A stretch of DNA of 64,000 nt from contig NZ_CP036278.1 of assembly GCF_007748035.1 (NCBI RefSeq), positions 6,510,001 to 6,574,000 on the forward strand, given 5' to 3'. This DNA comes from Aeoliella mucimassa (lineage in GTDB: Bacteria; Planctomycetota; Planctomycetia; Pirellulales; Lacipirellulaceae). Every line of letters begins with the position of its first letter. The first letter of the stretch is position 1. A program made the position numbers and the translations under genes. The notes under the pieces are model-generated. The model worked only from the letters and a program-made list of their open reading frames with translations, made no database searches and was not told the DNA's origin. This document shows positions 1 to 64,000 of the stretch, piece after piece.

Positions 1-1441
1 GCTGATCCCGCAGGCGTTCGTTCCATTGACGCCACATGGGGCCGCGGCCATTCGTGTACTGGAACAGCAACTGAGCCGCGTAATAGTTGTAGTAGTAGTC
101 GCTTGCCGAGGGTCCCACGTTGGCAATCCGCTCGACGCCTTGAGTGATCCCCTGGCTGTCTTTTTTCCAACCGAGGTACATCCGGCAGAGCAGGCCGACG
201 GAACTCATACCAGGGCGATAGCCGCCGTTCTTGCCTTCGGGCATGTAAGCGTACGCGCTGCCGTAGTCGTCTTGCTCCACGAAGTCGAGGAACCGCATCG
301 CTCCCTCCACCGTGGAGTGAGGCACCTGCAAGTTGGCCAAGTGGGCGCTCTTGAGGGCCATGAGCTGCCAACCGGTGACCGAAGTGTCGCCGGCCATCTG
401 GTAGTTGTAACGCCAGCCGCCGTCGTTGGGATTCTGCGACGACACGATGTAGTCGATCGCAGCCTGAGCGGGCATGGCCAGCTGACTTTCGTTGGTCATG
501 CCGTAGGCCTCGCACATGGCGATGGCCGCGATGCCGTGGGCGTACATGGTGCCGCCGTCGGCCCAGGAGACGCCTGCCCCCTGGCGGGGCTTCTCGCCCA
601 TCCGCACCAACGCGTCGAGTCCACGACCCACGACCGAGCGATATTTGCCTTCGAACCGCGTTTGGCCAGCTCCCAGGAAGGGCAACAGCGCCAAGGCAGT
701 CGCCGAGCGGTACGAGTCTTCAATCGAGCCAGGATTGCCACACTGGCCTTGGCAGGTACCACCCCGGTGATCGAGGTGCCAAGAGCCATCGCGGTTCTGG
801 TGTTCGGCTAACCAGGCGAGCGCGGCTTCCACGGCCGCTTCGCTCGAAGCGTTGCCGCCGCCGTCGCGTACGGCTTTTGCGCGGGCTGCATGGCCACGGC
901 CGGTGTACTCGCCTTCGTCGTACGAGCCAATGCCCGCGGTCGCCACCTCAGGAGCGCTGGTGAGGCCGAAGTCCGAAAGCTCCACCGCAGCCGGCGGGGC
1001 GGAGAACTGATCCTCGAACAGCGACTCTTTCACCACCTCTTCAATGGCTTCCACGTCGGGCTGGTCGACGATTTCTTCAGGAGTGATCTCCACGTCGACT
1101 TCGCTGAAGTCGACATCCGGTACATCCAGCACTTCGTCGTTAATGTCTTCCGAGGGGGCCGACGACAGCAGCGCGGTCACCTGCGGCGGCATCGGCACGA
1201 TCATCAGCGCCAGCGCGATGATGATGACCATGTGCACGATCAAGCTTGTCATCCAGCTTGCACCACTGGTGAAAAACCGGCCGAGAAAACCACGCGAATC
1301 TTCTTCGAGCAGCTGGTCGTCAGCAGCTTCCGCCTGCGCTCGCTGTGGCTTGGGGCTCTGTCCCTTATTCGGTTTATCTGCCACCGCGCTGCCGGTCACA
1401 ATGTTGACGGGTAGATCAGGGGAAGATGATGATGTAGCCAT
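1..1441 (-). CDS. Membrane-anchored squalene-cyclase/prenyltransferase-repeat protein (3' end outside window)
   Basis: The minus strand reads open from an ATG at 1441 to the window edge (480 codons), so the C-terminus is missing. Residues 1-60 are polar and acidic, about 64-84 form one transmembrane helix (WMTSLIVHMVIII), then comes an acidic linker, and from about residue 205 alpha-alpha-barrel repeats begin with motifs such as HQNRDGSW and QNPNDGGWRY. These QxxDGxW-type repeats belong to the squalene-hopene cyclase/prenyltransferase fold. The single N-terminal anchor means it is not a normal soluble cyclase; in planctomycetes such proteins are common and usually of unknown role. It is divergent from the NfeD-like gene across a 258-nt gap. 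The fold assignment is firm, the activity is not known. Confidence 0.85.
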   Translation of the reverse strand, partial: MATSSSSPDLPVNIVTGSAVADKPNKGQSPKPQRAQAEAADDQLLEEDSRGFLGRFFTSGASWMTSLIVHMVIIIALALMIVPMPPQVTALLSSAPSEDINDEVLDVPDVDFSEVDVEITPEEIVDQPDVEAIEEVVKESLFEDQFSAPPAAVELSDFGLTSAPEVATAGIGSYDEGEYTGRGHAARAKAVRDGGGNASSEAAVEAALAWLAEHQNRDGSWHLDHRGGTCQGQCGNPGSIEDSYRSATALALLPFLGAGQTRFEGKYRSVVGRGLDALVRMGEKPRQGAGVSWADGGTMYAHGIAAIAMCEAYGMTNESQLAMPAQAAIDYIVSSQNPNDGGWRYNYQMAGDTSVTGWQLMALKSAHLANLQVPHSTVEGAMRFLDFVEQDDYGSAYAYMPEGKNGGYRPGMSSVGLLCRMYLGWKKDSQGITQGVERIANVGPSASDYYYNYYAAQLLFQYTNGRGPMWRQWNERLRDQ

Positions 1442-1699
1442 GTACCTCTCGCACCCGTTTAAGTCATGGGACGACTTCGTCTAGCAAAAGAGAAGGAGCC
1501 AGACCTGTTCCATCTTTCTATCCTAACAAATCGCCTTGCGACCGGCCAGTTATTCGCTTTGCTTAATTCCCTAGTTTCTCAGGGCAATATGCCTCGCTAA
1601 AGGCCGAAATACCCGTATCCATGGCGTAGTCGCTATCGCGGGAAACGCTTTGCCCTCAGGCACCAGCAGACCTATAATTTCGCCGCAGATACCCGCCCC

Positions 1700-3958
1700 A
1701 TGCTAGGACGCTTTGTCATGCCGCTGACCACCGATACCTACTCCAGAATAGTCACAAAACCATTGCTTTTGGTACCTGTTTTGTGCCTATTTGCGGTCGT
1801 CGCGGGGAGTTTCGCCCACGCCCAGCCAGACCAGGCCGATGCGGCTGACCCCGCCGAACAGCAGCAAGAGGAGAAGCGACCTGCGCGATTGCTCCGGCTG
1901 CGTCTGCCGATCACCGGCAACGCCGATTCGGCTTTTCGCAGCATGCTCGACCGCACTCGCAAGCAACTGCTGGCCGAGCCGGGCAATGGCCAGCGTCCGG
2001 TGATTGTCATCGAATTCGTCCCCCTGGCCGGGGCCGACGGTTTTGGGCAAGGCACCGATTTCTCCCGCGCCCAGTCGATCGCCCGCTACCTAACCAGCAC
2101 CAACATGACCGGCATCGAGACCTGTGCCTTTCTTCCCCAGAGCATCAAAGGCCACAACGTTCTGGTCGCCCTCGCTTGCGAGAAGATCGCGATCGCCTCG
2201 ACCGCCGAGTTCGGGGAAGCCGGCATCGACGAAGATCCGACTCGCCCGATCGATCCGGCGGTGATCGAAGGTTATCGCCAGATCGCCCGCGACCGCCGTA
2301 CCGCTCCCGAAGCGATTGTCGTCGGTCTGATCGATCCCTCGGTCGAAGTGCTCAAGGTGACCACCGAAGCGCGGAACGAGTACATCGAGGCCGACCAGCT
2401 CGAAGCACTGGAGCAAAAGGAAACCGTGATCGATTCCACCACGTTGATCCCGGCCGGATCGATGGGATTGCTCTCCGCCAGCGAAGCACGCGATTCAGGC
2501 ACGGTGCGTCTGAAGCTCGATACCCTAGATGAGCTTGCCAGAGATCTTGGCTTGAAGGATGGGTCGCTCTCCGAAGCGGCCAGCATGGTAGCCGACTGGC
2601 GTCCCGTGATGTACACGCTGGAAGGGCCTATCGATGCTTCGTCGCAGCGCCGCGCGGTGCGGCTGATCGACAACGAAATCTTGATGAACGACAGCAACTG
2701 GATCGGCATCCGCATCCACAGCTTCGGCGGCCGGCCTTCCGCCGCGATGGGGCTGGCTTCGTACCTGGCCGAGATCGGTGCCGATAACCGCCGAGTGGTT
2801 GCCTACGTGCCGGAAGAAGCGGGCGGAGTCGCTGCACTGGTTGCCCTGTCGGCCAACCAACTGGTGGTGCACCCTGGAGCCAAAATCGGCGGCGAAAACG
2901 GCATGCCGCTCGACGAATCGCAGATCGCCGCGCTCCGCGATGCGATCCAAGCGACGATCCCCAATACCACGCGAACCTGGTCGCTGCTGCTGGCCATGGT
3001 CGATCCCGATCTCGAGGTGTTCCGCTACACCAACACCCAAACCGGCGCCGAGCGACTTTTTTGCGAAGACGAAGCCAAACAGCAAAGCGACAGCAAAGAC
3101 TGGCGCCGCGGCGATCCGATTACCACGCCAGGCGAGGTACTCAAGCTCGATAGCGACCAACTCGTCGCCTTCGACATTGTCAGCCATGTGGTTCGCAACG
3201 CGGAAGAACTCAACCAGATTTACGGTTTCGAATCCAGCCCGCCCGAAGTCCGTGTGACCTGGACTCAAGAAATTGCCGAGGGACTCGCCTCGCCCGGCGT
3301 CGCGGTACTGCTGATCGTGATTGCCTTCTGTGGTATCTATTTCGAACTCCACACCCCCGGCATGGGCATTGGTGGCTTCATCGCCGCGCTCGCGATTTTG
3401 CTGTTCTTCTGGAGCAAGGCGACCGATGGCTCGGCCTCCTGGCTCGAGATCCTGCTGTTCGTCGGCGGCATGCTCTCCATCATGCTCGAAGTGTTCGTGC
3501 TGCCGGGGCTCGGCATCTTCGGACTCGGCGGCGCCCTGATGGTGGTCGCTTCGCTGGTTCTGGCTGGACAGCACCACCTGATTCCGCGAACCGCCGAAGA
3601 CTACCAGGAGCTGCAAACCTCGCTCGCCGTGGTGGCGACCTCCGGCATACTTATGGTGGTAATGGGGCTGGTGCTGCGCCGGTTTCTGCCGAGCATTCCG
3701 ATCCTCAACGAGATCATGCTCACCGGACCTGCTGGCGAAGAACTGCAGCAGCTCAATTATCGAGAGAGCCTGGCCGAGTTCTCCCACCTGATGGGCCATC
3801 GCGGCGTAACGACCACACCGTTGATGCCATCAGGACGAGCCGAGTTCGATGGCGAGTTGGTCGATGTCATCGCCGTGGGTAGCGCCATTGATCGCGGCGC
3901 AACGGTCGAAGTCGTCAGCACCCGCGGCAGTCGGGTTGAAGTTCGCGAAGTACAGTAG
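1700..3958 (+). CDS. NfeD-like membrane protein with degenerate ClpP-like domains
   Basis: 752 residues. The N-terminus has a signal peptide (hydrophobic LLLVPVLCLFAVV, cleavage near AHA-QP). Two crotonase/ClpP-like regions follow at about 75-200 and 305-420; the second has SFGG, GGVAALVAL and GAKIGG, the layout of NfeD-type S49 proteases. About 545-680 carries several transmembrane helices with glycine-rich turns (GLGIFGLGGAL). The last 55 residues form a small beta domain like the NfeD OB fold. The serine normally found in the SAG-type motif is absent from both ClpP-like regions, so proteolytic activity is doubtful. The first ATG is used here; a second ATG six codons later would also leave an intact signal peptide. 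Family membership is secure, membrane quality-control function is only by analogy. Confidence 0.85.
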   Translation: MLGRFVMPLTTDTYSRIVTKPLLLVPVLCLFAVVAGSFAHAQPDQADAADPAEQQQEEKRPARLLRLRLPITGNADSAFRSMLDRTRKQLLAEPGNGQRPVIVIEFVPLAGADGFGQGTDFSRAQSIARYLTSTNMTGIETCAFLPQSIKGHNVLVALACEKIAIASTAEFGEAGIDEDPTRPIDPAVIEGYRQIARDRRTAPEAIVVGLIDPSVEVLKVTTEARNEYIEADQLEALEQKETVIDSTTLIPAGSMGLLSASEARDSGTVRLKLDTLDELARDLGLKDGSLSEAASMVADWRPVMYTLEGPIDASSQRRAVRLIDNEILMNDSNWIGIRIHSFGGRPSAAMGLASYLAEIGADNRRVVAYVPEEAGGVAALVALSANQLVVHPGAKIGGENGMPLDESQIAALRDAIQATIPNTTRTWSLLLAMVDPDLEVFRYTNTQTGAERLFCEDEAKQQSDSKDWRRGDPITTPGEVLKLDSDQLVAFDIVSHVVRNAEELNQIYGFESSPPEVRVTWTQEIAEGLASPGVAVLLIVIAFCGIYFELHTPGMGIGGFIAALAILLFFWSKATDGSASWLEILLFVGGMLSIMLEVFVLPGLGIFGLGGALMVVASLVLAGQHHLIPRTAEDYQELQTSLAVVATSGILMVVMGLVLRRFLPSIPILNEIMLTGPAGEELQQLNYRESLAEFSHLMGHRGVTTTPLMPSGRAEFDGELVDVIAVGSAIDRGATVEVVSTRGSRVEVREVQ

Positions 3959-3997
3959 AGCAGGGCAGGGTAGGGGGCTAGCCTTGGCCAACCGCGA

Positions 3998-4144
3998 CTA
4001 GTCGTCGTCGCTTTCGTCGCGACTCTCCGCCACATTTACGTGCGCCGGCTTTGGCAGCCGCATCCCCTTCGGCATGGCCTTCTCCAGGATGTCTTCTACT
4101 TCCCGCGCAGAGAGCATCCCTTGAGGCGTCTCACTGGCATTCAT
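3998..4144 (-). CDS. Small hypothetical ORF (48 aa)
   Basis: On the minus strand an ATG at 4144 opens a 48-residue reading frame that starts MNASETPQGMLSAREVEDIL and ends with an acidic SRDESDDD tail. The composition looks like real protein. The same frame is open for 19 more codons upstream and would encode a CPLCG zinc-ribbon-like turn, but it has no ATG, GTG or TTG there. It could be a small regulatory protein, the tail of a decayed zinc-ribbon gene or chance. No family is recognised. Confidence 0.3.
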   Translation of the reverse strand: MNASETPQGMLSAREVEDILEKAMPKGMRLPKPAHVNVAESRDESDDD

Positions 4145-4479
4145 CTGGCTGGCGCGCCTTGATCGCTGTCCGCAAAGGGGGCAAGTACGTTGTGCATCGT
4201 CTCAATCCCGCGTGCCTGTAAATCTCTGGGGGGCTTGGCTCGCGTCGGATGGAAGGATCTCCCTGCTTCCATCCAGCTGCTTGCCTGTGCAAATGCCTAG
4301 TGCTTGGTCACCGCTGGGCATCCACAGCAAATACTCTCATTAGGTGAATTGCTATAGGATACATCGGTTTCCTGCAGCACGCGGAACTAGCAGACAAACA
4401 CTAGCAAGTTTGCGCTTAGTTGTCGGCCGTATATCTCACGACCGCTATAACCCAACCATGCCAGAAATAGCCAGTTTCC
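4145..4479. other. Intergenic stretch with no recognised gene
   Basis: About 335 bases between the small ORF and the parA stop codon. Apart from the 19-codon open extension of the small ORF at its left edge, I see no convincing reading frame, RNA gene or strong terminator. Confidence 0.4.
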
Positions 4480-5346
4480 CTATGCCGCGCGTCGCTGATC
4501 CACCAGCACCGGAGGGGCTGGGCTCGGGGCGGTTGTCGTCTCCAACAACGCACGCCCTGCGTAGTAGGAGAGCACCTCGCTGGTGAGTGCCTGGTAGTCG
4601 GATGCTCCGGCCGAAGTCGCGTCGTACCCAAAGATCGACTGCCCAAAGCTCGGAGCTTCGGCCAGGCGGATGTTGCGGCGAACCCTCGAACTGAACAGCC
4701 GCACGTGCTGCCATACCGGACCTTCGTCCCGCAGGCGCGAGAAGTAGTCGTCGACGTCGCTGGCGACTTCGTTCGCGAGCCGAGTGCCCGACTCGTACAA
4801 GCAGAGCACCACGCCGGCCATGCGCAATCGGTCGTTCAAGCGGCTGGCTACCAGCCCGACGGTTTGCATCAGCTTGCTCAAACCATGCAGTGCGAGGAAG
4901 TGCGGCTGCAACGGCAGAAACACATCTTCCACGGCCGCCAGGGCGTTGAGCGTCAGCAGGCCGAGCGATGGGGGGCAATCGATGATCAGGTAGTCGAGGT
5001 CGTCGGCCACCTTCGCGAGCTTGTCGCGGAGAATCACTTCGCGCCCGACGACGCCAGCCAGTTCGATTTCGGCCGCTGCTAGATCGAGATGCGCGGCCGC
5101 CACCTTCAGTCCGTCGTCCACGGTGCGCCACATGCCAGCGAACTCTGCGTCGCCGGTCAGTAGATGGTAGGTCGTGTTCCGGGGGCTGCGAGGGTCGACC
5201 CCTACGTGCAGCGTTGCGTGAGCTTGCGGATCCAAGTCCACAAGACCGACACGCTTACCGGCCTTCGCCAAGCCAGCGCTCAGGTTCACAGCAGTGGTGG
5301 TTTTTCCCACACCACCTTTTTGGTTGATAATGGCAATCGAGCGCAT
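4480..5346 (-). CDS. ParA/MinD-family ATPase
   Basis: 288 residues from the ATG at 5346; a TTG three codons earlier is possible. The N-terminus IAIINQKGGVGKTTTAVNL is the deviant Walker A motif, LVDLDPQAHAT is the A' motif and YLIIDCPPSLGLLTLNA is Walker B, all in the order of Soj/ParA ATPases that dimerise on DNA with ATP. The body matches the family length (about 250-300). The last 30 residues are a proline-rich tail. No ParB-like gene follows within the window, so it may be an orphan positioning ATPase rather than the chromosomal segregation pair. It lies 130 nt downstream of an uncharacterised gene on the same strand, probably co-transcribed. Confidence 0.9.
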   Translation of the reverse strand: MRSIAIINQKGGVGKTTTAVNLSAGLAKAGKRVGLVDLDPQAHATLHVGVDPRSPRNTTYHLLTGDAEFAGMWRTVDDGLKVAAAHLDLAAAEIELAGVVGREVILRDKLAKVADDLDYLIIDCPPSLGLLTLNALAAVEDVFLPLQPHFLALHGLSKLMQTVGLVASRLNDRLRMAGVVLCLYESGTRLANEVASDVDDYFSRLRDEGPVWQHVRLFSSRVRRNIRLAEAPSFGQSIFGYDATSAGASDYQALTSEVLSYYAGRALLETTTAPSPAPPVLVDQRRAA

Positions 5347-5475
5347 AAGGGGCAATCCTTTGCCGACGCAGGTCTGGAAGCAGTACTATTCGGGCGACGA
5401 GTTTAGAAGACCAAGGCTAGCCGTCACAGAGCAGTTCTCAACGGAGTGCTAGCACGCAGCCCTTTGAAAACCAAG

Positions 5476-6312
5476 CTACAACTCGGCGATGCGGTTCACC
5501 GGCTGAGGATTCGCCGAGACCTCGGTGGCCATCCATTCGTCGAGCAGCACGCTGGTTTCCCCCTCCACTCGTTCGAGCCGCCGCAGCCAGGTGCTGCGGA
5601 GCAGCCCGTAGCTGTCGAACAGCTCGGGAGCGAAGAACCCCATGGCGGCAGCCGCCACGCGGTGGTTCTCTTCGTTGTTCGGTCCGTACTCGTTGCACAG
5701 GTTACGGAACGTCGCGATCGTGCCTCGCAGTGTCGACCAATCGGCCGATTCGCCGCCGCGGGCCACTCGGCTAGCGGCTCGCTGCCCGTGCTTCACCACC
5801 TGGCGAGGATCATGGGCAAACGGCGCGACCTGGGCAAACGGCAAGTAACAAGCCACGAGTTCGTCGGTCAGGCTGCGGAGCTTGCTTCGCAAGTCGCGGA
5901 ACCGCACCACGTCGCGGAACGCGGTATCGTCGCGGTTTGCGATCAGTCCATTCAAGCGTTTCGTGATGTCGCGATGCCCGGCCAGGATGTTCGTGGTAAT
6001 CGGCGCCGTGTCTTGTCGGCCGGCAGCGGTGTCGTGAGCGTAGCCCAGCGCGGCCAGCGTGCGGGCGAGCACTTCGCTCACTTCAATCTCGGACGCCAGG
6101 CGGTACAGTCGCGGCGTCAGCGGGCGGCTGTCCGATTTCTCGGCTGCTTTCGCGTAGGTTCGTAAGTCGTAGCCCCAGCGGTCGAATCGGCATCGCGAAG
6201 CGACCCAGTAGTCGACAATCGACTGTTCGTCCAACGAGGGTTGTTCGTTCGCAAGCCAGCGGGCGTTCGAGGCGAGCAGTCCGGCTACTTCGAGCAGTTC
6301 TTGCAGTTGCAT
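5476..6312 (-). CDS. Uncharacterised 278-aa protein upstream of parA
   Basis: The minus-strand frame starts best at the ATG at 6312 (MQLQELLEVAGLLASN); an in-frame TTG two codons earlier is less likely. The protein is soluble and mostly alpha-helical by composition, rich in Arg, Leu and Asp, with no signal peptide, no membrane helix and no motif I recognise. Its position directly upstream of the ParA gene on the same strand, 130 nt apart, suggests a partner role, but that is inference only. Confidence 0.7.
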   Translation of the reverse strand: MQLQELLEVAGLLASNARWLANEQPSLDEQSIVDYWVASRCRFDRWGYDLRTYAKAAEKSDSRPLTPRLYRLASEIEVSEVLARTLAALGYAHDTAAGRQDTAPITTNILAGHRDITKRLNGLIANRDDTAFRDVVRFRDLRSKLRSLTDELVACYLPFAQVAPFAHDPRQVVKHGQRAASRVARGGESADWSTLRGTIATFRNLCNEYGPNNEENHRVAAAAMGFFAPELFDSYGLLRSTWLRRLERVEGETSVLLDEWMATEVSANPQPVNRIAEL

Positions 6313-6623
6313 CGGCAATATCGGGGGGACACGGCGCGGGGTGCCTGGGTGGCAGGGGGAGTGAGCCAGAAAGCAAAGCAGCGGCCGGAGCCAACGGCAA
6401 CCGACCGCTGCAAAGCCCTTCTCTGGAGAACCTGCTTACCCTTTATGCACCCCTCGTGCCAAACGTCGGCCGACGAGCTGTAACACGTTGTTTTCAGGGG
6501 TTTCTGTCACCGAGTGCCGAATCCACCCAGCGTCGACGTTGCCAAATGGCTACACCAGCCATCCCGGCCATGTTGCCGGATTGCACCTTTCGACCCCGAT
6601 TTGCACCATCGCCCAGCAAGTCG
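6313..6623. other. Intergenic, nothing recognised
   Basis: About 310 bases between the upstream region of the 278-aa gene and the 3' end of the DUF1559-like gene. No plausible gene or strong terminator was seen. Confidence 0.4.
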
Positions 6624-7676
6624 CTAGGGCTGCCGAGTTTCGATCTTCAGAAAGAAGCGGTACACCGCCTGCGGCATCGGCTGCACCGGGAACTGCTCGC
6701 CAGGCGTCGCTTCGCTTGTGAGCAATACCGCGTCGTTCCACTCATGGCTGACCGAGGGAACCCCTTCGGCGTTCAGGAACAAGTGATCGCAGTTCGGTGC
6801 TATCATCGGTTGGGTCAGCGAGCGAACGCTGCCGTCCTGGAAAAGCACGTTAACGAACTGCCCACCGTGGTTGTCCGACGTGCGGAAGTTGTCCACGCGA
6901 CTCGGCGTGTCCGACAGCACCGGCACCCGGCAATTGCTCGTGTCTCGCGCCGGCAGATAGAACCGGCCATTCACGTGCCCAGGCTGATAGCCATAGCTGC
7001 CCGACGAATATCGCTTAATCTCCACGAGCCAAGGGCCTTTGGCCATCGACAAGTCGGCCAGCGACGGAACGTGGAACGTTTGCGAACGCTCCATCAGTCG
7101 CTCCGCCAGCGGCGACGAAGGGCACACCAACAAGCGGTCGAGTTCGCCGGGAGCAGTGATGTCGGAGTCGAGCAAACGCGAGGCAAAAATGCCCGCGTGT
7201 TCGTAAGGTCGCACCACCGGATAGTAATGGCCCGAGTTGTATTCGGCATACTGGCTCATGTAGTTGCCGAGTTGCCGTAGGTTGTTTGTACAAGTCAATT
7301 TCTGATTCGCGTTGCGATTGTTGTAGATCGCTGGAATCAGCAAGCTGCCGATGGTAATGAGAATACCAATGGCAACGGTCATGTCCATCGGCGACATGAA
7401 CGCGTGGACCGATCCATAATTCAGATCGGGCTTCAATCCGTCGGTCTCCGACGGACAGACGATACTGCCGGAGAGGATGCCGGCCGTCGTGCGATCGGCC
7501 AGGTCGCTCGGCATGTCTTCGCACTCGCAGTCGTCCTCTTCGAACCCCTGCAAGCAACATTGAATCTGATCCAGCTCGGCCCGCAGATCGGGATCGCTGG
7601 CCAGCAACTCTTCGACTTTCTGGCGATCAACATCGTCCAGTTCATCCAAGGCGTAGGCTATCAGATCTTCGCGCAT
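6624..7676 (-). CDS. Membrane protein with zinc-finger-like N-terminus and prepilin-like body; probable anti-sigma regulator
   Basis: 350 residues from the ATG at 7676 (MREDLIAYALDELD). The first ~70 residues resemble anti-sigma N-terminal domains: LIAYALDELDDVDRQKVEELLASDPDLR is the short helical layout placed before a membrane segment, with a Cys-Cys and CEC cluster behind it. One transmembrane helix follows (MTVAIGILITIGSLLIPAIY). The exported part has TCTNNLRQLGNYMSQYAEYNSGHYYP and NVLFQDGSVRSL, the signature of planctomycete DUF1559/prepilin-like proteins. It sits downstream of an ECF sigma gene on the same strand, so it may hold that sigma factor at the membrane. A terminator hairpin lies between the two genes, so it may have its own promoter. 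Frame and fold are secure; the anti-sigma role is inference. Confidence 0.75.
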   Translation of the reverse strand: MREDLIAYALDELDDVDRQKVEELLASDPDLRAELDQIQCCLQGFEEDDCECEDMPSDLADRTTAGILSGSIVCPSETDGLKPDLNYGSVHAFMSPMDMTVAIGILITIGSLLIPAIYNNRNANQKLTCTNNLRQLGNYMSQYAEYNSGHYYPVVRPYEHAGIFASRLLDSDITAPGELDRLLVCPSSPLAERLMERSQTFHVPSLADLSMAKGPWLVEIKRYSSGSYGYQPGHVNGRFYLPARDTSNCRVPVLSDTPSRVDNFRTSDNHGGQFVNVLFQDGSVRSLTQPMIAPNCDHLFLNAEGVPSVSHEWNDAVLLTSEATPGEQFPVQPMPQAVYRFFLKIETRQP

Positions 7677-7725
7677 CGAACTTATGCAGAAATTAAGACA
7701 GTAAAAAGGATACTCAAGGCATGTC

Positions 7726-7764
7726 AAAACCCGCCCTCGAGCCGGTACGAAGCTCGAGGGCGGG
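7726..7764 (-). terminator. Rho-independent terminator after the ECF sigma gene
   Basis: On the minus strand a perfect 12-bp stem (CCCGCCCTCGAG pairing with CTCGAGGGCGGG, 11-nt loop) is followed directly by TTTT. It lies about 160 nt downstream of the sigma gene stop and 50 nt upstream of the putative anti-sigma start. Confidence 0.75.
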
Positions 7765-7921
7765 CGAAGTTGACGGTTTGTTGTGCAAAGCCACCGCTCT
7801 CTGTCATGCGGAGTCAGGTCAGCTACTTAGCGACCTTTCGGCATTGCACCGCCTCGTTCTCCATTCTACTACGCGACGACTGGTTGCAGCGTTCGCTGCT
7901 TATCGCCGTGTTTTGGGGCAA

Positions 7922-8581
7922 TTATTCGCCCCGACGTCCGTTCGACTCGTTCCAAGCGTCACCGAGCTGTTGAACAGCCGAGTGCAGCCGGCTCTTAACC
8001 GTACCAACCGGTACAGCCAGTTCTTCGGCCGCTTCGCGGTACTTCATGCCGCGGAAGTAAACAAGCGAAATCGCAGCCGAAAGCTGCTCGGGCAGCGCGG
8101 CCACGGCGTTGCGAACCCATTCCATCCGCTCACGCAGGTCGAATCGCTCGGCGGGACCCATGTCCTCGCTCTCGAGCAGATTCATCAGGCTGCCAACTTC
8201 CGCATGTGCAGTCCGCTGCTGACGATCGAGACTCGCCAGCTGGTGTCGCTTGTTGCGACGTTGCAGATCAATCGCTTGATTGGTTGCGATGGTATAAAGC
8301 CAAGGACGGAACTTCCGCTTGCCGTCGAACAGGTGGCTCTTGCTGTGCACCTGCAGGAACGTGTTTTGGAAAGCGTCCTCCGCCAGCGCGGCATCACCAA
8401 GAAAACGACGCAGGTAACTAAACAGCTCCCGCTCATAACGACCGACCAGCTCGCTAAGAAGCTGCTCGTCGCCCGAGTCGCGGTACTTCATGAGTAGTTG
8501 TTCGTCGTTCATGGTCATTGCCGAGGTTTGGTAGTCTTCGGTGCGTCCAGTCAAATCTTCCTTGCGTGTGGTCATCATCAT
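7922..8581 (-). CDS. RNA polymerase ECF-type sigma factor
   Basis: 219 residues; start taken at the ATG at 8581, with alternatives at 8518 and 8512. Region 2 is clear: ELVGRYERELFSYLRRFLGD then LAEDAFQNTFLQVH and the RKFRPWLYTIATNQAIDLQRR block of region 2.4. Region 4 is the helix-turn-helix LVYFRGMKYREAAEELAVPVGTVKSRLHSA. Size and motif order fit the sigma-70 ECF family, which directs RNA polymerase to stress or surface-signal promoters. The next gene downstream is a membrane protein with an anti-sigma-like start. Upstream, near 8690-8715, the minus strand carries GTTGTCCC, similar to the block in front of the second sigma gene, which hints at autoregulation. Confidence 0.92.
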   Translation of the reverse strand: MMMTTRKEDLTGRTEDYQTSAMTMNDEQLLMKYRDSGDEQLLSELVGRYERELFSYLRRFLGDAALAEDAFQNTFLQVHSKSHLFDGKRKFRPWLYTIATNQAIDLQRRNKRHQLASLDRQQRTAHAEVGSLMNLLESEDMGPAERFDLRERMEWVRNAVAALPEQLSAAISLVYFRGMKYREAAEELAVPVGTVKSRLHSAVQQLGDAWNESNGRRGE

Positions 8582-9342
8582 GTTTCCGAACTCCTCAATC
8601 TTGAGAGTTCGACGCTCAGAGGAACAGATCCGTCATTCCCCTCCCGTCTAAAATGGGTACCCGCCATCCTCGCATTCTACGCGACTCCATGGACAGCGGG
8701 ACAACAAACCGGCTGGAGTTTCTGGGTTCCACCCCTCGCGGCCGGTTATAGCGTTTTTTAATTTGCAAGCCTTGTGCCAATCGCCTTGCTGGCGGTGCTA
8801 TCAGGTTGCTTTTCCATCGCTGTAAACCCAGTACATCGCATTGGTTACGCAGCGAGTGGGGTTTTTTGTTCGCTCCTATTTCGCCAATTTCCAAATGTTA
8901 ACGACTGCCAAAATTGCACATGATTACACAGCACATTGTATTAAGGTGAATCAGTTGGGCTGCCAAAATGGACACTTTGAACTCACGGCTTTCCGCACCC
9001 AACCCGCCGCGTCCGCCATACTCCAGCGAATCCGGCAAAATCGCTTGCTTCCGCTTATTCGTAAGTCCTTATTGATAGACCACTTAAGCCGTCCGAGCGC
9101 CACGCTCCGGGGAAAGGTATTTCGTCGCCCAGAGGGCTATCTTGTCGCTCGATTCAAGCTAGTTCGATAAGTGCAGCACCTCTGCAACTCGCTGCATTAC
9201 TCCTATTAGACCACAGCCGAGGAGGAATACCAGGAAAAGTTGGCCACTTTGGCAGCTTCTTCACCTTCCCACATACAGGCAAAAAACCAGCCCCAAGGGC
9301 CAATTTTCCCCCACCGACCACCGGTCAGCATCCCCCGCGGCA

Positions 9343-9563
9343 AATAGATTCCCAATTTACCCACCGATGGGAAAATTGAATCTCCGCGCACACTACAAAA
9401 CCAGCGGTTTTCGAACTGGAATAGATTCCCATTTCCCAAAACGCATCGAGTGGGAATCTATTTTCGCGGTGGGAATCCATCGCAAGTCGTTTGTCACCAA
9501 CAAGTTGCATTAACACCTCCGGTGAAAGTGCCCAGAATAGATTCCCAGCCATGGGAAACTATT
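9343..9563. repeat. Cluster of AATAGATTCCCA inverted repeats
   Basis: AATAGATTCCCA occurs at 9343-9354, 9420-9431 and 9536-9547. Its exact inverse TGGGAATCTATT is at 9451-9462, making a perfect 12-bp-arm palindrome with the copy at 9420. A near-inverse TGGGAAACTATT at 9552-9563 pairs with the copy at 9536 around a 4-nt loop. Similar elements occur at 17135-17162, and a partial one at 16535-16544, beside the IS200-type element. Confidence 0.75.
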
Positions 9564-9691
9564 TTGGGAGGGGACGGATTGGGGATCTGGGATTGCGGAT
9601 TGCGGAATGGGAATAAGCGGATGTCATCTTGAAGGAGCTTCCAGCGACTGAAAGATCTCAGCTAGCCATTTCGAGCGTGTCACCAACGAGC

Positions 9692-9950
9692 GCCCTGTAG
9701 GATGGGACCAGGAGCGACAGCGACGCAGCCCCATCACCTGCGTTACCAACGCGCGCAGCAGCGAACCCAACGCAAGGGCCATCGCGGTCAGAGACCGCTC
9801 CTACAGCGCGCTTGCCTGATGATTGGCCTTACTGGTTTTCATATTCACTCGGTTACATCATTCCACCTTCCAACAACGAACTACTGACCATAAACAACGG
9901 ACCAAACAAACTGTCCATTAGAACACCACCGGTGGCCAATTCCCAGCACA
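9692..9950. repeat. Dispersed intergenic repeat, copy 1, with REP-like hairpin
   Basis: This ~250-bp stretch aligns along its length with 17205-17460. Landmarks in the same order in both are CGACGCAGCCCCA, the hairpin GCGGTC-AGA-GACCGC (9784-9798) followed by TCCTACAG, CACTCGGTTACATC, CTACTGACCA and GTCCATTAGAACACCAC. Read on the minus strand the hairpin is preceded by GTAG, the head of REP elements. No reading frame is conserved, so it is a noncoding repeat. Confidence 0.8.
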
Positions 9951-11391
9951 AAATCTCACAGCGCGCGAAATGACTGGGATCGATAGTGGATCACTGTGTT
10001 AGATGACCTCGGAGACCAGTTTTCGCATTCAGTAGAAAACTACTAGTTGGCGACGCCAAGAACGAGCGGTTCCGCACACGCAGAAGGAATCCAGCAAGAA
10101 TAGTCGCATAACTGCCGAAACAGCAGATTCTGGCGAATCTGGGGCGACTCGTTTTCTGCGACGTCGGAACCCCAGCAAGTCAGGCAGAACGCCCACTTCG
10201 CCGCTGCAAGCAGCGTGGGCTTCAAGTACAATCGAGGGTTCACGAGCTGCAAGTATTCAGCAAGCCCTTCGGACTCTCTCGGAACACAAAATGACGACCG
10301 CCCGTCGCGTTGTTGCCACCCTCTTGTTCGCCGCGATTGCCTCCCCCACCTTGGCAGTGACCGCGGTTTGGATTGGTCCCGAAACCGGCGACTGGACCGA
10401 CCCCACCAACTGGTCGACCGGCCAAGTGCCTATTGTTTATCAGACAGCAATCATCGACAACGATGAGTCCCGACACTCGCAGGTCTTCGTTTCTGACCCA
10501 CTATGGGGAGTTGGAAGTTTGACCATTGACTACCTCGATACGCTCATCCTCGAAAATTTCTCTGCTGAAGAAGTGCATCTAGCAGGGGAGTTTGTCGTTT
10601 TGGAGGACGGGCGGTTCGATCTTAGGAATAACCTGGACATTGAGGAGACCGGCCATCTCGAAATCAATGGGATCTTTAGTTCGCTATACAAAAGCTCTTC
10701 TACGGGTAATTCGATATGGAATCGCGGGTCTATTGATGGGGCTGGAGTGCTGGAGCTTTCAGACAGTTTGCGGAACGATGGCACTCTCAGTGTAAATGGT
10801 GAGGGCAAACACCTATCCGTCACTCTGGGAAACAAAACCGAAGGGAGTTATATCGTCGGTACGAATGGGGGACTTATTCAAGCCACTTCAGGGGGATCGT
10901 TGTTGTTGAGTAGAACGTTCGCTTCTATAGGAGCTAGATTGTTGAACTATCAAGACAGCACTCCTGGGCGGATTGAGGCATTGGCCGGTTCGAGCCTCAC
11001 GATCCGTTCCTTAATCATCGAGGGTGGTGTTGTTAGTAGCGAAGTGCAGGACGACTCTCATGGCAATCTGCTGATTGAACAAAGTCAACTTGACGGAGTT
11101 CAGCTGGAGGGGGAAATCGACCTCAAGTATGTAACACTCACAGGGGCTGTGCAGAATTTAGGGCAACTAAACTTGACCTACAATTGCGGCCTTCTTGGAA
11201 CGCTGTCGGGTGGTGGGGTCGTTCAGTTCGCCCATTCCTCCATCACTTACAATACTGGTTATGGTCGAGACGCCACGTTCGTCAACGAAGACAACGTACT
11301 GCGCGGACAAGGTACCTTTGAAAGCGGAAACATGGTCAATCGAGGTACCATTGAGACTGGCTTTGGCACTGAAGAGCCGGTGCAATTGTCA

Positions 11392-11400
11392 GATTACAAG
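11392..11400. repeat. Target site duplication, left copy (GATTACAAG)
   Basis: GATTACAAG directly before the IS left end matches 12505-12513 directly after the right end. Nine bases is the usual duplication of the IS903 group. It is in frame (Asp-Tyr-Lys) in the host gene. Confidence 0.92.
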
Positions 11401-11538
11401 GGCCTTGTTGACTAACTCCACTCGAACTGTGGAAGCCCGAGTTGGGTGAATTGATTGATGATTTTACAGGGCCTTGTTGACTAACTCCACTCGAACTGTG
11501 GAAGCCCGAGTTGGGTGAATTGATTGATGATTTTACAG
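11401..11538. repeat. 69-bp tandem duplication of the IS left end
   Basis: Bases 11401-11469 and 11470-11538 are identical by eye: both begin GGCCTTGTTGACTAACTCC and end GATGATTTTACAG. The inner copy carries the true transposase stop codon (11481-11483); the outer copy repeats that 3' coding end as noncoding sequence. Confidence 0.92.
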
Positions 11539-12422
11539 CGCAAGCGGGCTTCCGTTTGTTGGTTTTCGAATACTCGGTTTTTGAGATGGCTCCCAAAGCT
11601 TTGTTTCACTCGGTACATGGTCGTTTCCGCCAAGCTTCTACGATGATAGCCCACTTCCTCTTTCCAACTCCTACGCCCCTTGCGTCGAATCTGACGAATT
11701 GCCTCGTCCCGGGGCAAAGGCTCCTCCGCAGAGTTGCCATGTTGTTTGATCTTGGCGTTGTGCTGCGGCGGAATCACCGGCTCAATGCCTTCGGATTCCA
11801 GCCCTTCATAAACCTTCCACTTGTCGTAACTACCGTCGCCGTGAAACTTTTTTACGGGCTGCTCCACCTGCTCCAGCATTTCGGGAACCGCATCGGCATC
11901 GTGGCAACTGTTCTCGGTCAAAATCTCCGCCACAATCTCGCGGGTGTCAGGATTCACCGACAAATGCAGCTTCCGCCATGTCCGCCGCTTCGACTTGCCA
12001 TGCGTCCGCATCTTCCATTCGCCCTCGCCAAACACTTTCATGCCGGTGCTATCCACCACGATATCGATGTCGCCCCTCTTGTTAGCGATATCGAGCGAAA
12101 CATTCAGCTTGCTGGCTCGCTTGGCGAGCGAAGAATAATTGGGAATCGCTGCCTCGACGCCCAACATCGCCACCAGCGAGCGGCCGAATCCCTCAGTCTG
12201 CCGATAGGGAAGTTTCAGCAGTTCGCGAATCGTCAGCAAGCACTCGATCGCCGTATCGCTGAAGACAAAAGGGCGACCGACTTTTGTCTGGTCGTTAGGA
12301 TGTTCCCAGTTCTCCAACGCCTCGTCGCTAAACCAAATAGTGATGTTTCCACGCTCGATGAGCGACTTGTTATACTCCTTCCAGTTCGTGACTTTGTAGG
12401 TTCGTTTTTCTTTCGTAGCCAT
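11481..12422 (-). CDS. IS5-family (IS903-group) transposase
   Basis: 313 residues from the ATG at 12422 (MATKEKRTYKVTNWKEYN), preceded by GGAG at ribosome-site distance; the frame is open 13 codons further up. DDE residues are visible: VDSTGMKVFGEGEWK (first Asp), FHGDGSYDKWKVYEG (second Asp) and SLAETTMYRVKQSFG (Glu). The order and the phrase STGxKVFGEGEW are typical of the IS903 group. It appears complete and potentially active. Confidence 0.92.
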   Translation of the reverse strand: MATKEKRTYKVTNWKEYNKSLIERGNITIWFSDEALENWEHPNDQTKVGRPFVFSDTAIECLLTIRELLKLPYRQTEGFGRSLVAMLGVEAAIPNYSSLAKRASKLNVSLDIANKRGDIDIVVDSTGMKVFGEGEWKMRTHGKSKRRTWRKLHLSVNPDTREIVAEILTENSCHDADAVPEMLEQVEQPVKKFHGDGSYDKWKVYEGLESEGIEPVIPPQHNAKIKQHGNSAEEPLPRDEAIRQIRRKGRRSWKEEVGYHRRSLAETTMYRVKQSFGSHLKNRVFENQQTEARLRCKIINQFTQLGLPQFEWS

Positions 12423-12504
12423 GTTCGATCTCCGTAAAAAAGGTACGTGGTTCCATTCCACGTTAGTTTTTACGGAGGTTTGTGACTAATTGTTCAACAA
12501 GGCC

Positions 12505-12513
12505 GATTACAAG
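12505..12513. repeat. Target site duplication, right copy (GATTACAAG)
   Basis: Exact copy of 11392-11400, immediately after the right inverted repeat. Precise removal of one copy plus the IS rejoins the host reading frame. Confidence 0.92.
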
Positions 12514-14610
12514 CTGGAAATATTTGGAGGTCTGATTGCAAACATGGGGACTATCAGGGCCACTCCAGGCAATCACCTTTCGATTCAATATCAGACTATC
12601 AACAATACATCGGGGGATGAGGCCGGCGTGATGGAGGCGTTGCCCAACGGTCTCGTCACGCTAGAAAACAGTACTATTGAGGGAGGAATCGTCCGTGGTA
12701 TCGCTGCGGCTCCCGATTCAGGCGAGGGGAATGGCATCATTCAGGGGGCTGGAGGTCTTCTCAAGAATGTCACACTAGAAGGCAATGTAGGAAATGAAAT
12801 ATCGAGTTTCTCAATCGCCGGGCAAATTGAAAACAGGGGGCTTTTTGCTTTCAATCAGTTGGACGTCACAGAAGACGCGGAGATCGTCGGAGGAGTGGTC
12901 TATTTGCGCGGAGAAACTAACATCTCCTCTTCCCAGTCGACATTAACCCTTACGAACACGGTCGTGCAGGTTGGCCAAGGTTACGCACAATCTCGACTGA
13001 GTGATTGCACGATAGTCAACAATAGCTTAATTCAAGGTGTGGAAGGATACTTCTCTTTCGGAAGCAAATTAAGCGTTGTTAACCACGGAATTGTTCAGGC
13101 CGAGCCTGGAAGTACTCTGAGATTCACTTCGCTGAGCACCGATGTCGGTCAGCAAGGATTCCTGTATGCAAAACCGGATAGCATTATCCAGGTGACTAGC
13201 ATGGTGCGCGGCACGATTGGCTGTCCTGCTGGAGAGATTTGCGGAACCGGGACTGGTGAAGTATCTGCCGGATACGTGCAAGACGTGACCAAACAACGCT
13301 TACTTGCATCTCAACAAAGGCGAATTGGCTGGTCAAATCGAGAATAACGGAATGTTGGAGGTGGGGATCGGACTGAAAAAGGGTGACCTGTATTTGTCAG
13401 GTTCAGGAGAAATGCGACTGTCGGGAGAGCGTTTTTCCGGATACTCCGGAGATCTAGTGAACGGCATCAATCACACTATTGCTGGTCATGGCGACCTGAG
13501 TAACTCAGGGGGAGCCTTGATCAATCAAGGATTGATCCATGCAGATACTGGGCTACTCGATCTGTCCACTGCGCTACGGCAGGAAGGTACCGTTCGGGCC
13601 TCCGGCCAAGGCAAGATCGTCATGTCTGGATTTAAATGGTCATTCGAAAATCGCGGTCGAATCGTTGTGGGGGGGCAAGGCATCGAAGTATCTGAGCCAA
13701 TCTACAATCTTGCAGGAGGTGAAATCTTCGTTGAATCCGATCTGACGGCATTTGTATCCAACCACCCAGGTGGATTCGTTTATGGGGCAGGAACAATATC
13801 GGGCTTATGGGGAAACCACTCTGGACTTGCATGCGAGAACGCTGGAGTTCTTGCACCGGGGGAATCCATCGGTAACTTGACTCTTTCTGGGAGGTATGTA
13901 CAAACCGCCGAGGGAACATTGCAAATCGAAGTCGCCGGATTTGCGGCCGACTTGCACGATCAACTGTTGTTTAGCCATATTTCTTCTGCAAGCTACGACA
14001 ACTTGGCACAACTGGCTGGGACGCTAGAGTTCGTATTTGCCGACGAACTGGTTGTCCAAGCGGGCGACCAGATTGAGTTTCTGCGTTCCAACGTGGATAC
14101 ACGTATCGCACGAATCACTGGGCAGTTCGACGCGATCGTCGGCTTGCCAGAACTAGAAGATGGTCTCGTTTGGCGGATGCTGTACGAGCCGACTACCGTC
14201 TCGGCCCTGGTCACGTACGCGGGCGACTTCAACGCCGATGGCTTGGTTGATCTGGCCGATTACACGCTCTGGCGCGATCAACTCGGCACGACGAACCTGT
14301 CGCCTTACACCGGTAGCGACAGCGATGGCAACCGCACCGTCGACCAGCAAGACTACCTGATCTGGCGCGAGCAGTTCGGCCTGCACCTGGCGCCCCCGCC
14401 CGAGAGCGTCGCCATCCCCGAGCCAGCGTCGGCCGTCATGTTGCTACTCGGCCTGCTGGCGATGTCGCGGTGCGGTGGAAGAATGCGGTAGAAGTGGTGC
14501 CGCTCTTTGCAAGAATGCTTCCGCCGCTCCGCGGCTGGACTAGGTGGATAGCAGCTAAAGAACACGCTTCCATTCCCTGAAAGGGAATCGGCCCCCAGCG
14601 AAGGGTTGCA

Positions 14611-15135
14611 CTACTCTTTCAACCATCCGGTAACTTTGCCCTCGAACGATACTGCATGTTCGCCGGTCGCGAAGGGTAGCTCGGGAAACTCCTCGCTTGT
14701 GTCGTGCTGATCGCGAACCATTTTGCAGAACTGGATGGTGACCGGAACTTTGCTGACTAGCTTGCCGTTCAACGAAAAATGGTTGTCGCCGGAACGTTGC
14801 ATGGTGCCAGTGAATTCGACCAGATGGTGCTGGGGGTCATCGTTTCTGCCGCCGGCCACGAAGGTTTCTCCCGGCGGGAGCTCGAAAGCGATCAATTCAT
14901 AATCAAACGTAGAAGCACCGGCCGCCGGTTTTACCAGCTCCTGCTTCAGCATCCCCTCGCCCTCGTAATCCAGCTTCGGACTGTCGTCACTTGTCATGAC
15001 CACATAAATATAACTCGGATCGGATGGGTGCAGACCGTCGGCCGGCTCGCTCGGCGGATCATTGGTGCACCCCACCAAGGTAAGCGAGAAGAGAATGAGC
15101 AAGACGGATTGGCAGCGCGCGTTCAAACGGTTCAT
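14611..15135 (-). CDS. Small predicted lipoprotein
   Basis: 174 residues from the ATG at 15135 (MNRLNARCQSVLLILFSLTLVGC); an ATG seven codons earlier would make the signal unusually long. The lipobox LVGC followed by Thr-Asn places Cys23 as the lipidated residue. The mature protein is acidic, with FELPPGETFVAGG and a beta-rich C-terminus; no domain is recognised. It is convergent with the upstream pseudogene. Export and lipidation are well supported, function is unknown. Confidence 0.75.
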   Translation of the reverse strand: MNRLNARCQSVLLILFSLTLVGCTNDPPSEPADGLHPSDPSYIYVVMTSDDSPKLDYEGEGMLKQELVKPAAGASTFDYELIAFELPPGETFVAGGRNDDPQHHLVEFTGTMQRSGDNHFSLNGKLVSKVPVTIQFCKMVRDQHDTSEEFPELPFATGEHAVSFEGKVTGWLKE

Positions 15136-15218
15136 CGGTGGGCAGTGCTTACTCATCCAATCATCTTAAGAGCCGCCGCGTTGTGCTGCAAAGTGCAGTC
15201 GATCCACGCGGTGCTAAC

Positions 15219-16253
15219 CTAGCGAACCTTAAAGCGTCGCGCGCCGGCCCATAGCGTTGCTCCCAATGCGAGCAGCACTAGCGACGTTGGTTCCGGAACG
15301 CGGCGTCCCTCGAGGTTCACCGCCAGGTCGTCGGCCGTGAGCAGCCCGTCGTAGATCGCAATGTAGTCGATCGCTCCTTGGAACCACTCCTGCGAGGCTT
15401 CGGCGATGCCGTCGCCGTCGCGGTCGATCGCGAATCCGCCGATGCCAAAAATGCCCGGCACGCCAGCCAGGGCACTCGGGTCGGCGCTGTTCCACGTGCG
15501 ATCGTTCAGAATCAGCGTCGGGATGGTCTCACCAGCCGAAAGGTCGGCCGCGTACACGTCGGCCACCGCTTGCCCAGGCGTCGAAGTCAGGTCGATCACC
15601 GCTGCGTAATACAGCCAGGTCCCTTCCGTATCGTACTCGGCACCGATGCCGACGTCGCCAAAGTTGTTGCCGATGATCGAGCCGACGCCGCCAGTGGAAC
15701 CCGCGCCGACATTGTCTTCGTCCTGAATCAAGTAGTAGCCCCGATCGCTGCCTGGACGAGTTTGAAAGATGTAGTTCACTGCCGAGCCGGTGGTCTTGGC
15801 ATCAACCCGCACGATCGTCTCAATCGTAAACTGGTTAGGACTCGCAAAGCCATCGGTGATGATATCGTCACCGGTGTCGTCGGGCGTTCCGTTGTCGTCG
15901 ATGGTGATCTTGCCGGTCAAACCAGCGCCGGCCGTCGACGACTGCGACGAGTCGACATAGTAAGGGCGAAACGCTTGGCCTACGCCCATGTAGCCGGGCT
16001 CGAAGATGATGTCGCCGGCGGTGCCGGTCACCACGACATCGTCGCTGGTATCGCCGGGCGTGCCGTTGTCGTCGATGGTAACGCTCCCTTCGCCAGGCGC
16101 GGGGTTCAGGTCCAACGTCCCGACCGAGTCGGCCATCTCGTTGCCAGCGTTGAAGTCCCACAGATGCAGCAGCTCGGCTGTTGCGGGAGCGATCGCCCCC
16201 ACGGACAACCCGGCCAAGGCGAGCAGCGAAGCACAAATTCGGATTCGGATCAT
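15219..16253 (-). CDS. PEP-CTERM protein with a LamG/concanavalin-like domain
   Basis: 344 residues with a signal peptide (MIRIRICASLLALAGLSVG, cleavage near ATA-EL). The body begins LLHLWDFNAGNEMADSVG and contains FTIETIVRVDA, IGNNFGDVGIG and GAIDYIAIYDGLLTADDL, the features of a LamG/Laminin-G-3 jelly roll. Asp-rich loops (TIDDNGTPGDTSDD, repeated as TIDDNGTPDDTGDD) may bind calcium. The C-terminus VPEPTSLVLLALGATLWAGARRFK is a PEP-CTERM signal for exosortase processing. It is likely a surface or matrix protein binding carbohydrate; the ligand is unknown. Confidence 0.88.
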   Translation of the reverse strand: MIRIRICASLLALAGLSVGAIAPATAELLHLWDFNAGNEMADSVGTLDLNPAPGEGSVTIDDNGTPGDTSDDVVVTGTAGDIIFEPGYMGVGQAFRPYYVDSSQSSTAGAGLTGKITIDDNGTPDDTGDDIITDGFASPNQFTIETIVRVDAKTTGSAVNYIFQTRPGSDRGYYLIQDEDNVGAGSTGGVGSIIGNNFGDVGIGAEYDTEGTWLYYAAVIDLTSTPGQAVADVYAADLSAGETIPTLILNDRTWNSADPSALAGVPGIFGIGGFAIDRDGDGIAEASQEWFQGAIDYIAIYDGLLTADDLAVNLEGRRVPEPTSLVLLALGATLWAGARRFKVR

Positions 16254-16554
16254 GAGTCGTATCTCCCAGTCAGAAGCGCACGCCGAGACACCTGCCCGAC
16301 GCCCCCACGGTCAACAGAAGAAAAGCACAAAAGACGAGATCGCGACGCCAGACCTCCTCCGCCCAGCACCGCAACTACCGGCGTATTGTACGGATTAAGA
16401 CAAACAAGTCCACTAAATACCATCGATCGACCCACGCACGCAAAAAGCCATGCGACTGCTAGCTTACCGGCCCAGGAGGACCCGCAAGATGAACGAGCAA
16501 CGATCGAGTCGCGCTCACGAAGTAATCTCGCGCGATAGATTCCCAACGCCGTGC

Positions 16555-17125
16555 AACTGAACTACTACCGGCTAGAAGCCGGTAGGTTTGGAAAGAGTTC
16601 GTGAGCTACGGACTGAAGTCCTTCACTCACGAAGGCGTTACGCGGAAGTTATCTTCCCCGTCGCTGGGCTCCGTTCCCCGCTGACCCTGGATATACGCGG
16701 TGATCGCTTCCTCAGTCACACTTCCGCTAGACGCCACAAAGTACCCGCGGGCCCACAAATGACGCCCCCAGTACTGCTTTTGCAGATGCTGGAACTCCAT
16801 CAGAAGCTTTCGCGAACTCTTGCCCTTGAGATACTGCATGATCTTGCTGGGCGAGAGATTCGGAGGGCATGACAACAAAACATGCACATGATCAGCCGAG
16901 ACCGCCCCCTGCAGTATCTCAATATCGTTGGTCCGACACACCTCACGCACGATTTCACGCACCCGTACCCCGACGTCACCTCTCAGGATCGCCTTGCGGT
17001 ACTTCGTGACCCACACGAAATGGTATTTCAAATCAAAGCGGCTATGTGCTCCAATCCGGTAACTATCCATCCAAGTAGTATATGAACCTGAAGGTTTCGC
17101 CTGAAGGCGAGGGTTCTAACCCCAT
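16555..17125 (-). mobile_element. IS200/IS605-type insertion sequence (tnpA only)
   Basis: A single HUH transposase gene is flanked by imperfect hairpins rather than inverted repeats. On the left are CTACCGGC-TAGAA-GCCGGTAG (16565-16585) and TTCGTGAG...CTCACGAA (16598-16633). On the right is a hairpin GAACC...GGTTC (17084-17116) with an inner CGCC-TGAA-GGCG. These are the expected end structures. Exact borders are approximate, because this family makes no target duplication. AATAGATTCCCA-like sequence lies just outside both ends. Confidence 0.8.
16627..17070 (-). CDS. IS200/IS605-family transposase TnpA
   Basis: 147 residues, near the family's usual length. KYHFVWVTKYRKAIL is the N-terminal strand typical of Y1 transposases, ADHVHVLLSCPP contains the His-hydrophobic-His metal motif, and the catalytic tyrosine is in EAITAYIQGQ near residue 129. 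No TnpB follows. It acts on single-stranded DNA at the hairpin ends described for the element and appears intact. Confidence 0.92.
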   Translation of the reverse strand: MDSYRIGAHSRFDLKYHFVWVTKYRKAILRGDVGVRVREIVREVCRTNDIEILQGAVSADHVHVLLSCPPNLSPSKIMQYLKGKSSRKLLMEFQHLQKQYWGRHLWARGYFVASSGSVTEEAITAYIQGQRGTEPSDGEDNFRVTPS

Positions 17126-17134
17126 CGGTTGGAT

Positions 17135-17162
17135 AATAGATTCCCATGGGTGGGAAAGTATT
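17135..17162. repeat. AATAGATTCCCA palindrome, distal copy
   Basis: AATAGATTCCCA (17135-17146) is followed after four bases by TGGGAAAGTATT (17151-17162), the same arrangement as 9536-9563. As at the first locus, it precedes the ~250-bp dispersed repeat. Confidence 0.7.
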
Positions 17163-17204
17163 TTGAGTTGGATGTTGGGAGTTGGAAGTTGGGAGTTTGA
17201 AAGG

Positions 17205-17460
17205 GCAGTAGGGTGGGTCCAGGAGCTTCCAGCGACGCAGCCCCACCAACGCATTGCCACACGCGCAGCAGCGAACGCCAGCGCAATCGGCATCGCGGTC
17301 AGAGACCGCTCCTACAGCGCGCTTGCGTGGTGCATGGCCTTACTGATTTTCATGTTCACTCGGTTACATCTCTCCATCCTCCAACAACGGACTACTGACC
17401 ACAAACAACGGACAACACACCAACTGTCCATTAGAACACCACAGGTGGCCATTTCCCAGC
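17205..17460. repeat. Dispersed intergenic repeat, copy 2, with REP-like hairpin
   Basis: This is the second copy of the repeat at 9692-9950, in the same orientation. The hairpin GCGGTC-AGA-GACCGC is at 17295-17309, and GTCCATTAGAACACCAC closes the block. Short insertions and deletions relative to copy 1 break any frame. It begins about 80 bases beyond the IS200-type element. Confidence 0.8.
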
Positions 17461-18146
17461 GAAAACTGGTGAGAATCCAAGCACCAAATTCACCCTCCGC
17501 TGGCGGCCAATATAAAGACGCAGGTCGGGCTATCAGGCCCGGGGAGGGTAGCCTCAGGTCGCGGCGAGCCAATGGAAACAAACCATTCCCTGGGACTAGC
17601 GTCCCAGGCCACGCACTACCGCCGATCGGTAGCCGGCGTTCGTTAGCTGCTCAGTTCTTCGAGGTCGCGACGCCCCACACCAAGCATCCAGCCCACTGCT
17701 GGCGATTGGGCAACGTAACGGATCATCATCGAGCCGTTGCTACTGCCATGCGATCTACAAACGCTGTCCGCGACAAGCCAGCAGTGGCACCGAAAAAGAA
17801 TGGCTAACAGTGCCAGCCTCTTGTGTGCACAGCACTGGAACGGCTAATTGAGTGTTGGGCAACTGAGTAAACGATCCTGGCCACGGAAGGCCATTATATA
17901 CATGATGCTTCGGTGTTATCGTTCAGCGGTTCTTCGCTTCTGGGTAGTCAAGTTGCAACATCGTGCAATTGCCTTAGTATTGCTGACTGGTTGCGGGGAT
18001 CGTAATGACCGGTAAGTTCCGCTGAGATTTCAGCCTGGCGTGTTTCTTAACTCAAGGAATTTCAGTGGTTTTTGGCTCGGCTGAGTACTTGGCCCCTACG
18101 GGCTGCCTGCGTGACATCCATGCGGAATACGCGACTACCCGAAACA
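17461..18146. other. Gene-poor stretch with small hairpins
   Basis: No convincing full gene. Three short stem-loops lie in a row: GGGC-GCCC around 17527-17540, CTGGGAC-TAGC-GTCCCAG at 17589-17606 and CTACCG...CGGTAG at 17615-17631. A very short frame with a lipobox-like end (17902-18015) is listed separately. Confidence 0.4.
17902..18015 (+). CDS. Possible truncated lipoprotein leader (37 aa)
   Basis: An ATG at 17902 opens a 37-codon frame whose end reads IALVLLTGCGDRNDR before TAA. LLTGC would serve as a lipobox, but only seven residues follow the Cys. The leader is also longer and less hydrophobic than usual. It may be a tiny lipoprotein, a decayed gene start or chance. Confidence 0.2.
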   Translation: MMLRCYRSAVLRFWVVKLQHRAIALVLLTGCGDRNDR

Positions 18147-18434
18147 CTAGTTTACAATTTCACCTGTAGGGTCATCAGTTGGTTCTTGCCATTCCGAGTC
18201 GAACACGTCCTTTATTCGATCCAAACACTGCCGCTTGGTACAGAGAGAATTTTGTTCGTAAGCATTTGCAATATGCGTAGCCAAGTCTACCAGCATAATC
18301 CCCCAGTTCCCGGGGTCTTTCCAGATCCCACTAGCTAAAGTTACATGCTGCTTTCCGCCGGCTCCCCAGATCCTTGCTATTTCAACAGCCTGATCGTCCG
18401 CCAAGGCGGCAGGTGGGATTTCTAGGGGTTTCAT
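18147..18434 (-). CDS. DUF5076-like small protein, candidate immunity protein
   Basis: 95 residues from the ATG at 18434, which has GGAGG at ideal spacing; a longer frame to 18491 overlaps the upstream toxin gene and is less likely. The core VEIARIWGAGGKQHVTLASGIWKDPGNWGIMLVDLATHIANAY matches my memory of DUF5076 proteins (helix, GG-QHV strand, DPxxWGxxLxDxAxHxAxAY); this is recall, not a search. It follows the RHS/GIY-YIG toxin gene by 47 nt on the same strand, exactly where polymorphic toxin systems place the immunity gene. The immunity role is inferred from position only. Confidence 0.75.
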   Translation of the reverse strand: MKPLEIPPAALADDQAVEIARIWGAGGKQHVTLASGIWKDPGNWGIMLVDLATHIANAYEQNSLCTKRQCLDRIKDVFDSEWQEPTDDPTGEIVN

Positions 18435-18481
18435 AGTAGTCCTCCACAGAGATAGTGTGATCGCTAGCAATCGCGATGGAA

Positions 18482-19961
18482 CTAAGGGCAAGGCGGCCTG
18501 CGTAGGTGTGCCCTCTTTTCGCCAATGGGTCTTACCTTGTTAGATACAGCATTTGAATCACTTGGATGTGTCCCACCAGTACGCCCCATGATGCGTGCAT
18601 CCTCAGCGATCTCCCTCGCCGTTTTACCACCGAGAACTTCTTCTGTCGAGGCTGCACCAGTGTTAGGGTCATAGCGTCCTACGTTTTCCCAATGGTCCAA
18701 ACGTGTATCGGTATCGCCGGACTGGCCGATGTATTGCTGACCAGGAAACCATTGATCCGGAAATTCATAAATCCCTTCGACATTATGCACCAATACAGCC
18801 AGACCGTCACCCACAATGTAGAAAGTATGCACACCTTCTACACTTAGGTTGTATGTATCAACCTCCGTCTTCTCCTCGGCGACCGCAATTACACGTACTT
18901 CTTCCAACTTGTCCGTCATCAACTCATCACCGATTTTCAGATCGACAGCATTTTGCCACCCCCGTTCGGTGGTCCAAATTGGGTGCTTGCCAGTGGCTCG
19001 ATAGTGGGCATCCGACTTGCCATCGCCATCCTCGTCCACGTCGATGTGAATCAGCCGCTTAGTCCAGTTCTTCGGCACCGCCACGACCTTGTACGCCTTC
19101 GGTTTCTCGTCATCCTCGGGATTGTCGGCCAGCACCATGTCGCCTGGCTCAACATCTTCGATGGCCTTGGTTGATCCATCAGCCATCAGGATCAAAGTTC
19201 CAGGTGGGAAGCAGGGATCTTCCCAGAATCGCCATCTGCGGCGACCACAGGGAGTTCGTTGCATTCCGAACTTCACACCTTTGATCGCACCCGCTACTGT
19301 TCCAGCGGTACTACCAAGTCTGCCTGAACCGTCGGCGACCCGCTCCACTCGCTCAGCTTCGCTGAGTTCTTCACCTGTTTCGATATCGTATCCCGAGAAT
19401 CCTTCGACCAGTTGGTTGGTTCCAATGAACTCTCCGACGCCAAGGCGAACTCCGTGCTTTTGCCCAACCGCGTATGCATGTCTGACATCCTGAACTGTAG
19501 CATTGACCGACCCACGAGTATCCAATCCTCCCTGGACCATCCCGCCAGCACTTCGAATCAGATTGCCTGCAAAAGCTCCGGTACCAGCGCCGTAATCGTT
19601 CTCGGTCCAATAGCCTGCCGCTTCAACTCCACTAGCAACGTAATCAGCACCTCCACTCGCGACATTGCCCCAAGCCTCACCCGTGTCGAGAGGATTCCAG
19701 CTTGCACGTGGGTGCCAGGGCATCACGAGTTTTTGACCGAACCAGTTAAACAAGCCCAATGGATCGGAATACCCCGTCGGCATCCCCCCCACATAGGCAT
19801 ACAGATTCATCCCCCCCCGCGTACCCAATCGGGTCCCGATTCACGAACCGCCCAAGCTGCGGGTGGTAGTAGCGGTAGCGGGAGTACTGGAGGCCTGTTG
19901 CCGGATCGAGTCTCCTGCCGGTATAGAGAAATCTATGGGAATCTTTGTCAAGCGTGGTTTC
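18482..19961 (-). pseudogene. Truncated RHS tip with Hint domain and GIY-YIG-like toxin; frameshifted at a G8 tract
   Basis: The intact reading part is 18482-19828 (448 residues). Upstream, to 19961, the strand still encodes the RHS core (FLYTGRRLDPATGLQYSRYR, then GRFVNRDPIG) but in another frame, joined through a run of eight G (plus-strand C at 19811-19818); seven G would restore RDPIGYAGGMNLYAY. The downstream order is: RHS core end, linker with helical glycine-rich segment, Hint domain (Cys206 in CFPPGTLI to His348-Asn349 in VLVHN), then a toxin domain with GIY (352-354), YIG (366-368), Arg376, and downstream Glu and Asn residues as in GIY-YIG nucleases. The Hint domain would cut the toxin free. 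The N-terminal shell of a full RHS protein is absent, so this is an orphan tip or a broken gene. An IS110 element lies upstream. Confidence 0.85.
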
Positions 19962-19964
19962 TTA

Positions 19965-20218
19965 GGGGATCATCATTTTCTCCTATTGTCGGATGTTTTA
20001 TTTCGTTGAACCAAGACCGCTGGGGTATGCGAGTCATCGGACCTGCCGTCCGTGCTCAAACATCTATGCGGTGATCACCCGCCACTCCGTTGGCAAGTGT
20101 CCCATAAAAACGTCGGCGAAGAATGTCCCATTCACTCGTGCGCCGATCGGAGTCGCTCTCCGCCGGCATTCTCTATATCGAGATCATCCTGGCTTACGGT
20201 CGGTTCGTTCGTGGATGG
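19965..20218. other. Unassigned stretch between RHS remnant and IS110 gene
   Basis: RHS similarity stops at an in-frame stop at 19962-19964. No continuation of the RHS shell was found in any frame here. The sequence probably includes the right noncoding end of the IS110 element, but I cannot place its border. Confidence 0.35.
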
Positions 20219-21244
20219 CTACTTGGCCGCGGCAAACTGGTAGGCTCGTCCGTCGCGGAGCATGGCGTGGACGACCAAGAGCAGTCGCCGGGCAATCGCA
20301 CAGGTCGCCTTTTTCTTGCCGGTGCGTTGGCTTAATCGCTCGAAGGTCGTCCGCCAGCGGCTGCTCGATTGCTTGACCCGGTGGGCCAGTTGAATCATCG
20401 CCCACCGCAACAGCGGCGAGCCCGCTTTGGTGATGCCCAAGGCCTTGCGGTGGCCATCGCTTTCGCGGAACCCGGGCGACAGTCCCGCAAAGGCGACCAC
20501 CGCATCGCCGCTAGTAAACCGTCGCCAGTCGCCCAACTCGGCCAGTAGCACGTTGATGGTCACCGGACCTGCGCCGGGAAGCGTGGCCAACACCTCGCGG
20601 GCTTCGCGTTCGGCCAGCGGTGCCCGCTCGGCGAACTCACGCAACCGGCAATCGACGTTCGCCAAGTGGTGCCGGGCCTGGTCGAGGTCTTCCAACAGGT
20701 CGTCAACGAGCCACCGTTCTTCGTCGAGAAATTGAAACTGTCTGAGGGCCTTCCGCCCGATGCGAGTGAACAGGTCGCGGCGGTCGGCGTTGTAACGGGT
20801 CAATAGCGCGCGAATCGTGGTCTTGATCGAGGTGATGCGATTCTGCACCTTCTGCCGTCGGCGGATCAGCGAGCGATGTTGCCGCACGCGGGGCGTGGCT
20901 CGCCACGCTTCGGGGATCATGTTGTGAGCCAGAAAGTCGGCCAGCGTCTGGGCATCGATCTTGTCGCTCTTGCGAGTGCTGTCGGCGATGACGCGGAGTT
21001 TATGGGGGTGGGCGATCACCACCCGCCGGGCCAGCGGTTCGGCCAGGGCCGCAAACCAGTCGTAGCCGATGGTCGCCTCGACGGTGATGCAAAACTCCCC
21101 GAGCGAGGCGAGGAACTCGCCGATCTGATCGGGCTCGTCGCAGCGTAGTCGCTTTCGCTGGACGACTCGCGTGGAGTGGTCGTGCCATTCGACCACGCAC
21201 AGGCTAACGGTCTTCTTATGCAAATCGGCACCAACGTACTTCAT
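20219..21244 (-). CDS. IS110-family transposase (DEDD recombinase)
   Basis: 341 residues from the ATG at 21244, preceded by AAGGAG; the frame is open much further upstream, but that extension lacks protein character. The N-terminal DEDD domain shows VGADLHKKTVSLCVVEW, ITVEATIGYDW and SDKIDAQTLADFL. The C-terminal Transposase_20 domain shows VLATLPGAGPVTINVLLAELG, then FAGLSPGFRESDG and ALGITKAGSPLLRW, where Ser is the expected nucleophile. Length and order are complete for IS110. It lies between the truncated RHS gene and the caspase-like pseudogene, on the same strand as both. Confidence 0.92.
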   Translation of the reverse strand: MKYVGADLHKKTVSLCVVEWHDHSTRVVQRKRLRCDEPDQIGEFLASLGEFCITVEATIGYDWFAALAEPLARRVVIAHPHKLRVIADSTRKSDKIDAQTLADFLAHNMIPEAWRATPRVRQHRSLIRRRQKVQNRITSIKTTIRALLTRYNADRRDLFTRIGRKALRQFQFLDEERWLVDDLLEDLDQARHHLANVDCRLREFAERAPLAEREAREVLATLPGAGPVTINVLLAELGDWRRFTSGDAVVAFAGLSPGFRESDGHRKALGITKAGSPLLRWAMIQLAHRVKQSSSRWRTTFERLSQRTGKKKATCAIARRLLLVVHAMLRDGRAYQFAAAK

Positions 21245-21426
21245 GGGAATCTCCTTGCGTCGGGGTGAGACGGGCGAATAACCGTCCGTCGGTGTACCAC
21301 GCCCCGGTGCACGCGACAACGCACGCAACGGGCTGATTCCCATGTTTTCACTCGTTATCGATGTCGCTACAAGCAGTGTGTTTGCACCATTCGACACGGA
21401 GTCCGCGGCGTCCTTCGCGTAAGTCC
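21245..21426 (-). ncRNA. Candidate bridge-RNA region of the IS110 element
   Basis: The noncoding leader of IS110-group recombinases is known to encode a structured bridge RNA that pairs with donor and target DNA. This ~180-nt gap between the recombinase start and the neighbouring gene end is the matching place. A stem GACGG...CCGTC (21269-21286) is visible, but the full two-loop structure was not resolved by eye. Element borders are unknown. Position-based inference. Confidence 0.35.
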
Positions 21427-21442
21427 AAGAGCAAACGCTCTT
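21427..21442 (-). terminator. Weak terminator-like hairpin after the caspase-like gene
   Basis: AAGAGC-AAAC-GCTCTT forms a 6-bp stem that overlaps the stop codon of the caspase-like gene. No run of T follows on the minus strand, so it may not terminate transcription on its own. Confidence 0.3.
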
Positions 21443-23475
21443 ACTTCGCAATGCGGCCCGCAACGAGTAGTAGCGAGGCGAGGCCTGCCATGAGCATGGC
21501 GCCGGTCGGTTCGGGGACCTGAACTGCTGCGGGGGGCGATAGTCGGCTGCCGAAGAAGGCCTTCCACTCGGTGTATTGATCGAGACCGATGTCGGTACCG
21601 GCCACGTCGTTGGGCAGCGTTCCGGCCGGTGCGCCGAAGTTGTCGCGCCATACGGTGTAGTCGCCGAGGTCCACGACACCATCGTTGTTGAAGTCGCCCG
21701 GCAGCGAAGTGAGCATGTCGCGAAAGGCTTGCTCGCCTTCGGTCATGAGTTCCAGCAGCCCCGCGGTACCAAAGTCGTCGGTCACCGCAGCGAACGCCCC
21801 CAATTCCACATCAATCGGCTCGGTCGCCCACGATCCGAATTCATCGCGTTCGTAGCCGTTGAACTGCGACCGGTGGAACCATGGGATGTGTCCGTTCGGA
21901 TTGACGCGGAGGCTGTGATTCGGATCCTTCATCGCCACGCGAGCGTCGTACATATCGGTCAGCAGTTTTTCGGAACCGTACAGTTCGTTCATTGGCGACA
22001 CACGGACCCACTCCATCAGTTCGCGAAACGAGAGTCCATCCTGATTCAAGTCGGCCATCGTGAACCCGTCCTCGGTCACCTGCAACGCACTCACCACCGC
22101 AGCGGTAAACATTCCCTGTTAGGTCTTGAAGTTCTCGGTGCCGGGAAGTTGTGTTTCCTCCACCTGAGAGAGCTTGGCAAACGATAGGGCCGTTTGATAC
22201 TCCGGCGCAGCTGCCAGCAGGGCCGTGCGTGGCAATGTCGCCAGATCGGTTGGCCCCGTAGAGCCATCCTCATGGCCATTCAAGGCAATCGCGTCCTCGC
22301 GCGAGGTCCAGAATCCACCACTATGGCAAGCGTCGAGCATAAAGACCTTGTCGACCTGTGCCCAAATCGGATCTCTGGTGAAGTACTCCGTCAAGGCGTC
22401 GTCGGACAACAAAGCATTGCGACTCAACACGAGCGCTTCGTCGCCGTTGGGCTCGCTGGATGTGCCGGTTCGCTGCACTCCATGCCCCGAATAATAGAAC
22501 ACAAAGTTATCGCCAGGTTGCAGATACTGTTTGACATTGTCGAGGCGAGCGAACACTTGCTCGCTAACCTCGGCAGTCGACTGCATGTTGTTATAGATAT
22601 TTGGCAACACATAACGGCTGTAGCTTTGCATGCCAAACGCATCCTGCATGGCTTTGACCATCGCACTTGTGTCGCGGCCGGCATCGATCGCGGTGATGTC
22701 GGGCGCGCCGAGAAAGAACCCGTGCGTGGTACCAGCATTGGCCTTGATGTTATCGACCCAGACGTTGTCGACCGTTCCTCCATTGGGATCATTGACCTCG
22801 AAGGTGACCCGATCGAGCTGATTCCAGCCCGATAGATTGACGTGCGTGTACTGCGACTCATAGCGAGGTCGCAGCCCGTTTTCCGTTTCCACTTGCGTGA
22901 TGTTGGGCAACTGGAGCGATACGGTTTTGGTCTGCAGTTCATTCCACCGCTCGGGCGAACTGGGATCCTTTGTTTTGTCTTCACGCCATCCGCGGATCGT
23001 GGCCGTCAGTGGCTCGGGATAACTGCGATAGTTACTCAACACCGGCGGGGCAATGTCGAGCGACCGCATATTAAGCCGCGGAAAATACGAAGCGGTGCTT
23101 CCCACTCTCAAACCATTGATCGGCGTGATACTCGTTGGGTCGTGCGTGCTTTGCCGCGACGCCCACTCCAAGTACGGGCGCACATCGGGAGGCGACTCGC
23201 CGCCGAACGAATTGTAGGCCTGCGAAACACTCGACGTGTAATCCCACTTGTTGTGATAGAACGGGTCGGTCCAACCAACCGGAGGTTCCCAAGTGCTGAG
23301 CGACGGGACCGCGCTAGGCGAGACATCCGACTGGCCGTATTCGTCGAATGTGACGGTTCGCGCACGTCGTCCCAGCCAATCGATCCCCAAGCGGGGGCAA
23401 TGCCGATGACCGAGAAGCTCAACACGACAAGTAGTGTCGCACCAACAACAACCGGCAGAGTGATTCGCAACTTCA
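21441..23475 (-). pseudogene. Caspase-like (peptidase C14) PEP-CTERM protein, disrupted by a frameshift and an in-frame TAA
   Basis: Most of the protein is in one frame. 22122-23360 encodes a p20 caspase fold with FVFYYSGHGVQ (catalytic His, near 22490) and VFMLDACHSGGF (catalytic Cys, near 22330). An in-frame TAA at 22119-22121 then interrupts it. The same frame continues QGMFTAAVVSALQ and DLNQDGLSFRELMEWV, which is the normal downstream part of caspase domains, then a dockerin-like GDFNNDGVVDLGDYTVWRD and a PEP-CTERM tail (VPEPTGAMLMAGLASLLLVAG). The signal peptide (LPVVVGATLLVVLSFSVIG) lies in a different frame at about 23365-23475, so a frameshift lies near 23345-23375. If intact it would be a secreted, surface-sorted caspase-like protease. 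Confidence 0.75.
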
Positions 23476-23666
23476 GGTCCCCAACATAAGATGCAGGACC
23501 GCACCCGCGGCCCGAATCGCCTATGCTAGTTACGTCCCCTGATCGGGTCAATATTTGCGAAAACAGCCTCTCCACAAGGCAATTTCCACCCCCCCGTCAG
23601 ACGGGCAGACTCGAGCCAGCGTCGGCCGCCATGTTGCTACTTGCCCAGCGGAAGTGGAGCTCCCCC
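23476..23666. other. Short intergenic region
   Basis: About 190 bases between the disrupted caspase-like gene and the terminator of the LESLEAR-motif gene. A fragment reading GRLEPASAAML on the plus strand resembles the end of a PEP-CTERM gene (compare EPASAVML at 14430) and may be a remnant. Confidence 0.3.
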
Positions 23667-23667
23667 C

Positions 23668-23708
23668 AAAAAACCGACGCTTCGGACCCCTAAGGACCCG
23701 AAGCGTCG
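23668..23708 (-). terminator. Rho-independent terminator of the LESLEAR-motif gene
   Basis: On the minus strand, CGACGCTTCGG pairs with CCGAAGCGTCG (11 bp, 12-nt loop) and is followed by six T. It lies about 70 nt after the stop of the 23781-24830 gene. Confidence 0.85.
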
Positions 23709-23780
23709 TGTTCCACATCGTCGTGTTGTCACCGACTCTCCGATGGGTACCAGGTGCGTTGTGGCGACCGCCGTGCGGGG

Positions 23781-24830
23781 TTACTTGCGGCGGCCCGGTT
23801 TGGCGTGGTCGTGGTTGTTGCGAAACTCCTTGCGAATGGCGGCCACGTCGCTGGCGATGGTGTGCAGGTCGGTCTTGGTTAGCCCGCTCTCGGCGATGTC
23901 GGCCCAGAGTTCGTCGCGGAGTTCCTGCGAGATGTTCGCGCTCTGGAGCACCGCGTCGAAGCTTTCGGCAATCGAGGCCTTCTCCTCTTGGGTGATCACC
24001 CCATCGTTGCGCGCGGCCCGCACTTCTTTGGCGAGGTCGACGACCAACCGCCATTCAGGGCGGGTCGCCTGGCTGGTGATCGCTTGCAGGTCGGCGCGAA
24101 TCTCCTGCGCCAGTTCGGGTGTCATCGACGTGTGGTCGGCGATGTCGCTCAGGTCGCTGAACAGCGTGCGGAGGTTCTCTTTCTGCACGTCGCTGACAAT
24201 CGGTTCGCGGTTCTGGAACTCCTCGGCAATCGCCACCAGATCGTCGACGATCGTCTCGACGTCCTGCTGGTCGACCCCCGAGGCAGTGACGATGCCTTGC
24301 AGGTCGGCGACCACCGCTTCCACTTCCTCCGCTTCGATGCCTGCACTCTCGAGCACCGCAGCAAAGTCGGTTTTCAGCTTCGCGATCTCAGGCACCGTGA
24401 ACTCGCCATCTTCGGCCGCCGCTTGGAAGTCTTCCTTCAGCGCGGTTACCAACTCCTCTTCCGGCACCGTCGCACCAGTGGCGATTGCTTGCAGGTCGGT
24501 CATCAGCTGCTCGATCTGCTCCGGCGTAACTTCCGAGTCGGCGGCAATTGCCTTGAGGTCGGTTGCCAGTTGCTTGAGGTTGGCTTTTTGGGCGTCGCTG
24601 ATCAAGTCGAACTTGGCCTCGCGCCGTTCGGCGACGTGCTTCGACACGATCGCGGTAGCCGCTTCGGAACCATCACCAAACCCACCGACGTCCATCGCCG
24701 CAGCGAAGTCGCCCGCCATCATGGCGCGAGCCTCAAGAGATTCCAATCCATGGAACTTGCCTTGGCGGTGCTGCGAACGGGACTTCGACTTGGCCGCGAA
24801 AGGACGAGAAATGCGAGTCAGAAGATTCAT
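23781..24830 (-). CDS. LESLEAR-motif secreted helical-repeat protein
   Basis: 349 residues from the ATG at 24830 (MNLLTRISRPFAAKSKSRSQ), preceded by GAAGAGG; the frame stays open upstream, but that part is not protein-like. After a basic start comes FHGLESLEARAMMAGDFAAA, the LExLExR-type motif found near the N-terminus of many planctomycete and other exported proteins. The rest is built of repeated ~70-residue helical units of the type LISDAQKANLKQLATDLKAI, then SEVTPEQIEQLMTDLQAI. No catalytic motif is seen. A block matching the promoter region of the ECF sigma gene at 25977 lies 65 nt upstream, so the sigma factor probably controls it. Function unknown, possibly structural. Confidence 0.85.
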   Translation of the reverse strand: MNLLTRISRPFAAKSKSRSQHRQGKFHGLESLEARAMMAGDFAAAMDVGGFGDGSEAATAIVSKHVAERREAKFDLISDAQKANLKQLATDLKAIAADSEVTPEQIEQLMTDLQAIATGATVPEEELVTALKEDFQAAAEDGEFTVPEIAKLKTDFAAVLESAGIEAEEVEAVVADLQGIVTASGVDQQDVETIVDDLVAIAEEFQNREPIVSDVQKENLRTLFSDLSDIADHTSMTPELAQEIRADLQAITSQATRPEWRLVVDLAKEVRAARNDGVITQEEKASIAESFDAVLQSANISQELRDELWADIAESGLTKTDLHTIASDVAAIRKEFRNNHDHAKPGRRK

Positions 24831-24894
24831 GTGTGCCTCTTCGATAGAGTCTTGAGTAGAGGTGACCCCCGAGCCACGCGTCGGGAGATTCCTC

Positions 24895-24929
24895 CTGTAA
24901 TTGCTCCGAAGAAGACAAACGGGGACAAC
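24895..24929 (-). promoter_or_regulatory. Candidate ECF promoter for the LESLEAR-motif gene
   Basis: Read on the minus strand: GTTGTCCCCGTT, 13 nt, GCAATTACAG. The region in front of the ECF sigma gene has GTTGTCCCCGTT, 14 nt, GCAATAACAG. Two matched blocks at -35/-10-like spacing in front of neighbouring genes indicate a shared promoter. Confidence 0.65.
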
Positions 24930-24976
24930 TTTTCCGATAAGTTTGTCGCGATGCATCGATAGCATCGGGCAACCGA

Positions 24977-25906
24977 TTAGCGAGCGCGCCGGGCGTTGGT
25001 GTGCCCCGCCGCATCGAACCAGTCTTCTGCTAGCTCGTGTTCGTCGAGCAGATCGAGCGTCATCTTCATGCGGCCGAACTGCGCTTCGTCGCGCTGCCCC
25101 TCTTCCAGCTGCCAGTCGATCACCACCCGGCGAGCGATGCCGGTCGTGGTATCGGCCCACACGTCGATTTGTTTCGGGGCCCTCGTGTCTTGCAGTCGGC
25201 GGATGCCTCGCACATGGCGGCACTCCACCTTGGTGCTCTGGTCGTCGCTAGTGAGATCGAGCAGCCGCTCGTTGTCGAGCGATTCGAGATCGAAGTCGCG
25301 GGCCATCCACTCCAGCACGGTCGAGAGATGCAGCACCTGCGATTCGTTCGGATCGCGAGCCGCCAGCCACCGCCCGAGCATCCGTTGGTCGCCCCGCATC
25401 ACCGGACCTATCGGTGGCACCACCCACGACTCGTCGCCATTGGAGCCGAACCACACTTCGCGCATCGCGATCGGCGACGGGCGGCGAATCGCGAATCGGT
25501 TGGCCCCGTCGACGTACAGGTCCCAGTGCACGGTCACGTCGCCGACCACCGGCCGGCGGGCGATGGTCACCACTCGGTAATGTCGCGGGCCGCGCGCGGT
25601 CGCGACTTCCAAACTTCGTAACACCGTCGCGTGGGCACTCCGCGAGGTATCGAGCAGCGGCCACAACAGCCCGAGAGCCAGCAGCACCGTGGCGGCCATC
25701 GCCAGCCGGGCCCAACGCCAGTGCGAAGCGGAGCTCGCACGATGCGGGCGTGGCGTTGGTTCCGGCCGGTTGATGGAGTCCATCGCCTGGGCGATCCGCC
25801 GCTCGCGACCTGCCGTATCAGGCCGCAGCGCCTGACTCAGCAAGGCTTCGACGAATCGCTCGTCGGCCGCTTGCAGGTCGGGCTGGGGATCGTGGGGCTC
25901 AGGCAT
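24977..25906 (-). CDS. Membrane protein downstream of the ECF sigma gene, probable anti-sigma factor
   Basis: 309 residues from the ATG at 25906 (MPEPHDPQPDLQAADERF); an ATG four codons earlier is possible. About 85 cytoplasmic residues are followed by one transmembrane helix (RLAMAATVLLALGLLWPLL) and a large exported domain with YRVVTIARRPVVGDVTVHWDLYVDG, an outer-membrane-sensor-like beta sequence. A short cytoplasmic N-terminus, one helix and a periplasmic domain, placed 70 nt after an ECF sigma gene, is the usual anti-sigma arrangement. No HxxxCxxC zinc motif is present. Anti-sigma role is inferred from layout and position. Confidence 0.75.
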   Translation of the reverse strand: MPEPHDPQPDLQAADERFVEALLSQALRPDTAGRERRIAQAMDSINRPEPTPRPHRASSASHWRWARLAMAATVLLALGLLWPLLDTSRSAHATVLRSLEVATARGPRHYRVVTIARRPVVGDVTVHWDLYVDGANRFAIRRPSPIAMREVWFGSNGDESWVVPPIGPVMRGDQRMLGRWLAARDPNESQVLHLSTVLEWMARDFDLESLDNERLLDLTSDDQSTKVECRHVRGIRRLQDTRAPKQIDVWADTTTGIARRVVIDWQLEEGQRDEAQFGRMKMTLDLLDEHELAEDWFDAAGHTNARRAR

Positions 25907-25976
25907 GGCGGGCAGCACTCGGTCGCTAGGTTTGTTGGGTTCGGTGATGGATTGAGCGGGAAACGGGCTCGTATAT

Positions 25977-26510
25977 TTAGGACGGTTCGGGGGCCAGCAG
26001 TCGGCGGTTCAGGCAATCGAGCAGGCGGACCTTCGCGCGTTGCAGACGTTTCTTCAGGGCCTCGGCACTCAGCGCGAGTTGCTCCCCGACGTCGGCAAGC
26101 GACAACTCGTGGGCGTATCGCAAGTCGACCGGCTCGCGATACTGCTCCGGCAACTGCTCGACACATTGTCGCAGCGCGTCGAGTTTCTCGTCGAACGTAT
26201 CGCCTGGCAAACCATGGAACCGCTCGAACCGCTGGTTCAGGTGCTCGAGCACGTCGTGCCCCACGGTTTCGTCCCGCCGGGCCGCCTGACGATAGTGCGA
26301 AAGCACCAGCTTCGCAGCGATGCCCCGCAGCCAAGGACCAAACGGGCGCTCGGCGTCGTAGTCGTCGAGCTTCCGCCAGGCGGTAAGCAAGGTTTCCTGA
26401 AACACATCGTCGGCCGCAGCCGCATCACGCACGGCCGCCCTCAAGTAGGCGGTGAGCATGTCGGCATTTTCGCGGACCAGGATTTCAAACAGTTTCTTCG
26501 CGTCGGCCAT
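25977..26510 (-). CDS. RNA polymerase ECF-type sigma factor
   Basis: 177 residues from the ATG at 26510 (MADAKKLFEILVRENADML). Region 2 shows TAYLRAAVRDAAAADDVFQETLLTAWRKL and GPWLRGIAAKLVLSHYRQ; region 4 shows LRYAHELSLADVGEQLALSAEALKKRLQRAK. It resembles the planctomycete/verrucomicrobial ECF group. The gene is followed by a probable membrane anti-sigma gene. It has a promoter-like block 37 nt upstream that is repeated before the LESLEAR-motif gene, so it likely autoregulates. Confidence 0.92.
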   Translation of the reverse strand: MADAKKLFEILVRENADMLTAYLRAAVRDAAAADDVFQETLLTAWRKLDDYDAERPFGPWLRGIAAKLVLSHYRQAARRDETVGHDVLEHLNQRFERFHGLPGDTFDEKLDALRQCVEQLPEQYREPVDLRYAHELSLADVGEQLALSAEALKKRLQRAKVRLLDCLNRRLLAPEPS

Positions 26511-26546
26511 GACCATTCCGGTAAGTACTCGCAGCAGCCCCTTCTG

Positions 26547-26582
26547 CTGTTATTGCTATCAAGTCGAACCAACGGGGACAAC
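26547..26582 (-). promoter_or_regulatory. Candidate autoregulated ECF promoter of the sigma gene
   Basis: Minus strand: GTTGTCCCCGTT, 14 nt, GCAATAACAG, ending 36 nt before the ATG. Matches the block at 24895-24929 in both parts. Confidence 0.65.
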
Positions 26583-27222
26583 AATCGCCAAAAAACAGAG
26601 AGACGGCGGATAATGAGGCCCCGCGGGCGGCAAGCCGCAGCAGTTACGTGGGGCAAATAAGGTGAATGATTACCGCCAACTAGGAGCGTGAAAACAGAGC
26701 ACGTTTCTACCCACTTTTTCCTATTAATTGGCCACCTGAACCGTTCCAATAGTACCTGTGGGCTGCGGCCCGGTTGGTTCTTTGACAACTTGGTGAGTGC
26801 GACCAAATGGGGGTTACCCATGACGATGCCCATCGGGGTGACCGGCACATCGGCCCAGCGATGGCCGCTTGTTGGTGGTGCCCCCGGGGTGGGGGCTTTT
26901 GGTTTTGACTTACGTCGATTCGACATTGCGTAAGTCGCTATGCTCCAACGAGTTGCGGAAAATGGCGGCGGCGTAAGAATTGCCCCCACGGATCGTTTTC
27001 CTGAATTGGGGGCGGGGGCTTTTGGCGTAAGTCGCTTTGCAGCAACGCTTTACGTCGACTGGTGCTGGTTGCCGCTGGGGGCAAAACTCCCCATGCGTCC
27101 TCTCGATAGTCTCCTTGATCGATCGCGATGCTTTGCGACCCTTGGGGTACACTTTCGGTAGTCATGGATCGCCTGCTCGGCGATGCCGATTTGCCCTGTT
27201 GCTCGTTTGCCATTGGACGCCG
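26583..27222. other. Divergent intergenic region with G-rich hairpins and GACTTACG repeats
   Basis: No gene was recognised. Two similar blocks end in GGGGGCTTTTGG (near 26892 and 27014) preceded by GCCCCC, so each can fold into a terminator-like stem. Around them lie GACTTACG (26907-26914), CGTAAGTC (26929-26936 and 27026-27033) and TTTACGTCGAC (27049-27059), which form inverted repeats. Confidence 0.6.
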
Positions 27223-28074
27223 ATGACCGCTCGTATTCTTATGTGCCCGCCCGACTTCTTTGGCATTGAGTACGAGATCAATCCCTGGATGAACGTGGAG
27301 GTCGCGGCCGACCATGCCCTGGCGACCGAGCAGTGGAACGCCTTGCATGCCTTGCTCGCAGGCACCGGGGCCGAGATCGAGCTGCTGCCGCCGGTCGCGG
27401 GGCTGCCCGACCTGGTGTTCACCGCCAACGCAGGGCTGGTGTATCAGCAGCGGGCGTTGGTCTCGCGGTTTCGGCATCCGCAGCGGCAAGGGGAGTCGCC
27501 GGTGTTTCGCGACTGGTTTGCGGAGCATGGGTTCGAGGTAGTCGAGTTCGCCCCGCCCGACGAAGGGGGGGGCTACGACTTCGAAGGGGCCGGCGACGCG
27601 CTATTTTGCGGCGATACGCTGTTTGCCGGCTATCGCATGCGGAGCGACGCGACCTGTCATCAGCAGATCGGCTCCCTGCTCGGCGTGCGGGTGATTCCCG
27701 TGGAACTCGTTGATTCCCGCTATTATCACCTCGATACGTGCTTCTGCCCGCTGGCCGAGGACGAGGCCATCTGGTACCCGCCGGCGTTCGACGATTACGG
27801 GCGGCGGGCCATCGAGGGGACCATCGACAAGCTGATTGCGGTCGAGCAGTCGGAAGCGGAGCGATTCGCCTGCAACGCGGTGGTGGTCGGTCGGCAGGTG
27901 TTCACAAACACCGGCTGCAATGAATTGCACGCGGAACTCCGCGACCGCGGCTACGAGCCGACCGCGACGCCGCTCGACGAGTTCGTAAAGGCCGGCGGCA
28001 GTGCAAAATGCCTGACTTTGCGTCTCGATGGCGAGCAGGCAGCCAGCTGGCGTGCGGCCAATTCGCCTGAATAG
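27223..28074 (+). CDS. Amidinotransferase/dimethylargininase-fold hydrolase
   Basis: 283 residues from the ATG at 27223 (MTARILMCPPDFFGIEYEINPWM); the open frame reaches 27037, but the upstream part is not conserved-looking. The catalytic set of the guanidino-modifying superfamily is in order: Asp63 in DLVFTANAGL, GAGD at 122-125, His169 in YHLDTCFCPL and Cys263 in GGSAKCLTLRL. The likely reaction is hydrolysis of a guanidino group, for example N,N-dimethylarginine or arginine, in the cytoplasm; amidinotransfer is an alternative. It stands alone, divergent from the ECF sigma operon. The enzyme class is secure, the substrate is not. Confidence 0.88.
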   Translation: MTARILMCPPDFFGIEYEINPWMNVEVAADHALATEQWNALHALLAGTGAEIELLPPVAGLPDLVFTANAGLVYQQRALVSRFRHPQRQGESPVFRDWFAEHGFEVVEFAPPDEGGGYDFEGAGDALFCGDTLFAGYRMRSDATCHQQIGSLLGVRVIPVELVDSRYYHLDTCFCPLAEDEAIWYPPAFDDYGRRAIEGTIDKLIAVEQSEAERFACNAVVVGRQVFTNTGCNELHAELRDRGYEPTATPLDEFVKAGGSAKCLTLRLDGEQAASWRAANSPE

Positions 28075-28416
28075 CCGACACCCTACACGGCTGGTGTAAA
28101 CGCCTGGTACAAAGACTACCTGTTGGTACGAGTTGGCAGCAGAGGCGATTTTGGCAATTTTGGCAAGAATTCCCGTCAACATGCGGGGGGTCGCCAGCAT
28201 ATACTAGTGGTCGCTACGTGTTTCGCTTGTTGGTATCCAGTAAAGCAGTCACGTAGCAACAGGCGGCCGACTTTCGCGAACGCGGAAGGCGACCTTTTCA
28301 TTGAATCAGACGGACCGCGATTTAGCGGATGGAACGATCCCTCCCAGTTGGTAGTGGTCCGTGTTGGCTGATCTAGAGACAGCGGCATCTTTGATCTTTT
28401 AACGGCGAGTAGTCTA
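28075..28416. other. Intergenic region, nothing recognised
   Basis: About 340 bases upstream of the two-part PEP-CTERM gene. It holds the promoter and leader of that gene, but I see no strong element. Confidence 0.4.
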
Positions 28417-30660
28417 GTGAAACGCAACACCTTGGTTTTCGCATCGGCCCTTTGTGGGATCGTATTCTCTTTGTTTGCTCAGCCAGTGCAGGCGAGCCGT
28501 GTGTTGATCGACTTTGGTCGCAACGACGGCGGCAATGGCTCCGAGACAGTCAGCCCCGACACGAACGGCAACTACTGGAATAACCTGAGCGGTGATTTCC
28601 AAATCGCCGACAACGTGGGCCTCGCCGATCTGGTGGATGTCGACAACGCGTCGACCGGCGTCTCGATCAACACCTTTGGCATCGCCGGGCAGAACTTCCG
28701 GGCGAATGGTCGCAACAACGGCGGTTTGCTCACTCCCGATCCCGCGTTGCTTGGCGACTTTGCCATCGGCACTGCGACCGAAGACTACTTCTTCGTCGAA
28801 GGTACCGCGAACACCAGCGCCGCGAACGACCCGTCGGGCATCACGTTCAGCGGATTGGATCCCGACGCGGTGTACGACTTCCGCTTGTTCGGCAGTCGGG
28901 CGACCACTTCGACTCGCGAGACCCGTTTCTCGGCGATCGGCGAGAACATTCAGTACGTCACGATGCTCTCCTCGGGCGTCGACATCGGAGCCGACGGTTA
29001 CGATGGCAATAACAACAACATCGTCAGCCTTACCGGCATCACCCCCGACGCGAACAACGAGATCCAACTGCTGGTGTCGGTCGTGCAAGGCAACTTCGCC
29101 TACCTGAACGTGCTGGAAGTCACCGCGACCACCAATCAGGTGCCGGAACCTTCGACCGTCGCCCTGCTCGGTCTGGCTGCAGTGGGCCTAGTGATGGTCC
29201 GCGGCGCCAAGCGTTGGCAATCGGCTTTGGCCATTGCCCTGGCTGCGGTTGCTTCGCTGACGATGGCCAACAACGCCGAAGCTCAGCCGTACCAGAACGA
29301 AGTGAATCGCTGGAATACGCAAGACGCGCTCGATCCATTGCCGCAGGACAGCATCGTGTTCGTTGGTAGCTCGAGCATCCGTCGATGGGAACAACTGACC
29401 CGCGACTTTGCCGACTACAACGTGATTCAACGCGGCATCGGCGGCGCCCTGTTCGACGACGTGAACGCTCAGGTCGGCGACCTGGTGAATAAGCACAGCC
29501 CGCGGGCGGTAGTGGTGTGGGCCGGCACAAACGACCTGGGATCAGGTTCGAATGGCCTGGAAGTACTGGACGATTACCTGGGATTCGTGAACTCGGTGCA
29601 CACGGTCGATCCGACGGTCGACATCTTCTACCTCGGCATCATGCCGACCCCCGGCCGCGAAGGCAATCGCCCACAGGAAGACATCGCGAATGGTTTGATC
29701 TCGAACTACGCTTCGAGCCACGACCACGCTTACTACATCGATCTGCCGGCCGAGTTCGACGCCTTGGGTGCTTACACCGGTTCGGATTTCCAGAACAAGT
29801 TTGTCGATGACATCCATCTGAATCGCGACGGGTACGATCTGTGGACCAGCATCGTCCGCCCACAAATCGAAGCGGTCGCCGCGCCCGACAAAGTCTACGC
29901 GCCGAACACCGCCCTGTCGGTTGGCGATAAGATTCTGTTCGACTTTGGTGCCAACGACACGACCAATGGTGAGCACACCGCGAGCCCCGACGTGAATGGC
30001 AACCACTGGAACAACTGGCACCCGCTCAACGGCGGTACCGACATCCTGCCAGGCGAGCACATTGGCAACCTGGTAAACACCGCTGGCGAAAACGTGGGCC
30101 TCGGCCTGACTATCACGGCTCAGTTCCATAACAATGGGAAGAACCATGGTGGTTTGTTCTCGCCCGATCCCGCGTTGCTCGGCGACCTGGCAGTCGAATC
30201 GGCCACGGTCGACTACTTCTTCAGCACCGGCGACGGCGTGCAAGGCGGCGGCAACGACGACATGGCCGGCGGGTTCATGATCACGGGACTCGACACCGAC
30301 TACGTGTACGACTTCCGCTTGTTCGGCACCCGGGCGACCACCGATGTTCGCAAGACAGAATACCGACTGATTGGTGCGACCGAGCACTCGGCCATTCTGC
30401 AGACCTCGGGCACCGACATCGGTTTCGATGGAATGTACGATGGCAACGACGACGAAGTGATCGAGTTCCTCAGCGTCAAACCCGATGAGTTCGGACAGAT
30501 CTTCTTCGACCAGACGTTGATCGAAGGCTCGTTTGCTTACATCGGAGCGATGGAGATCACCGTGAGCCCCGGCGACACCGGCGTTCCCGAGCCAAGCACC
30601 ATGGTGCTCGGCGCGATGGGTGCCATCGCCTTGATTGGCATCCGCAAGCTGCGTCGCTAA
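28417..30660 (+). CDS. Two-part PEP-CTERM protein with an SGNH/GDSL hydrolase domain (internal sorting signal)
   Basis: 747 residues with this order: signal peptide (1-27), domain A1 (VLIDFGRNDGGNGSETVSPD, about 28-235), a full PEP-CTERM signal at 242-267 (VPEPSTVALLGLAAVGLVMV then RGAKR), a second signal-peptide-like helix ending AEA-QP near 292, an SGNH hydrolase (FVGSSSIRRW block I, GIGGALFDD, VVWAGTNDLG, VDDIHLNRDGY block V), domain A2 (ILFDFGANDTTNGEHTASPD), and a final PEP-CTERM at 723-747. A1 and A2 are homologous. A PEP-CTERM in mid-protein is highly unusual and suggests a fusion of two exported proteins, or a polyprotein cut at both signals. The SGNH part is likely an esterase acting on carbohydrate esters. 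Confidence 0.88.
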   Translation: MKRNTLVFASALCGIVFSLFAQPVQASRVLIDFGRNDGGNGSETVSPDTNGNYWNNLSGDFQIADNVGLADLVDVDNASTGVSINTFGIAGQNFRANGRNNGGLLTPDPALLGDFAIGTATEDYFFVEGTANTSAANDPSGITFSGLDPDAVYDFRLFGSRATTSTRETRFSAIGENIQYVTMLSSGVDIGADGYDGNNNNIVSLTGITPDANNEIQLLVSVVQGNFAYLNVLEVTATTNQVPEPSTVALLGLAAVGLVMVRGAKRWQSALAIALAAVASLTMANNAEAQPYQNEVNRWNTQDALDPLPQDSIVFVGSSSIRRWEQLTRDFADYNVIQRGIGGALFDDVNAQVGDLVNKHSPRAVVVWAGTNDLGSGSNGLEVLDDYLGFVNSVHTVDPTVDIFYLGIMPTPGREGNRPQEDIANGLISNYASSHDHAYYIDLPAEFDALGAYTGSDFQNKFVDDIHLNRDGYDLWTSIVRPQIEAVAAPDKVYAPNTALSVGDKILFDFGANDTTNGEHTASPDVNGNHWNNWHPLNGGTDILPGEHIGNLVNTAGENVGLGLTITAQFHNNGKNHGGLFSPDPALLGDLAVESATVDYFFSTGDGVQGGGNDDMAGGFMITGLDTDYVYDFRLFGTRATTDVRKTEYRLIGATEHSAILQTSGTDIGFDGMYDGNDDEVIEFLSVKPDEFGQIFFDQTLIEGSFAYIGAMEITVSPGDTGVPEPSTMVLGAMGAIALIGIRKLRR

Positions 30661-30695
30661 CGCTTAGCACAACGCGGAGTCGACATCACCGGCGA

Positions 30696-31217
30696 CTACT
30701 CGTCGGTGGTGTTGTCGTCCGCTGGTTTGCTTCGCTCGATGGTGCCGAACAAATGCCCGCCGCGATCGGTGCCACTCCAGAAGCCAGCGTAGTGGTCTTT
30801 GTGAAACAGCACTCTTGCGCTGTAGGTTCCCAAGCCAGGGAACCCGAGGTTATCGACCACCACCACCGGCGTGTCCCCCGCCCACTCTACCGGCAGGGTC
30901 ATCGGAATGGTGACGTCGTGATCGCCGTAGCGAATGCGGGCTTTGAACAGCCAGTGCTGCTCGTCGATCTTACGAACTTCGACCAGATCGTAACGCTCGC
31001 CGCGAAGCCGCGGAGGCTCGCCCTTCGGCTCGTTGCCAGTCACGGTAAAGTGCCCGATCAACGTCGCGCCGGAGAGCATCTCGACAAAGGCCGCTTCGCG
31101 CTTTAGTTGCTCATCGGACGGTAGAGTGGTTGCCGGCTCGTCGGCCAATGCGAATGACGAAAGCAAGCACAGCAGGGACAGACTCGAGCTAACGTACCGA
31201 CTGGTAGCGAGGTTCAT
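30696..31217 (-). CDS. Hypothetical secreted protein
   Basis: 173 residues from the ATG at 31217 (MNLATSRYVSSSLSLLCLLSSFALA), a clear signal peptide; the frame is open to 31292 but lacks a better start. The mature protein is beta-rich (GATLIGHFTVTGN, FKARIRYGDHDVTIPM, GFWSGTDRGGHLFGTIE). The start LPSDEQLKREAAFVEMLSGATL and the later GERYDLVEVRKI recur in planctomycete exported proteins as I remember them. No family name is assigned. It is convergent with the PEP-CTERM gene, 35 nt apart. Confidence 0.75.
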   Translation of the reverse strand: MNLATSRYVSSSLSLLCLLSSFALADEPATTLPSDEQLKREAAFVEMLSGATLIGHFTVTGNEPKGEPPRLRGERYDLVEVRKIDEQHWLFKARIRYGDHDVTIPMTLPVEWAGDTPVVVVDNLGFPGLGTYSARVLFHKDHYAGFWSGTDRGGHLFGTIERSKPADDNTTDE

Positions 31218-31306
31218 CGCGATTACTCCGGGCGGGTGGGGATGGCTTCGAACAGCAATCCCATCGTACCAGAGTCGCGAACCGCCAGGCAAACCGACGT
31301 GCGGTG

Positions 31307-31996
31307 CTACTTGAGCCGGCGAGTCTGAGGGTAGAAGCCCGAGGTGTTCATGTATCGCGTGCCATGACCGGTGATCGGCACTCCGCCGTTCGAGGTGGCC
31401 GAACTCTGCTGATACGACGCCTGGCGAACTTCGGATTGCAGCGTGTTAAGCTCTCGCTGGTTCATCGTGTTGGTTTGTTGCTGCTGCAACATCGGTCGCA
31501 CGAACGCGTGGTAATTTGGCAGCTCTTCGCTGGACTCTTCGCGGAACAGATTCAGGTAAGGGCTGATGGTCGGCGAGCTGCTCACCCCGCCCGAGAATGG
31601 CTTGCTCACCCGGCGTACCGGCGGAGGGCTGGAGACTCCCGAGCTGACCGTCGAAGGCCGCTGCGGAATCTGCGACAACGCCCGACCCGAGGTCGTGCCG
31701 CCGTAGAAGTCGATGACATTCTGCACTTGTCGCGGCAAATGAGCCGTTTCGGCAGGACTCAACCGCTGCAGCCGCGGAGTGATGGCAGGGCGCACCGGTG
31801 CGGGAGCCACTTGTGCCGGCGGCGTAGCAGGCGGCACCGGTGGCAACTCGGGAAAATCGATCGACAACGGATCGGTATTCGTATCCAGGTAGTTGCCTTG
31901 CTCGGTGGTTTGTCCCCACAATTGGGACGTTGCCGTCAGAGCCAGACCAAACGCAATCGCACGATAGACCGTGTGCACGGGATTTCTCCACAGCAA
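31307..31996 (-). CDS. Hypothetical secreted Pro/Ser-rich protein
   Basis: 229 residues with a signal peptide (AIAFGLALTATSQLWG-QT). The mature part is low-complexity: a Pro-Ala-Val run (PELPPVPPATPPAQVAPAPV), a Ser-rich middle and a Gln-rich section near the end. Such proteins are typical cell-envelope or linker proteins. No enzymatic motif was seen. Confidence 0.65.
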   Translation of the reverse strand: MLWRNPVHTVYRAIAFGLALTATSQLWGQTTEQGNYLDTNTDPLSIDFPELPPVPPATPPAQVAPAPVRPAITPRLQRLSPAETAHLPRQVQNVIDFYGGTTSGRALSQIPQRPSTVSSGVSSPPPVRRVSKPFSGGVSSSPTISPYLNLFREESSEELPNYHAFVRPMLQQQQTNTMNQRELNTLQSEVRQASYQQSSATSNGGVPITGHGTRYMNTSGFYPQTRRLK

Positions 31997-32173
31997 GAGG
32001 TTAAGAGGAGCGCAGGCGGCCAGTTTGCCATACCGGCTGCCATGGTTTGACTAATCGTCAAAGTCACGCAGCATACTTGTGCGAAAAAGTCGGTCGTGCT
32101 AGCACCGCAGTCCAATTACAATACTGAGCTGCCGTTTCCAATCCACCACGCTCCTCCAGATTCCCAGTACGCT

Positions 32174-32920
32174 ATGGACGAACGACTAAGCCGGATCGAC
32201 ACGATGTGGTCGATGGTGCAGCGAGCCCATCGCCAAGATGCCACCGAGTTCGCCAAAGCACAGCAGCAGATGATCGACCGCTACGGCGGGGCGGTGCGTC
32301 GGTATGCGATGGCGGCACTCCGCGATCCTGAGGCAGCCGACGAGGTGTACCAGGAGTTCGCCCTGAAGTTCGTCCGCGGCGACTACGGCAAGGCCGATCC
32401 CGCGAAGGGGCGGTTTCGCAGCTTTCTGAAGACCTCGCTCTACCATCTGATTGTCGATTTCCAGCGCCGCCGGGGTCGCCAGCAACAGCAAGCCACGCCG
32501 CTCGTTGACGATACGCCCGACGATGTCGAGTCCTACCAGGCACCCGACGATCAAGAGTTTATCAACAGCTGGCGAGCCAATCTGCTGGGCCGCGTCTGGC
32601 AACAGCTTGAGCGCGAGGAGCTCACGACCGGAAAGCCGTACCACACGGTGCTTCGCGCCCGCGTCGAGCACCCCGACGTCCGCTCGCCCGAGCTGGCGAA
32701 GTTGGTGAGCGATCTGTTGCATAAGGAAATGAACGCAGGGGCGGTGCGGGTGATGCTGCACCGCGCCCGCGAGAAGTTCGGCGACCTGCTGATCGACGAG
32801 GTCGCCAACACGCTGAGCGATGCCTCGGCCGAGGCGGTGGAGGAGGAGCTGATCGAGCTCGACCTCTGGCAGTACTGCAAACCGGCCCTCGAGCGCCGAT
32901 CGGAACAGTCGGAACAGTAG
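32174..32920 (+). CDS. RNA polymerase ECF-type sigma factor
   Basis: 248 residues from the ATG at 32174 (MDERLSRIDTMWSMVQRAHR). Region 2 is ALRDPEAADEVYQEFALKFVRGDYGKADPAKGRFRSFLKTSLYHLIVDFQRRR. Region 4 is less standard (LLHKEMNAGAVRVMLHRAREKFGDLLIDEV), with a long linker between the two. This pattern matches planctomycete-specific ECF sigma factors with extended linkers. No adjacent anti-sigma gene is present, so it may be controlled by other means such as a kinase. Family assignment is good, regulon unknown. Confidence 0.82.
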   Translation: MDERLSRIDTMWSMVQRAHRQDATEFAKAQQQMIDRYGGAVRRYAMAALRDPEAADEVYQEFALKFVRGDYGKADPAKGRFRSFLKTSLYHLIVDFQRRRGRQQQQATPLVDDTPDDVESYQAPDDQEFINSWRANLLGRVWQQLEREELTTGKPYHTVLRARVEHPDVRSPELAKLVSDLLHKEMNAGAVRVMLHRAREKFGDLLIDEVANTLSDASAEAVEEELIELDLWQYCKPALERRSEQSEQ

Positions 32921-33235
32921 CCCAGGCGGCCGCTGTCCGGTTTCCGAGCGTCGTGTCGCGGGTGGCAAGTTGTAGGGGTTTTCCGACGAGTCGGGGCATC
33001 TGGCCCGCGAAAGCTGCTTCAAACCGCCGCCCCCAGCCTGGTTGGTCACCTATTTTAATGCTGCGGGTTTGCCCTTCGCCTGACGACGCCTACAATGGTC
33101 TGACGGCGATGAGCGATACACGCCGAGTGCTGTGCCAGGATTGGTACGGTTTGCTGAGAGGGACCATCGGCAACGCCTTCACCCTACCTGCCGTCTCCAC
33201 CCCCGCCTGCTACCGCGCTAGCCCACGAGACTTTT
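32921..33235. other. Intergenic region, possible promoter
   Basis: About 315 bases before the glycosyltransferase gene. TTTGCC, about 17 nt, TACAAT near 33068-33098 resembles a sigma-70 promoter, but the match is weak. Confidence 0.3.
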
Positions 33236-34030
33236 ATGAGTGATGCTCTCCGCTATCTGACGGCCCTTCCAGTTTACAACGAAGCCAAGCACGTGGACGA
33301 AGTGCTCGACGACGTGGTGTTGTACGCCCAGGATGTGCTGGTGGTGGACGATGGATCGAGCGATGGCACGAGCGATTTGCTAGCACGCCGCGGCGACGTG
33401 GCGGTAGCACGGCATCCAGAGAATCGTGGTTACGGGGCCGCGCTCAAGACCGCCTTCGACTATGCGATTGAGCATGGCTACGACGTGCTGGTGACGATCG
33501 ACTGCGATGGCCAACACGAACCACAACGCATTCGTCACCTGGCCGAAGCTTGCACCGGCGAGGTCGACATCGTCTCGGGCAGCCGATACCTGGATGCCGA
33601 GGACATTGCCTCGGGCGCCGCGCCGGCCGATCGCCGACGAATCAATCATACGATCACCAGCGAACTGAATCAGTGCCTGGGCCTCGCGCTCACCGACGCG
33701 TTCTGTGGCTTCAAAGCCTATCGGGTCGAAGCCCTCAAGAAACTCGACCTGACCGAAACCGGTTACGCGATGCCGCTCGAAGTGTGGGTGCAGGCAGCGT
33801 TCCACGGACTGCGAGTGGTCGAGCTGGCAGTGCCGCTGATTTACTTGGACGAGGAACGCAGCTTCGGCGGCGCACTCGACGACGCCCGCAAGCGATTGGC
33901 TCACTACCGCGAGGTGGTGCACCGGGCCGTCGTGCGATTGCGTCGATCGGGAGCCACGCCTGCGACGCCCCATTTCACTTTCGGGCCGTGTGGCTGCGCC
34001 CAGTATGTCGCGGATTGTGAGCAATGCTGA
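33236..34030 (+). CDS. Family 2 glycosyltransferase (DPM1-like)
   Basis: 264 residues. The GT-A fold is marked by LPVYNEAKHVDEVLDDV, VVDDGSSDGTSD, the DxD-type TIDCDGQHEP and the acceptor-side DAFCGFKAYR. The layout is that of dolichol-phosphate-mannose-synthase-like enzymes without C-terminal membrane helices, so it may transfer a sugar to a lipid carrier or scaffold at the inner membrane. Its stop overlaps the start of the next gene (ATGCTGA), so the two are translationally coupled. Fold certain, donor and acceptor unknown. Confidence 0.88.
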   Translation: MSDALRYLTALPVYNEAKHVDEVLDDVVLYAQDVLVVDDGSSDGTSDLLARRGDVAVARHPENRGYGAALKTAFDYAIEHGYDVLVTIDCDGQHEPQRIRHLAEACTGEVDIVSGSRYLDAEDIASGAAPADRRRINHTITSELNQCLGLALTDAFCGFKAYRVEALKKLDLTETGYAMPLEVWVQAAFHGLRVVELAVPLIYLDEERSFGGALDDARKRLAHYREVVHRAVVRLRRSGATPATPHFTFGPCGCAQYVADCEQC

Positions 34031-35610
34031 GCGACGTCTCGATCCGCTACCGACAATATCGCGCTCCTCGTACCAACAACAGCGTGGTGGCCATTCCGCC
34101 GCTCGCCGAAGTCAGTACCGAGGTTGACATGTCGGTAGAGAGTCTGTCGCTTGCCGATACCACGCTGGGACAACTTCGCGAAGCAGCCCGTCGAGAGTTG
34201 CTCGAAGCGGCCACGCGTTACACGGCCAACTACTTGCCTGGCGTTCCGACGATTGATCCCCACGCCCCGCTGCTACTCACGGGTCATCAGGCCGAGTTGT
34301 TTCACCCTGGGGTCTGGTTCAAGAACTTTGCTCTCAGCCGACTGGCTGCCGAGCACCAAGCTGTCGGTATCCATCTGGTGATCGATACCGACGCGGCCCA
34401 CTCCAGCAATGTTCGCGTGCCGACCGATTCGGTCGCCGCCCCGCGTATCGAAAGCGTGCCGTTCGACGCGGCAACGTCGCCGATGCCGGTGGAAGAAAAG
34501 CGGATTGTCGATCGGGCTATGTTCGAGTCGTTTGGTCAACGCGTTGCCGACACGCTGGCCCCTTTGGTTGCTGATCCGCTCGTGAAGCAGTGGTGGCCCA
34601 CGGTCGTGCAGGCGGTTGAACGAACCAATGGCAACGGGCATCTGGCGATCGCCCAGGCGCGTCATCAGTTGGAACACGCGTGGGGAGCCACGACGCTCGA
34701 ACTGCCGATGAGTCAGGCGTGCGAACTGTCGGTGTTTGCTCCGTTTGCCGCGGCGATGCTGGTCGATAGCTCCCGACTGTGGCAAGCGTACAACGATGCG
34801 TTGCACGCGTTCCGCACTGCTCACCGCTTGCGGAGCGACGCCCAACCGATGCCCGATTTGGCGAAGGAAGACGACTGGCTCGAGATGCCGTTCTGGGTGT
34901 GGTCGGCCGACGACCCGGTGCGCCGCGCGTTGTTTGTCCGCCAGCTCGATGGGCAGCTGGAACTCACCAACCGCGCGGGCTGGAACCTGACCGCACGCTG
35001 CGACATGGCAAGTCAGCTAAGCGAGCAGCTTGCCGAGTTAGGTGCAGCCGGCATCAAACTACGCACCCGGGCGCTGACGACCACGCTGTTCGCGCGGCTC
35101 GTGCTAGGCGACGTGTTCCTGCATGGCATCGGTGGCGCGAAGTACGACGAAGTCGCCGACGACCTGGTGCATCGCTTGTGGGGCATCGTTCCGCCGGCTT
35201 ATGTCGCGCTGTCGGCCACCATGCATCTACCGATTGAGCATCGCTCGGTGAGTTCCGGCGACCTTCAACGCGTCGCCCATTACCTTCGCGATTGGCAATG
35301 GCATCCCGAAAACTGGCTCGATAGCGAATCGGACTCGGTGGTCGAGCAGGCGCTGAGCCACAAGCGACATTGGCTCGCGTTGCCCAAGACCGAGCAGAAT
35401 GCGGCCGAGCGTCATCAGGCGATTCACGAGGCCAATGCCGCGCTCCGCCAGGCAACCGACGAGGTCCGCCAACGGTTGGAACGCGAGCAGGCCGAACTCG
35501 AAGAGCAATATCGAGCCAGTCAGGTGCTCGAATCGCGGGAATACTCTTTCTGTTTGTTCCCGGCCGATGATCTTCGCGAGCGAATGACGCAGCTCGTGCA
35601 GCAGGCGTAG
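34024..35610 (+). CDS. BshC-like protein coupled to the glycosyltransferase
   Basis: 528 residues, close to the length of bacillithiol-synthase BshC (about 540). The N-terminal part has LLLTGHQAELFHPGVWFKN, comparable to the GGQQAGLxTGP loop of BshC. The C-terminus has a long coiled coil (ALRQATDEVRQRLEREQAEL) followed by SREYSFCLFPADDLRER, also like BshC. The match is by pattern only, with low overall similarity, so the cysteine-adding activity cannot be claimed. It starts inside the stop of the glycosyltransferase gene, as expected for a two-gene operon; a BshA-type glycosyltransferase partner would be of a different family (GT4). Confidence 0.5.
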   Translation: MLSDVSIRYRQYRAPRTNNSVVAIPPLAEVSTEVDMSVESLSLADTTLGQLREAARRELLEAATRYTANYLPGVPTIDPHAPLLLTGHQAELFHPGVWFKNFALSRLAAEHQAVGIHLVIDTDAAHSSNVRVPTDSVAAPRIESVPFDAATSPMPVEEKRIVDRAMFESFGQRVADTLAPLVADPLVKQWWPTVVQAVERTNGNGHLAIAQARHQLEHAWGATTLELPMSQACELSVFAPFAAAMLVDSSRLWQAYNDALHAFRTAHRLRSDAQPMPDLAKEDDWLEMPFWVWSADDPVRRALFVRQLDGQLELTNRAGWNLTARCDMASQLSEQLAELGAAGIKLRTRALTTTLFARLVLGDVFLHGIGGAKYDEVADDLVHRLWGIVPPAYVALSATMHLPIEHRSVSSGDLQRVAHYLRDWQWHPENWLDSESDSVVEQALSHKRHWLALPKTEQNAAERHQAIHEANAALRQATDEVRQRLEREQAELEEQYRASQVLESREYSFCLFPADDLRERMTQLVQQA

Positions 35611-35703
35611 ATAGCTCGCCCGCCCGCTCACTGTTGACATCTTCCAGCCGCAACTCGATCATTGCTAGAGGTATCTCTCCTTCTAGCAAAAAGCGATCCG
35701 GCA

Positions 35704-36195
35704 ATGGCTGATAAGAATCCACTGGTAGGTGTCATCATGGGCTCGTCGAGCGACTGGGAAACCATGCGCGAAGCGGTGCACGTGCTCGAAGAGTTTGGCG
35801 TTGCCCACGAGGCCCGCGTGGTGAGTGCCCACCGCACGCCTGAGGACATGTTCGACTACGCGAAAGAGGCCGAAGCGCGAGGGCTGCAGGTGATTATCGC
35901 CGGTGCGGGGGGAGCGGCCCACCTGCCGGGCATGGTGGCCTCGCTCACGGTGCTGCCGGTGCTCGGCGTGCCAGTGCAGAGCCGGGCGCTAAGCGGGCTC
36001 GACTCGCTGCTCTCGATCGCCCAGATGCCAGGCGGCGTGCCAGTCGGCACGTTGGCCATCGGCACCAGCGGCGCGAAGAACGCCGGCCTGCTGGCGGTAC
36101 GCATCCTCGGCAACACCGACGAAGCTCTCCGACGCAAACTACACAACTACCGCGAAGCCCAGGCCGAATCGGTGCGGGCGAAGGGACTGGGGTAG
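35704..36195 (+). CDS. purE: N5-carboxyaminoimidazole ribonucleotide mutase PurE
   Basis: 163 residues from the ATG at 35704 ([21 protein letters not shown]). The family motifs are [57 protein letters not shown] and [13 protein letters not shown]. It interconverts N5-CAIR and CAIR in purine synthesis. The length is normal for class I PurE. No purK lies next to it. It stands alone after the BshC-like gene. Confidence 0.96.
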
Positions 36196-36309
36196 GACGA
36201 TGAATCGATCGGGGGAAAGAGCAATGGGATGGCTAAGCGGGAAGCGGTGGTGGTTCGCAGCGACGACTTAGCGATTCGCTTGCCGCTGCTGCAGCAGCAG
36301 CCGTCGCCG

Positions 36310-36858
36310 TTAGGCTCCCGGCCATAGGCCGGCGAAGATGCCCGCGGTTACCAGGGCGTAAACGACTCCGTCGACCATCTCGAGCACGTATTTGCGGGGA
36401 AACCAGAAGACAAACGGCAGCGGGCTGAACGCATGGCATAGCACGCCGACGGTGAAGACCAGCCGAAACACATCGATGCGACTCGCACCAGGGGCGAAGG
36501 CGATCGACGCGACGTAGCCGGTGAGGATGGCCACGACCAGAAAATAGGTAAGCGTCGACGCAATGGCTTTGCCCATGTGCGGCGGCCGCTTCCATAGCAC
36601 CAGCATGCCGGTGCAGCGGGTGCGGAGTTTCTCCTTGAACTCCGGCGTGCCCATCTCCTTCATGTCGTCGCAGTAGGGAAACAAGTACTGCTGCGGCGAT
36701 ACCTGTTTGGCGTCGACAAAGTCGAGCAGGTCGTCTTCCACCGGTAGCTTGTTCCATTCCGGATCGTGATGCTTCAGCGCGGTCCAAGCAATCGTGCTGG
36801 CGATGTGCGTCGCGACGCCCGTCAGTACGATCGGCAGCCAGAGATCAAGCAGATTCAT
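36310..36858 (-). CDS. Hypothetical membrane protein (182 aa)
   Basis: The protein has an N-terminal helix (LWLPIVLTGVATHIASTIAWTAL), a soluble segment with KLPVEDDLLDFVDAKQVSPQQYLFPYCDDMKEMGTP, then three further helices (LTYFLVVAILTGYVASIAF, VFRLVFTVGVLCHAF, VVYALVTAGIFAGLW). It is conserved-looking but of no family I can name. The gene lies 53 nt downstream of the symporter gene on the same strand. Confidence 0.7.
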   Translation of the reverse strand: MNLLDLWLPIVLTGVATHIASTIAWTALKHHDPEWNKLPVEDDLLDFVDAKQVSPQQYLFPYCDDMKEMGTPEFKEKLRTRCTGMLVLWKRPPHMGKAIASTLTYFLVVAILTGYVASIAFAPGASRIDVFRLVFTVGVLCHAFSPLPFVFWFPRKYVLEMVDGVVYALVTAGIFAGLWPGA

Positions 36859-36911
36859 GGGAAAGGCTCCGCAGAAAGGGATGCAAACGAGTGAGGGGAA
36901 CGTCGCAGTCG

Positions 36912-38384
36912 CTAATCTTTGGGGGTCTCGCTATCCGTGGTCTCGCTGGTTTCGCTGGGGGGAGTGGGCTCGGTGGTGTCGGTGGGAGTCTCGGGGGAGT
37001 CGCCTTTGTGATGGTAGTAGTCGTCCCATTCCTCCGGATGTGGCTCGCCGAGCATGCCAACGCTCTTGGCGACCAGCATCGAGACGGTCGCATCGCTGGT
37101 AACGTTAACCACGGTTCGCATCATGTCGAGCAACCGATCGAGAGCCAGAATCAGCGCCACGGCGGGAACCAGGTCGAGGTTGTTTTCGGTAGGAATCTGA
37201 CCCAGCACGACCACCAGCATCACGACCCCAGCGCTCGGCACCGCGGCGGTACCAATAGAGGCCAAAATGCATGTGAGCGCGATGCCAATAACCGTGGAAA
37301 CCGACAGCGTGACGTCGAACGCCTGGCAAATGAACACCGCTGCCACGCCCTGGTACAGGCTGGTGCCATCCATGTTGACGGTCGCGCCGATCGGGAGCAC
37401 GAAGCTCGCGACCTCTTCGTCGACTCCCAGGTGCTCTTCCACGCGTTCCATGGTCACTGGCAACGTGGCCGCGCTACTGCTGGTGCTGAAGGCGAGGAAC
37501 TGAGCAGGCGACAAACCGCGGAAGAACCAGGCGTAGCCTCGGCGGAGAAAAATCAACACCAACGCTGGGTAGAACACGAATACCATGATCGCCAGCCCTG
37601 AAGAAACACACACGAAGTAGACGAGCAACGCCCAGAACACACTCATCGAAGGGGTCTGCACCACCATCGAGGCCATCAGCGCAAACACACCGACTGGCGC
37701 GGCCAGCATAATCAGGTCGATCAGTTTCAGCACGATCTCGTTGAGGCTATCGAAAAAGTCTTTGACCGGCTTCGATTGCTCCGGCGGAACCAGCAGCAGG
37801 CCGACTCCAAAGAACAGCGCGAACGTGATCACCTGCAGCATGTTGCGATTATTGGCGGCCGCTTCCGTAAGATTCTCGGGCACCAAGTCCACCAGAGGCT
37901 GCAGCGGCCCTCGGGACTTCTGCTTGTTGGCTTCTTCAATTTTGCCCGAGGCATCGTCGGCGTAAGCGGCAATCAGTGTATCGCGGCCATCGGGATTGAT
38001 GTACTTGCCTGGCTTGACGATCAGCGCGATGCCGAGTCCCAGGAACACGGCTACCGAAGTCGTAATCAGATAGAGTCCGATCGTCCGCCCCCCCAGCGAA
38101 GAAAGGCGACTCAGGTCTTTCAGGTCGGTCACCCCTTTGATGAGCGAGGCAATGATTAACGGCACCGCGATCAATTTCAGCGCGTTGATGAAGATATCGC
38201 CGAACGGTTTCACCCAGGCGACGACGAACTCGGCCCCGGTGTTGATCCGGTCGCCTTTGGGAGTGAGTATCAACTCGCCAAGCTCATCCACTTTGTCGGA
38301 ACCCAACCACAAAGCAATTAACCCAGCAAAGATGCCGAGGGCCATGCCAATAAGAATCTTCCAGTGTAGCGCCAGCTTGGTCAT
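36912..38384 (-). CDS. Dicarboxylate/amino-acid:cation symporter (DAACS/SLC1 family)
   Basis: 490 residues with eight or more membrane helices and the hallmarks of the family: hairpin motif STSSSAATLPVT (301-311) and NMDGTSLYQG (337-346), which bind sodium and substrate, plus PSAGVVMLVVVLGQIPT in hairpin 2. These proteins import glutamate, aspartate or C4-dicarboxylates with Na+ or H+. An inserted loop at about 125-180 and a Thr/Glu/Pro-rich tail (about 460-490) make it longer than the typical 420-440. Substrate cannot be set from sequence. Confidence 0.95.
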   Translation of the reverse strand: MTKLALHWKILIGMALGIFAGLIALWLGSDKVDELGELILTPKGDRINTGAEFVVAWVKPFGDIFINALKLIAVPLIIASLIKGVTDLKDLSRLSSLGGRTIGLYLITTSVAVFLGLGIALIVKPGKYINPDGRDTLIAAYADDASGKIEEANKQKSRGPLQPLVDLVPENLTEAAANNRNMLQVITFALFFGVGLLLVPPEQSKPVKDFFDSLNEIVLKLIDLIMLAAPVGVFALMASMVVQTPSMSVFWALLVYFVCVSSGLAIMVFVFYPALVLIFLRRGYAWFFRGLSPAQFLAFSTSSSAATLPVTMERVEEHLGVDEEVASFVLPIGATVNMDGTSLYQGVAAVFICQAFDVTLSVSTVIGIALTCILASIGTAAVPSAGVVMLVVVLGQIPTENNLDLVPAVALILALDRLLDMMRTVVNVTSDATVSMLVAKSVGMLGEPHPEEWDDYYHHKGDSPETPTDTTEPTPPSETSETTDSETPKD

Positions 38385-38688
38385 GCGGTTCCTTCTTGCT
38401 TGCTAAAAGCTCGTCGAGGGGAGGGGTTGGCTTGGGTGGTGGGTGTTCGGCACGCGGGGTAGTTCGTCGGAAGTCCCCAATCCTAGGCATCCAAGGCTAC
38501 AGAACAACAGTAGTTTGGGAAGGACCGTCCCAGTTTATCGCATATTTTGCGCAGCTTGCAAAAATTACTCAAACATCCTGAATTGCGCACCCGATGTTAA
38601 TTTGCGTAGACACGGCAATATGTGCCGCCGTGAACCTGCCAGCATCGCAAGCAACTTGCACCCTAAGTAATGGAGTCAGATAGGTACC
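38385..38688. other. Divergent intergenic region
   Basis: About 300 bases that must hold promoters for both the symporter and the GAF/PP2C-like gene. The short inverted repeat TGGGA-AGGACCG-TCCCA lies near 38516-38532. No RNA element is recognised. Confidence 0.4.
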
Positions 38689-40062
38689 ATGGAACCGGGA
38701 ACCCACCAGCATTCGTTGCCACCAACTACGGTGTTCGCCGGCGTGGTGCCCCGCGTCCGTCCGCCGCAAGTCGCCACCTCCCCCACGGCGGCTAGTCAAC
38801 AGGCAACCGCCGACGCCCGTCGGCAAGCACTGAACCAGCGCCTGACTGCAGTCCTGCAGGGCCTGGTGCAGGGATTTGCCTGCGACGCGGCAACGTTCTA
38901 CGAACTGAACTCCAGCACGACGGAATTGCTGCTCCGCACTGAATATCACGCGGCCGAAACCGAGTCGGCCCCCGCGCGACGACCGCTGGCCACCGCACGA
39001 GCCGACGTGGCCGCACTCGCCGGAAGCGCGATTGTACTGGAAGACGACCTCGATGTCGCAGGTTGGCCGGTACCGATTTGGTGTGGTGCGGCCGTGTGCT
39101 TGCCGGTATCGAGCGACGAAACCATCCATGGCACGCTGTGGTTATACAGCAACGAGCCACGGGCATTTGCCGATGCCGAATTGCAACTAGCCGAAGTGGT
39201 AGCTGGCAGGTTGGCTGTGGAGTTGGAACTACATCGTTGGCGAACAGCAGGGAGTGCGGCAATCGATCCGGTCGCACCTTCCGAAACGCTCGCCAGCGAA
39301 AAACCAACGCCAAAGCCACCAGCAGAGCCACCAGCAGAGCCGGCTAAGGCTCCGCAGGCTCCGAAAGCCGCTGAGCAAAAGCCGACTTCCAACATCGTGA
39401 TGCCAAGGCTGGTGCGCCCGAACCTGGTCACTCAAAGCCAGGATTGGGAACTTGCCGGCATCAACTGCAACACTGATCTGGGTTCGTTCTACGACTGGCA
39501 AACGCTGGCCGACGGACGAACGTTGGTCACCAGTGGAGCCATCGGGCAATGCGACCACGAGTCGTGGCTCGAAGCGGCTCGCATCGCGTTGCGGGCGCAT
39601 GCCATGCAGTCGTTGGATGCTGGAGAGCTACTAACGAATGCCAACCAAACGTTGTGGTTGGCATCGCCCGGCGGCGAGGGACTCGCTGTGGCCGTGGCGT
39701 TGTTAGATGGCGACGGGGCACACGTTTCGGTAGCGGCGGCGGGCGAAGCAGGTATCGCGCGATGGAGAGCGGCCACCTGCGATTGGACACCCGCAAATTG
39801 CCCGCCGCTGGGATGGTCGGAACGCACGATCTACACACCGAAGAGCGCCGAGTTGGTGGTTCGCGAACGATTGATCCTGGCGACGGCTTCCGATAAGTTT
39901 CCCGCGCCTAACGCACTGATGCGTTTGGCCGACAAACTCCGGCACAACTCCCCCGCGGATCTACGTACGCTTCCCGGCAAGCGGGCGCTGCGGTTGTTCA
40001 GCGAAGCAGCTGGCACCATCGGTTTGCAGACCGCGAGCTTGGCGCTGGTTCGGCGTCGTTAA
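38689..40062 (+). CDS. GAF-domain protein with a PP2C/SpoIIE-like phosphatase domain
   Basis: 457 residues, soluble. About 45-190 reads as a GAF domain (QGLVQGFACDAATFYELNSS, VCLPVSSDETIHGTLWLYSNEPRAF, EVVAGRLAVELELHRW). A Pro/Ala/Lys linker follows (KPPAEPPAEPAKAP). About 245-455 resembles SpoIIE/RsbU phosphatases (DLGSFYDWQTLADGRTLVTSG, AVAVALLDGDGAHVSVAAAG, RERLILATASDKF), but several metal-binding Asp positions (for example the final DG) are changed. It may be an active or a non-catalytic signalling protein that acts on anti-sigma antagonists. Domain calls are by pattern. Confidence 0.72.
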   Translation: MEPGTHQHSLPPTTVFAGVVPRVRPPQVATSPTAASQQATADARRQALNQRLTAVLQGLVQGFACDAATFYELNSSTTELLLRTEYHAAETESAPARRPLATARADVAALAGSAIVLEDDLDVAGWPVPIWCGAAVCLPVSSDETIHGTLWLYSNEPRAFADAELQLAEVVAGRLAVELELHRWRTAGSAAIDPVAPSETLASEKPTPKPPAEPPAEPAKAPQAPKAAEQKPTSNIVMPRLVRPNLVTQSQDWELAGINCNTDLGSFYDWQTLADGRTLVTSGAIGQCDHESWLEAARIALRAHAMQSLDAGELLTNANQTLWLASPGGEGLAVAVALLDGDGAHVSVAAAGEAGIARWRAATCDWTPANCPPLGWSERTIYTPKSAELVVRERLILATASDKFPAPNALMRLADKLRHNSPADLRTLPGKRALRLFSEAAGTIGLQTASLALVRRR

Positions 40063-40077
40063 TCGACTCGGGGTCGC

Positions 40078-41145
40078 TTACTCCGCGACCTCGAGCGAAT
40101 GGTACGCGTTGGCCAAGGCCCCGATCACCGGGGCAGCATCGCCGCAGGCCGAGAACACAAAGTGCTCGAGGTTGCGGAAGCCATCCAAAGCGTGCTCGCG
40201 GTACGACTCTTCGGCCAATCGGAGGTAACGGCTGCGGACTTCGGGAGCGAGGTCGCATACGCCGCCGCCGATGACGATCATGTCGTAGTCGCCGAGGTAA
40301 TTGATATCGAGCAAGGCGATGCCGAGCGCGCGGGCTTGGTCGTCGAACAATTGTTGGGCCAGCGTGTCCCCAGCAGCGGCTAGTTCTCGCAGTCGCTTGG
40401 CTTTGTCGCGTACCGTGCCGGGCTGGCTATTCAGCGGATGGTCGCGCCATTCTTCAAGCTCCAACCGATAGCCGAGCTGATGGGCCAAAGCGGTGAGCGA
40501 CACGGCCGACTCTACGGTCGAGAATGCATTGCCGACCTTCAGCTCGCGATCGTGCTCGTAGCGGAACGCATCGGCCGGCAGCAGCAAATGACCTGCATGG
40601 CCAGCACGACCCTCGCGGCCGCGAACCACGCGGCCATCGCGCACCTCGCCACCTCCGAGCCCGGTGCCAACGATCACTTTGAACAGCGACTGCAGATCGG
40701 GATCGATGTCGGTACCGGCAGCCATGGCCGAGTAGGTGAGCTTGCCGCTACGAACGGAGTACTCGCCGAGCGCGGCCGCCTGACCGTCGCCGATGTACTG
40801 CACGTCGAGGTGATAACCACGGCCATCGAGCCCGTTTTCCAGGGCCAAGCGAATGTTGAAGCGGTCCCAGTATTCGGCCTTCAGGTTGGGGGTCTTCAGC
40901 AGCACGCCGTCGAGCGTCGCCGGGCCAGGGGTCGCGATGCACACAGCCGCGATCTCGTCGCCGGTACCGCCAAGCGATTCGAGCCCTTTCAGGATCGCCT
41001 CGACCACAGCATGAATCAGCGGGCCAGGGCCGGCTGCCGAGTTCGTATCGAACTGGTCCGACACGTACAGGATCTCGCAATTTTCATTACCGATGGCCAC
41101 CGTACTGGTGGTTCCGCCAACATCGATGCCAACTAGATAGCTCAC
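40078..41145 (-). CDS. ROK-family sugar kinase
   Basis: 355 residues. The ATP-binding start is YLVGIDVGGTTSTVAIGNE; other ROK features are CIATPGPATLDGVLLKTPNL, FKVIVGTGLGGGEVRDGRVVRG and DMIVIGGGVCDLAPEVRSRY. Family members phosphorylate glucose, N-acetylglucosamine or related sugars, or act as regulators. No helix-turn-helix is present, so it is an enzyme. The usual ROK zinc motif (CxCGxxGC) after GHxxH is missing: the segment reads GHLLLPADAFRYEHDRE. The gene is convergent with its left neighbour, 15 nt apart. Substrate unknown. Confidence 0.88.
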   Translation of the reverse strand: MSYLVGIDVGGTTSTVAIGNENCEILYVSDQFDTNSAAGPGPLIHAVVEAILKGLESLGGTGDEIAAVCIATPGPATLDGVLLKTPNLKAEYWDRFNIRLALENGLDGRGYHLDVQYIGDGQAAALGEYSVRSGKLTYSAMAAGTDIDPDLQSLFKVIVGTGLGGGEVRDGRVVRGREGRAGHAGHLLLPADAFRYEHDRELKVGNAFSTVESAVSLTALAHQLGYRLELEEWRDHPLNSQPGTVRDKAKRLRELAAAGDTLAQQLFDDQARALGIALLDINYLGDYDMIVIGGGVCDLAPEVRSRYLRLAEESYREHALDGFRNLEHFVFSACGDAAPVIGALANAYHSLEVAE

Positions 41146-41257
41146 GCCAGGCTCACAGTGAGAGAGAGAAAACTTGGATTGCCAAGCAACCAGTTTCGCG
41201 TGTCTTGGCCAGAAAGTCTAGCAGCCACGATTTCCGGCAATTTGCCGTCTTTCGGTG

Positions 41258-44200
41258 CTAGCGAATCGGTCCGATGGCCGGACGCGTCTGCGGCGTGGTG
41301 CCCCGTGGAACAGTCGCCTGCGGGGTATCTTGCTGGAATTCAATCGGGCTGCGGACGTCCTCGAGCTTGGTGTGATTGGTGCCCCGATGGTACTCAATCG
41401 AACCAGCTGGCACCGTCACGTATTGCCCGCTCTGCGGATCGCGATGGTAGATTACCGCATCTTGCTGGCCATCGCCTTTAAGCAAGAACAGGTCCTTGTA
41501 CTGGCTGTAACTGGCCGACGAGGCCTGCGCCTGGAACATGCCATTCTTCTCCGATCGGCCCTCGATCTCCACGTTGTAAAGCGCGCGAATCTCGAGCGGG
41601 CCGAGCTTCGACTCCTTGCTCATTAGTCGTCGGGCGACGGGGTCTTCGTTCACTTCCAACGTTTCGCAGGCCAGCGTAACCGTGTCGAAAGGCAACCGGT
41701 CGGGCGCGTGCAGCGGCAGCTCCTCCTGCCAGCCTTTCACCGGCCCGTACACGCTCTTCACTCGGCCATGGAACCGCACCACGCGTTGTTCGACGTTGCC
41801 GGTGAGGCCATCAGCAAAATCAACCCGCAGGAATCGCAGCTCTTTCTTCGTGGGAGTCGTCGAGGTCGGGCGCTGCGGCGTGGTGGTATTCGCCAGATCG
41901 GCGAAGTTCATTGAGCCGTCGCTCAGACGAATCGATCGCAGCGAGCCAGGCCCGGTGCCTTGCACGTTGCCGGTGAGTCGATCGTAGGTGAGTGTTTTGA
42001 GTTGGAAGCTCTCATGCGAGTTCGGCCCGTTCTCGTCGATGCCGCGATGATCGCCGAGCACGTTGCCTTCGAGCGCGACTTGGGCGACGTCGATCTTGCC
42101 GGCGGCCGATTCCTTGCCAAACTTCAGAGGAGCGGTGAGCAGGGCCACTGCGGTATCGGCTTGCACCCAGCCTTGCTGGCTCTCAGCCAGAATGCGCCCA
42201 GTGGCCACGATGCGTCGCCCGGCCGCGTCGAGCTTAGTTTGCCAGGTAAGGGTCACCGGAGTGGTGGTGCCGGCCGGCTCGCCAAATGCTTCGCCATTTA
42301 CGTTCATGGTGGCGACACCAGGGCCATTGATCCAGAACCGCCCGGTTTGTTGATCGGCATGGATCTGCTCGGCTGCCAACGTGAGTCCCCGGGCCGAGAT
42401 GGTCGCGGTGCCAGGCGTGCCGAGTTGCGGATCGTGCCGACCGAACACGGTGATCTTGGCCTCTTGGTCGAGTTGATCGACGGTGAGCCGAGTACCGCGG
42501 ACCTCGACAGGTTGTTCGTCGGGCTTGGCGGTTTGGGTTTCGCGGAACACCACGGAGCCTTCGCAACTTACCGCGGTCGGCTCGGCCGACTTGCCAGTGA
42601 GCGCCAGATCGAGCTGAATCTGATTGGCCGCCAAGTCGTACTTCGACGTTGGTTTATTGGGATCTTCCTCTCGATCGGCCGAGCTGGTCAGGCGGTTGGT
42701 CGGAGTGTTGGCCGCCGAGGCTTGCCAGGCGGCAAAGTCGCCCTGCAATTGATGCGTGGAACCGGAGAGCTTGGTGGAATCGAACACCACGTTGCCCGAT
42801 GCGAGCAACCGCTCGGGAAACACCGCCAGTTTGTTGGGGCTGTTGTCGAGTTCAATCGCGGCACCCTGCTCGCCATCGGCTGGCACTTCGCGAAGGGTAA
42901 GTTCCATCCGCTGGGCGGCAATCTTACCAAGGCGATGCGCGTCGATCACCGGATAGCCCGAGAGCAACAAGATCGGCTGCTCGTTCCGCCGGGTGAGTTG
43001 TAGCGGAACTTGGGTGCCTTCGCCTTCCTTCCAAGTGATGTCGATCACGCGATCCGCGCGGGCGACGTCGGGCACAGCCCGCAACCAGCCAGGACCAGCC
43101 ACTCGCAACTCGCCTAGCGGGCTGGGGGAGTCGTCGGCTGGCATCTGGTATTCGATGTAGGGAGCATGGATTTCACTGCCGCCATGTTTGAGCATCACCT
43201 CGCGGCCTTCGTCGAGCACGATTCGGCGGTCGAGCAGATGAATGAACACGCGGTTTGCTCGGGCTTCGGCTTGTTCGACCTGCGACTGCGCCCGCACCGG
43301 AAAACCCGTGGCGGTGAGCGACACCGGCTTGAACTGCCCCAACGCTTCGCGTTGCCGGCGGGCGACGTTGGGATCTTCCATCGCGATCGGCTTCCCTTCG
43401 TCGTCGACCGGCGAGAACTTGATCGATAGCTCGTCGCAGGCGATCTGGTCGTAAGCACCGACTGGCCGTAGCCGCTTGACCACCACTTTGCGATCGAGCG
43501 TTGCGATGTAGTTGAGCAGGTCGAAGTAGAATCGGCCTTCGCAAGTCACTTCGACATTCGCCTTGAAGTGGCTCTCAGGTTGCGTGCTCGAAGTTAGCCG
43601 CACCGCCGCGCTGCCACCCGAACTGTAGACCGTCCTGTCGTCGGGATTGATCTCAGGCTGCGCGTCGTCGAACAGATCGACTTCGCCCGGATCGAGTTCG
43701 AGCTTCACGTTCTTGAACACCTCGAGCGACTTGATGCCCACAATGCTCGGACCATGTTTGATGTGCTGATCGCGGAGCAGGCGGATCATCATCGACCGCC
43801 CCCGCCCGATGTTCGGCCCGATGCGAGCCATCACCTCGTCTTCGGTCTGAATGCGGGTGTCGTTCATTTCGAGGTTGCTGGTCTGGATCAGCAAGTCGTC
43901 CTCGATGCCCGGCAGGTCCATGTCGCTGCGAATGGTGATCTGACCGGGAAAACGGCCATACACAATCCGCCCAGCCTTGCCTTGAGCGGGCTGAAAGTCG
44001 TCGTCGAACTGCAGATGAGCACCGCCAGGGGCTTCGAGAATTACCGTCTCGCGCGGCGCACCGGAGCCGAATTCCCATTCTTTCGGCATCATCAAAATGG
44101 CGCACTCGTCGAGGTCGATGCTGCCGTCGTCGTGCCGACGATAGTCTTTCACGACCAGCATCAACGAGTCGATCCGCAAAACCTTGGGCGACGGTTTGGT

Positions 44201-44416
44201 GAGCGACCAATGTCCTTCTGGAAAATAGGCCGCCAGCAAGTCGTGGTAGCGACTAAAGGCATCGTAGCTGCTGTCGCGGGTTGCCTGATCGATGGCTTTC
44301 GCGTTGCGTTTCACCCCCTCGGGCTCGACCCATGGCACGACCGTCCACGCATACACTTGATAAGCCACCACCAAGACGGCCAGAGCAATCGTGCTGTGGA
44401 TGATACGTGAAAGCAT
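41258..44416 (-). CDS. Large LptC/LptA-like envelope protein
   Basis: 1052 residues with an N-terminal membrane helix (IIHSTIALAVLVVAYQVYAW), then a long beta-rich protein. Segments such as LTLAAEQIHADQQTGRFWINGPG, NVVFDSTKLSGSTHQLQGD and CDELSIKFSPVDDEG look like repeated OstA/LptA beta-jellyroll units, which carry LPS across the periplasm. Upstream on the same strand, 43 nt away, is a KpsF-type isomerase of the Kdo pathway, as in the kdsD-lptC-lptA order of other Gram-negatives. It is several times longer than LptA or LptC, so it could bridge the periplasm. Function is inferred from fold and neighbour; no homology search was possible. Confidence 0.6.
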   Translation of the reverse strand: MLSRIIHSTIALAVLVVAYQVYAWTVVPWVEPEGVKRNAKAIDQATRDSSYDAFSRYHDLLAAYFPEGHWSLTKPSPKVLRIDSLMLVVKDYRRHDDGSIDLDECAILMMPKEWEFGSGAPRETVILEAPGGAHLQFDDDFQPAQGKAGRIVYGRFPGQITIRSDMDLPGIEDDLLIQTSNLEMNDTRIQTEDEVMARIGPNIGRGRSMMIRLLRDQHIKHGPSIVGIKSLEVFKNVKLELDPGEVDLFDDAQPEINPDDRTVYSSGGSAAVRLTSSTQPESHFKANVEVTCEGRFYFDLLNYIATLDRKVVVKRLRPVGAYDQIACDELSIKFSPVDDEGKPIAMEDPNVARRQREALGQFKPVSLTATGFPVRAQSQVEQAEARANRVFIHLLDRRIVLDEGREVMLKHGGSEIHAPYIEYQMPADDSPSPLGELRVAGPGWLRAVPDVARADRVIDITWKEGEGTQVPLQLTRRNEQPILLLSGYPVIDAHRLGKIAAQRMELTLREVPADGEQGAAIELDNSPNKLAVFPERLLASGNVVFDSTKLSGSTHQLQGDFAAWQASAANTPTNRLTSSADREEDPNKPTSKYDLAANQIQLDLALTGKSAEPTAVSCEGSVVFRETQTAKPDEQPVEVRGTRLTVDQLDQEAKITVFGRHDPQLGTPGTATISARGLTLAAEQIHADQQTGRFWINGPGVATMNVNGEAFGEPAGTTTPVTLTWQTKLDAAGRRIVATGRILAESQQGWVQADTAVALLTAPLKFGKESAAGKIDVAQVALEGNVLGDHRGIDENGPNSHESFQLKTLTYDRLTGNVQGTGPGSLRSIRLSDGSMNFADLANTTTPQRPTSTTPTKKELRFLRVDFADGLTGNVEQRVVRFHGRVKSVYGPVKGWQEELPLHAPDRLPFDTVTLACETLEVNEDPVARRLMSKESKLGPLEIRALYNVEIEGRSEKNGMFQAQASSASYSQYKDLFLLKGDGQQDAVIYHRDPQSGQYVTVPAGSIEYHRGTNHTKLEDVRSPIEFQQDTPQATVPRGTTPQTRPAIGPIR

Positions 44417-44459
44417 GAAGGAGTAGTCCGAGGTCGAAGGCCGTGGGACGTCGAATAAC

Positions 44460-45554
44460 TTAGGCGACTTCGCTGTTGGAAGTCGGAGCAGGGAACACGC
44501 GAATCGTCGGTTCCTCGTCGGTCTCTACCGGCTGGCTGTTGAGTCCGCCCGAGCCTACCAGGTCGGTCACATCGATCATGCCGACGGGGCGACCATCGTT
44601 GTCGATCACCGGCAGCTCGCTGATTTTGCGTTCGGCCATGAGCTCGATGGCCACTTCGGTTTTCGAACCACACAGAATGCGAGCACAGCGTTTGGTCATC
44701 ACTTCGCTCACCGGTTTGTCGAACGCCTGCTCATGATGTCCTTCGACCAGGCGGGCCAGATCGCTGTCGGTAAAAATACCGCTTAGCTCGCCCGACTCCG
44801 AAACCAGCATCACCGCTCCGCTGCGGCGGCCAGGTTTGCTCGATTCGACAATCACTTCGCGAACCGTTTTGGTATCGCTAGCTAGTCGGCACTCCGAAAG
44901 CGTACGCATGTGGTCGTCCACCTTGCTAAGCTTGAAACCCAGGCTGCCACCAGGATGGTAGCGCGCGAAGTCCTCGGCCCGGAAACCAGCGAGCTTGCTG
45001 AGCACGAGCGCGAGCGCGTCGCCCAAGGCGAGCATCGCCGTGGTGCTGGTGCTTGGGGCGAGCCCCAACGAACAGGCTTCTTCGAGGTTGCCTAGCTCGA
45101 GCACCACGTCGGCCGCCCGACCAACTTTGGAATCGCGGGTCTTGGTAATGGCGATCATCGGCACTCGCATCTCGCGAAGCGAAGGGAGCAGCTGCACCAC
45201 CTCGCTGGTCTCACCGGATTGAGTGAGCATGAGCACGACGTCGTCTTTGCCGATGCGGCCGAGGTCGCCGTGGAAGGCTTCGGCTGGGTGCAGGTAATGG
45301 CTGCGGGTGCCGGTCGAGGCGAGCGTGGCCGCGATCTTCTGGCCCACGAGCCCCGCTTTGCCCATGCCGGTGACAATGACATTTCCGCGGGATCGTCGCA
45401 CCAGGGCGATCGCGTCGGTGACCGACTGATCGAGCGTGGTCGACAGTTTCCAGACCGCGACCGCTTCGAGCCGGAGCACTTCGCGTGCAGCACGGAGCTG
45501 GGCCGCGGTATCGAGTGGGTTCAGTTCGTTTTTCGTAAGGCGAGCGGCTTCCAT
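44460..45554 (-). CDS. Arabinose-5-phosphate isomerase, KpsF/GutQ/KdsD type
   Basis: 364 residues. The SIS domain shows VTGMGKAGLVGQKIAATLASTGT, then YLHPAEAFHGDLGRI and MLTQSGETSEVVQLLPSLR. Two CBS domains follow (about 222-330), with the GIFTDSDLARLVEGH and LPVIDNDGRPVGMIDVTDL motifs. It converts ribulose-5-phosphate to arabinose-5-phosphate, the first step to Kdo. The C-terminal tail of ~25 residues is extra. It precedes the LptC/LptA-like gene, which supports a role in LPS synthesis. Functional assignment is good, although GutQ-type duties cannot be excluded. Confidence 0.93.
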   Translation of the reverse strand: MEAARLTKNELNPLDTAAQLRAAREVLRLEAVAVWKLSTTLDQSVTDAIALVRRSRGNVIVTGMGKAGLVGQKIAATLASTGTRSHYLHPAEAFHGDLGRIGKDDVVLMLTQSGETSEVVQLLPSLREMRVPMIAITKTRDSKVGRAADVVLELGNLEEACSLGLAPSTSTTAMLALGDALALVLSKLAGFRAEDFARYHPGGSLGFKLSKVDDHMRTLSECRLASDTKTVREVIVESSKPGRRSGAVMLVSESGELSGIFTDSDLARLVEGHHEQAFDKPVSEVMTKRCARILCGSKTEVAIELMAERKISELPVIDNDGRPVGMIDVTDLVGSGGLNSQPVETDEEPTIRVFPAPTSNSEVA

Positions 45555-45793
45555 GCCAGTGTTCCTTGCGAACGGTGGGTGGGGTAACGGGAGTGCGCAA
45601 TCCCGCGCACGGGGCGGCGATTGTAGCGAGATCGCCAGAATGTGCCAACGTGATTCGGCAGGGGAAATTCGCCAGTTTGGTAAATGCTAGCAGCCTGCGG
45701 TGATAGCATTTGCTTGACAAAACCGGTGCTTAAAAATCATAATAATTAATAGATCTTACAGGCGGTGCTACTTTTTCTATTCGGCGGTCTCCC

Positions 45794-48316
45794 TTGATAC
45801 CTCGTTCCTTCAGGCTTGGCGGCCTCGTCGTGCTGGCGATGCTCGGTGTAGGCGGGTCGGTCCACGCGCTCTCATTTGGCACCTTCGGGTCATGGGACTC
45901 CGATACCCGCCGCAACGCGGCCAACAATTCCATGCAGGCGGTCGTCGATCGCTTCAACGTGTACGGCGACTTCAACTGGGGAAGCGACGGCTACGTCGAC
46001 CTCTATTACAACTCCGGGGTCCCCACTGCCCAGGCGGGCTACTACGGAGCCATCGAATACGGTGGCACCTGGCCCAACGAGCGAGTGACCCAACACGAGC
46101 TGAACCACTGGCTCGGCTCCGGCACCGATGGCAACTGGTACAACCTGTTCAGCAACAACGTCTGGACCGGCACCAAAGTCAATGCGCTGATGGCCCAGTT
46201 TGATGGGCAAGGTACCGCGTTCCGTCAGTCGGGCGTCCACTTCTATCCTTACGGGTTGAACTACGACAGCGAAGTGACCGACGACAGCATCTACATGCGT
46301 AACGTCGCGCTCATGTATGCCATGCGGCAAGACATGGGCAACGGTAATCCCAACGATCCCTGGTCGGCGACGAGTGCCACGCTCACTGGCTCCGACGCGG
46401 TCGGCACGTCGGCCTTCAACTGGTTTGGCGGTGGTTACAGCGGCAGCTACGCGGGATGGAGCGACCGCTACTTCGCCCATGCGGGAGCCGATTACTCAAC
46501 CGGCGCTTACGACATTCGCACTCCGCGGGGAGCGCCAAGCTGGGAATTCGCTGGCGACTCGCTCACGATCAACACCGGTGGGCGGCTGCTGTACAACAGC
46601 TCGGGAACCTCTGGCATCGTCACCATCGACCAACTGGTGCTCGACGGAGGGACCTTGCGGCACGATCAAACTCGCGCAGACCTGTTTCAACTCGCAGGGC
46701 ACCTGACGCTCGCGCAGACCAGCACTATCGAAGCCGCACAAGGCGATATGCTCATCCACTCCCAAATCGGAGGGACGAGTGGGTTCCGCAAGACAGGCAG
46801 CTTCGCCCTCACGCTCAAGTCGTCGGCCAATAACTACACTGGCACTACGATCGTGGCGGCCGGCACGATCATCGTCGATGGGGCGACCGGCTATGGCCTG
46901 ACCACCGTGAATCGCGGCGCCACGCTTGCTGGCAGCGGCATCGTCCGCGGCGACCTGACCGCGGTCTCCGACTCCACGCTGCGTGTCGGCGGTAGCGGGC
47001 TCGTCGAGCGCTATGCGAGCGGTCAACAACTGGTCGACGACTTCACCGCCTACGCCACCGGACAGCTCGGCTCGTCCCCGAACTCGACTGGCGACGTCTG
47101 GTCGGGTGTGTTCGATGGTACCAGTTACGCTACGATCGTCGACAACAGCGGTAACCAAGCCTTGCGAGTCGAAGGGGTAAACAGCGGCGGCGACTCCTGG
47201 CGCGGCGCAGTGACCGAACTCAACACCGACTACACCCGCGACTTTAGCCTGGCCGATGGCGAGACCGGCACTTACTTCTTTCGAGTCCGCCGCAACGAGT
47301 CGGGCGACATCGATACGATCTTCGGCTTAACGGACCTCACGGTCAGCACCGATAGCGGCCCCGGCGGCGACATCGACAGCCCGTGGAATGAGTACGCGGT
47401 ACTGCTGTCGATGGTCGGCAACCAAAGCAGCTCAACATTGCGGGCTTACAGCAACGGGCAAGGCGACGTCGGCCTGACGACCACCACCGATAGCGAGTGG
47501 GTGAACGTGTGGCTCGAAGTCGACAACGATAGGAAGCTTTATCGCGTCGCGACCTCCACCGGCGACGAGGATGGCACCTACCGCGGCGGCACCTACCAGT
47601 TCGGCCGCCGCACCGCCGGCACGGTTGGTGATCAATCGCTAGTGACCTTTGGCATCTACGAGAGATTGGGCGTTGGTGTGGAGCTTGACGATTTGTTCTT
47701 CGCCGAAGGAACCAATCTGAGCAATCCGCTGAACTCTTCCTCGGTACTCTCAGGTGAGATACTCACCATCGAAGGCGACTTGAATCTCACCGCTGGTGCC
47801 TTGCTCGAACTCGATCTTGGCAACGGGGCGAACGACTCGCTTGTGGTGTCCGGCAATGCGGTGCTCGATGGCTATCTGAACTTGGTGCTGGATGCCAATT
47901 ATACGCCCACATTGAACGAGACGTTCACGCTGCTCACCGCGAGCGACATCACGAACCATCTGACCTTGAGCGGCGCCGTGGCCGACATGTTTACGCTATC
48001 GCAAAGCACCGCGACGGAGCTTATTCTCACCGCCGTGAGTGGGATGACGGGCGACTTCAACAACGATGGTCTCGTGAACCTGGCCGACTACACCGTATGG
48101 CGCGACCATCTCGGCAGCGCAGCTGCCACACTGCTCAACGACGAATCGGGTGAGCCAATCGGCATGGCGCAATACGAAGTATGGAAAGCAAGCTTTGCCA
48201 CCGCTGGTGGCGGACCGCGGATCGACGCGGTGCAAGGAGTGCCAGAACCAACCAGCGTGATGCTCTTAGGTTTGGGGGTCCTTCTCGGCTTCGGATGTCG
48301 AAAACCGCAGAGCTGA
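45794..48316 (+). CDS. PEP-CTERM protein with HExxH motif, beta-helix-like repeats and dockerin-like segment
   Basis: 840 residues from a TTG start (read as MIPRSFRLGGLVVLAMLGVGG) with a clear signal peptide. Residues 60-110 hold VTQHELNHWLGSG, a HExxHxxG zincin-like motif at 101-108, so a metalloprotease-like role is possible. From 260 on it has autotransporter-style repeats (SGFRKTGSFALTLKSSANNYTG, then GTIIVDGATG). About 430-660 is a jelly-roll-like region. The end has GDFNNDGLVNLADYTVWRDHLG and PEP-CTERM (VPEPTSVMLLGLGVLLGF). It is probably a surface or matrix protein. The TTG start is forced because no ATG precedes the signal. Confidence 0.8.
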   Translation: MIPRSFRLGGLVVLAMLGVGGSVHALSFGTFGSWDSDTRRNAANNSMQAVVDRFNVYGDFNWGSDGYVDLYYNSGVPTAQAGYYGAIEYGGTWPNERVTQHELNHWLGSGTDGNWYNLFSNNVWTGTKVNALMAQFDGQGTAFRQSGVHFYPYGLNYDSEVTDDSIYMRNVALMYAMRQDMGNGNPNDPWSATSATLTGSDAVGTSAFNWFGGGYSGSYAGWSDRYFAHAGADYSTGAYDIRTPRGAPSWEFAGDSLTINTGGRLLYNSSGTSGIVTIDQLVLDGGTLRHDQTRADLFQLAGHLTLAQTSTIEAAQGDMLIHSQIGGTSGFRKTGSFALTLKSSANNYTGTTIVAAGTIIVDGATGYGLTTVNRGATLAGSGIVRGDLTAVSDSTLRVGGSGLVERYASGQQLVDDFTAYATGQLGSSPNSTGDVWSGVFDGTSYATIVDNSGNQALRVEGVNSGGDSWRGAVTELNTDYTRDFSLADGETGTYFFRVRRNESGDIDTIFGLTDLTVSTDSGPGGDIDSPWNEYAVLLSMVGNQSSSTLRAYSNGQGDVGLTTTTDSEWVNVWLEVDNDRKLYRVATSTGDEDGTYRGGTYQFGRRTAGTVGDQSLVTFGIYERLGVGVELDDLFFAEGTNLSNPLNSSSVLSGEILTIEGDLNLTAGALLELDLGNGANDSLVVSGNAVLDGYLNLVLDANYTPTLNETFTLLTASDITNHLTLSGAVADMFTLSQSTATELILTAVSGMTGDFNNDGLVNLADYTVWRDHLGSAAATLLNDESGEPIGMAQYEVWKASFATAGGGPRIDAVQGVPEPTSVMLLGLGVLLGFGCRKPQS

Positions 48317-48471
48317 AACTCGGGTAGTGCTGCGAGAGCATCGCGACGTCCTGAACCTTGGCAGTTCGCGAGAGGAAAAGGTCGCGATCCAGTAGTGAAT
48401 GTGTTCTAATCCTGCCATTGGATTTCACTTCACCTGCTGTCGACTTTACTCGCTGCAAAGGCTTCCTTTCG

Positions 48472-49221
48472 ATGAACGTAATTCAGGCTCCACGTTTGCG
48501 TGTTCGCTTTGCGATGGTTGTATCTGCCATGCTGGGTGCTTTGGTCTGCGTGGCCGAAACGCCGGATGTCGCCACGGCTCCGCCGGAGACCGCTCGAGTA
48601 AAGCTGCCCGAAGGAATTAACGCGCGGTTCACCGATCCGGAACTGAAGCCAGAGGAGTTCGTCGATCGGTTCGAGCAAGATGGCCGCGAAGCGTTCGCCG
48701 CCCGCGCGGCGATCATGCAAGCAACCGGCGTGAAGCCTGGCATGCGTGTGGCCGACATCGGCGCAGGCACCGGGTTGTTCACCGTGTTGTTCTCCGAGTC
48801 GGTGGGCCCCGAGGGCTGGGTGTACGCGGTCGACATCTCGCCGAAGTTCATCGAGCACATCGCCAGCCGCGCCGACGAAGCCGGCATCGAGAACATCACA
48901 CCAGTGCTCTGCGACGCGAATTCGGCGAACTTGCCACCCGAGTCGGTCGACGTGGCTTACGTCTGCGACACGTATCATCACTTTGAGTTTCCCTCGAAAA
49001 CCAACGCGTCGATCTTTCGTGCAGTGAAACCAGGAGGCACACTGGTGGTGGTCGATTTCATTCGCGATCCTGCTACCAGCAGCGAATGGTTGCTCAATCA
49101 TGTGCGGGCAAGCAAAGAAGTATTCCGCAGCGAGATCGAAGCGGCCGGTTTTGAGTTGGTGGACGAACCAGAAGTCGAAGGACTTCGCGAAAACTATCTA
49201 CTGGTGTTTCGCAAGCCATAG
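48472..49221 (+). CDS. Exported SAM-dependent methyltransferase
   Basis: 249 residues from the ATG at 48472 (MNVIQAPRLRVRFAMVVSAMLGALVCVA), which reads as a signal peptide; an in-frame GTG/TTG start further upstream is less convincing. Methyltransferase motif I is ADIGAGTGLFTVLFSE, followed by VYAVDISPKFIEH and VDVAYVCDTYHHFEFP, then KPGGTLVVVDFIRD. It matches class I methyltransferases. An exported methyltransferase is unusual because S-adenosylmethionine is cytoplasmic. The same family with signal peptides is known in planctomycetes, but I cannot name the substrate. Confidence 0.85.
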   Translation: MNVIQAPRLRVRFAMVVSAMLGALVCVAETPDVATAPPETARVKLPEGINARFTDPELKPEEFVDRFEQDGREAFAARAAIMQATGVKPGMRVADIGAGTGLFTVLFSESVGPEGWVYAVDISPKFIEHIASRADEAGIENITPVLCDANSANLPPESVDVAYVCDTYHHFEFPSKTNASIFRAVKPGGTLVVVDFIRDPATSSEWLLNHVRASKEVFRSEIEAAGFELVDEPEVEGLRENYLLVFRKP

Positions 49222-49640
49222 CGGTGCATCAACGAATGCGGTGCATTCTAAGTTCCATTTAGGTTCTCCTTCGCACGCTAAGCATTCATGCCTTGTATCG
49301 CGTAGCGCAACAATCACGAGTAAATCGGTAGACGATTCACTCGCGATGCTAGTGCTCTCTGCGCGCGGCGCAAAAGCGCATCGAGCAACTCGATTACTTC
49401 TCGATTAATTACTTGACAAGGTTGTCCGATTGCCGGAAGATGCGAGGGTGTTCTACAACGCGAGGGAAAGTGCATCGCGTTGATTGGGGAGAGGGATCAT
49501 CTCGGTTTCACCTTAGCCGACCATGCGCGCTAGTGATCCAGTTCTTGGGGGGCCTTGGACCGGCTCTACGTGCGCCTCGGCATTTCTACCCGCTGCTTGT
49601 TCCGTACCGTTTCTTTTTCTTGTGCAGAAGGATGATAGGC
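49222..49640. other. Intergenic leader of the 49641 gene
   Basis: About 420 bases. TTGACA at 49413-49418 resembles a -35 box, but no clear -10 follows at 17 nt. The frame that stays open through here does not read like protein. Confidence 0.35.
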
Positions 49641-50936
49641 ATGCGCACTCAAAATTTGTGGGGGAAGGTCGCCTTTTCTTTGGCGGCTGCTGGGTTCTTG
49701 TCGTTTGGTCATGTAGCCCAAGCTGGCGATTACTATTCAGAAGTCCCGTATCTGGCAACTGTTAAGATCAACCCCGAAGGCGAAGGGGCCACGCCGGTTG
49801 GCGAAGTGTATGGCAAAGAGTATTCGAACACCGACTTCTCGTTAGTTACCGATCCGCGGCTCTATAACACCTCGGATCACGATGCTTTTGGCGCGTTCGA
49901 CCCCGCCCAAGTGGTTTCGTGGGATGGGATTCCCAATCCCGTAACCGGCAATAGCGGTTCGGTCGACGGGTTCGACTTCGAACCTGCTTTATTGCAATTC
50001 AACGTCGATATTCCGCAGATCGACGCTCTCGCGAATAGGCAGGATTTTCTGTTCAACCAAATTGTTCGTAACGAAGCGTCGCTGTTGTTCTCGATGACAG
50101 CCGATCTTGGCATCTCTGGCGGCACGAAGTCGCGGGTCCATTTTGAAGACCCCGATCCCGTCGACCTAGTGGCGGATCCCTTGGATATCTGGGCGCTGCC
50201 ACAGATTCCGACTGGCCCAGGCGCCGGCGTCAATCATCACCCTGTGCAGGATCTCGACGCGCTCGAGGTCTGGGGCCCCGAACCAAGCAGCCATGAAAAT
50301 GGCGATACCACGATTCGCGAAGGCTACGATGGCGGTAGCCATACGGCTGACGCCAATCGCTTTTCGCTCGATAACGACTCGGTCACTGGCACCTCGGTCT
50401 GGGCGTACGACATCGCGACCGGCACCGTGGGCACCTGGATTCCGCATTCGGTGATTGTCGAAGCGGTCGAAGATCTGTTCCTTGGTGCGGGGCTCGATTT
50501 CGATCGTCAGACGCGCGATATGATCGACGTCGATGGCACCATGGCCCGCGACGTTGGCGATTCGTCACCGACCGCGCCGATCTACGGTCTCAACGACGAG
50601 CTGCTGTTCACGATCGACCCAATCGACCAGCCAATGATGATGTCGGCCACCGGTGGTCCGGTACCCGCTGGGTTCTCGATCGATGGTGGTGAAATCATGC
50701 ATTTGACCTTCGACGCATCGGGTGCCCCGGTCGCGACATTCCTGAAGCATGGTGGTCACACTTGGGATACCGCCTTCGAAGTCGGCAAGACGTTTGGTTA
50801 CGAGTTCGAAGATGTCGATGCGCTCGAAGCGGTCGGCGTGCTCGAAGGCGACGACATTTCCACTCCGGAACCGAGCACCATGGTGATGATCGGTCTGGCG
50901 CTGGCCATGGTCGGTTTTGCCTGGCGGCGTAACTAA
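49641..50936 (+). CDS. PEP-CTERM secreted protein of unknown function
   Basis: 431 residues from the ATG at 49641 (MRTQNLWGKVAFSLAAAGFLSFGHVAQA), preceded by AGAAGGA; an ATG nine bases earlier is possible. The signal peptide ends AQA-GD. The body is acidic, with PDPVDLVADPLDIWALPQ and TIREGYDGGSHTADANRFS stretches and an absence of known enzyme motifs. The C-terminus TPEPSTMVMIGLALAMVGFAWRR is a PEP-CTERM sorting signal. It is probably an extracellular matrix component. Confidence 0.85.
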   Translation: MRTQNLWGKVAFSLAAAGFLSFGHVAQAGDYYSEVPYLATVKINPEGEGATPVGEVYGKEYSNTDFSLVTDPRLYNTSDHDAFGAFDPAQVVSWDGIPNPVTGNSGSVDGFDFEPALLQFNVDIPQIDALANRQDFLFNQIVRNEASLLFSMTADLGISGGTKSRVHFEDPDPVDLVADPLDIWALPQIPTGPGAGVNHHPVQDLDALEVWGPEPSSHENGDTTIREGYDGGSHTADANRFSLDNDSVTGTSVWAYDIATGTVGTWIPHSVIVEAVEDLFLGAGLDFDRQTRDMIDVDGTMARDVGDSSPTAPIYGLNDELLFTIDPIDQPMMMSATGGPVPAGFSIDGGEIMHLTFDASGAPVATFLKHGGHTWDTAFEVGKTFGYEFEDVDALEAVGVLEGDDISTPEPSTMVMIGLALAMVGFAWRRN

Positions 50937-51090
50937 TCTGCGAAGATTCCACTGACTGGTGACACGCTGCGTCGAGCGTTATCGTTCGGCGCGGCGTGTT
51001 GCTTTCTGCTGGTAGTGGGAAAGCCACTCCCGTTTCGCTAGAATCGAACGAAGCAGTTCTTTGCCAATTCCCTCGCAGGCGAACCGTTTC

Positions 51091-51939
51091 ATGGCTTACA
51101 CCACCCTGATCACTGTTGAACAACTCGTACCGCTCCTAGGCGACCCGCAAACGGTTGTGGTCGATTGCCGATTCTCGCTGGCCGATCCGGCCGCGGGTGA
51201 GCAGCAGTATGCCGAAGGCCATGTGCCGGGTGCGGTGTACGCCCACCTGGATCGCGATCTCTCGTCGGCCGCGACCGAAACCAGTGGCCGGCACCCGTTG
51301 CCGGTGCCCGCCGAGTTGGCCGCCACGCTCGCGAACTGGGGCATCGATGCCTCTAAGCAGGTGGTCGCCTACGACGAGTCGGGCAGCGCGTTCGCCGCGC
51401 GGTTCTGGTGGGTTGCCAAATGGTTAGGCCTGAAGAATGTCGCGGTGCTCGACGGTGGTCTGGCCGCCTGGAAGGCTGCCGGGCAGCCGGTGTCGACCGA
51501 AGTGTCCAAGCTGACCCCCACGACCTTCACGCCCGAGCCCAATCGCAGCATGTGGCTGTCGACCGACGACGTGCAAGCCGGATTGGCCTCGGGCGAAATG
51601 CTGCTGGTCGACGCCCGCGGGGCAACGCGGTACTCCGGCGAGGAGGAACCGATCGATCCCGTGGCCGGGCACGTGCCGGGAGCGGTGAATCGGTCGCAGG
51701 TGGAGAATTTGAACGAAGCTGGCGAATTCCGCTCGCCTGCGGAGCTGGCCGAACGATTCGACGAGCTGATCGGAAATCGAGAGACTGGTTCGGTAGTGCA
51801 CATGTGCGGTTCGGGCGTCACCGCGTGCGTGAATCTGCTGGCTTGCGAGCTGGCCGGCCACCACGGAACGAAGCTCTATCCTGGGTCGTGGAGCGAGTGG
51901 ATTCGCGATTCGAAGCGGGGCGTCGCGACCAATTGCTAG
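51091..51939 (+). CDS. 3-Mercaptopyruvate-type sulfurtransferase (tandem rhodanese)
   Basis: 282 residues from the ATG at 51091. Two rhodanese domains are present: the first (VVVDCRFSLADPAAGEQQY, EGHVPGAVYAHLDRDL) is non-catalytic and the second has LLVDARGATRYSGEE, GHVPGAVNRSQVENL and the active-site loop with Cys239 in HMCGSGVTACVNLL. CGSGVTA is the mercaptopyruvate-type loop, unlike CRKGVTA of thiosulfate enzymes. It transfers sulfur from mercaptopyruvate or thiosulfate in the cytoplasm. A single-gene unit. Confidence 0.95.
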   Translation: MAYTTLITVEQLVPLLGDPQTVVVDCRFSLADPAAGEQQYAEGHVPGAVYAHLDRDLSSAATETSGRHPLPVPAELAATLANWGIDASKQVVAYDESGSAFAARFWWVAKWLGLKNVAVLDGGLAAWKAAGQPVSTEVSKLTPTTFTPEPNRSMWLSTDDVQAGLASGEMLLVDARGATRYSGEEEPIDPVAGHVPGAVNRSQVENLNEAGEFRSPAELAERFDELIGNRETGSVVHMCGSGVTACVNLLACELAGHHGTKLYPGSWSEWIRDSKRGVATNC

Positions 51940-52164
51940 CTGCGGATGTCCCTAGTTGGCCGAAATTCGGGGCGAAATCGCCCGGTGCCCCGTGCTAGCG
52001 TTTCGGGCGGCGATCGCGGGGGAAGTTTGGACCATCCGCGCCAAATTGGCCGACAATTAGTCCAGCGGGGCAAAAAGGCCTGCCGATCCGTTGACTTCCC
52101 CTATAGTTATGACCAATACTTTGGCAGTAAGCCGGTATCGGTCGGCCTAATCGTTCCAACCCCT

Positions 52165-52170
52165 AGGAGG
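52165..52170 (+). promoter_or_regulatory. Ribosome binding site of infC
   Basis: AGGAGG lies seven bases before the ATC start at 52178. The strong site compensates for the non-standard start codon. Confidence 0.85.
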
Positions 52171-52177
52171 CGTAGCA

Positions 52178-52681
52178 ATCGAACGCAAGCAGCAACGGAT
52201 CAACGAACAGATCCGCATCACCCCTATCCGTGTGATCTCGGAACAAGGAGAGCAACTGGGAATCATTCCCACGGAACAAGCACTCGACCGCGCGCGTCAA
52301 GTGGGGCTCGATCTCGTGGAGGTCGCCTCGGCCGAGAAGCCGCCGGTCTGCCGGATCATGGACTACGGTAAGTTCAAGTACCAGCAAAAGAAGCGGCAGC
52401 ACAAAGGCCACACGCACCAAAGTAAGAACAAAGAAATCCGTCTGCGTCCAAAGATCGGCGAAGCCGACTTCATGACCAAGGTGAACCGCGCCAAGAAGTT
52501 CCTTGCACAAAAGGACAAAGTGGTGTTCAGTGTCATCTTCCGTGGACGTGAGAACGCGCACGTGGACGAAGGCTTCAAGCTCATCGAAAAGCTCACTGCC
52601 GAGCTCGAACCTGTCAGCAAGCCCGAGCAACGTCCCACCATGCATGGTCGCCGCATCGTCGCCATCTTCGCTCCGAAATAG
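52178..52681 (+). CDS. infC: Translation initiation factor IF-3
   Basis: 167 residues when started at the ATC at 52178 ([13 protein letters not shown]), with AGGAGG in front. The first ATG or GTG downstream would remove the conserved N-terminal RINEQIRxxxVRVI block. Motifs follow in order: [70 protein letters not shown]-3 proofreads start codons, and the rare ATC/ATT start is the known basis of its feedback control. The usual rpmI and rplT do not follow; a secreted protein gene does. Confidence 0.96.
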
Positions 52682-52682
52682 T

Positions 52683-53795
52683 ATGCTCCGATCCCTTCTT
52701 GCCGCGACAATCCTGGCGATGCTCGTTGCCAACGTGGCGGAAGCCCAGGTGCGCTACAACTCGGCGCAGCGCATGCGCGACGTCGACGCCCGGTTCGAGA
52801 ACACCGATGGCTGGATTGGTGCCGACGGTGGGCACTCGTGCCTGCTCGACAAGGACACCCGGCTATGGCTGTTCAGCGATACCTGGGTGGGCAAGATCCG
52901 CGACGAGAAGCGAGTCGATGCGACCATCGTGAACAACACGCTGGCCATCGAGAGCACCCGCGGCAAGCAGCCGCCGAAGTTCTACGTGCGCCGCGACGAG
53001 CAAGGCAAACCGATGGCCATGTTCACCCCAGCCGATGGGCGGGGGTGGTTCTGGTTGCAGGACGCGGTAATGGTCGAAGAGAAGCTCTACCTGGTGCTCT
53101 CGCAGATCGAGCGGGATGGCGATGGCGGAGCGTTTGGCTTCCGCCAAATCGGCCAGGTCCTCGGCGTCGTCGACAATCCGCACGACGATCCCTACCAGTG
53201 GCAGCTACGCCAGCTGCCGATGCCCTGCTCGATCGCAACCGACAAACGCGAACTCTGGTTCGGGGCGTCGCTCCGGATCGAAGGCAAAACACTTTATGTC
53301 TACGGCACCGACGAGGAGAAGAGCGGCGACTACCGCACGCGGTTCCTCACGCTCGCCAAGGTGCCGGTCGAATCGATCGAATCGTTCGACCAGTGGCAAT
53401 TCTACGACGGCAAGCGATGGGTCGCCGACTTCCGCAAGTCGGCTCACTTGCTTCCCCGCATGGCCACCGAATACTCGGTGGTTCACCTCGACGAGCTCGA
53501 TATCTACGCGGTGGTCTTCAACGACAACGGGTTGTCGGATCGCATCCGCGTGAGCACATCGAAGGAACTCACCGGGCCCTGGACCCCAGCGGTGACCGTG
53601 TTCCGTTGTCCCGAGGATCGCTGGGACAGCCGCAACTTCTGCTATGGCTCGAAGGCGCATCCTTCGCTCGCCGGCGACAACGAGCTGGTGATCAGCTACT
53701 TCGTCAACGCGACTGAGCTAGGACACGTGGCCAACGACATCCGGCTGTACCAGCCGCGGTTCCTCCGCATCAAGGTCGACAAGCCCGGCAATTGA
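52683..53795 (+). CDS. Secreted propeller-like protein (DUF4185/DUF5005-type)
   Basis: 370 residues from the ATG at 52683, one base after the infC stop, so probably translationally coupled. The signal peptide is LLAATILAMLVANVAEA-QV. The body shows GWIGADGGHSCLLDKDTRLWLFSDTWVG, then FWLQDAVMVEEKLYLVLSQ, TKELWFGASLRIEGKTLYVYG-like blades, and AVVFNDNGLSDRIRVSTSKELTGPW, reminiscent of the five-bladed glycosidase-like DUF4185/DUF5005 proteins. Family assignment is by pattern and moderate; a role in polysaccharide breakdown is inferred. Confidence 0.7.
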   Translation: MLRSLLAATILAMLVANVAEAQVRYNSAQRMRDVDARFENTDGWIGADGGHSCLLDKDTRLWLFSDTWVGKIRDEKRVDATIVNNTLAIESTRGKQPPKFYVRRDEQGKPMAMFTPADGRGWFWLQDAVMVEEKLYLVLSQIERDGDGGAFGFRQIGQVLGVVDNPHDDPYQWQLRQLPMPCSIATDKRELWFGASLRIEGKTLYVYGTDEEKSGDYRTRFLTLAKVPVESIESFDQWQFYDGKRWVADFRKSAHLLPRMATEYSVVHLDELDIYAVVFNDNGLSDRIRVSTSKELTGPWTPAVTVFRCPEDRWDSRNFCYGSKAHPSLAGDNELVISYFVNATELGHVANDIRLYQPRFLRIKVDKPGN

Positions 53796-53896
53796 GGCCG
53801 AAACCGCAGCCAAGGCGAACCCAAGTCGGCGGTTTTTAGCGGGAAATGCGCTAGTTTGGCCGGTCTCATGCCATAATAAGGGTAGGAGGTCGAGCT

Positions 53897-54673
53897 ATGT
53901 TTGCCGTCTATAGTACGCTGATTGTGTTCGCGGTTTCGCTCATCGTTATTCGGGTCGCAACGGTCGGCTTGGCGATGACCGGCATCTCGAAGGATCTCGC
54001 CCACTTTCAGGCCCTCTCGGCGTTCACCGGCTCGGGATTTACCACCAAAGAGTCCGAAGATATCGTCAACCACCCGGTCCGTCGCCGGATCGTGATGCAC
54101 CTGATGTTGCTTGGCCATATCGGCGTGGTGCTGGCGATTCCCTCGGTCATCCTCTCTTTTCTCGACATGGGTGGTTCCGACAATCGGACCGGCGAACTCT
54201 CCATCCGCCTGGCGGTACTCTCAGGCGGTTTAGTGCTGCTGTTGCTGCTGGCCACCAGCAACCAGATCGAGCGGATGATGTGGGGCATCAACACCTGGGC
54301 GTTCAAGAAACTCGGTAGCCTCGAACTGCACGACTACACCCGCCTGCTAAGGGTAGGGCACGACTACGTGATTTCGAAGATGCAGGTACACCAGGGTGAG
54401 TGGATCGCCGGACATACGCTGCAGGAGTTGGCCCTTAACCACGAAGGTGTGCTGGTGCTGGGAGTCGAACGCCCCACCGGCGAATACCTCGGCGCCCCCC
54501 GCGGCAGCACCCGCCTGCAAGCAGGCGACTGCCTGGTAGTATACGGGCGACAAGAGTCGCTTCTCAGTCTGGTGCAGCGCGAAGCTGGCATAGAGGGCAA
54601 CATCGAACACATGCTCGCGGTCACGCGGCAGCTCGACGAGCACCAGGCAGAATCCGACGACACACCGAACTGA
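53897..54673 (+). CDS. Membrane protein with a TrkA-C (RCK_C) domain
   Basis: 258 residues. Three hydrophobic segments at the N-terminus (IVFAVSLIVIRVATVGLAMTG, HLMLLGHIGVVLAIPSVIL, LAVLSGGLVLLLLLATS) are followed by a loop with FQALSAFTGSGFTTKESEDIV between the first two. About 150-235 is a TrkA-C domain (WIAGHTLQELALNHEGVLVLGVERPTGEYLGAPRGSTRLQAGDCLVVYG). Such proteins sense a ligand and control ion transport. There is no full potassium-channel pore, so the transported ion is not known. RBS GGAGG lies upstream of the ATG. Confidence 0.82.
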   Translation: MFAVYSTLIVFAVSLIVIRVATVGLAMTGISKDLAHFQALSAFTGSGFTTKESEDIVNHPVRRRIVMHLMLLGHIGVVLAIPSVILSFLDMGGSDNRTGELSIRLAVLSGGLVLLLLLATSNQIERMMWGINTWAFKKLGSLELHDYTRLLRVGHDYVISKMQVHQGEWIAGHTLQELALNHEGVLVLGVERPTGEYLGAPRGSTRLQAGDCLVVYGRQESLLSLVQREAGIEGNIEHMLAVTRQLDEHQAESDDTPN

Positions 54674-54680
54674 CCCGTGG

Positions 54681-55631
54681 CTACTTGCTCTGTGACAGGG
54701 CCTCTTGAGCTTTCTCTTGCTCACGAGGGGTCGGCAATCGCTTGTAGTCTTCATTGACCGCAGCGGTCACACCGAGGTGATTGGCTACCGGGCGTTCCCA
54801 GCCAGCGGTCCATCGCGTCGCGCCGCTGCTGGGGCTGTTGATCACTCGCGGGGCACCTTCGTTACCATCGGCGAACACCAGCGTGGTGCTACCGCCGCCG
54901 TCGAGGTTGATCGCCTGGTTCACGCCGAATTCGAGAAACAAATCGGCCATTTCGCTTAGGTACATCCCCTCCGAAAAACCAGGCTGCCGGCCATCTGCGA
55001 CCAGCAGAAACAGATGGCCCGTTTCGGTGTTGATTCCGGCCGCGGTTCGTGGGTGGAGCTTGTCGTTCTCTGGCTTGCGAGCGACGTTCTCGCCATCGGT
55101 CACCAGAATGGGACCACCGCTTACCGCGTTCCAGGTGCCCTCGGGGATGTCGGCGGTGGTAACGATCGATACCTTGTTGTCTTTGGTGATTACCAGCGAC
55201 GCACACACCTTGCCCTCAGCAGCAGGGTGCGAGCCAATTTTGCCATTGCTCGCCCCAAGTCCCTGGGCATCAGTGTTCGTCCCCATTTCCATGCTGAAGA
55301 AGTCGCCATTCACAGCCAGGCTCAGACGATGCTGTTTGAGAAACTCGCTAGTGACCTGACGGGTATACTCGGCCGGGGCATCGCCGTTGTCGGGCGTGCC
55401 GAAAAACGTGAGCCCTTCGGCTTGAGGGTCGATCTCAAGCAAATGGATGACCAGCGGCCGCGGCAATACCGCTGGCGTCGTTTTGTTGCGACCACCGATG
55501 AGTCGGTAGTAGGTCACCCCTTGGTACGGCTCTGCCTGACGGGTGATGGGAGCGAGACGCTCTGGTACTTCTGCTTCGACTACGGAGGCGGCGAAGGCGG
55601 CGCACAGCAGTGCGACGAACCAGGGACGCAT
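54681..55631 (-). CDS. Phosphodiester glycosidase family protein (NAGPA/DUF2233-like), secreted
   Basis: 316 residues with a signal peptide (MRPWFVALLCAAFAASVVEA). Typical motifs are SLAVNGDFFSMEMGTNTDAQGL, SVSGGPILV-like AVSGGPILVTDG, PRTAAGINTETGHLFLLVADGRQPGFSEGM and NLDGGGSTTLV. The last is the signature of the NAGPA/phosphodiester glycosidase fold, which cleaves sugar-phosphodiester bonds or acts on cell-wall glycans. The gene ends 7 nt from its convergent neighbour. Confidence 0.88.
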   Translation of the reverse strand: MRPWFVALLCAAFAASVVEAEVPERLAPITRQAEPYQGVTYYRLIGGRNKTTPAVLPRPLVIHLLEIDPQAEGLTFFGTPDNGDAPAEYTRQVTSEFLKQHRLSLAVNGDFFSMEMGTNTDAQGLGASNGKIGSHPAAEGKVCASLVITKDNKVSIVTTADIPEGTWNAVSGGPILVTDGENVARKPENDKLHPRTAAGINTETGHLFLLVADGRQPGFSEGMYLSEMADLFLEFGVNQAINLDGGGSTTLVFADGNEGAPRVINSPSSGATRWTAGWERPVANHLGVTAAVNEDYKRLPTPREQEKAQEALSQSK

Positions 55632-55729
55632 AGGAACTCTCTCTGTTCAAAAATCGGTGGGGCCTGTGCAACACGAAACGAAGCTGGCCGAAGGGCGGGC
55701 AGCAAGATTGCTGGCGCGGCGAAATGTCT

Positions 55730-56704
55730 TTACCGAGCAAAAGGTAGTTTACCCTCGCCGCGCGGTTTGGTCTCGCCGAAACCCTCCTTTTTTTCATACA
55801 CCCGAACGTAGTCGACCACCATCTCGGCAGGAAACTTGGTCGACGCGTCGGGATTCCCCACGAACTGTCCGCCGACCGCCACGTTCATCACCAAATAATA
55901 CGGCTTGCCGAACGGCGCCGGCCACGGATTCAGTTCCCCTTCATTTGCAGGCTGCAGGCCGCCTCCCTCGTTTGTCTTGCTGCTGCTCCACCAGAAGTTC
56001 TGGGTCGCGTACAAGTGATCGTCCACGTACCAGCGCATCTCGCCTGGTTCCCACTCCAAAGCGTAGACATGGAAACCGCTAATATCCTGGCCTGCGGGAA
56101 ACTCGTATTCGCCGCCCGAATGCACGTTTGCAGGCCAAGCACCCCCGTAGTGCAAAGTACCCAACACCTTTCCTGGCTGCTGACCGCGGGCTTCCATTAC
56201 ATCGATTTCGCCCGAAGCAGCCCAGCCGCCGTAGGTTTCTTCCTGCGGAAGCATCCAGAGTGCGGGCCACACTCCCTGCCCTGTCGGCAGTTTCGCCCGA
56301 AACTCGAACCGGCCGTAACGTTGGTTGAACAGCGGGCTGCCGTCGACCGCGCGGGTCTTCATGCGGGCCGAGGTGTAACCGCAGCCATGCAGCGATTGCT
56401 TTACCGCCCGCAAATGCAGCTGGCCATCCTCCACCTTGGCATTCGTGGTCGAGTCGGTGTAGTACTCCAGCTCCGAGTTCCCCCATCCGGCAATCCATTG
56501 ATTCGCGGAGTAGTTGTAGAAACCGTTACCGATGTCGAAGTCCCACTTCTTGCGATCGACCTCTTGGCCGTCGAACTCATCGCTCCAAGTCAGCTTCCAC
56601 TGGTCGGCCGTATCGGCCGCGGTCGCAGTCGGACTATGTCCAAGCGTCCAGATGAGGGAGAGAAGCAGCGAGCAAGCCAAAGCGGTATCGGCAAAGCGAT
56701 TCAT
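55730..56704 (-). CDS. Glycoside hydrolase family 16 beta-glucanase, secreted
   Basis: 324 residues with a signal peptide (LACSLLLSLIWTLGHSPTATAA). The GH16 active site is SGEIDVMEARG with Glu166 as nucleophile, Asp168 assisting and Glu171 as acid/base. Other features are LTWSDEFDGQEVDRKKWDF at the start, RYGRFEFRAKLPTGQGVWPALWMLP and FHVYALEWEPGEMRWYVDD. It likely cleaves laminarin-type beta-1,3-glucans or related algal polysaccharides outside the cytoplasm. The length is normal for a single-domain enzyme. Confidence 0.95.
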   Translation of the reverse strand: MNRFADTALACSLLLSLIWTLGHSPTATAADTADQWKLTWSDEFDGQEVDRKKWDFDIGNGFYNYSANQWIAGWGNSELEYYTDSTTNAKVEDGQLHLRAVKQSLHGCGYTSARMKTRAVDGSPLFNQRYGRFEFRAKLPTGQGVWPALWMLPQEETYGGWAASGEIDVMEARGQQPGKVLGTLHYGGAWPANVHSGGEYEFPAGQDISGFHVYALEWEPGEMRWYVDDHLYATQNFWWSSSKTNEGGGLQPANEGELNPWPAPFGKPYYLVMNVAVGGQFVGNPDASTKFPAEMVVDYVRVYEKKEGFGETKPRGEGKLPFAR

Positions 56705-56909
56705 GGTGACGGGACCTCAAGCAAAACAAGCAGGGGGAATCGGGAACCTCTATTCTACGCAGAAAACCCGAACCGCGGGGGAACCCTCGCACGATTCGGC
56801 GACACGGCTCGCACACTCCGTTTGCTGGCTGCTATCCGCACGATCTGGTAAAATCGATGGCTCCCCAGAATACCCGCCGCGACCTCCCCACCTGCTGCAG
56901 CCACCGTTT

Positions 56910-57593
56910 ATGAGCGACTCTGAGCCCCTTCCGCTGCAGCATCGGAGCGAAGTACGCGTGATCGGCCCGCTACCGGCCAGTGACGCCAGCCCGCTAGAGG
57001 GGGAAACTCCGCTGTTTGCGGCCGACCTCGATTTCGCCCTCGAGCAGGGTGGGCCCCTCACTCGGGCGTTTCTCGAAGCAACTCCGCTCAATCGCGAAGC
57101 GGGCGTGGTGGTCGATTCTTCGCTGGTCTGGCTTACTCCTGGTTTGGCACATGCCATGACTCCTACCGGGCCGCTCACTGGCCCCCGCGGCAAAGTGGGG
57201 TTTGTGCATGAGCCATTTCCAGGCATCGCGATGGGTGTTCGGGGAGCAGCGAATCGGAACCTCACTGCGGTCCATCGGCTCTGTGTGTGGGGACTCGATT
57301 GCACGCCGGAACTGGCCGAAGGTCAGCTGAGTTTCGCCACCCCGGAGCAGGCCGAAGCGTTTTGGCTACCGACCGAGTCGCTCGACGCCCGCGATCAGCA
57401 ATTCGCCCACCACATCGAGTCGGGCGAGCTTTGCTGTACCGGGTTGCCGCTGGCCACGATCGTGGAGTTTGGTTGGGGCACCTTGCTCCGTCCCCGCCCG
57501 GCGACTGAACCTGGTTTTCAGTTCATGATTCGCGTTTCCATCGGCGACCCGCGACCACACGTAAACGGCCTGCGAAACCATGCCCAGCTCTAA
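56910..57593 (+). CDS. Hypothetical protein (227 aa)
   Basis: The start is taken at the ATG at 56910 (MSDSEPLPLQHRSEVRVIGP); the open frame extends to 56532 but crosses the GH16 promoter. The protein is soluble, with no signal peptide, and contains AHAMTPTGPLTGPRGKVGFVHEPFPG, RLCVWGLDCTPELAEGQLSFATPEQ and FQFMIRVSIGDP. No known family. It is followed by the next gene after 42 nt, so probably the first gene of a short operon. Confidence 0.6.
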   Translation: MSDSEPLPLQHRSEVRVIGPLPASDASPLEGETPLFAADLDFALEQGGPLTRAFLEATPLNREAGVVVDSSLVWLTPGLAHAMTPTGPLTGPRGKVGFVHEPFPGIAMGVRGAANRNLTAVHRLCVWGLDCTPELAEGQLSFATPEQAEAFWLPTESLDARDQQFAHHIESGELCCTGLPLATIVEFGWGTLLRPRPATEPGFQFMIRVSIGDPRPHVNGLRNHAQL

Positions 57594-57635
57594 TGATCGC
57601 GCCGTAGGGAAACTTGCGCTAAAGGACTCTTGCCG

Positions 57636-58304
57636 ATGATCATCGAATCGAACATCGAACTGCTAGGCACCGCCGCTCCGTTCTCGCAACAGATTGTGCG
57701 GCAAGAATTGAGCCAAGCCCGCACCTCGATCGACGAAGCCATGGCCGCTGGGCCGGCGCATCGGGCGTTCATCGAGTCGCTCCCCGACCTATGGCGCACC
57801 GATCCCGACGTGCAGATCTTCAGCCGATTGCTCTACCTCAAGCCGGGCTGGTATCCGTTGGGACCTCACTATCACTTCGACTGGGGCGGTCAAAACGCCA
57901 GCGATGGCTCGCCGGTGGAAACAATCATGGTGCTGCATGGCGAGGCCTCGCAAACCGAGTTCATCCTCGGACCACTCGAACAGTCCGAGCCATCCGCGGT
58001 CGAACCACGTGGGCACCGACGCCGGCCCGGTCGAGACCAGTGGGATTCGCAAGTCGCTGCGGGGCTCGCCAGTGGATCGCTGAAGCAATGGTTTCTCGAG
58101 CCGAACCAGCAGATTCGGTTCGATAGTCGTACGCTCCACCGCGCCCGACCTGCGAAGACCGCGGGCTGGCGAGTGCTGATTCGTGCGATCCGCGGACTCA
58201 CCAACCAGGTCGCCGACCCGGGTCGATTCACGACTTGCCGCAACGGCTACATCCCCATCACCGACGAGCAGCGGACGCGTTACGCTCCGTATCAAGATCG
58301 CTAA
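57636..58304 (+). CDS. Hypothetical protein, cupin-like
   Basis: 222 residues from the ATG at 57636 (MIIESNIELLGTAAPF); an upstream TTG is possible. It contains WYPLGPHYHFDWGGQNASDGSPVETIMVLHGEASQTEFILGP and RFDSRTLHRARPAKTAGWRVLIRAI, which resembles the metal-binding and C-terminal strands of a cupin or 2-oxoglutarate dioxygenase fold (His-x-His, later His). No family name is claimed. It shares a likely operon with its neighbours. Confidence 0.55.
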   Translation: MIIESNIELLGTAAPFSQQIVRQELSQARTSIDEAMAAGPAHRAFIESLPDLWRTDPDVQIFSRLLYLKPGWYPLGPHYHFDWGGQNASDGSPVETIMVLHGEASQTEFILGPLEQSEPSAVEPRGHRRRPGRDQWDSQVAAGLASGSLKQWFLEPNQQIRFDSRTLHRARPAKTAGWRVLIRAIRGLTNQVADPGRFTTCRNGYIPITDEQRTRYAPYQDR

Positions 58305-58318
58305 GAGACGAGCAACCC

Positions 58319-59134
58319 GTGAGCACTTCGCAAGAACCTAACAACACACCCCACCGCCATCGCGGACCTCGCAGCGATCCCTGGGCCGGGCAGCGGACGC
58401 TGCTCGCGGTAGCCGACGTACAAACTGGTTATCATCACGATTCGATCTCGCATACTTTGGCAACACTCTCGATGCTGGGCCGACAGTCGGGCGAGTACCT
58501 GACCAACATTCGTACCGACTCGCAGCTGATCACGCGTCAGCCGATCGTCGGCGTTGGCTCCAAGTACGGCGGCAAACGCGTGAACGCTCGCGAATTGTCG
58601 AGCTACGACGCGGTGTTCCTGCTCCCCAGCGGCGCAGGCACTCTCACGCCTGAACAACAAGCCGACCTGCTGGCCTACGTGCACGACGATGGCAAGGGAC
58701 TCGTCGTAGGACACGCCGGCGCGCTGGCGTTCTTCGAATGGCCCAAGTTCTACGAGATGCTCGGTGGTCGCATGGGTGGCGAGTTCATGGCCGAGGCACG
58801 CGTGATCGTAGAAGACCCCAGCTTCCCCGGGGCCGACGCGTTCGGCAGCGAAACGTTCATATTCAACGAACAGCACCCCGTATTCACCGAGCCTTACGAT
58901 CGCGACAAGGTAAATGTGATCCTAAAGCTCGATCCAAACTCGCTCACGCCCGAGCAACGCGCGAAGCGATCCGACGAAGATTACCCCGTGATGTGGTCGC
59001 GAGAGTATGGTCGGGGGCGGGTGCTGCAGGTTGGTTGGGGCCATTTGGATGCGACCTGGGACGACCCTCGCTTCCAGCAATTGATGCTGCAAGGCATTCT
59101 CTGGGCGATGGGGGCGGTTGGTAAAAATGGCTGA
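58319..59134 (+). CDS. ThuA-like protein (glutamine-amidotransferase-like fold)
   Basis: 271 residues from a GTG at 58319; an ATG alternative would lose conserved sequence. It has LLAVADVQTGYHHDSISHTLATLSMLG, DAVFLLPSGAGTLTPEQQADLLAYVHDDGKGLVVGHAGALAFFEWPKFYEMLGGRMGGEF, GRGRVLQVGWGHLDATWDDPRFQQLMLQGILWAMG. These are the ThuA/class I GAT fold segments used in sugar utilisation loci. There is no signal peptide, so it is cytoplasmic. Its partner in sugar metabolism is unknown. Confidence 0.85.
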   Translation: MSTSQEPNNTPHRHRGPRSDPWAGQRTLLAVADVQTGYHHDSISHTLATLSMLGRQSGEYLTNIRTDSQLITRQPIVGVGSKYGGKRVNARELSSYDAVFLLPSGAGTLTPEQQADLLAYVHDDGKGLVVGHAGALAFFEWPKFYEMLGGRMGGEFMAEARVIVEDPSFPGADAFGSETFIFNEQHPVFTEPYDRDKVNVILKLDPNSLTPEQRAKRSDEDYPVMWSREYGRGRVLQVGWGHLDATWDDPRFQQLMLQGILWAMGAVGKNG

Positions 59135-59516
59135 TTGCCGCAACTTTGCCGCATGGGGCGTTGTAGAGTCAGAACTCCATTAAAAGCAGTCAATTAGGCC
59201 AGCATCCCCCTGAACAGATGGTCCGCCACACCGCACCTTCGATCGACCTTGCATCTACACACGATCTTAATATTTGTGCCCCTTCTGTGGAGCCGAAATA
59301 GCTATCGGGCGAGCAGGCCATTCAGTCTGGTTTTTCCGACATTCTTTAGCTCACACGCGACTCAAAACGGTTCTGTTGCCAGGCCTATAACCGCAAAAAA
59401 CCTTCACTATCGACAGCCATTCCTGCTAGTTACAATCAGGGAAACTCACCGAAATCCGTGGTCAGGCCATTGCCTTCACACAATCTTAACAATACATCTC
59501 TGTTGGGTACGGTCCG
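59135..59516. other. Leader of the Na/Pi cotransporter gene
   Basis: About 380 bases. ACACGATCTTAATA (near 59259) and ACACAATCTTAACA (near 59478) are near-identical blocks about 220 nt apart. The second lies about 25 nt before the start codon. They may be binding sites for a phosphate-response regulator; that is a guess. Confidence 0.35.
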
Positions 59517-61199
59517 TTGAATTTTTCTTCTTTGGTGCAGCTCGTCTGCGAACTGGTTGGTGGCCTCGGTATCTTTCTGCTCGGCATGAAATACATGTCC
59601 GACGGACTGCAGGCGGTTGCTGGTAGCAGCTTGAGAAAACTCATCAGCACCGTGACTGGCAATCGCTTGTTTGCGATGATCGTCGGTGTGATCGTCACCT
59701 GTATCGTGCAATCGAGTTCGATCACCACGGTCATGGTGGTTGGCTTTGTGAATAGCGGTGTGATGAGCCTGGCCCAAGCGGTCGGGGTGATCATGGGCGC
59801 GAACATCGGCACCACCATCACTGGCTGGATTCTTGTGCTCAAGGTTGGCAAGTATGGCTTGCCTTTGCTTGGTGCAGCCGCGTTTGGCTACTTGTTTAGC
59901 CGCGGCGACCGCCTGCGCTACTGGGCGCTGGCAATCATGGGCATCGGCATGGTGTTCTTCGGTCTGGAGATCATGAAGGACGCGTGTGCGATCGTGAAGG
60001 AGAACCCCGATTTCGAATCGTGGTTCCATGCCTTCAAGGCCGACAGTTACTTCGGTGTGCTCAAGTGTGCGTTCGTGGGATGCTTGATGACCACGCTCGT
60101 GCAGTCGTCGTCGGCCACGCTCGGCATTACCATCTCGCTGGCGTTCCAGGGAATCATCTCCTACGAAACGGCTGCCGCGCTGATTCTTGGCGAGAACATC
60201 GGCACCACGATCACCGCCTTCCTCGCTTCGCTTGGTACCACCACCAACGCTCGCCGGGCGGCTTACTTCCATGTGATCTTCAACATGATCGGTGTGTTCT
60301 GGATCACATTGATCTTCCCTTGGTACATCGAGTTCGTGCAGTGGGTTACGCACGTCGACGTCACCGCGGTGGTGATGGAAAACGATTTGCCCACCTACCC
60401 GCAAACCACACCTGCCATTGCGGCCACGCATAGTATTTTCAACATCGTCAACACGTTCTTGTTCTTGCCGTTCGTGCCGATGATCGTCGGCTTGCTGGAA
60501 CGCGTGGTGCCATCGAAGGACTTCAAAGAGAAGCCTCGGTTGACCGACCTCGACATGCGAATGCTCGACACCCCGGCTGTGGCCATCGAGCAATCGCAGA
60601 CCGAACTGGAACGCATGGGCGATGGATGCGAAAAGATGCTGCTCTGGGCAGTCGAACTTCGCGAACAAGACGAGCCTGATAAGGAACTGGCCGATCGGCT
60701 GAAGCGTCGCGAGCAGGTGCTCGATTCGATTCAGGACGAGATGACCGTGTTCATCACGAACTTGCTCTCCGGCAACATTCCGCACTCGGTGGCCGACGAA
60801 GCCCGTCGTCAGTTGCAGATGGCCGACGAGTTCGAGTCGCTCAGCGACTACGTGCAGGATCTCGACAAGTTCGATCGCAAGCTCCGCCGCGACGGTCATC
60901 GCTTCGGCCCCACCCAACGCACGGGACTTGCCAGCCTCAATCAAGAAGTGCTGCAGAACCTACAAACAATCAACGCCGCGCTGAAATCGGGCAACAAGAA
61001 TATCCTGGTCGAGACCTCGCCGAAGATGAAACGCATCCGCACGCTTATCAAGCGTTTGCGTCGCGAGCACCTCGACGAAATCTCGAACGGCGGAGTAGCT
61101 CCGCTGGTGAATGTCGCCTACCTCGCTTCGCTCAATGCATACGAACGAGTGCTCGATCACACCCAAAATATCGCCGAGGCCATCTCGGGGGAGAAGTAA
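59517..61199 (+). CDS. Na/phosphate cotransporter with PhoU-like C-terminal domain
   Basis: 560 residues from a TTG start (MNFSSLVQLVCELVGGLGIFLLGM). Two Na_Pi_cotrans repeats carry the paired motifs VQSSSITTVMVVG (QSSS at 65-68) and VQSSSATLGITISL (QSSS at 196-199), with GANIGTTITGW and GENIGTTITAF after them. About 350-560 is a helical PhoU-like domain (ELERMGDGCEKMLLWAVELRE, SDYVQDLDKFDRKLRR). It imports phosphate with sodium and may be gated by the PhoU-like part. Long antisense frames here are shadows. Confidence 0.95.
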   Translation: MNFSSLVQLVCELVGGLGIFLLGMKYMSDGLQAVAGSSLRKLISTVTGNRLFAMIVGVIVTCIVQSSSITTVMVVGFVNSGVMSLAQAVGVIMGANIGTTITGWILVLKVGKYGLPLLGAAAFGYLFSRGDRLRYWALAIMGIGMVFFGLEIMKDACAIVKENPDFESWFHAFKADSYFGVLKCAFVGCLMTTLVQSSSATLGITISLAFQGIISYETAAALILGENIGTTITAFLASLGTTTNARRAAYFHVIFNMIGVFWITLIFPWYIEFVQWVTHVDVTAVVMENDLPTYPQTTPAIAATHSIFNIVNTFLFLPFVPMIVGLLERVVPSKDFKEKPRLTDLDMRMLDTPAVAIEQSQTELERMGDGCEKMLLWAVELREQDEPDKELADRLKRREQVLDSIQDEMTVFITNLLSGNIPHSVADEARRQLQMADEFESLSDYVQDLDKFDRKLRRDGHRFGPTQRTGLASLNQEVLQNLQTINAALKSGNKNILVETSPKMKRIRTLIKRLRREHLDEISNGGVAPLVNVAYLASLNAYERVLDHTQNIAEAISGEK

Positions 61200-61561
61200 C
61201 CCGAGGATCTAGCGAGCCCCGCCCGCTGGAGCCCTCGGGAATCCACTAGTAGGTCGACGATCAAGCACGGCACGTTGGCCAGCGTCTCTCTGAAGTGCTT
61301 AGCGTTTTCGCAAACGTAAATTAATCTGCGCTCATTAGCACCAAACTATCCAACTAGCCGGCGAGTTGGATACGCAACTCCTCTATGCCCAAACCCAGGC
61401 TCCGGCCGACTGCTTGGAAAACTCGACACCGGGTGGTCGCAGAAGTAGGATGGGGCGCATGTTGAGTTCGACGAAACTCACACGACTCTGCGTGCTCGCC
61501 GAGCAGCGCGGGGCGTGATGCTCTTTATGGTGCTGCACTGCTTTTTGGGAGGAATTGCGTG
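61200..61561. other. Intergenic region, nothing recognised
   Basis: About 360 bases between the Na/Pi gene and the oxidoreductase gene. GGAGG just before the latter is its ribosome site. No other element was seen. Confidence 0.4.
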
Positions 61562-62926
61562 ATGTTAACGACCCAGGCGATTTCGCGTCGTAATTTTGTT
61601 GCAGGGCTTGCTGCTGGGGCCACCGGGCTGATGGTGGCACCTGGTCGAGCGATGGCTAGCCTGTCGCCGAACGAGCGACCTGTGTTTGCCACCATCGGCT
61701 TGCGAAACCAAGGTTGGGGCATCACGGCCAAGACCTTCCAGTTTGCCGACTTCGCCGCGCTGGCCGATGTCGACAACAACGTGCTCGAAACGAATCTCGA
61801 AGGGGCCAAGCAGCGGCAAGGCAAGAAGCCCGATGGTTACAAAGACTATCGTCACATCCTCGATCGCAAAGACATCGACGCGGTGATGATCGCCACGCCG
61901 GATCACTGGCACACCAAGATTTCGGTCGAAGCCATGCTGGCTGGCAAAGATGTCTACTGCGAAAAGCCACTCACGCTGACCGCCGCCGAAGGCAAGCTTA
62001 TCGAAAAGGTCGTAGAGCAAACCGGCCGCGTGTTCCAAGTCGGTACCATGCAGCGCACCGAGTGCGACAAGCGATTCATCCTGGCGGTCGCGTTGATTCG
62101 AGCAGGCCGTATCGGCGATCTCAAGAAGATTACCTGCGCCATCGGCGGCGCAACTGCCTCGCCGAAGATTCCCGTGGCCGACGTGCCCGAGGGACTCGAC
62201 TGGGACTTCTGGCTCGGCCCAGCGGCCGAGGTGCCGTATCGCGCGTTGCCTGAGATTCGCCAAGGCTACGGCGGCAACGTGCCGTTGTTCAGCAATTGCC
62301 ATTACGCGTTCCGCGACTGGTTCGAATACTCCGGCGGCCAACTCACCGACTGGGGCGCGCACCATGTCGACATCGCCAACTGGGCGCTCGACGCAGCCGA
62401 TACTGGTCCGAGCAAAGTCACGCCGATTTCGTACGACATGCCGGTTGAGTATCGCGACGGTTACCCCGTGGCGGCCGATCAATCGAACGTGCCGACCAAG
62501 TTCGAGCTTCGTGTCGATATGCCGAACGAAGTCGAGCTGATCATCACCAGCGAGGGCGACAACGGCATTATGTTCGAAGGAACCAAGGGCCGGTTCTTTG
62601 TGAACCGCGGCAAGATCGTCGGCAAGCCGGTCGAAGAGCTGGAAGCCAACCCGCTGCCGGAAGGAGCGATGGAGAAGGTTTACGGCGGCCCGATCAGCGC
62701 GAACCACTCGGCCAACCTGATCGAATGCATGCGATCGCGCAAGCAGCCGATTTCCGATGTGTGGTCGCACAATCGGGCGATGGAAATCCTGCACCTCGGC
62801 AACATCGCCATGCGACTCGGTCGCGAAATCGCGTGGAACCCGGTTTCTCGCGAAATCGTCGGCGACGACCAGGCGAGCACCTTCCTCGCCCGCGAAAGCC
62901 GCGAGAAGTACGCGATCAATATGTAA
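61562..62926 (+). CDS. Gfo/Idh/MocA-family oxidoreductase, Tat-exported
   Basis: 454 residues from the ATG at 61562, with GGAGG nine bases upstream; a GTG three bases earlier is possible. The N-terminus has SRRNFVAGLAAGATGLMVA, a twin-arginine signal. The NAD(P)-binding fold contains FADFAALADVDNNVLETNLEGAKQ, DAVMIATPDHWHTKISVEAMLAGKDVYCEKPLTLTAAEG (the conserved EKP) and DWGAHHVDIANWAL. Exported members of this family in planctomycetes act on sugars or related polyols; the substrate is not known. The cofactor must be bound before export, which fits Tat. Confidence 0.94.
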   Translation: MLTTQAISRRNFVAGLAAGATGLMVAPGRAMASLSPNERPVFATIGLRNQGWGITAKTFQFADFAALADVDNNVLETNLEGAKQRQGKKPDGYKDYRHILDRKDIDAVMIATPDHWHTKISVEAMLAGKDVYCEKPLTLTAAEGKLIEKVVEQTGRVFQVGTMQRTECDKRFILAVALIRAGRIGDLKKITCAIGGATASPKIPVADVPEGLDWDFWLGPAAEVPYRALPEIRQGYGGNVPLFSNCHYAFRDWFEYSGGQLTDWGAHHVDIANWALDAADTGPSKVTPISYDMPVEYRDGYPVAADQSNVPTKFELRVDMPNEVELIITSEGDNGIMFEGTKGRFFVNRGKIVGKPVEELEANPLPEGAMEKVYGGPISANHSANLIECMRSRKQPISDVWSHNRAMEILHLGNIAMRLGREIAWNPVSREIVGDDQASTFLARESREKYAINM

Positions 62927-63088
62927 TCCCGCCAGGGGAGCCTGCCATCGGTTCCCCTTGTTGCCATGCACATGCGTTGCTGCACCACGTCGCGCTAACC
63001 GGCGATCGTGGTGCAGCACCAAGTGCAATGGTGCTTCTTCTTCGCTTCTTCTGGCGATCCTGTGAACTTGCTTGGGGGTAATACCATC

Positions 63089-64000
63089 ATGCGAAACGTC
63101 GTCTCACGAATTGCGGCTTTATTACTGGTTGGGCTTTTCCCGTTCCCAGTCTTCGCAACCGATGTGTATGTTGCCATCGACGGCGACGACTCGAATCCCG
63201 GCACTCGCGAGGCTCCGCTGGCGTCGGTCGAAAAGGGCGTGCAGATGATGCGCGACCAAGGCCCCGGCACGCTTTGGATCGGCCCCGGCGAGTTCTACCT
63301 GCCGAGCGGGGTGGCCCTCGATGCATCGCTGAGCGGCACCGCCGAACAACCGCTCGTGATTCGTGGCACCAAACCACACGCTACTCACTTAGTCGGCGCC
63401 CGCTCGGTCGACGAGTTTCGTCCGATCACCGCCGAGGAAGCTGCGCCGCTCCTATCCGACGAGGCCAAGCAGCACGTTGTGGTGGCCGATCTCGCTGCGC
63501 TAGGCTTTCCGAAACTCGCCGAGATGCCTTTGCAGCATCGCGCCCATCAATGCGAGGAACTCATCGTCGACAACGTGCCGATGCAGTCTGCTCGCTGGCC
63601 GAACGAAGGCTTCACCACGTTTACCGAGGTGATTGATTCCGGCGCCTCGAAGCCGATCCACTGGGTCAGCCGCGAAGTCTATCGCCCTGGTTCGTTTCGT
63701 TTTCCTAGCGACCGAGCGAAGCAGTGGAACTTCGACCGCGGGGTCTGGCTGCATGGGTTCTGGACCTACGACTGGGCCGACGAGGCGATCAAGGCGGGGA
63801 GCTTTAACCCTGAATCGGGCGAGGTCCGTCTGGCGGCCAAGCACACGTACGGGGTCGGCTCGCCTTACAACCCGAACGAACCTCGCCGGTTCTACGCGCT
63901 GCACGTGTTCGAAGAACTCGACCAGCCAGGCGAGTATTATCTCGATCGCCAGCAGCAGCGGCTGTACTTCTGGCCGCCGAGCAATCTGTCGCAGTCGGAA
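63089..64000 (+). CDS. Secreted parallel beta-helix protein (3' end outside window)
   Basis: The ATG at 63089 opens 304 codons that run off the window. The signal peptide is VVSRIAALLLVGLFPFPVFA. Then comes DVYVAIDGDDSNPGTREAPLASVEKGVQMM, the typical start of right-handed parallel beta-helix glycan-active proteins, followed by GTLWIGPGEFYLPSGVALD and LVIRGTKPHATHLVGA. It resembles planctomycete pectate-lyase-like or GH141-like proteins. The catalytic part is outside the window. Confidence 0.8.
   Translation, partial: MRNVVSRIAALLLVGLFPFPVFATDVYVAIDGDDSNPGTREAPLASVEKGVQMMRDQGPGTLWIGPGEFYLPSGVALDASLSGTAEQPLVIRGTKPHATHLVGARSVDEFRPITAEEAAPLLSDEAKQHVVVADLAALGFPKLAEMPLQHRAHQCEELIVDNVPMQSARWPNEGFTTFTEVIDSGASKPIHWVSREVYRPGSFRFPSDRAKQWNFDRGVWLHGFWTYDWADEAIKAGSFNPESGEVRLAAKHTYGVGSPYNPNEPRRFYALHVFEELDQPGEYYLDRQQQRLYFWPPSNLSQSE

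Follow-up and report, generated by a model that had tools for sequence, protein, structure and literature searches.

Layout of the frame and its parts

In this work, a window of 64,000 nucleotides from Aeoliella mucimassa was analysed, and the frame under study was read on its plus strand at 28417-30660 (Table 1). The frame begins with GTG and continues through 747 sense codons to its sole, terminal stop. The signal peptides in all frames are predicted, being called from sequence by our own rules. Residues 1-26 make up a candidate N-terminal signal peptide, and the first gene of the corresponding pair in the congener Aeoliella straminimaris (genome G001) likewise starts with a signal-peptide-like stretch. 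Two PEP-CTERM stretches were recognised in the frame by each of the models PF07589 and TIGR02595, with best matches at residues 241-262 and 242-262, and both stretches contain the PEP motif, the hydrophobic helix and the basic cluster of the tripartite signal. The first extends from VPEP (242-245) to RGAKR (262-266) and ends 481 residues short of the chain end, so it is not C-terminal; the second, with VPEP at 723-726, is C-terminal. Another hydrophobic segment starts at W267 and was read as part of a second signal peptide with RGAKR as n-region, WQSALAIALAAVASLTMA as h-region and a c-region ending AEA. The predicted cut (AEA↓Q) lies between A289 and Q290, at window position 29284. The full-length model (mean pLDDT 66), which was used solely for placing the two helices, puts them with low confidence at residues 245-258 and 268-282.

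Table 1. Features of the frame and their coordinates in the window
Feature	Position	Strand	Basis
Entire frame (747 sense codons and the stop), with two complete export units	28417-30660	+	Reading-frame translation
Signal peptide 1 (predicted), residues 1-26, ends VQA, GTG start	28417-28494	+	Sequence
Domain A1, residues 27-241, beta-sandwich	28495-29139	+	Homology to A2, AlphaFold model
Internal PEP-CTERM, residues 242-266: VPEP, then a hydrophobic helix and RGAKR as the shared hinge	29140-29214	+	PF07589, TIGR02595, sequence
Second signal peptide (predicted), residues 262-289, predicted cut after A289	29200-29283	+	Sequence, low-confidence model helix
SGNH/GDSL hydrolase (predicted), residues 290-504	29284-29928	+	PF13472 (E 1.6e-16), motifs
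Domain A2, residues 505-722	29929-30582	+	42% identity to A1
C-terminal PEP-CTERM, residues 723-747	30583-30657	+	Pfam, genome-wide PF07589 search

The cargo between these signals is of two kinds. Lipase_GDSL_2 (PF13472) matches residues 311-475 above the Pfam cut-off, and the SGNH motifs are found with Ser in GSSSI (317), Gly in GIGGA (340), Asn in GTND (370) and Asp-His in DIHLN (465), so residues 290-504 qualify by family profile and motifs as a predicted SGNH/GDSL hydrolase. Domains A1 and A2 align with each other over 217 columns at 42% identity (E 1e-47). An earlier note on this DNA had described a 747-residue frame with a full internal PEP-CTERM, a second signal-peptide-like helix ending AEA, an SGNH hydrolase, a domain A2 homologous to A1 and a final PEP-CTERM; this layout was recovered part by part on the continuous frame, the second signal peptide as a prediction. 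The AlphaFold model of A1 (residues 28-241) has a mean pLDDT of 94.8. Carbohydrate-binding modules, a tailspike and toxin domains are among the 50 solved matches listed for its fold; assignment of a function was rejected because their TM-scores reach at most about 0.5, and the claim is therefore limited to a lectin-like beta-sandwich.

Elsewhere in the window, on the minus strand, a frame with a caspase domain (PF00656, 22119-23504) runs directly into a frame in another phase (21441-22112) that resembles its dockerin-like/PEP-CTERM end, and a frame judged by eye to be an IS110-like transposase adjoins this pair. The stretch 21441-23504 is perhaps a frameshifted PEP-CTERM caspase.

Split relatives and the origin of the fused pair

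Relatives of the frame were searched in 97 genomes, A. mucimassa itself included, and the counts of split pairs are lower bounds. The split genes that the earlier note had proposed looking for were found: at least three relatives carry the two halves as genes of their own, side by side, namely A. straminimaris, where they are 56% and 75% identical to the window frame, and the genomes G005 and G022. The gap between the two genes is 59 nt in A. straminimaris, 85-100 nt in G005, depending on the start, and 172 nt in G022. In G030, the second half is present without the first half beside it. The unit borders of the window frame coincide with these free-standing homologues, in G030 for the second half. 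Among the matches listed, the pair is fused in A. mucimassa only, and the close relatives found are split. Synteny with A. straminimaris was considered and rejected: the strong ones among the 40 best matches listed span the gene pair alone. Since the fusion was found in one genome only, the window junction is without a fused homologue for comparison.

Because the halves are adjacent but separate in at least three relatives, the window frame is most simply a fusion. The sequences are most simply read as a fused state derived in the A. mucimassa lineage, in which stop, spacer and start would have been removed, and the basic stretch that closes unit 1 would have merged with the n-region of unit 2, also basic, into one hinge. 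The earlier note had offered two alternatives, that two genes fused and lost the stop or that a polyprotein is made and cut. The split neighbours support fusion, whereas mere loss of a stop is an oversimplification, as the stop, the intergenic stretch and the start are all absent. The split neighbours with their gaps, and the occurrence of the fused pair in A. mucimassa only, would also suit a neutral fusion, that is, an uncut or partly cut membrane-bound protein tethered by a hairpin of two helices and functional enough to persist. An exact fusion found in one genome and one strain could also arise from an assembly or sequencing artefact that deleted a stop. We regard this as extremely improbable, because the genome is one contig of 6,608,792 bases described as closed, the loss covers stop, intergenic stretch and start and thus more than one base, and the same layout is seen 31 times within the genome as well as in genomes of other assemblies.

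In several relatives (L035-L039, L049), genes for A-type domains are tandem neighbours. Furthermore, Hymenobacter profundi (L176) has two A-type domains that are 46-49% identical to A1, and the Hymenobacter domains are nearer to A1 than most planctomycete copies compared, which may point to gene transfer.

Internal PEP-CTERMs in the genome and across the order

A search of the A. mucimassa genome with PF07589 gave at least 150 places (150 scored of 314 candidates), many of them in common frames. The frames around many of these places, together with the window frames, were searched again with a PEP-CTERM-only model. The earlier note had suggested a search for other frames with an internal PEP-CTERM and a second signal peptide, and such frames proved to be recurrent: of 95 frames with PEP-CTERM, 20 contain internal tags, and the tags number 94 at frame ends and 31 in internal places, although 31 of 125 cannot be taken as a rate for the whole genome because the stretches were chosen with long frames in mind. 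A further internal PEP-CTERM (PEPH), which the model overlooked, was recognised by eye in the frame at 3943306 and is matched at 3944548. Every one of the 31 internal tags is followed by a hinge with 2-8 Lys or Arg residues, in which basic residues exceed acidic ones, and then by a second hydrophobic segment. A strict signal-peptide rule holds after 22 of the 31 and fails at nine, compared with 5 hits among 4308 control windows from the same frames. AxA occurs in 23 of the 31 tails, whereas 2000 shuffles gave a mean of 14.4 and a maximum of 21. The cut sites of the junctions were picked with AxA in mind, so the columns of alignments built on them are not independent evidence for Ala at position -1. 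The internal tags are similar to the terminal ones in hydrophobicity (2.45 and 2.28) and in basic residues (3.13 and 2.94). Recoded stop codons between the units were also considered and rejected; there is no stop there and therefore nothing to recode.

A LamG-like unit family stands last in eight chains and first in one, and it has a free-standing homologue at 5619089 with 27-42% identity. By these differing places in the chains and the stand-alone copy, the export units are modular. From an uneven sampling of multi-unit frames, nine of 20 fall within 3.2-4.0 Mb (0.8 of 6.6 Mb); as a guess, this cluster is perhaps near the replication terminus.

The junction profiles A1 and A2 were run against 43 genomes in a family search and, with at most 23 candidates scored per genome, against 296 in an order search. 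Stop-free matches over at least 40 of the 48 profile positions, in frames of at least 500 residues, were counted. The suspicion that the profile merely catches ordinary PEP-CTERMs is true of partial matches (often 22-35 of the 48 positions), which are excluded by the 40-position rule. Shorter frames of G149, G253 and G277 with stop-free matches over 40-43 positions, and a match of 41 positions in G053, were left uncounted, and two 42-position matches in G681 were ordinary terminal tags when read. Qualifying matches were obtained in at least 29 of the 296 genomes of the order sample, A. mucimassa included, and these belong to eight families; in 186 of the 296 nothing matched at 1e-7, and ordinary tags account for many of the matches. 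In a phylum sample of 392 genomes with at most 17 candidates scored, the full-length stop-free matches listed from outside the order are those in G372 and G454 only. Multi-unit chains were read in these two genomes, which have only the phylum in common with A. mucimassa, and in 22 other Pirellulales genomes. All these positive genome counts are lower bounds. No full-length junction was found in nine control genomes (including Phycisphaerae, Planctomycetaceae and Verrucomicrobia), where the 42-position matches are the ordinary tags mentioned above, or in 240 Verrucomicrobiota genomes with at most 29 candidates scored in each. Matches at 1e-8 were obtained in at least 26 of the 296 Pirellulales versus 2 of the 240 Verrucomicrobiota, samples that are unmatched for the number of PEP-CTERM proteins.

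The largest chain read has ten PEP-CTERMs in a frame of 2531 residues that runs off the contig start (G068); eight are found in 2298 residues in the same genome and seven in 2427 residues in G086. The junctions of the relatives have a basic hinge in 76 of 76 cases, a second hydrophobic segment in 75 and AxA in 56, features that are partly due to selection because the profile by which the loci were mostly chosen covers the second signal peptide as well. In the one exception, a junction of G068, the examined stretch contains no second hydrophobic segment. Of the 20 junctions that lack AxA, three, which come from G086, are also without the looser small-x-Ala. Partial junction-profile (PEP-CTERM) matches were also seen in giant frames of 12608, 7330 and 4632 residues in G053 (C11:57167, C1:294542 and C13:85980).

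Junction conservation and the proposed processing

Five frames of A. straminimaris align end to end with A. mucimassa chains at 52-66% identity (62% over 1395 columns, 66% over 902, 59% over 1037, 56% over 941 and 52% over 1412). A sixth is 63% identical over 1209 columns and differs in the number of units. By comparing 13 junctions in eight best-match pairs of the two species, where orthology means best match only and two junctions are misaligned because the unit number differs, the PEP motif was found to be 90% identical (47/52), the helix 36%, the hinge 25% and the second h-region 29%. Ala at position -1 is identical in 85% (11/13), Ala at -3 in 54% (7/13), the next 30 residues in 54% and the whole frames in 54.5%. 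Fixed recognition points amid drifting hydrophobic sequence have the look of two working signals. A neutral fusion would likewise keep its hairpin tether hydrophobic and basic. However, tethering alone leaves unexplained why the PEP motif and Ala-1 are retained while the helices drift (29-36%), and it accounts neither for the AxA excess nor for the ten-unit chain, so that we consider neutral fusion unlikely, while giving it more weight than the other alternatives.

The ratio dN/dS at the junctions was calculated for tandem units of chains other than the window frame, pairs within one chain being non-independent. For 19 of the 24 pairs it lies within 0.11-0.33, comprising 0.13 for the youngest of six A. 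mucimassa pairs, 0.11-0.31 for 15 pairs of G086 and 0.14-0.33 for three of G091. The other A. mucimassa pairs, with high dS, gave 0.39-0.68 in four cases and an undefined value in one. The low values indicate that the chain junctions undergo translation and that selection acts on most of them at the protein level. This bears on internal initiation, by which unit 2 would be made from its own start (M260, or GTG/TTG) and the common frame would be an overlap. M260 followed by VRGAKRW is a good candidate signal peptide; the hinge is long in some cases, and a Met that is potentially an old start lies close to 14 of the 31 A. mucimassa junctions and 15 of the 76 from relatives. However, 17 of the 31 and 61 of the 76 junctions have no Met nearby, in a count that covers Met and leaves GTG/TTG aside; the codons of the tandem-unit junctions are mostly under protein-level selection, and because no stop closes unit 1, the joined chain would be translated all the same. 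Internal initiation thus seems to us improbable.

We hypothesize that the window frame is a two-unit secretory polyprotein and one of a recurrent Pirellulales class, a reading that we hold to be likely, with its cleavage predicted from the signals. In favour of it, fused frames of this layout are found again elsewhere in the genome and across the order, and they have been retained between species. The class itself is strongly supported, and serial secretory polyproteins are its best explanation. Thus, of the alternatives in the earlier note, the evidence suggests both, fusion from the split relatives and a polyprotein from recurrence and conservation, the cuts being predicted. A. mucimassa has a gene of the signal peptidase I family (PF10502) and genes of the exosortase family (PF09721), two of which score 197 and 187 bits, while a third match is divided into two neighbouring pieces of one 399-residue frame (G000:C1:137572-138513).

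In the proposed mechanism, each unit would be a full preprotein with a Sec signal peptide, a secreted cargo and a PEP-CTERM. Signal peptide 1 would start export, and the helix of the internal PEP-CTERM would stop transfer and leave its basic cluster in the cytoplasm. The common basic hinge would then act as the n-region of the second signal peptide, which would restart transfer; since the basic cluster of the PEP-CTERM doubles as the next n-region, the two helices are proposed to form a hairpin. At the outer face, signal peptidase I would cut after AEA (A289/Q290) and give the unit of SGNH hydrolase and A2 a free N-terminus, while exosortase would act at VPEP and release A1. What would remain in the membrane, as waste, is a hairpin of about 45 residues, and unit 2 would be sorted as usual by its C-terminal PEP-CTERM. 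We infer this topology, both cuts and the release as two proteins from the order of the signals. The SGNH hydrolase and the lectin-like domains suggest that the cargo may have a role on slime-matrix polysaccharide.

In alphavirus and flavivirus envelope polyproteins, a stop-transfer helix is directly followed by an internal signal sequence, and host signal peptidase cuts the chain. The order of helices is the same as that proposed for the PEP-CTERM chains, where it is predicted from sequence; to our knowledge, these viral polyproteins of the eukaryotic ER have no sorting-tag enzyme on the other side of the hairpin. In bacteria, the FbcH precursor of cytochrome b/c1 in Bradyrhizobium, the product of one gene, is cut at an internal signal sequence into two subunits of one complex; we know of no PEP-CTERM in it, nor of a serial arrangement. 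FbcH and the viral envelope polyproteins are the nearest mechanistic parallels known to us for the proposed chains.

PEP-CTERM signals are described, in the accessible text, as sitting near the C-terminus "virtually without exception", and the very few with long tails as possibly non-functional (Haft et al., 2006, PMC1569441). With the substrates described there, the A. mucimassa chains share the N-terminal signal peptide, the tripartite PEP-CTERM and a genomic exosortase family, but they differ in having internal PEP-CTERMs, each followed by a signal-peptide-like segment. MYXO-CTERM, as far as its description was accessible, is likewise a C-terminal tripartite tag, cut by the membrane protease myxosortase for surface display; motif and protease differ from those of PEP-CTERM (PMC11980579). 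In the literature searched, mostly without subscription journals, PEP-CTERM polyproteins were not found described, and its accessible parts gave no description of internal, tandem, multiple or fused PEP-CTERMs; for a bacterial polyprotein with signal peptidase, or a planctomycete polyprotein with signal peptide, nothing relevant was found in it.

The internal PEP-CTERMs contradict the working rule that these signals are C-terminal, and they suggest that some long planctomycete surface proteins may really be several proteins in a row. If this is true, it would be a cellular, non-viral case of serial polyprotein secretion, in which exosortase cleavage could be read on natural internal substrates with both products remaining. 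Moreover, because the same gene pair is split and fused within the genus Aeoliella, it offers an evolutionary snapshot. With some hesitation, we lean towards a general serial-secretion system in Pirellulales, in which one frame would hold 2-10 preproteins joined by a standard hairpin cassette, signal peptidase I and exosortase would provide for equal release, and chains would grow and be shuffled as neighbours fuse and entire units are duplicated in tandem.

Two observations concern silent sites in the chains. In A. mucimassa (L084, G000:C1:3722254-3726792), two neighbouring 262-residue units have near-identical cargo (dS 0.11) and junction codons with dS 0.49; judged from their sequences, an entire export unit was here duplicated in tandem and in frame. 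In the chains of G086 and G091 (L232, L233), silent-site divergence is lower in the junction than in the cargo, where both are computable, as if the junctions were kept alike by recombination.
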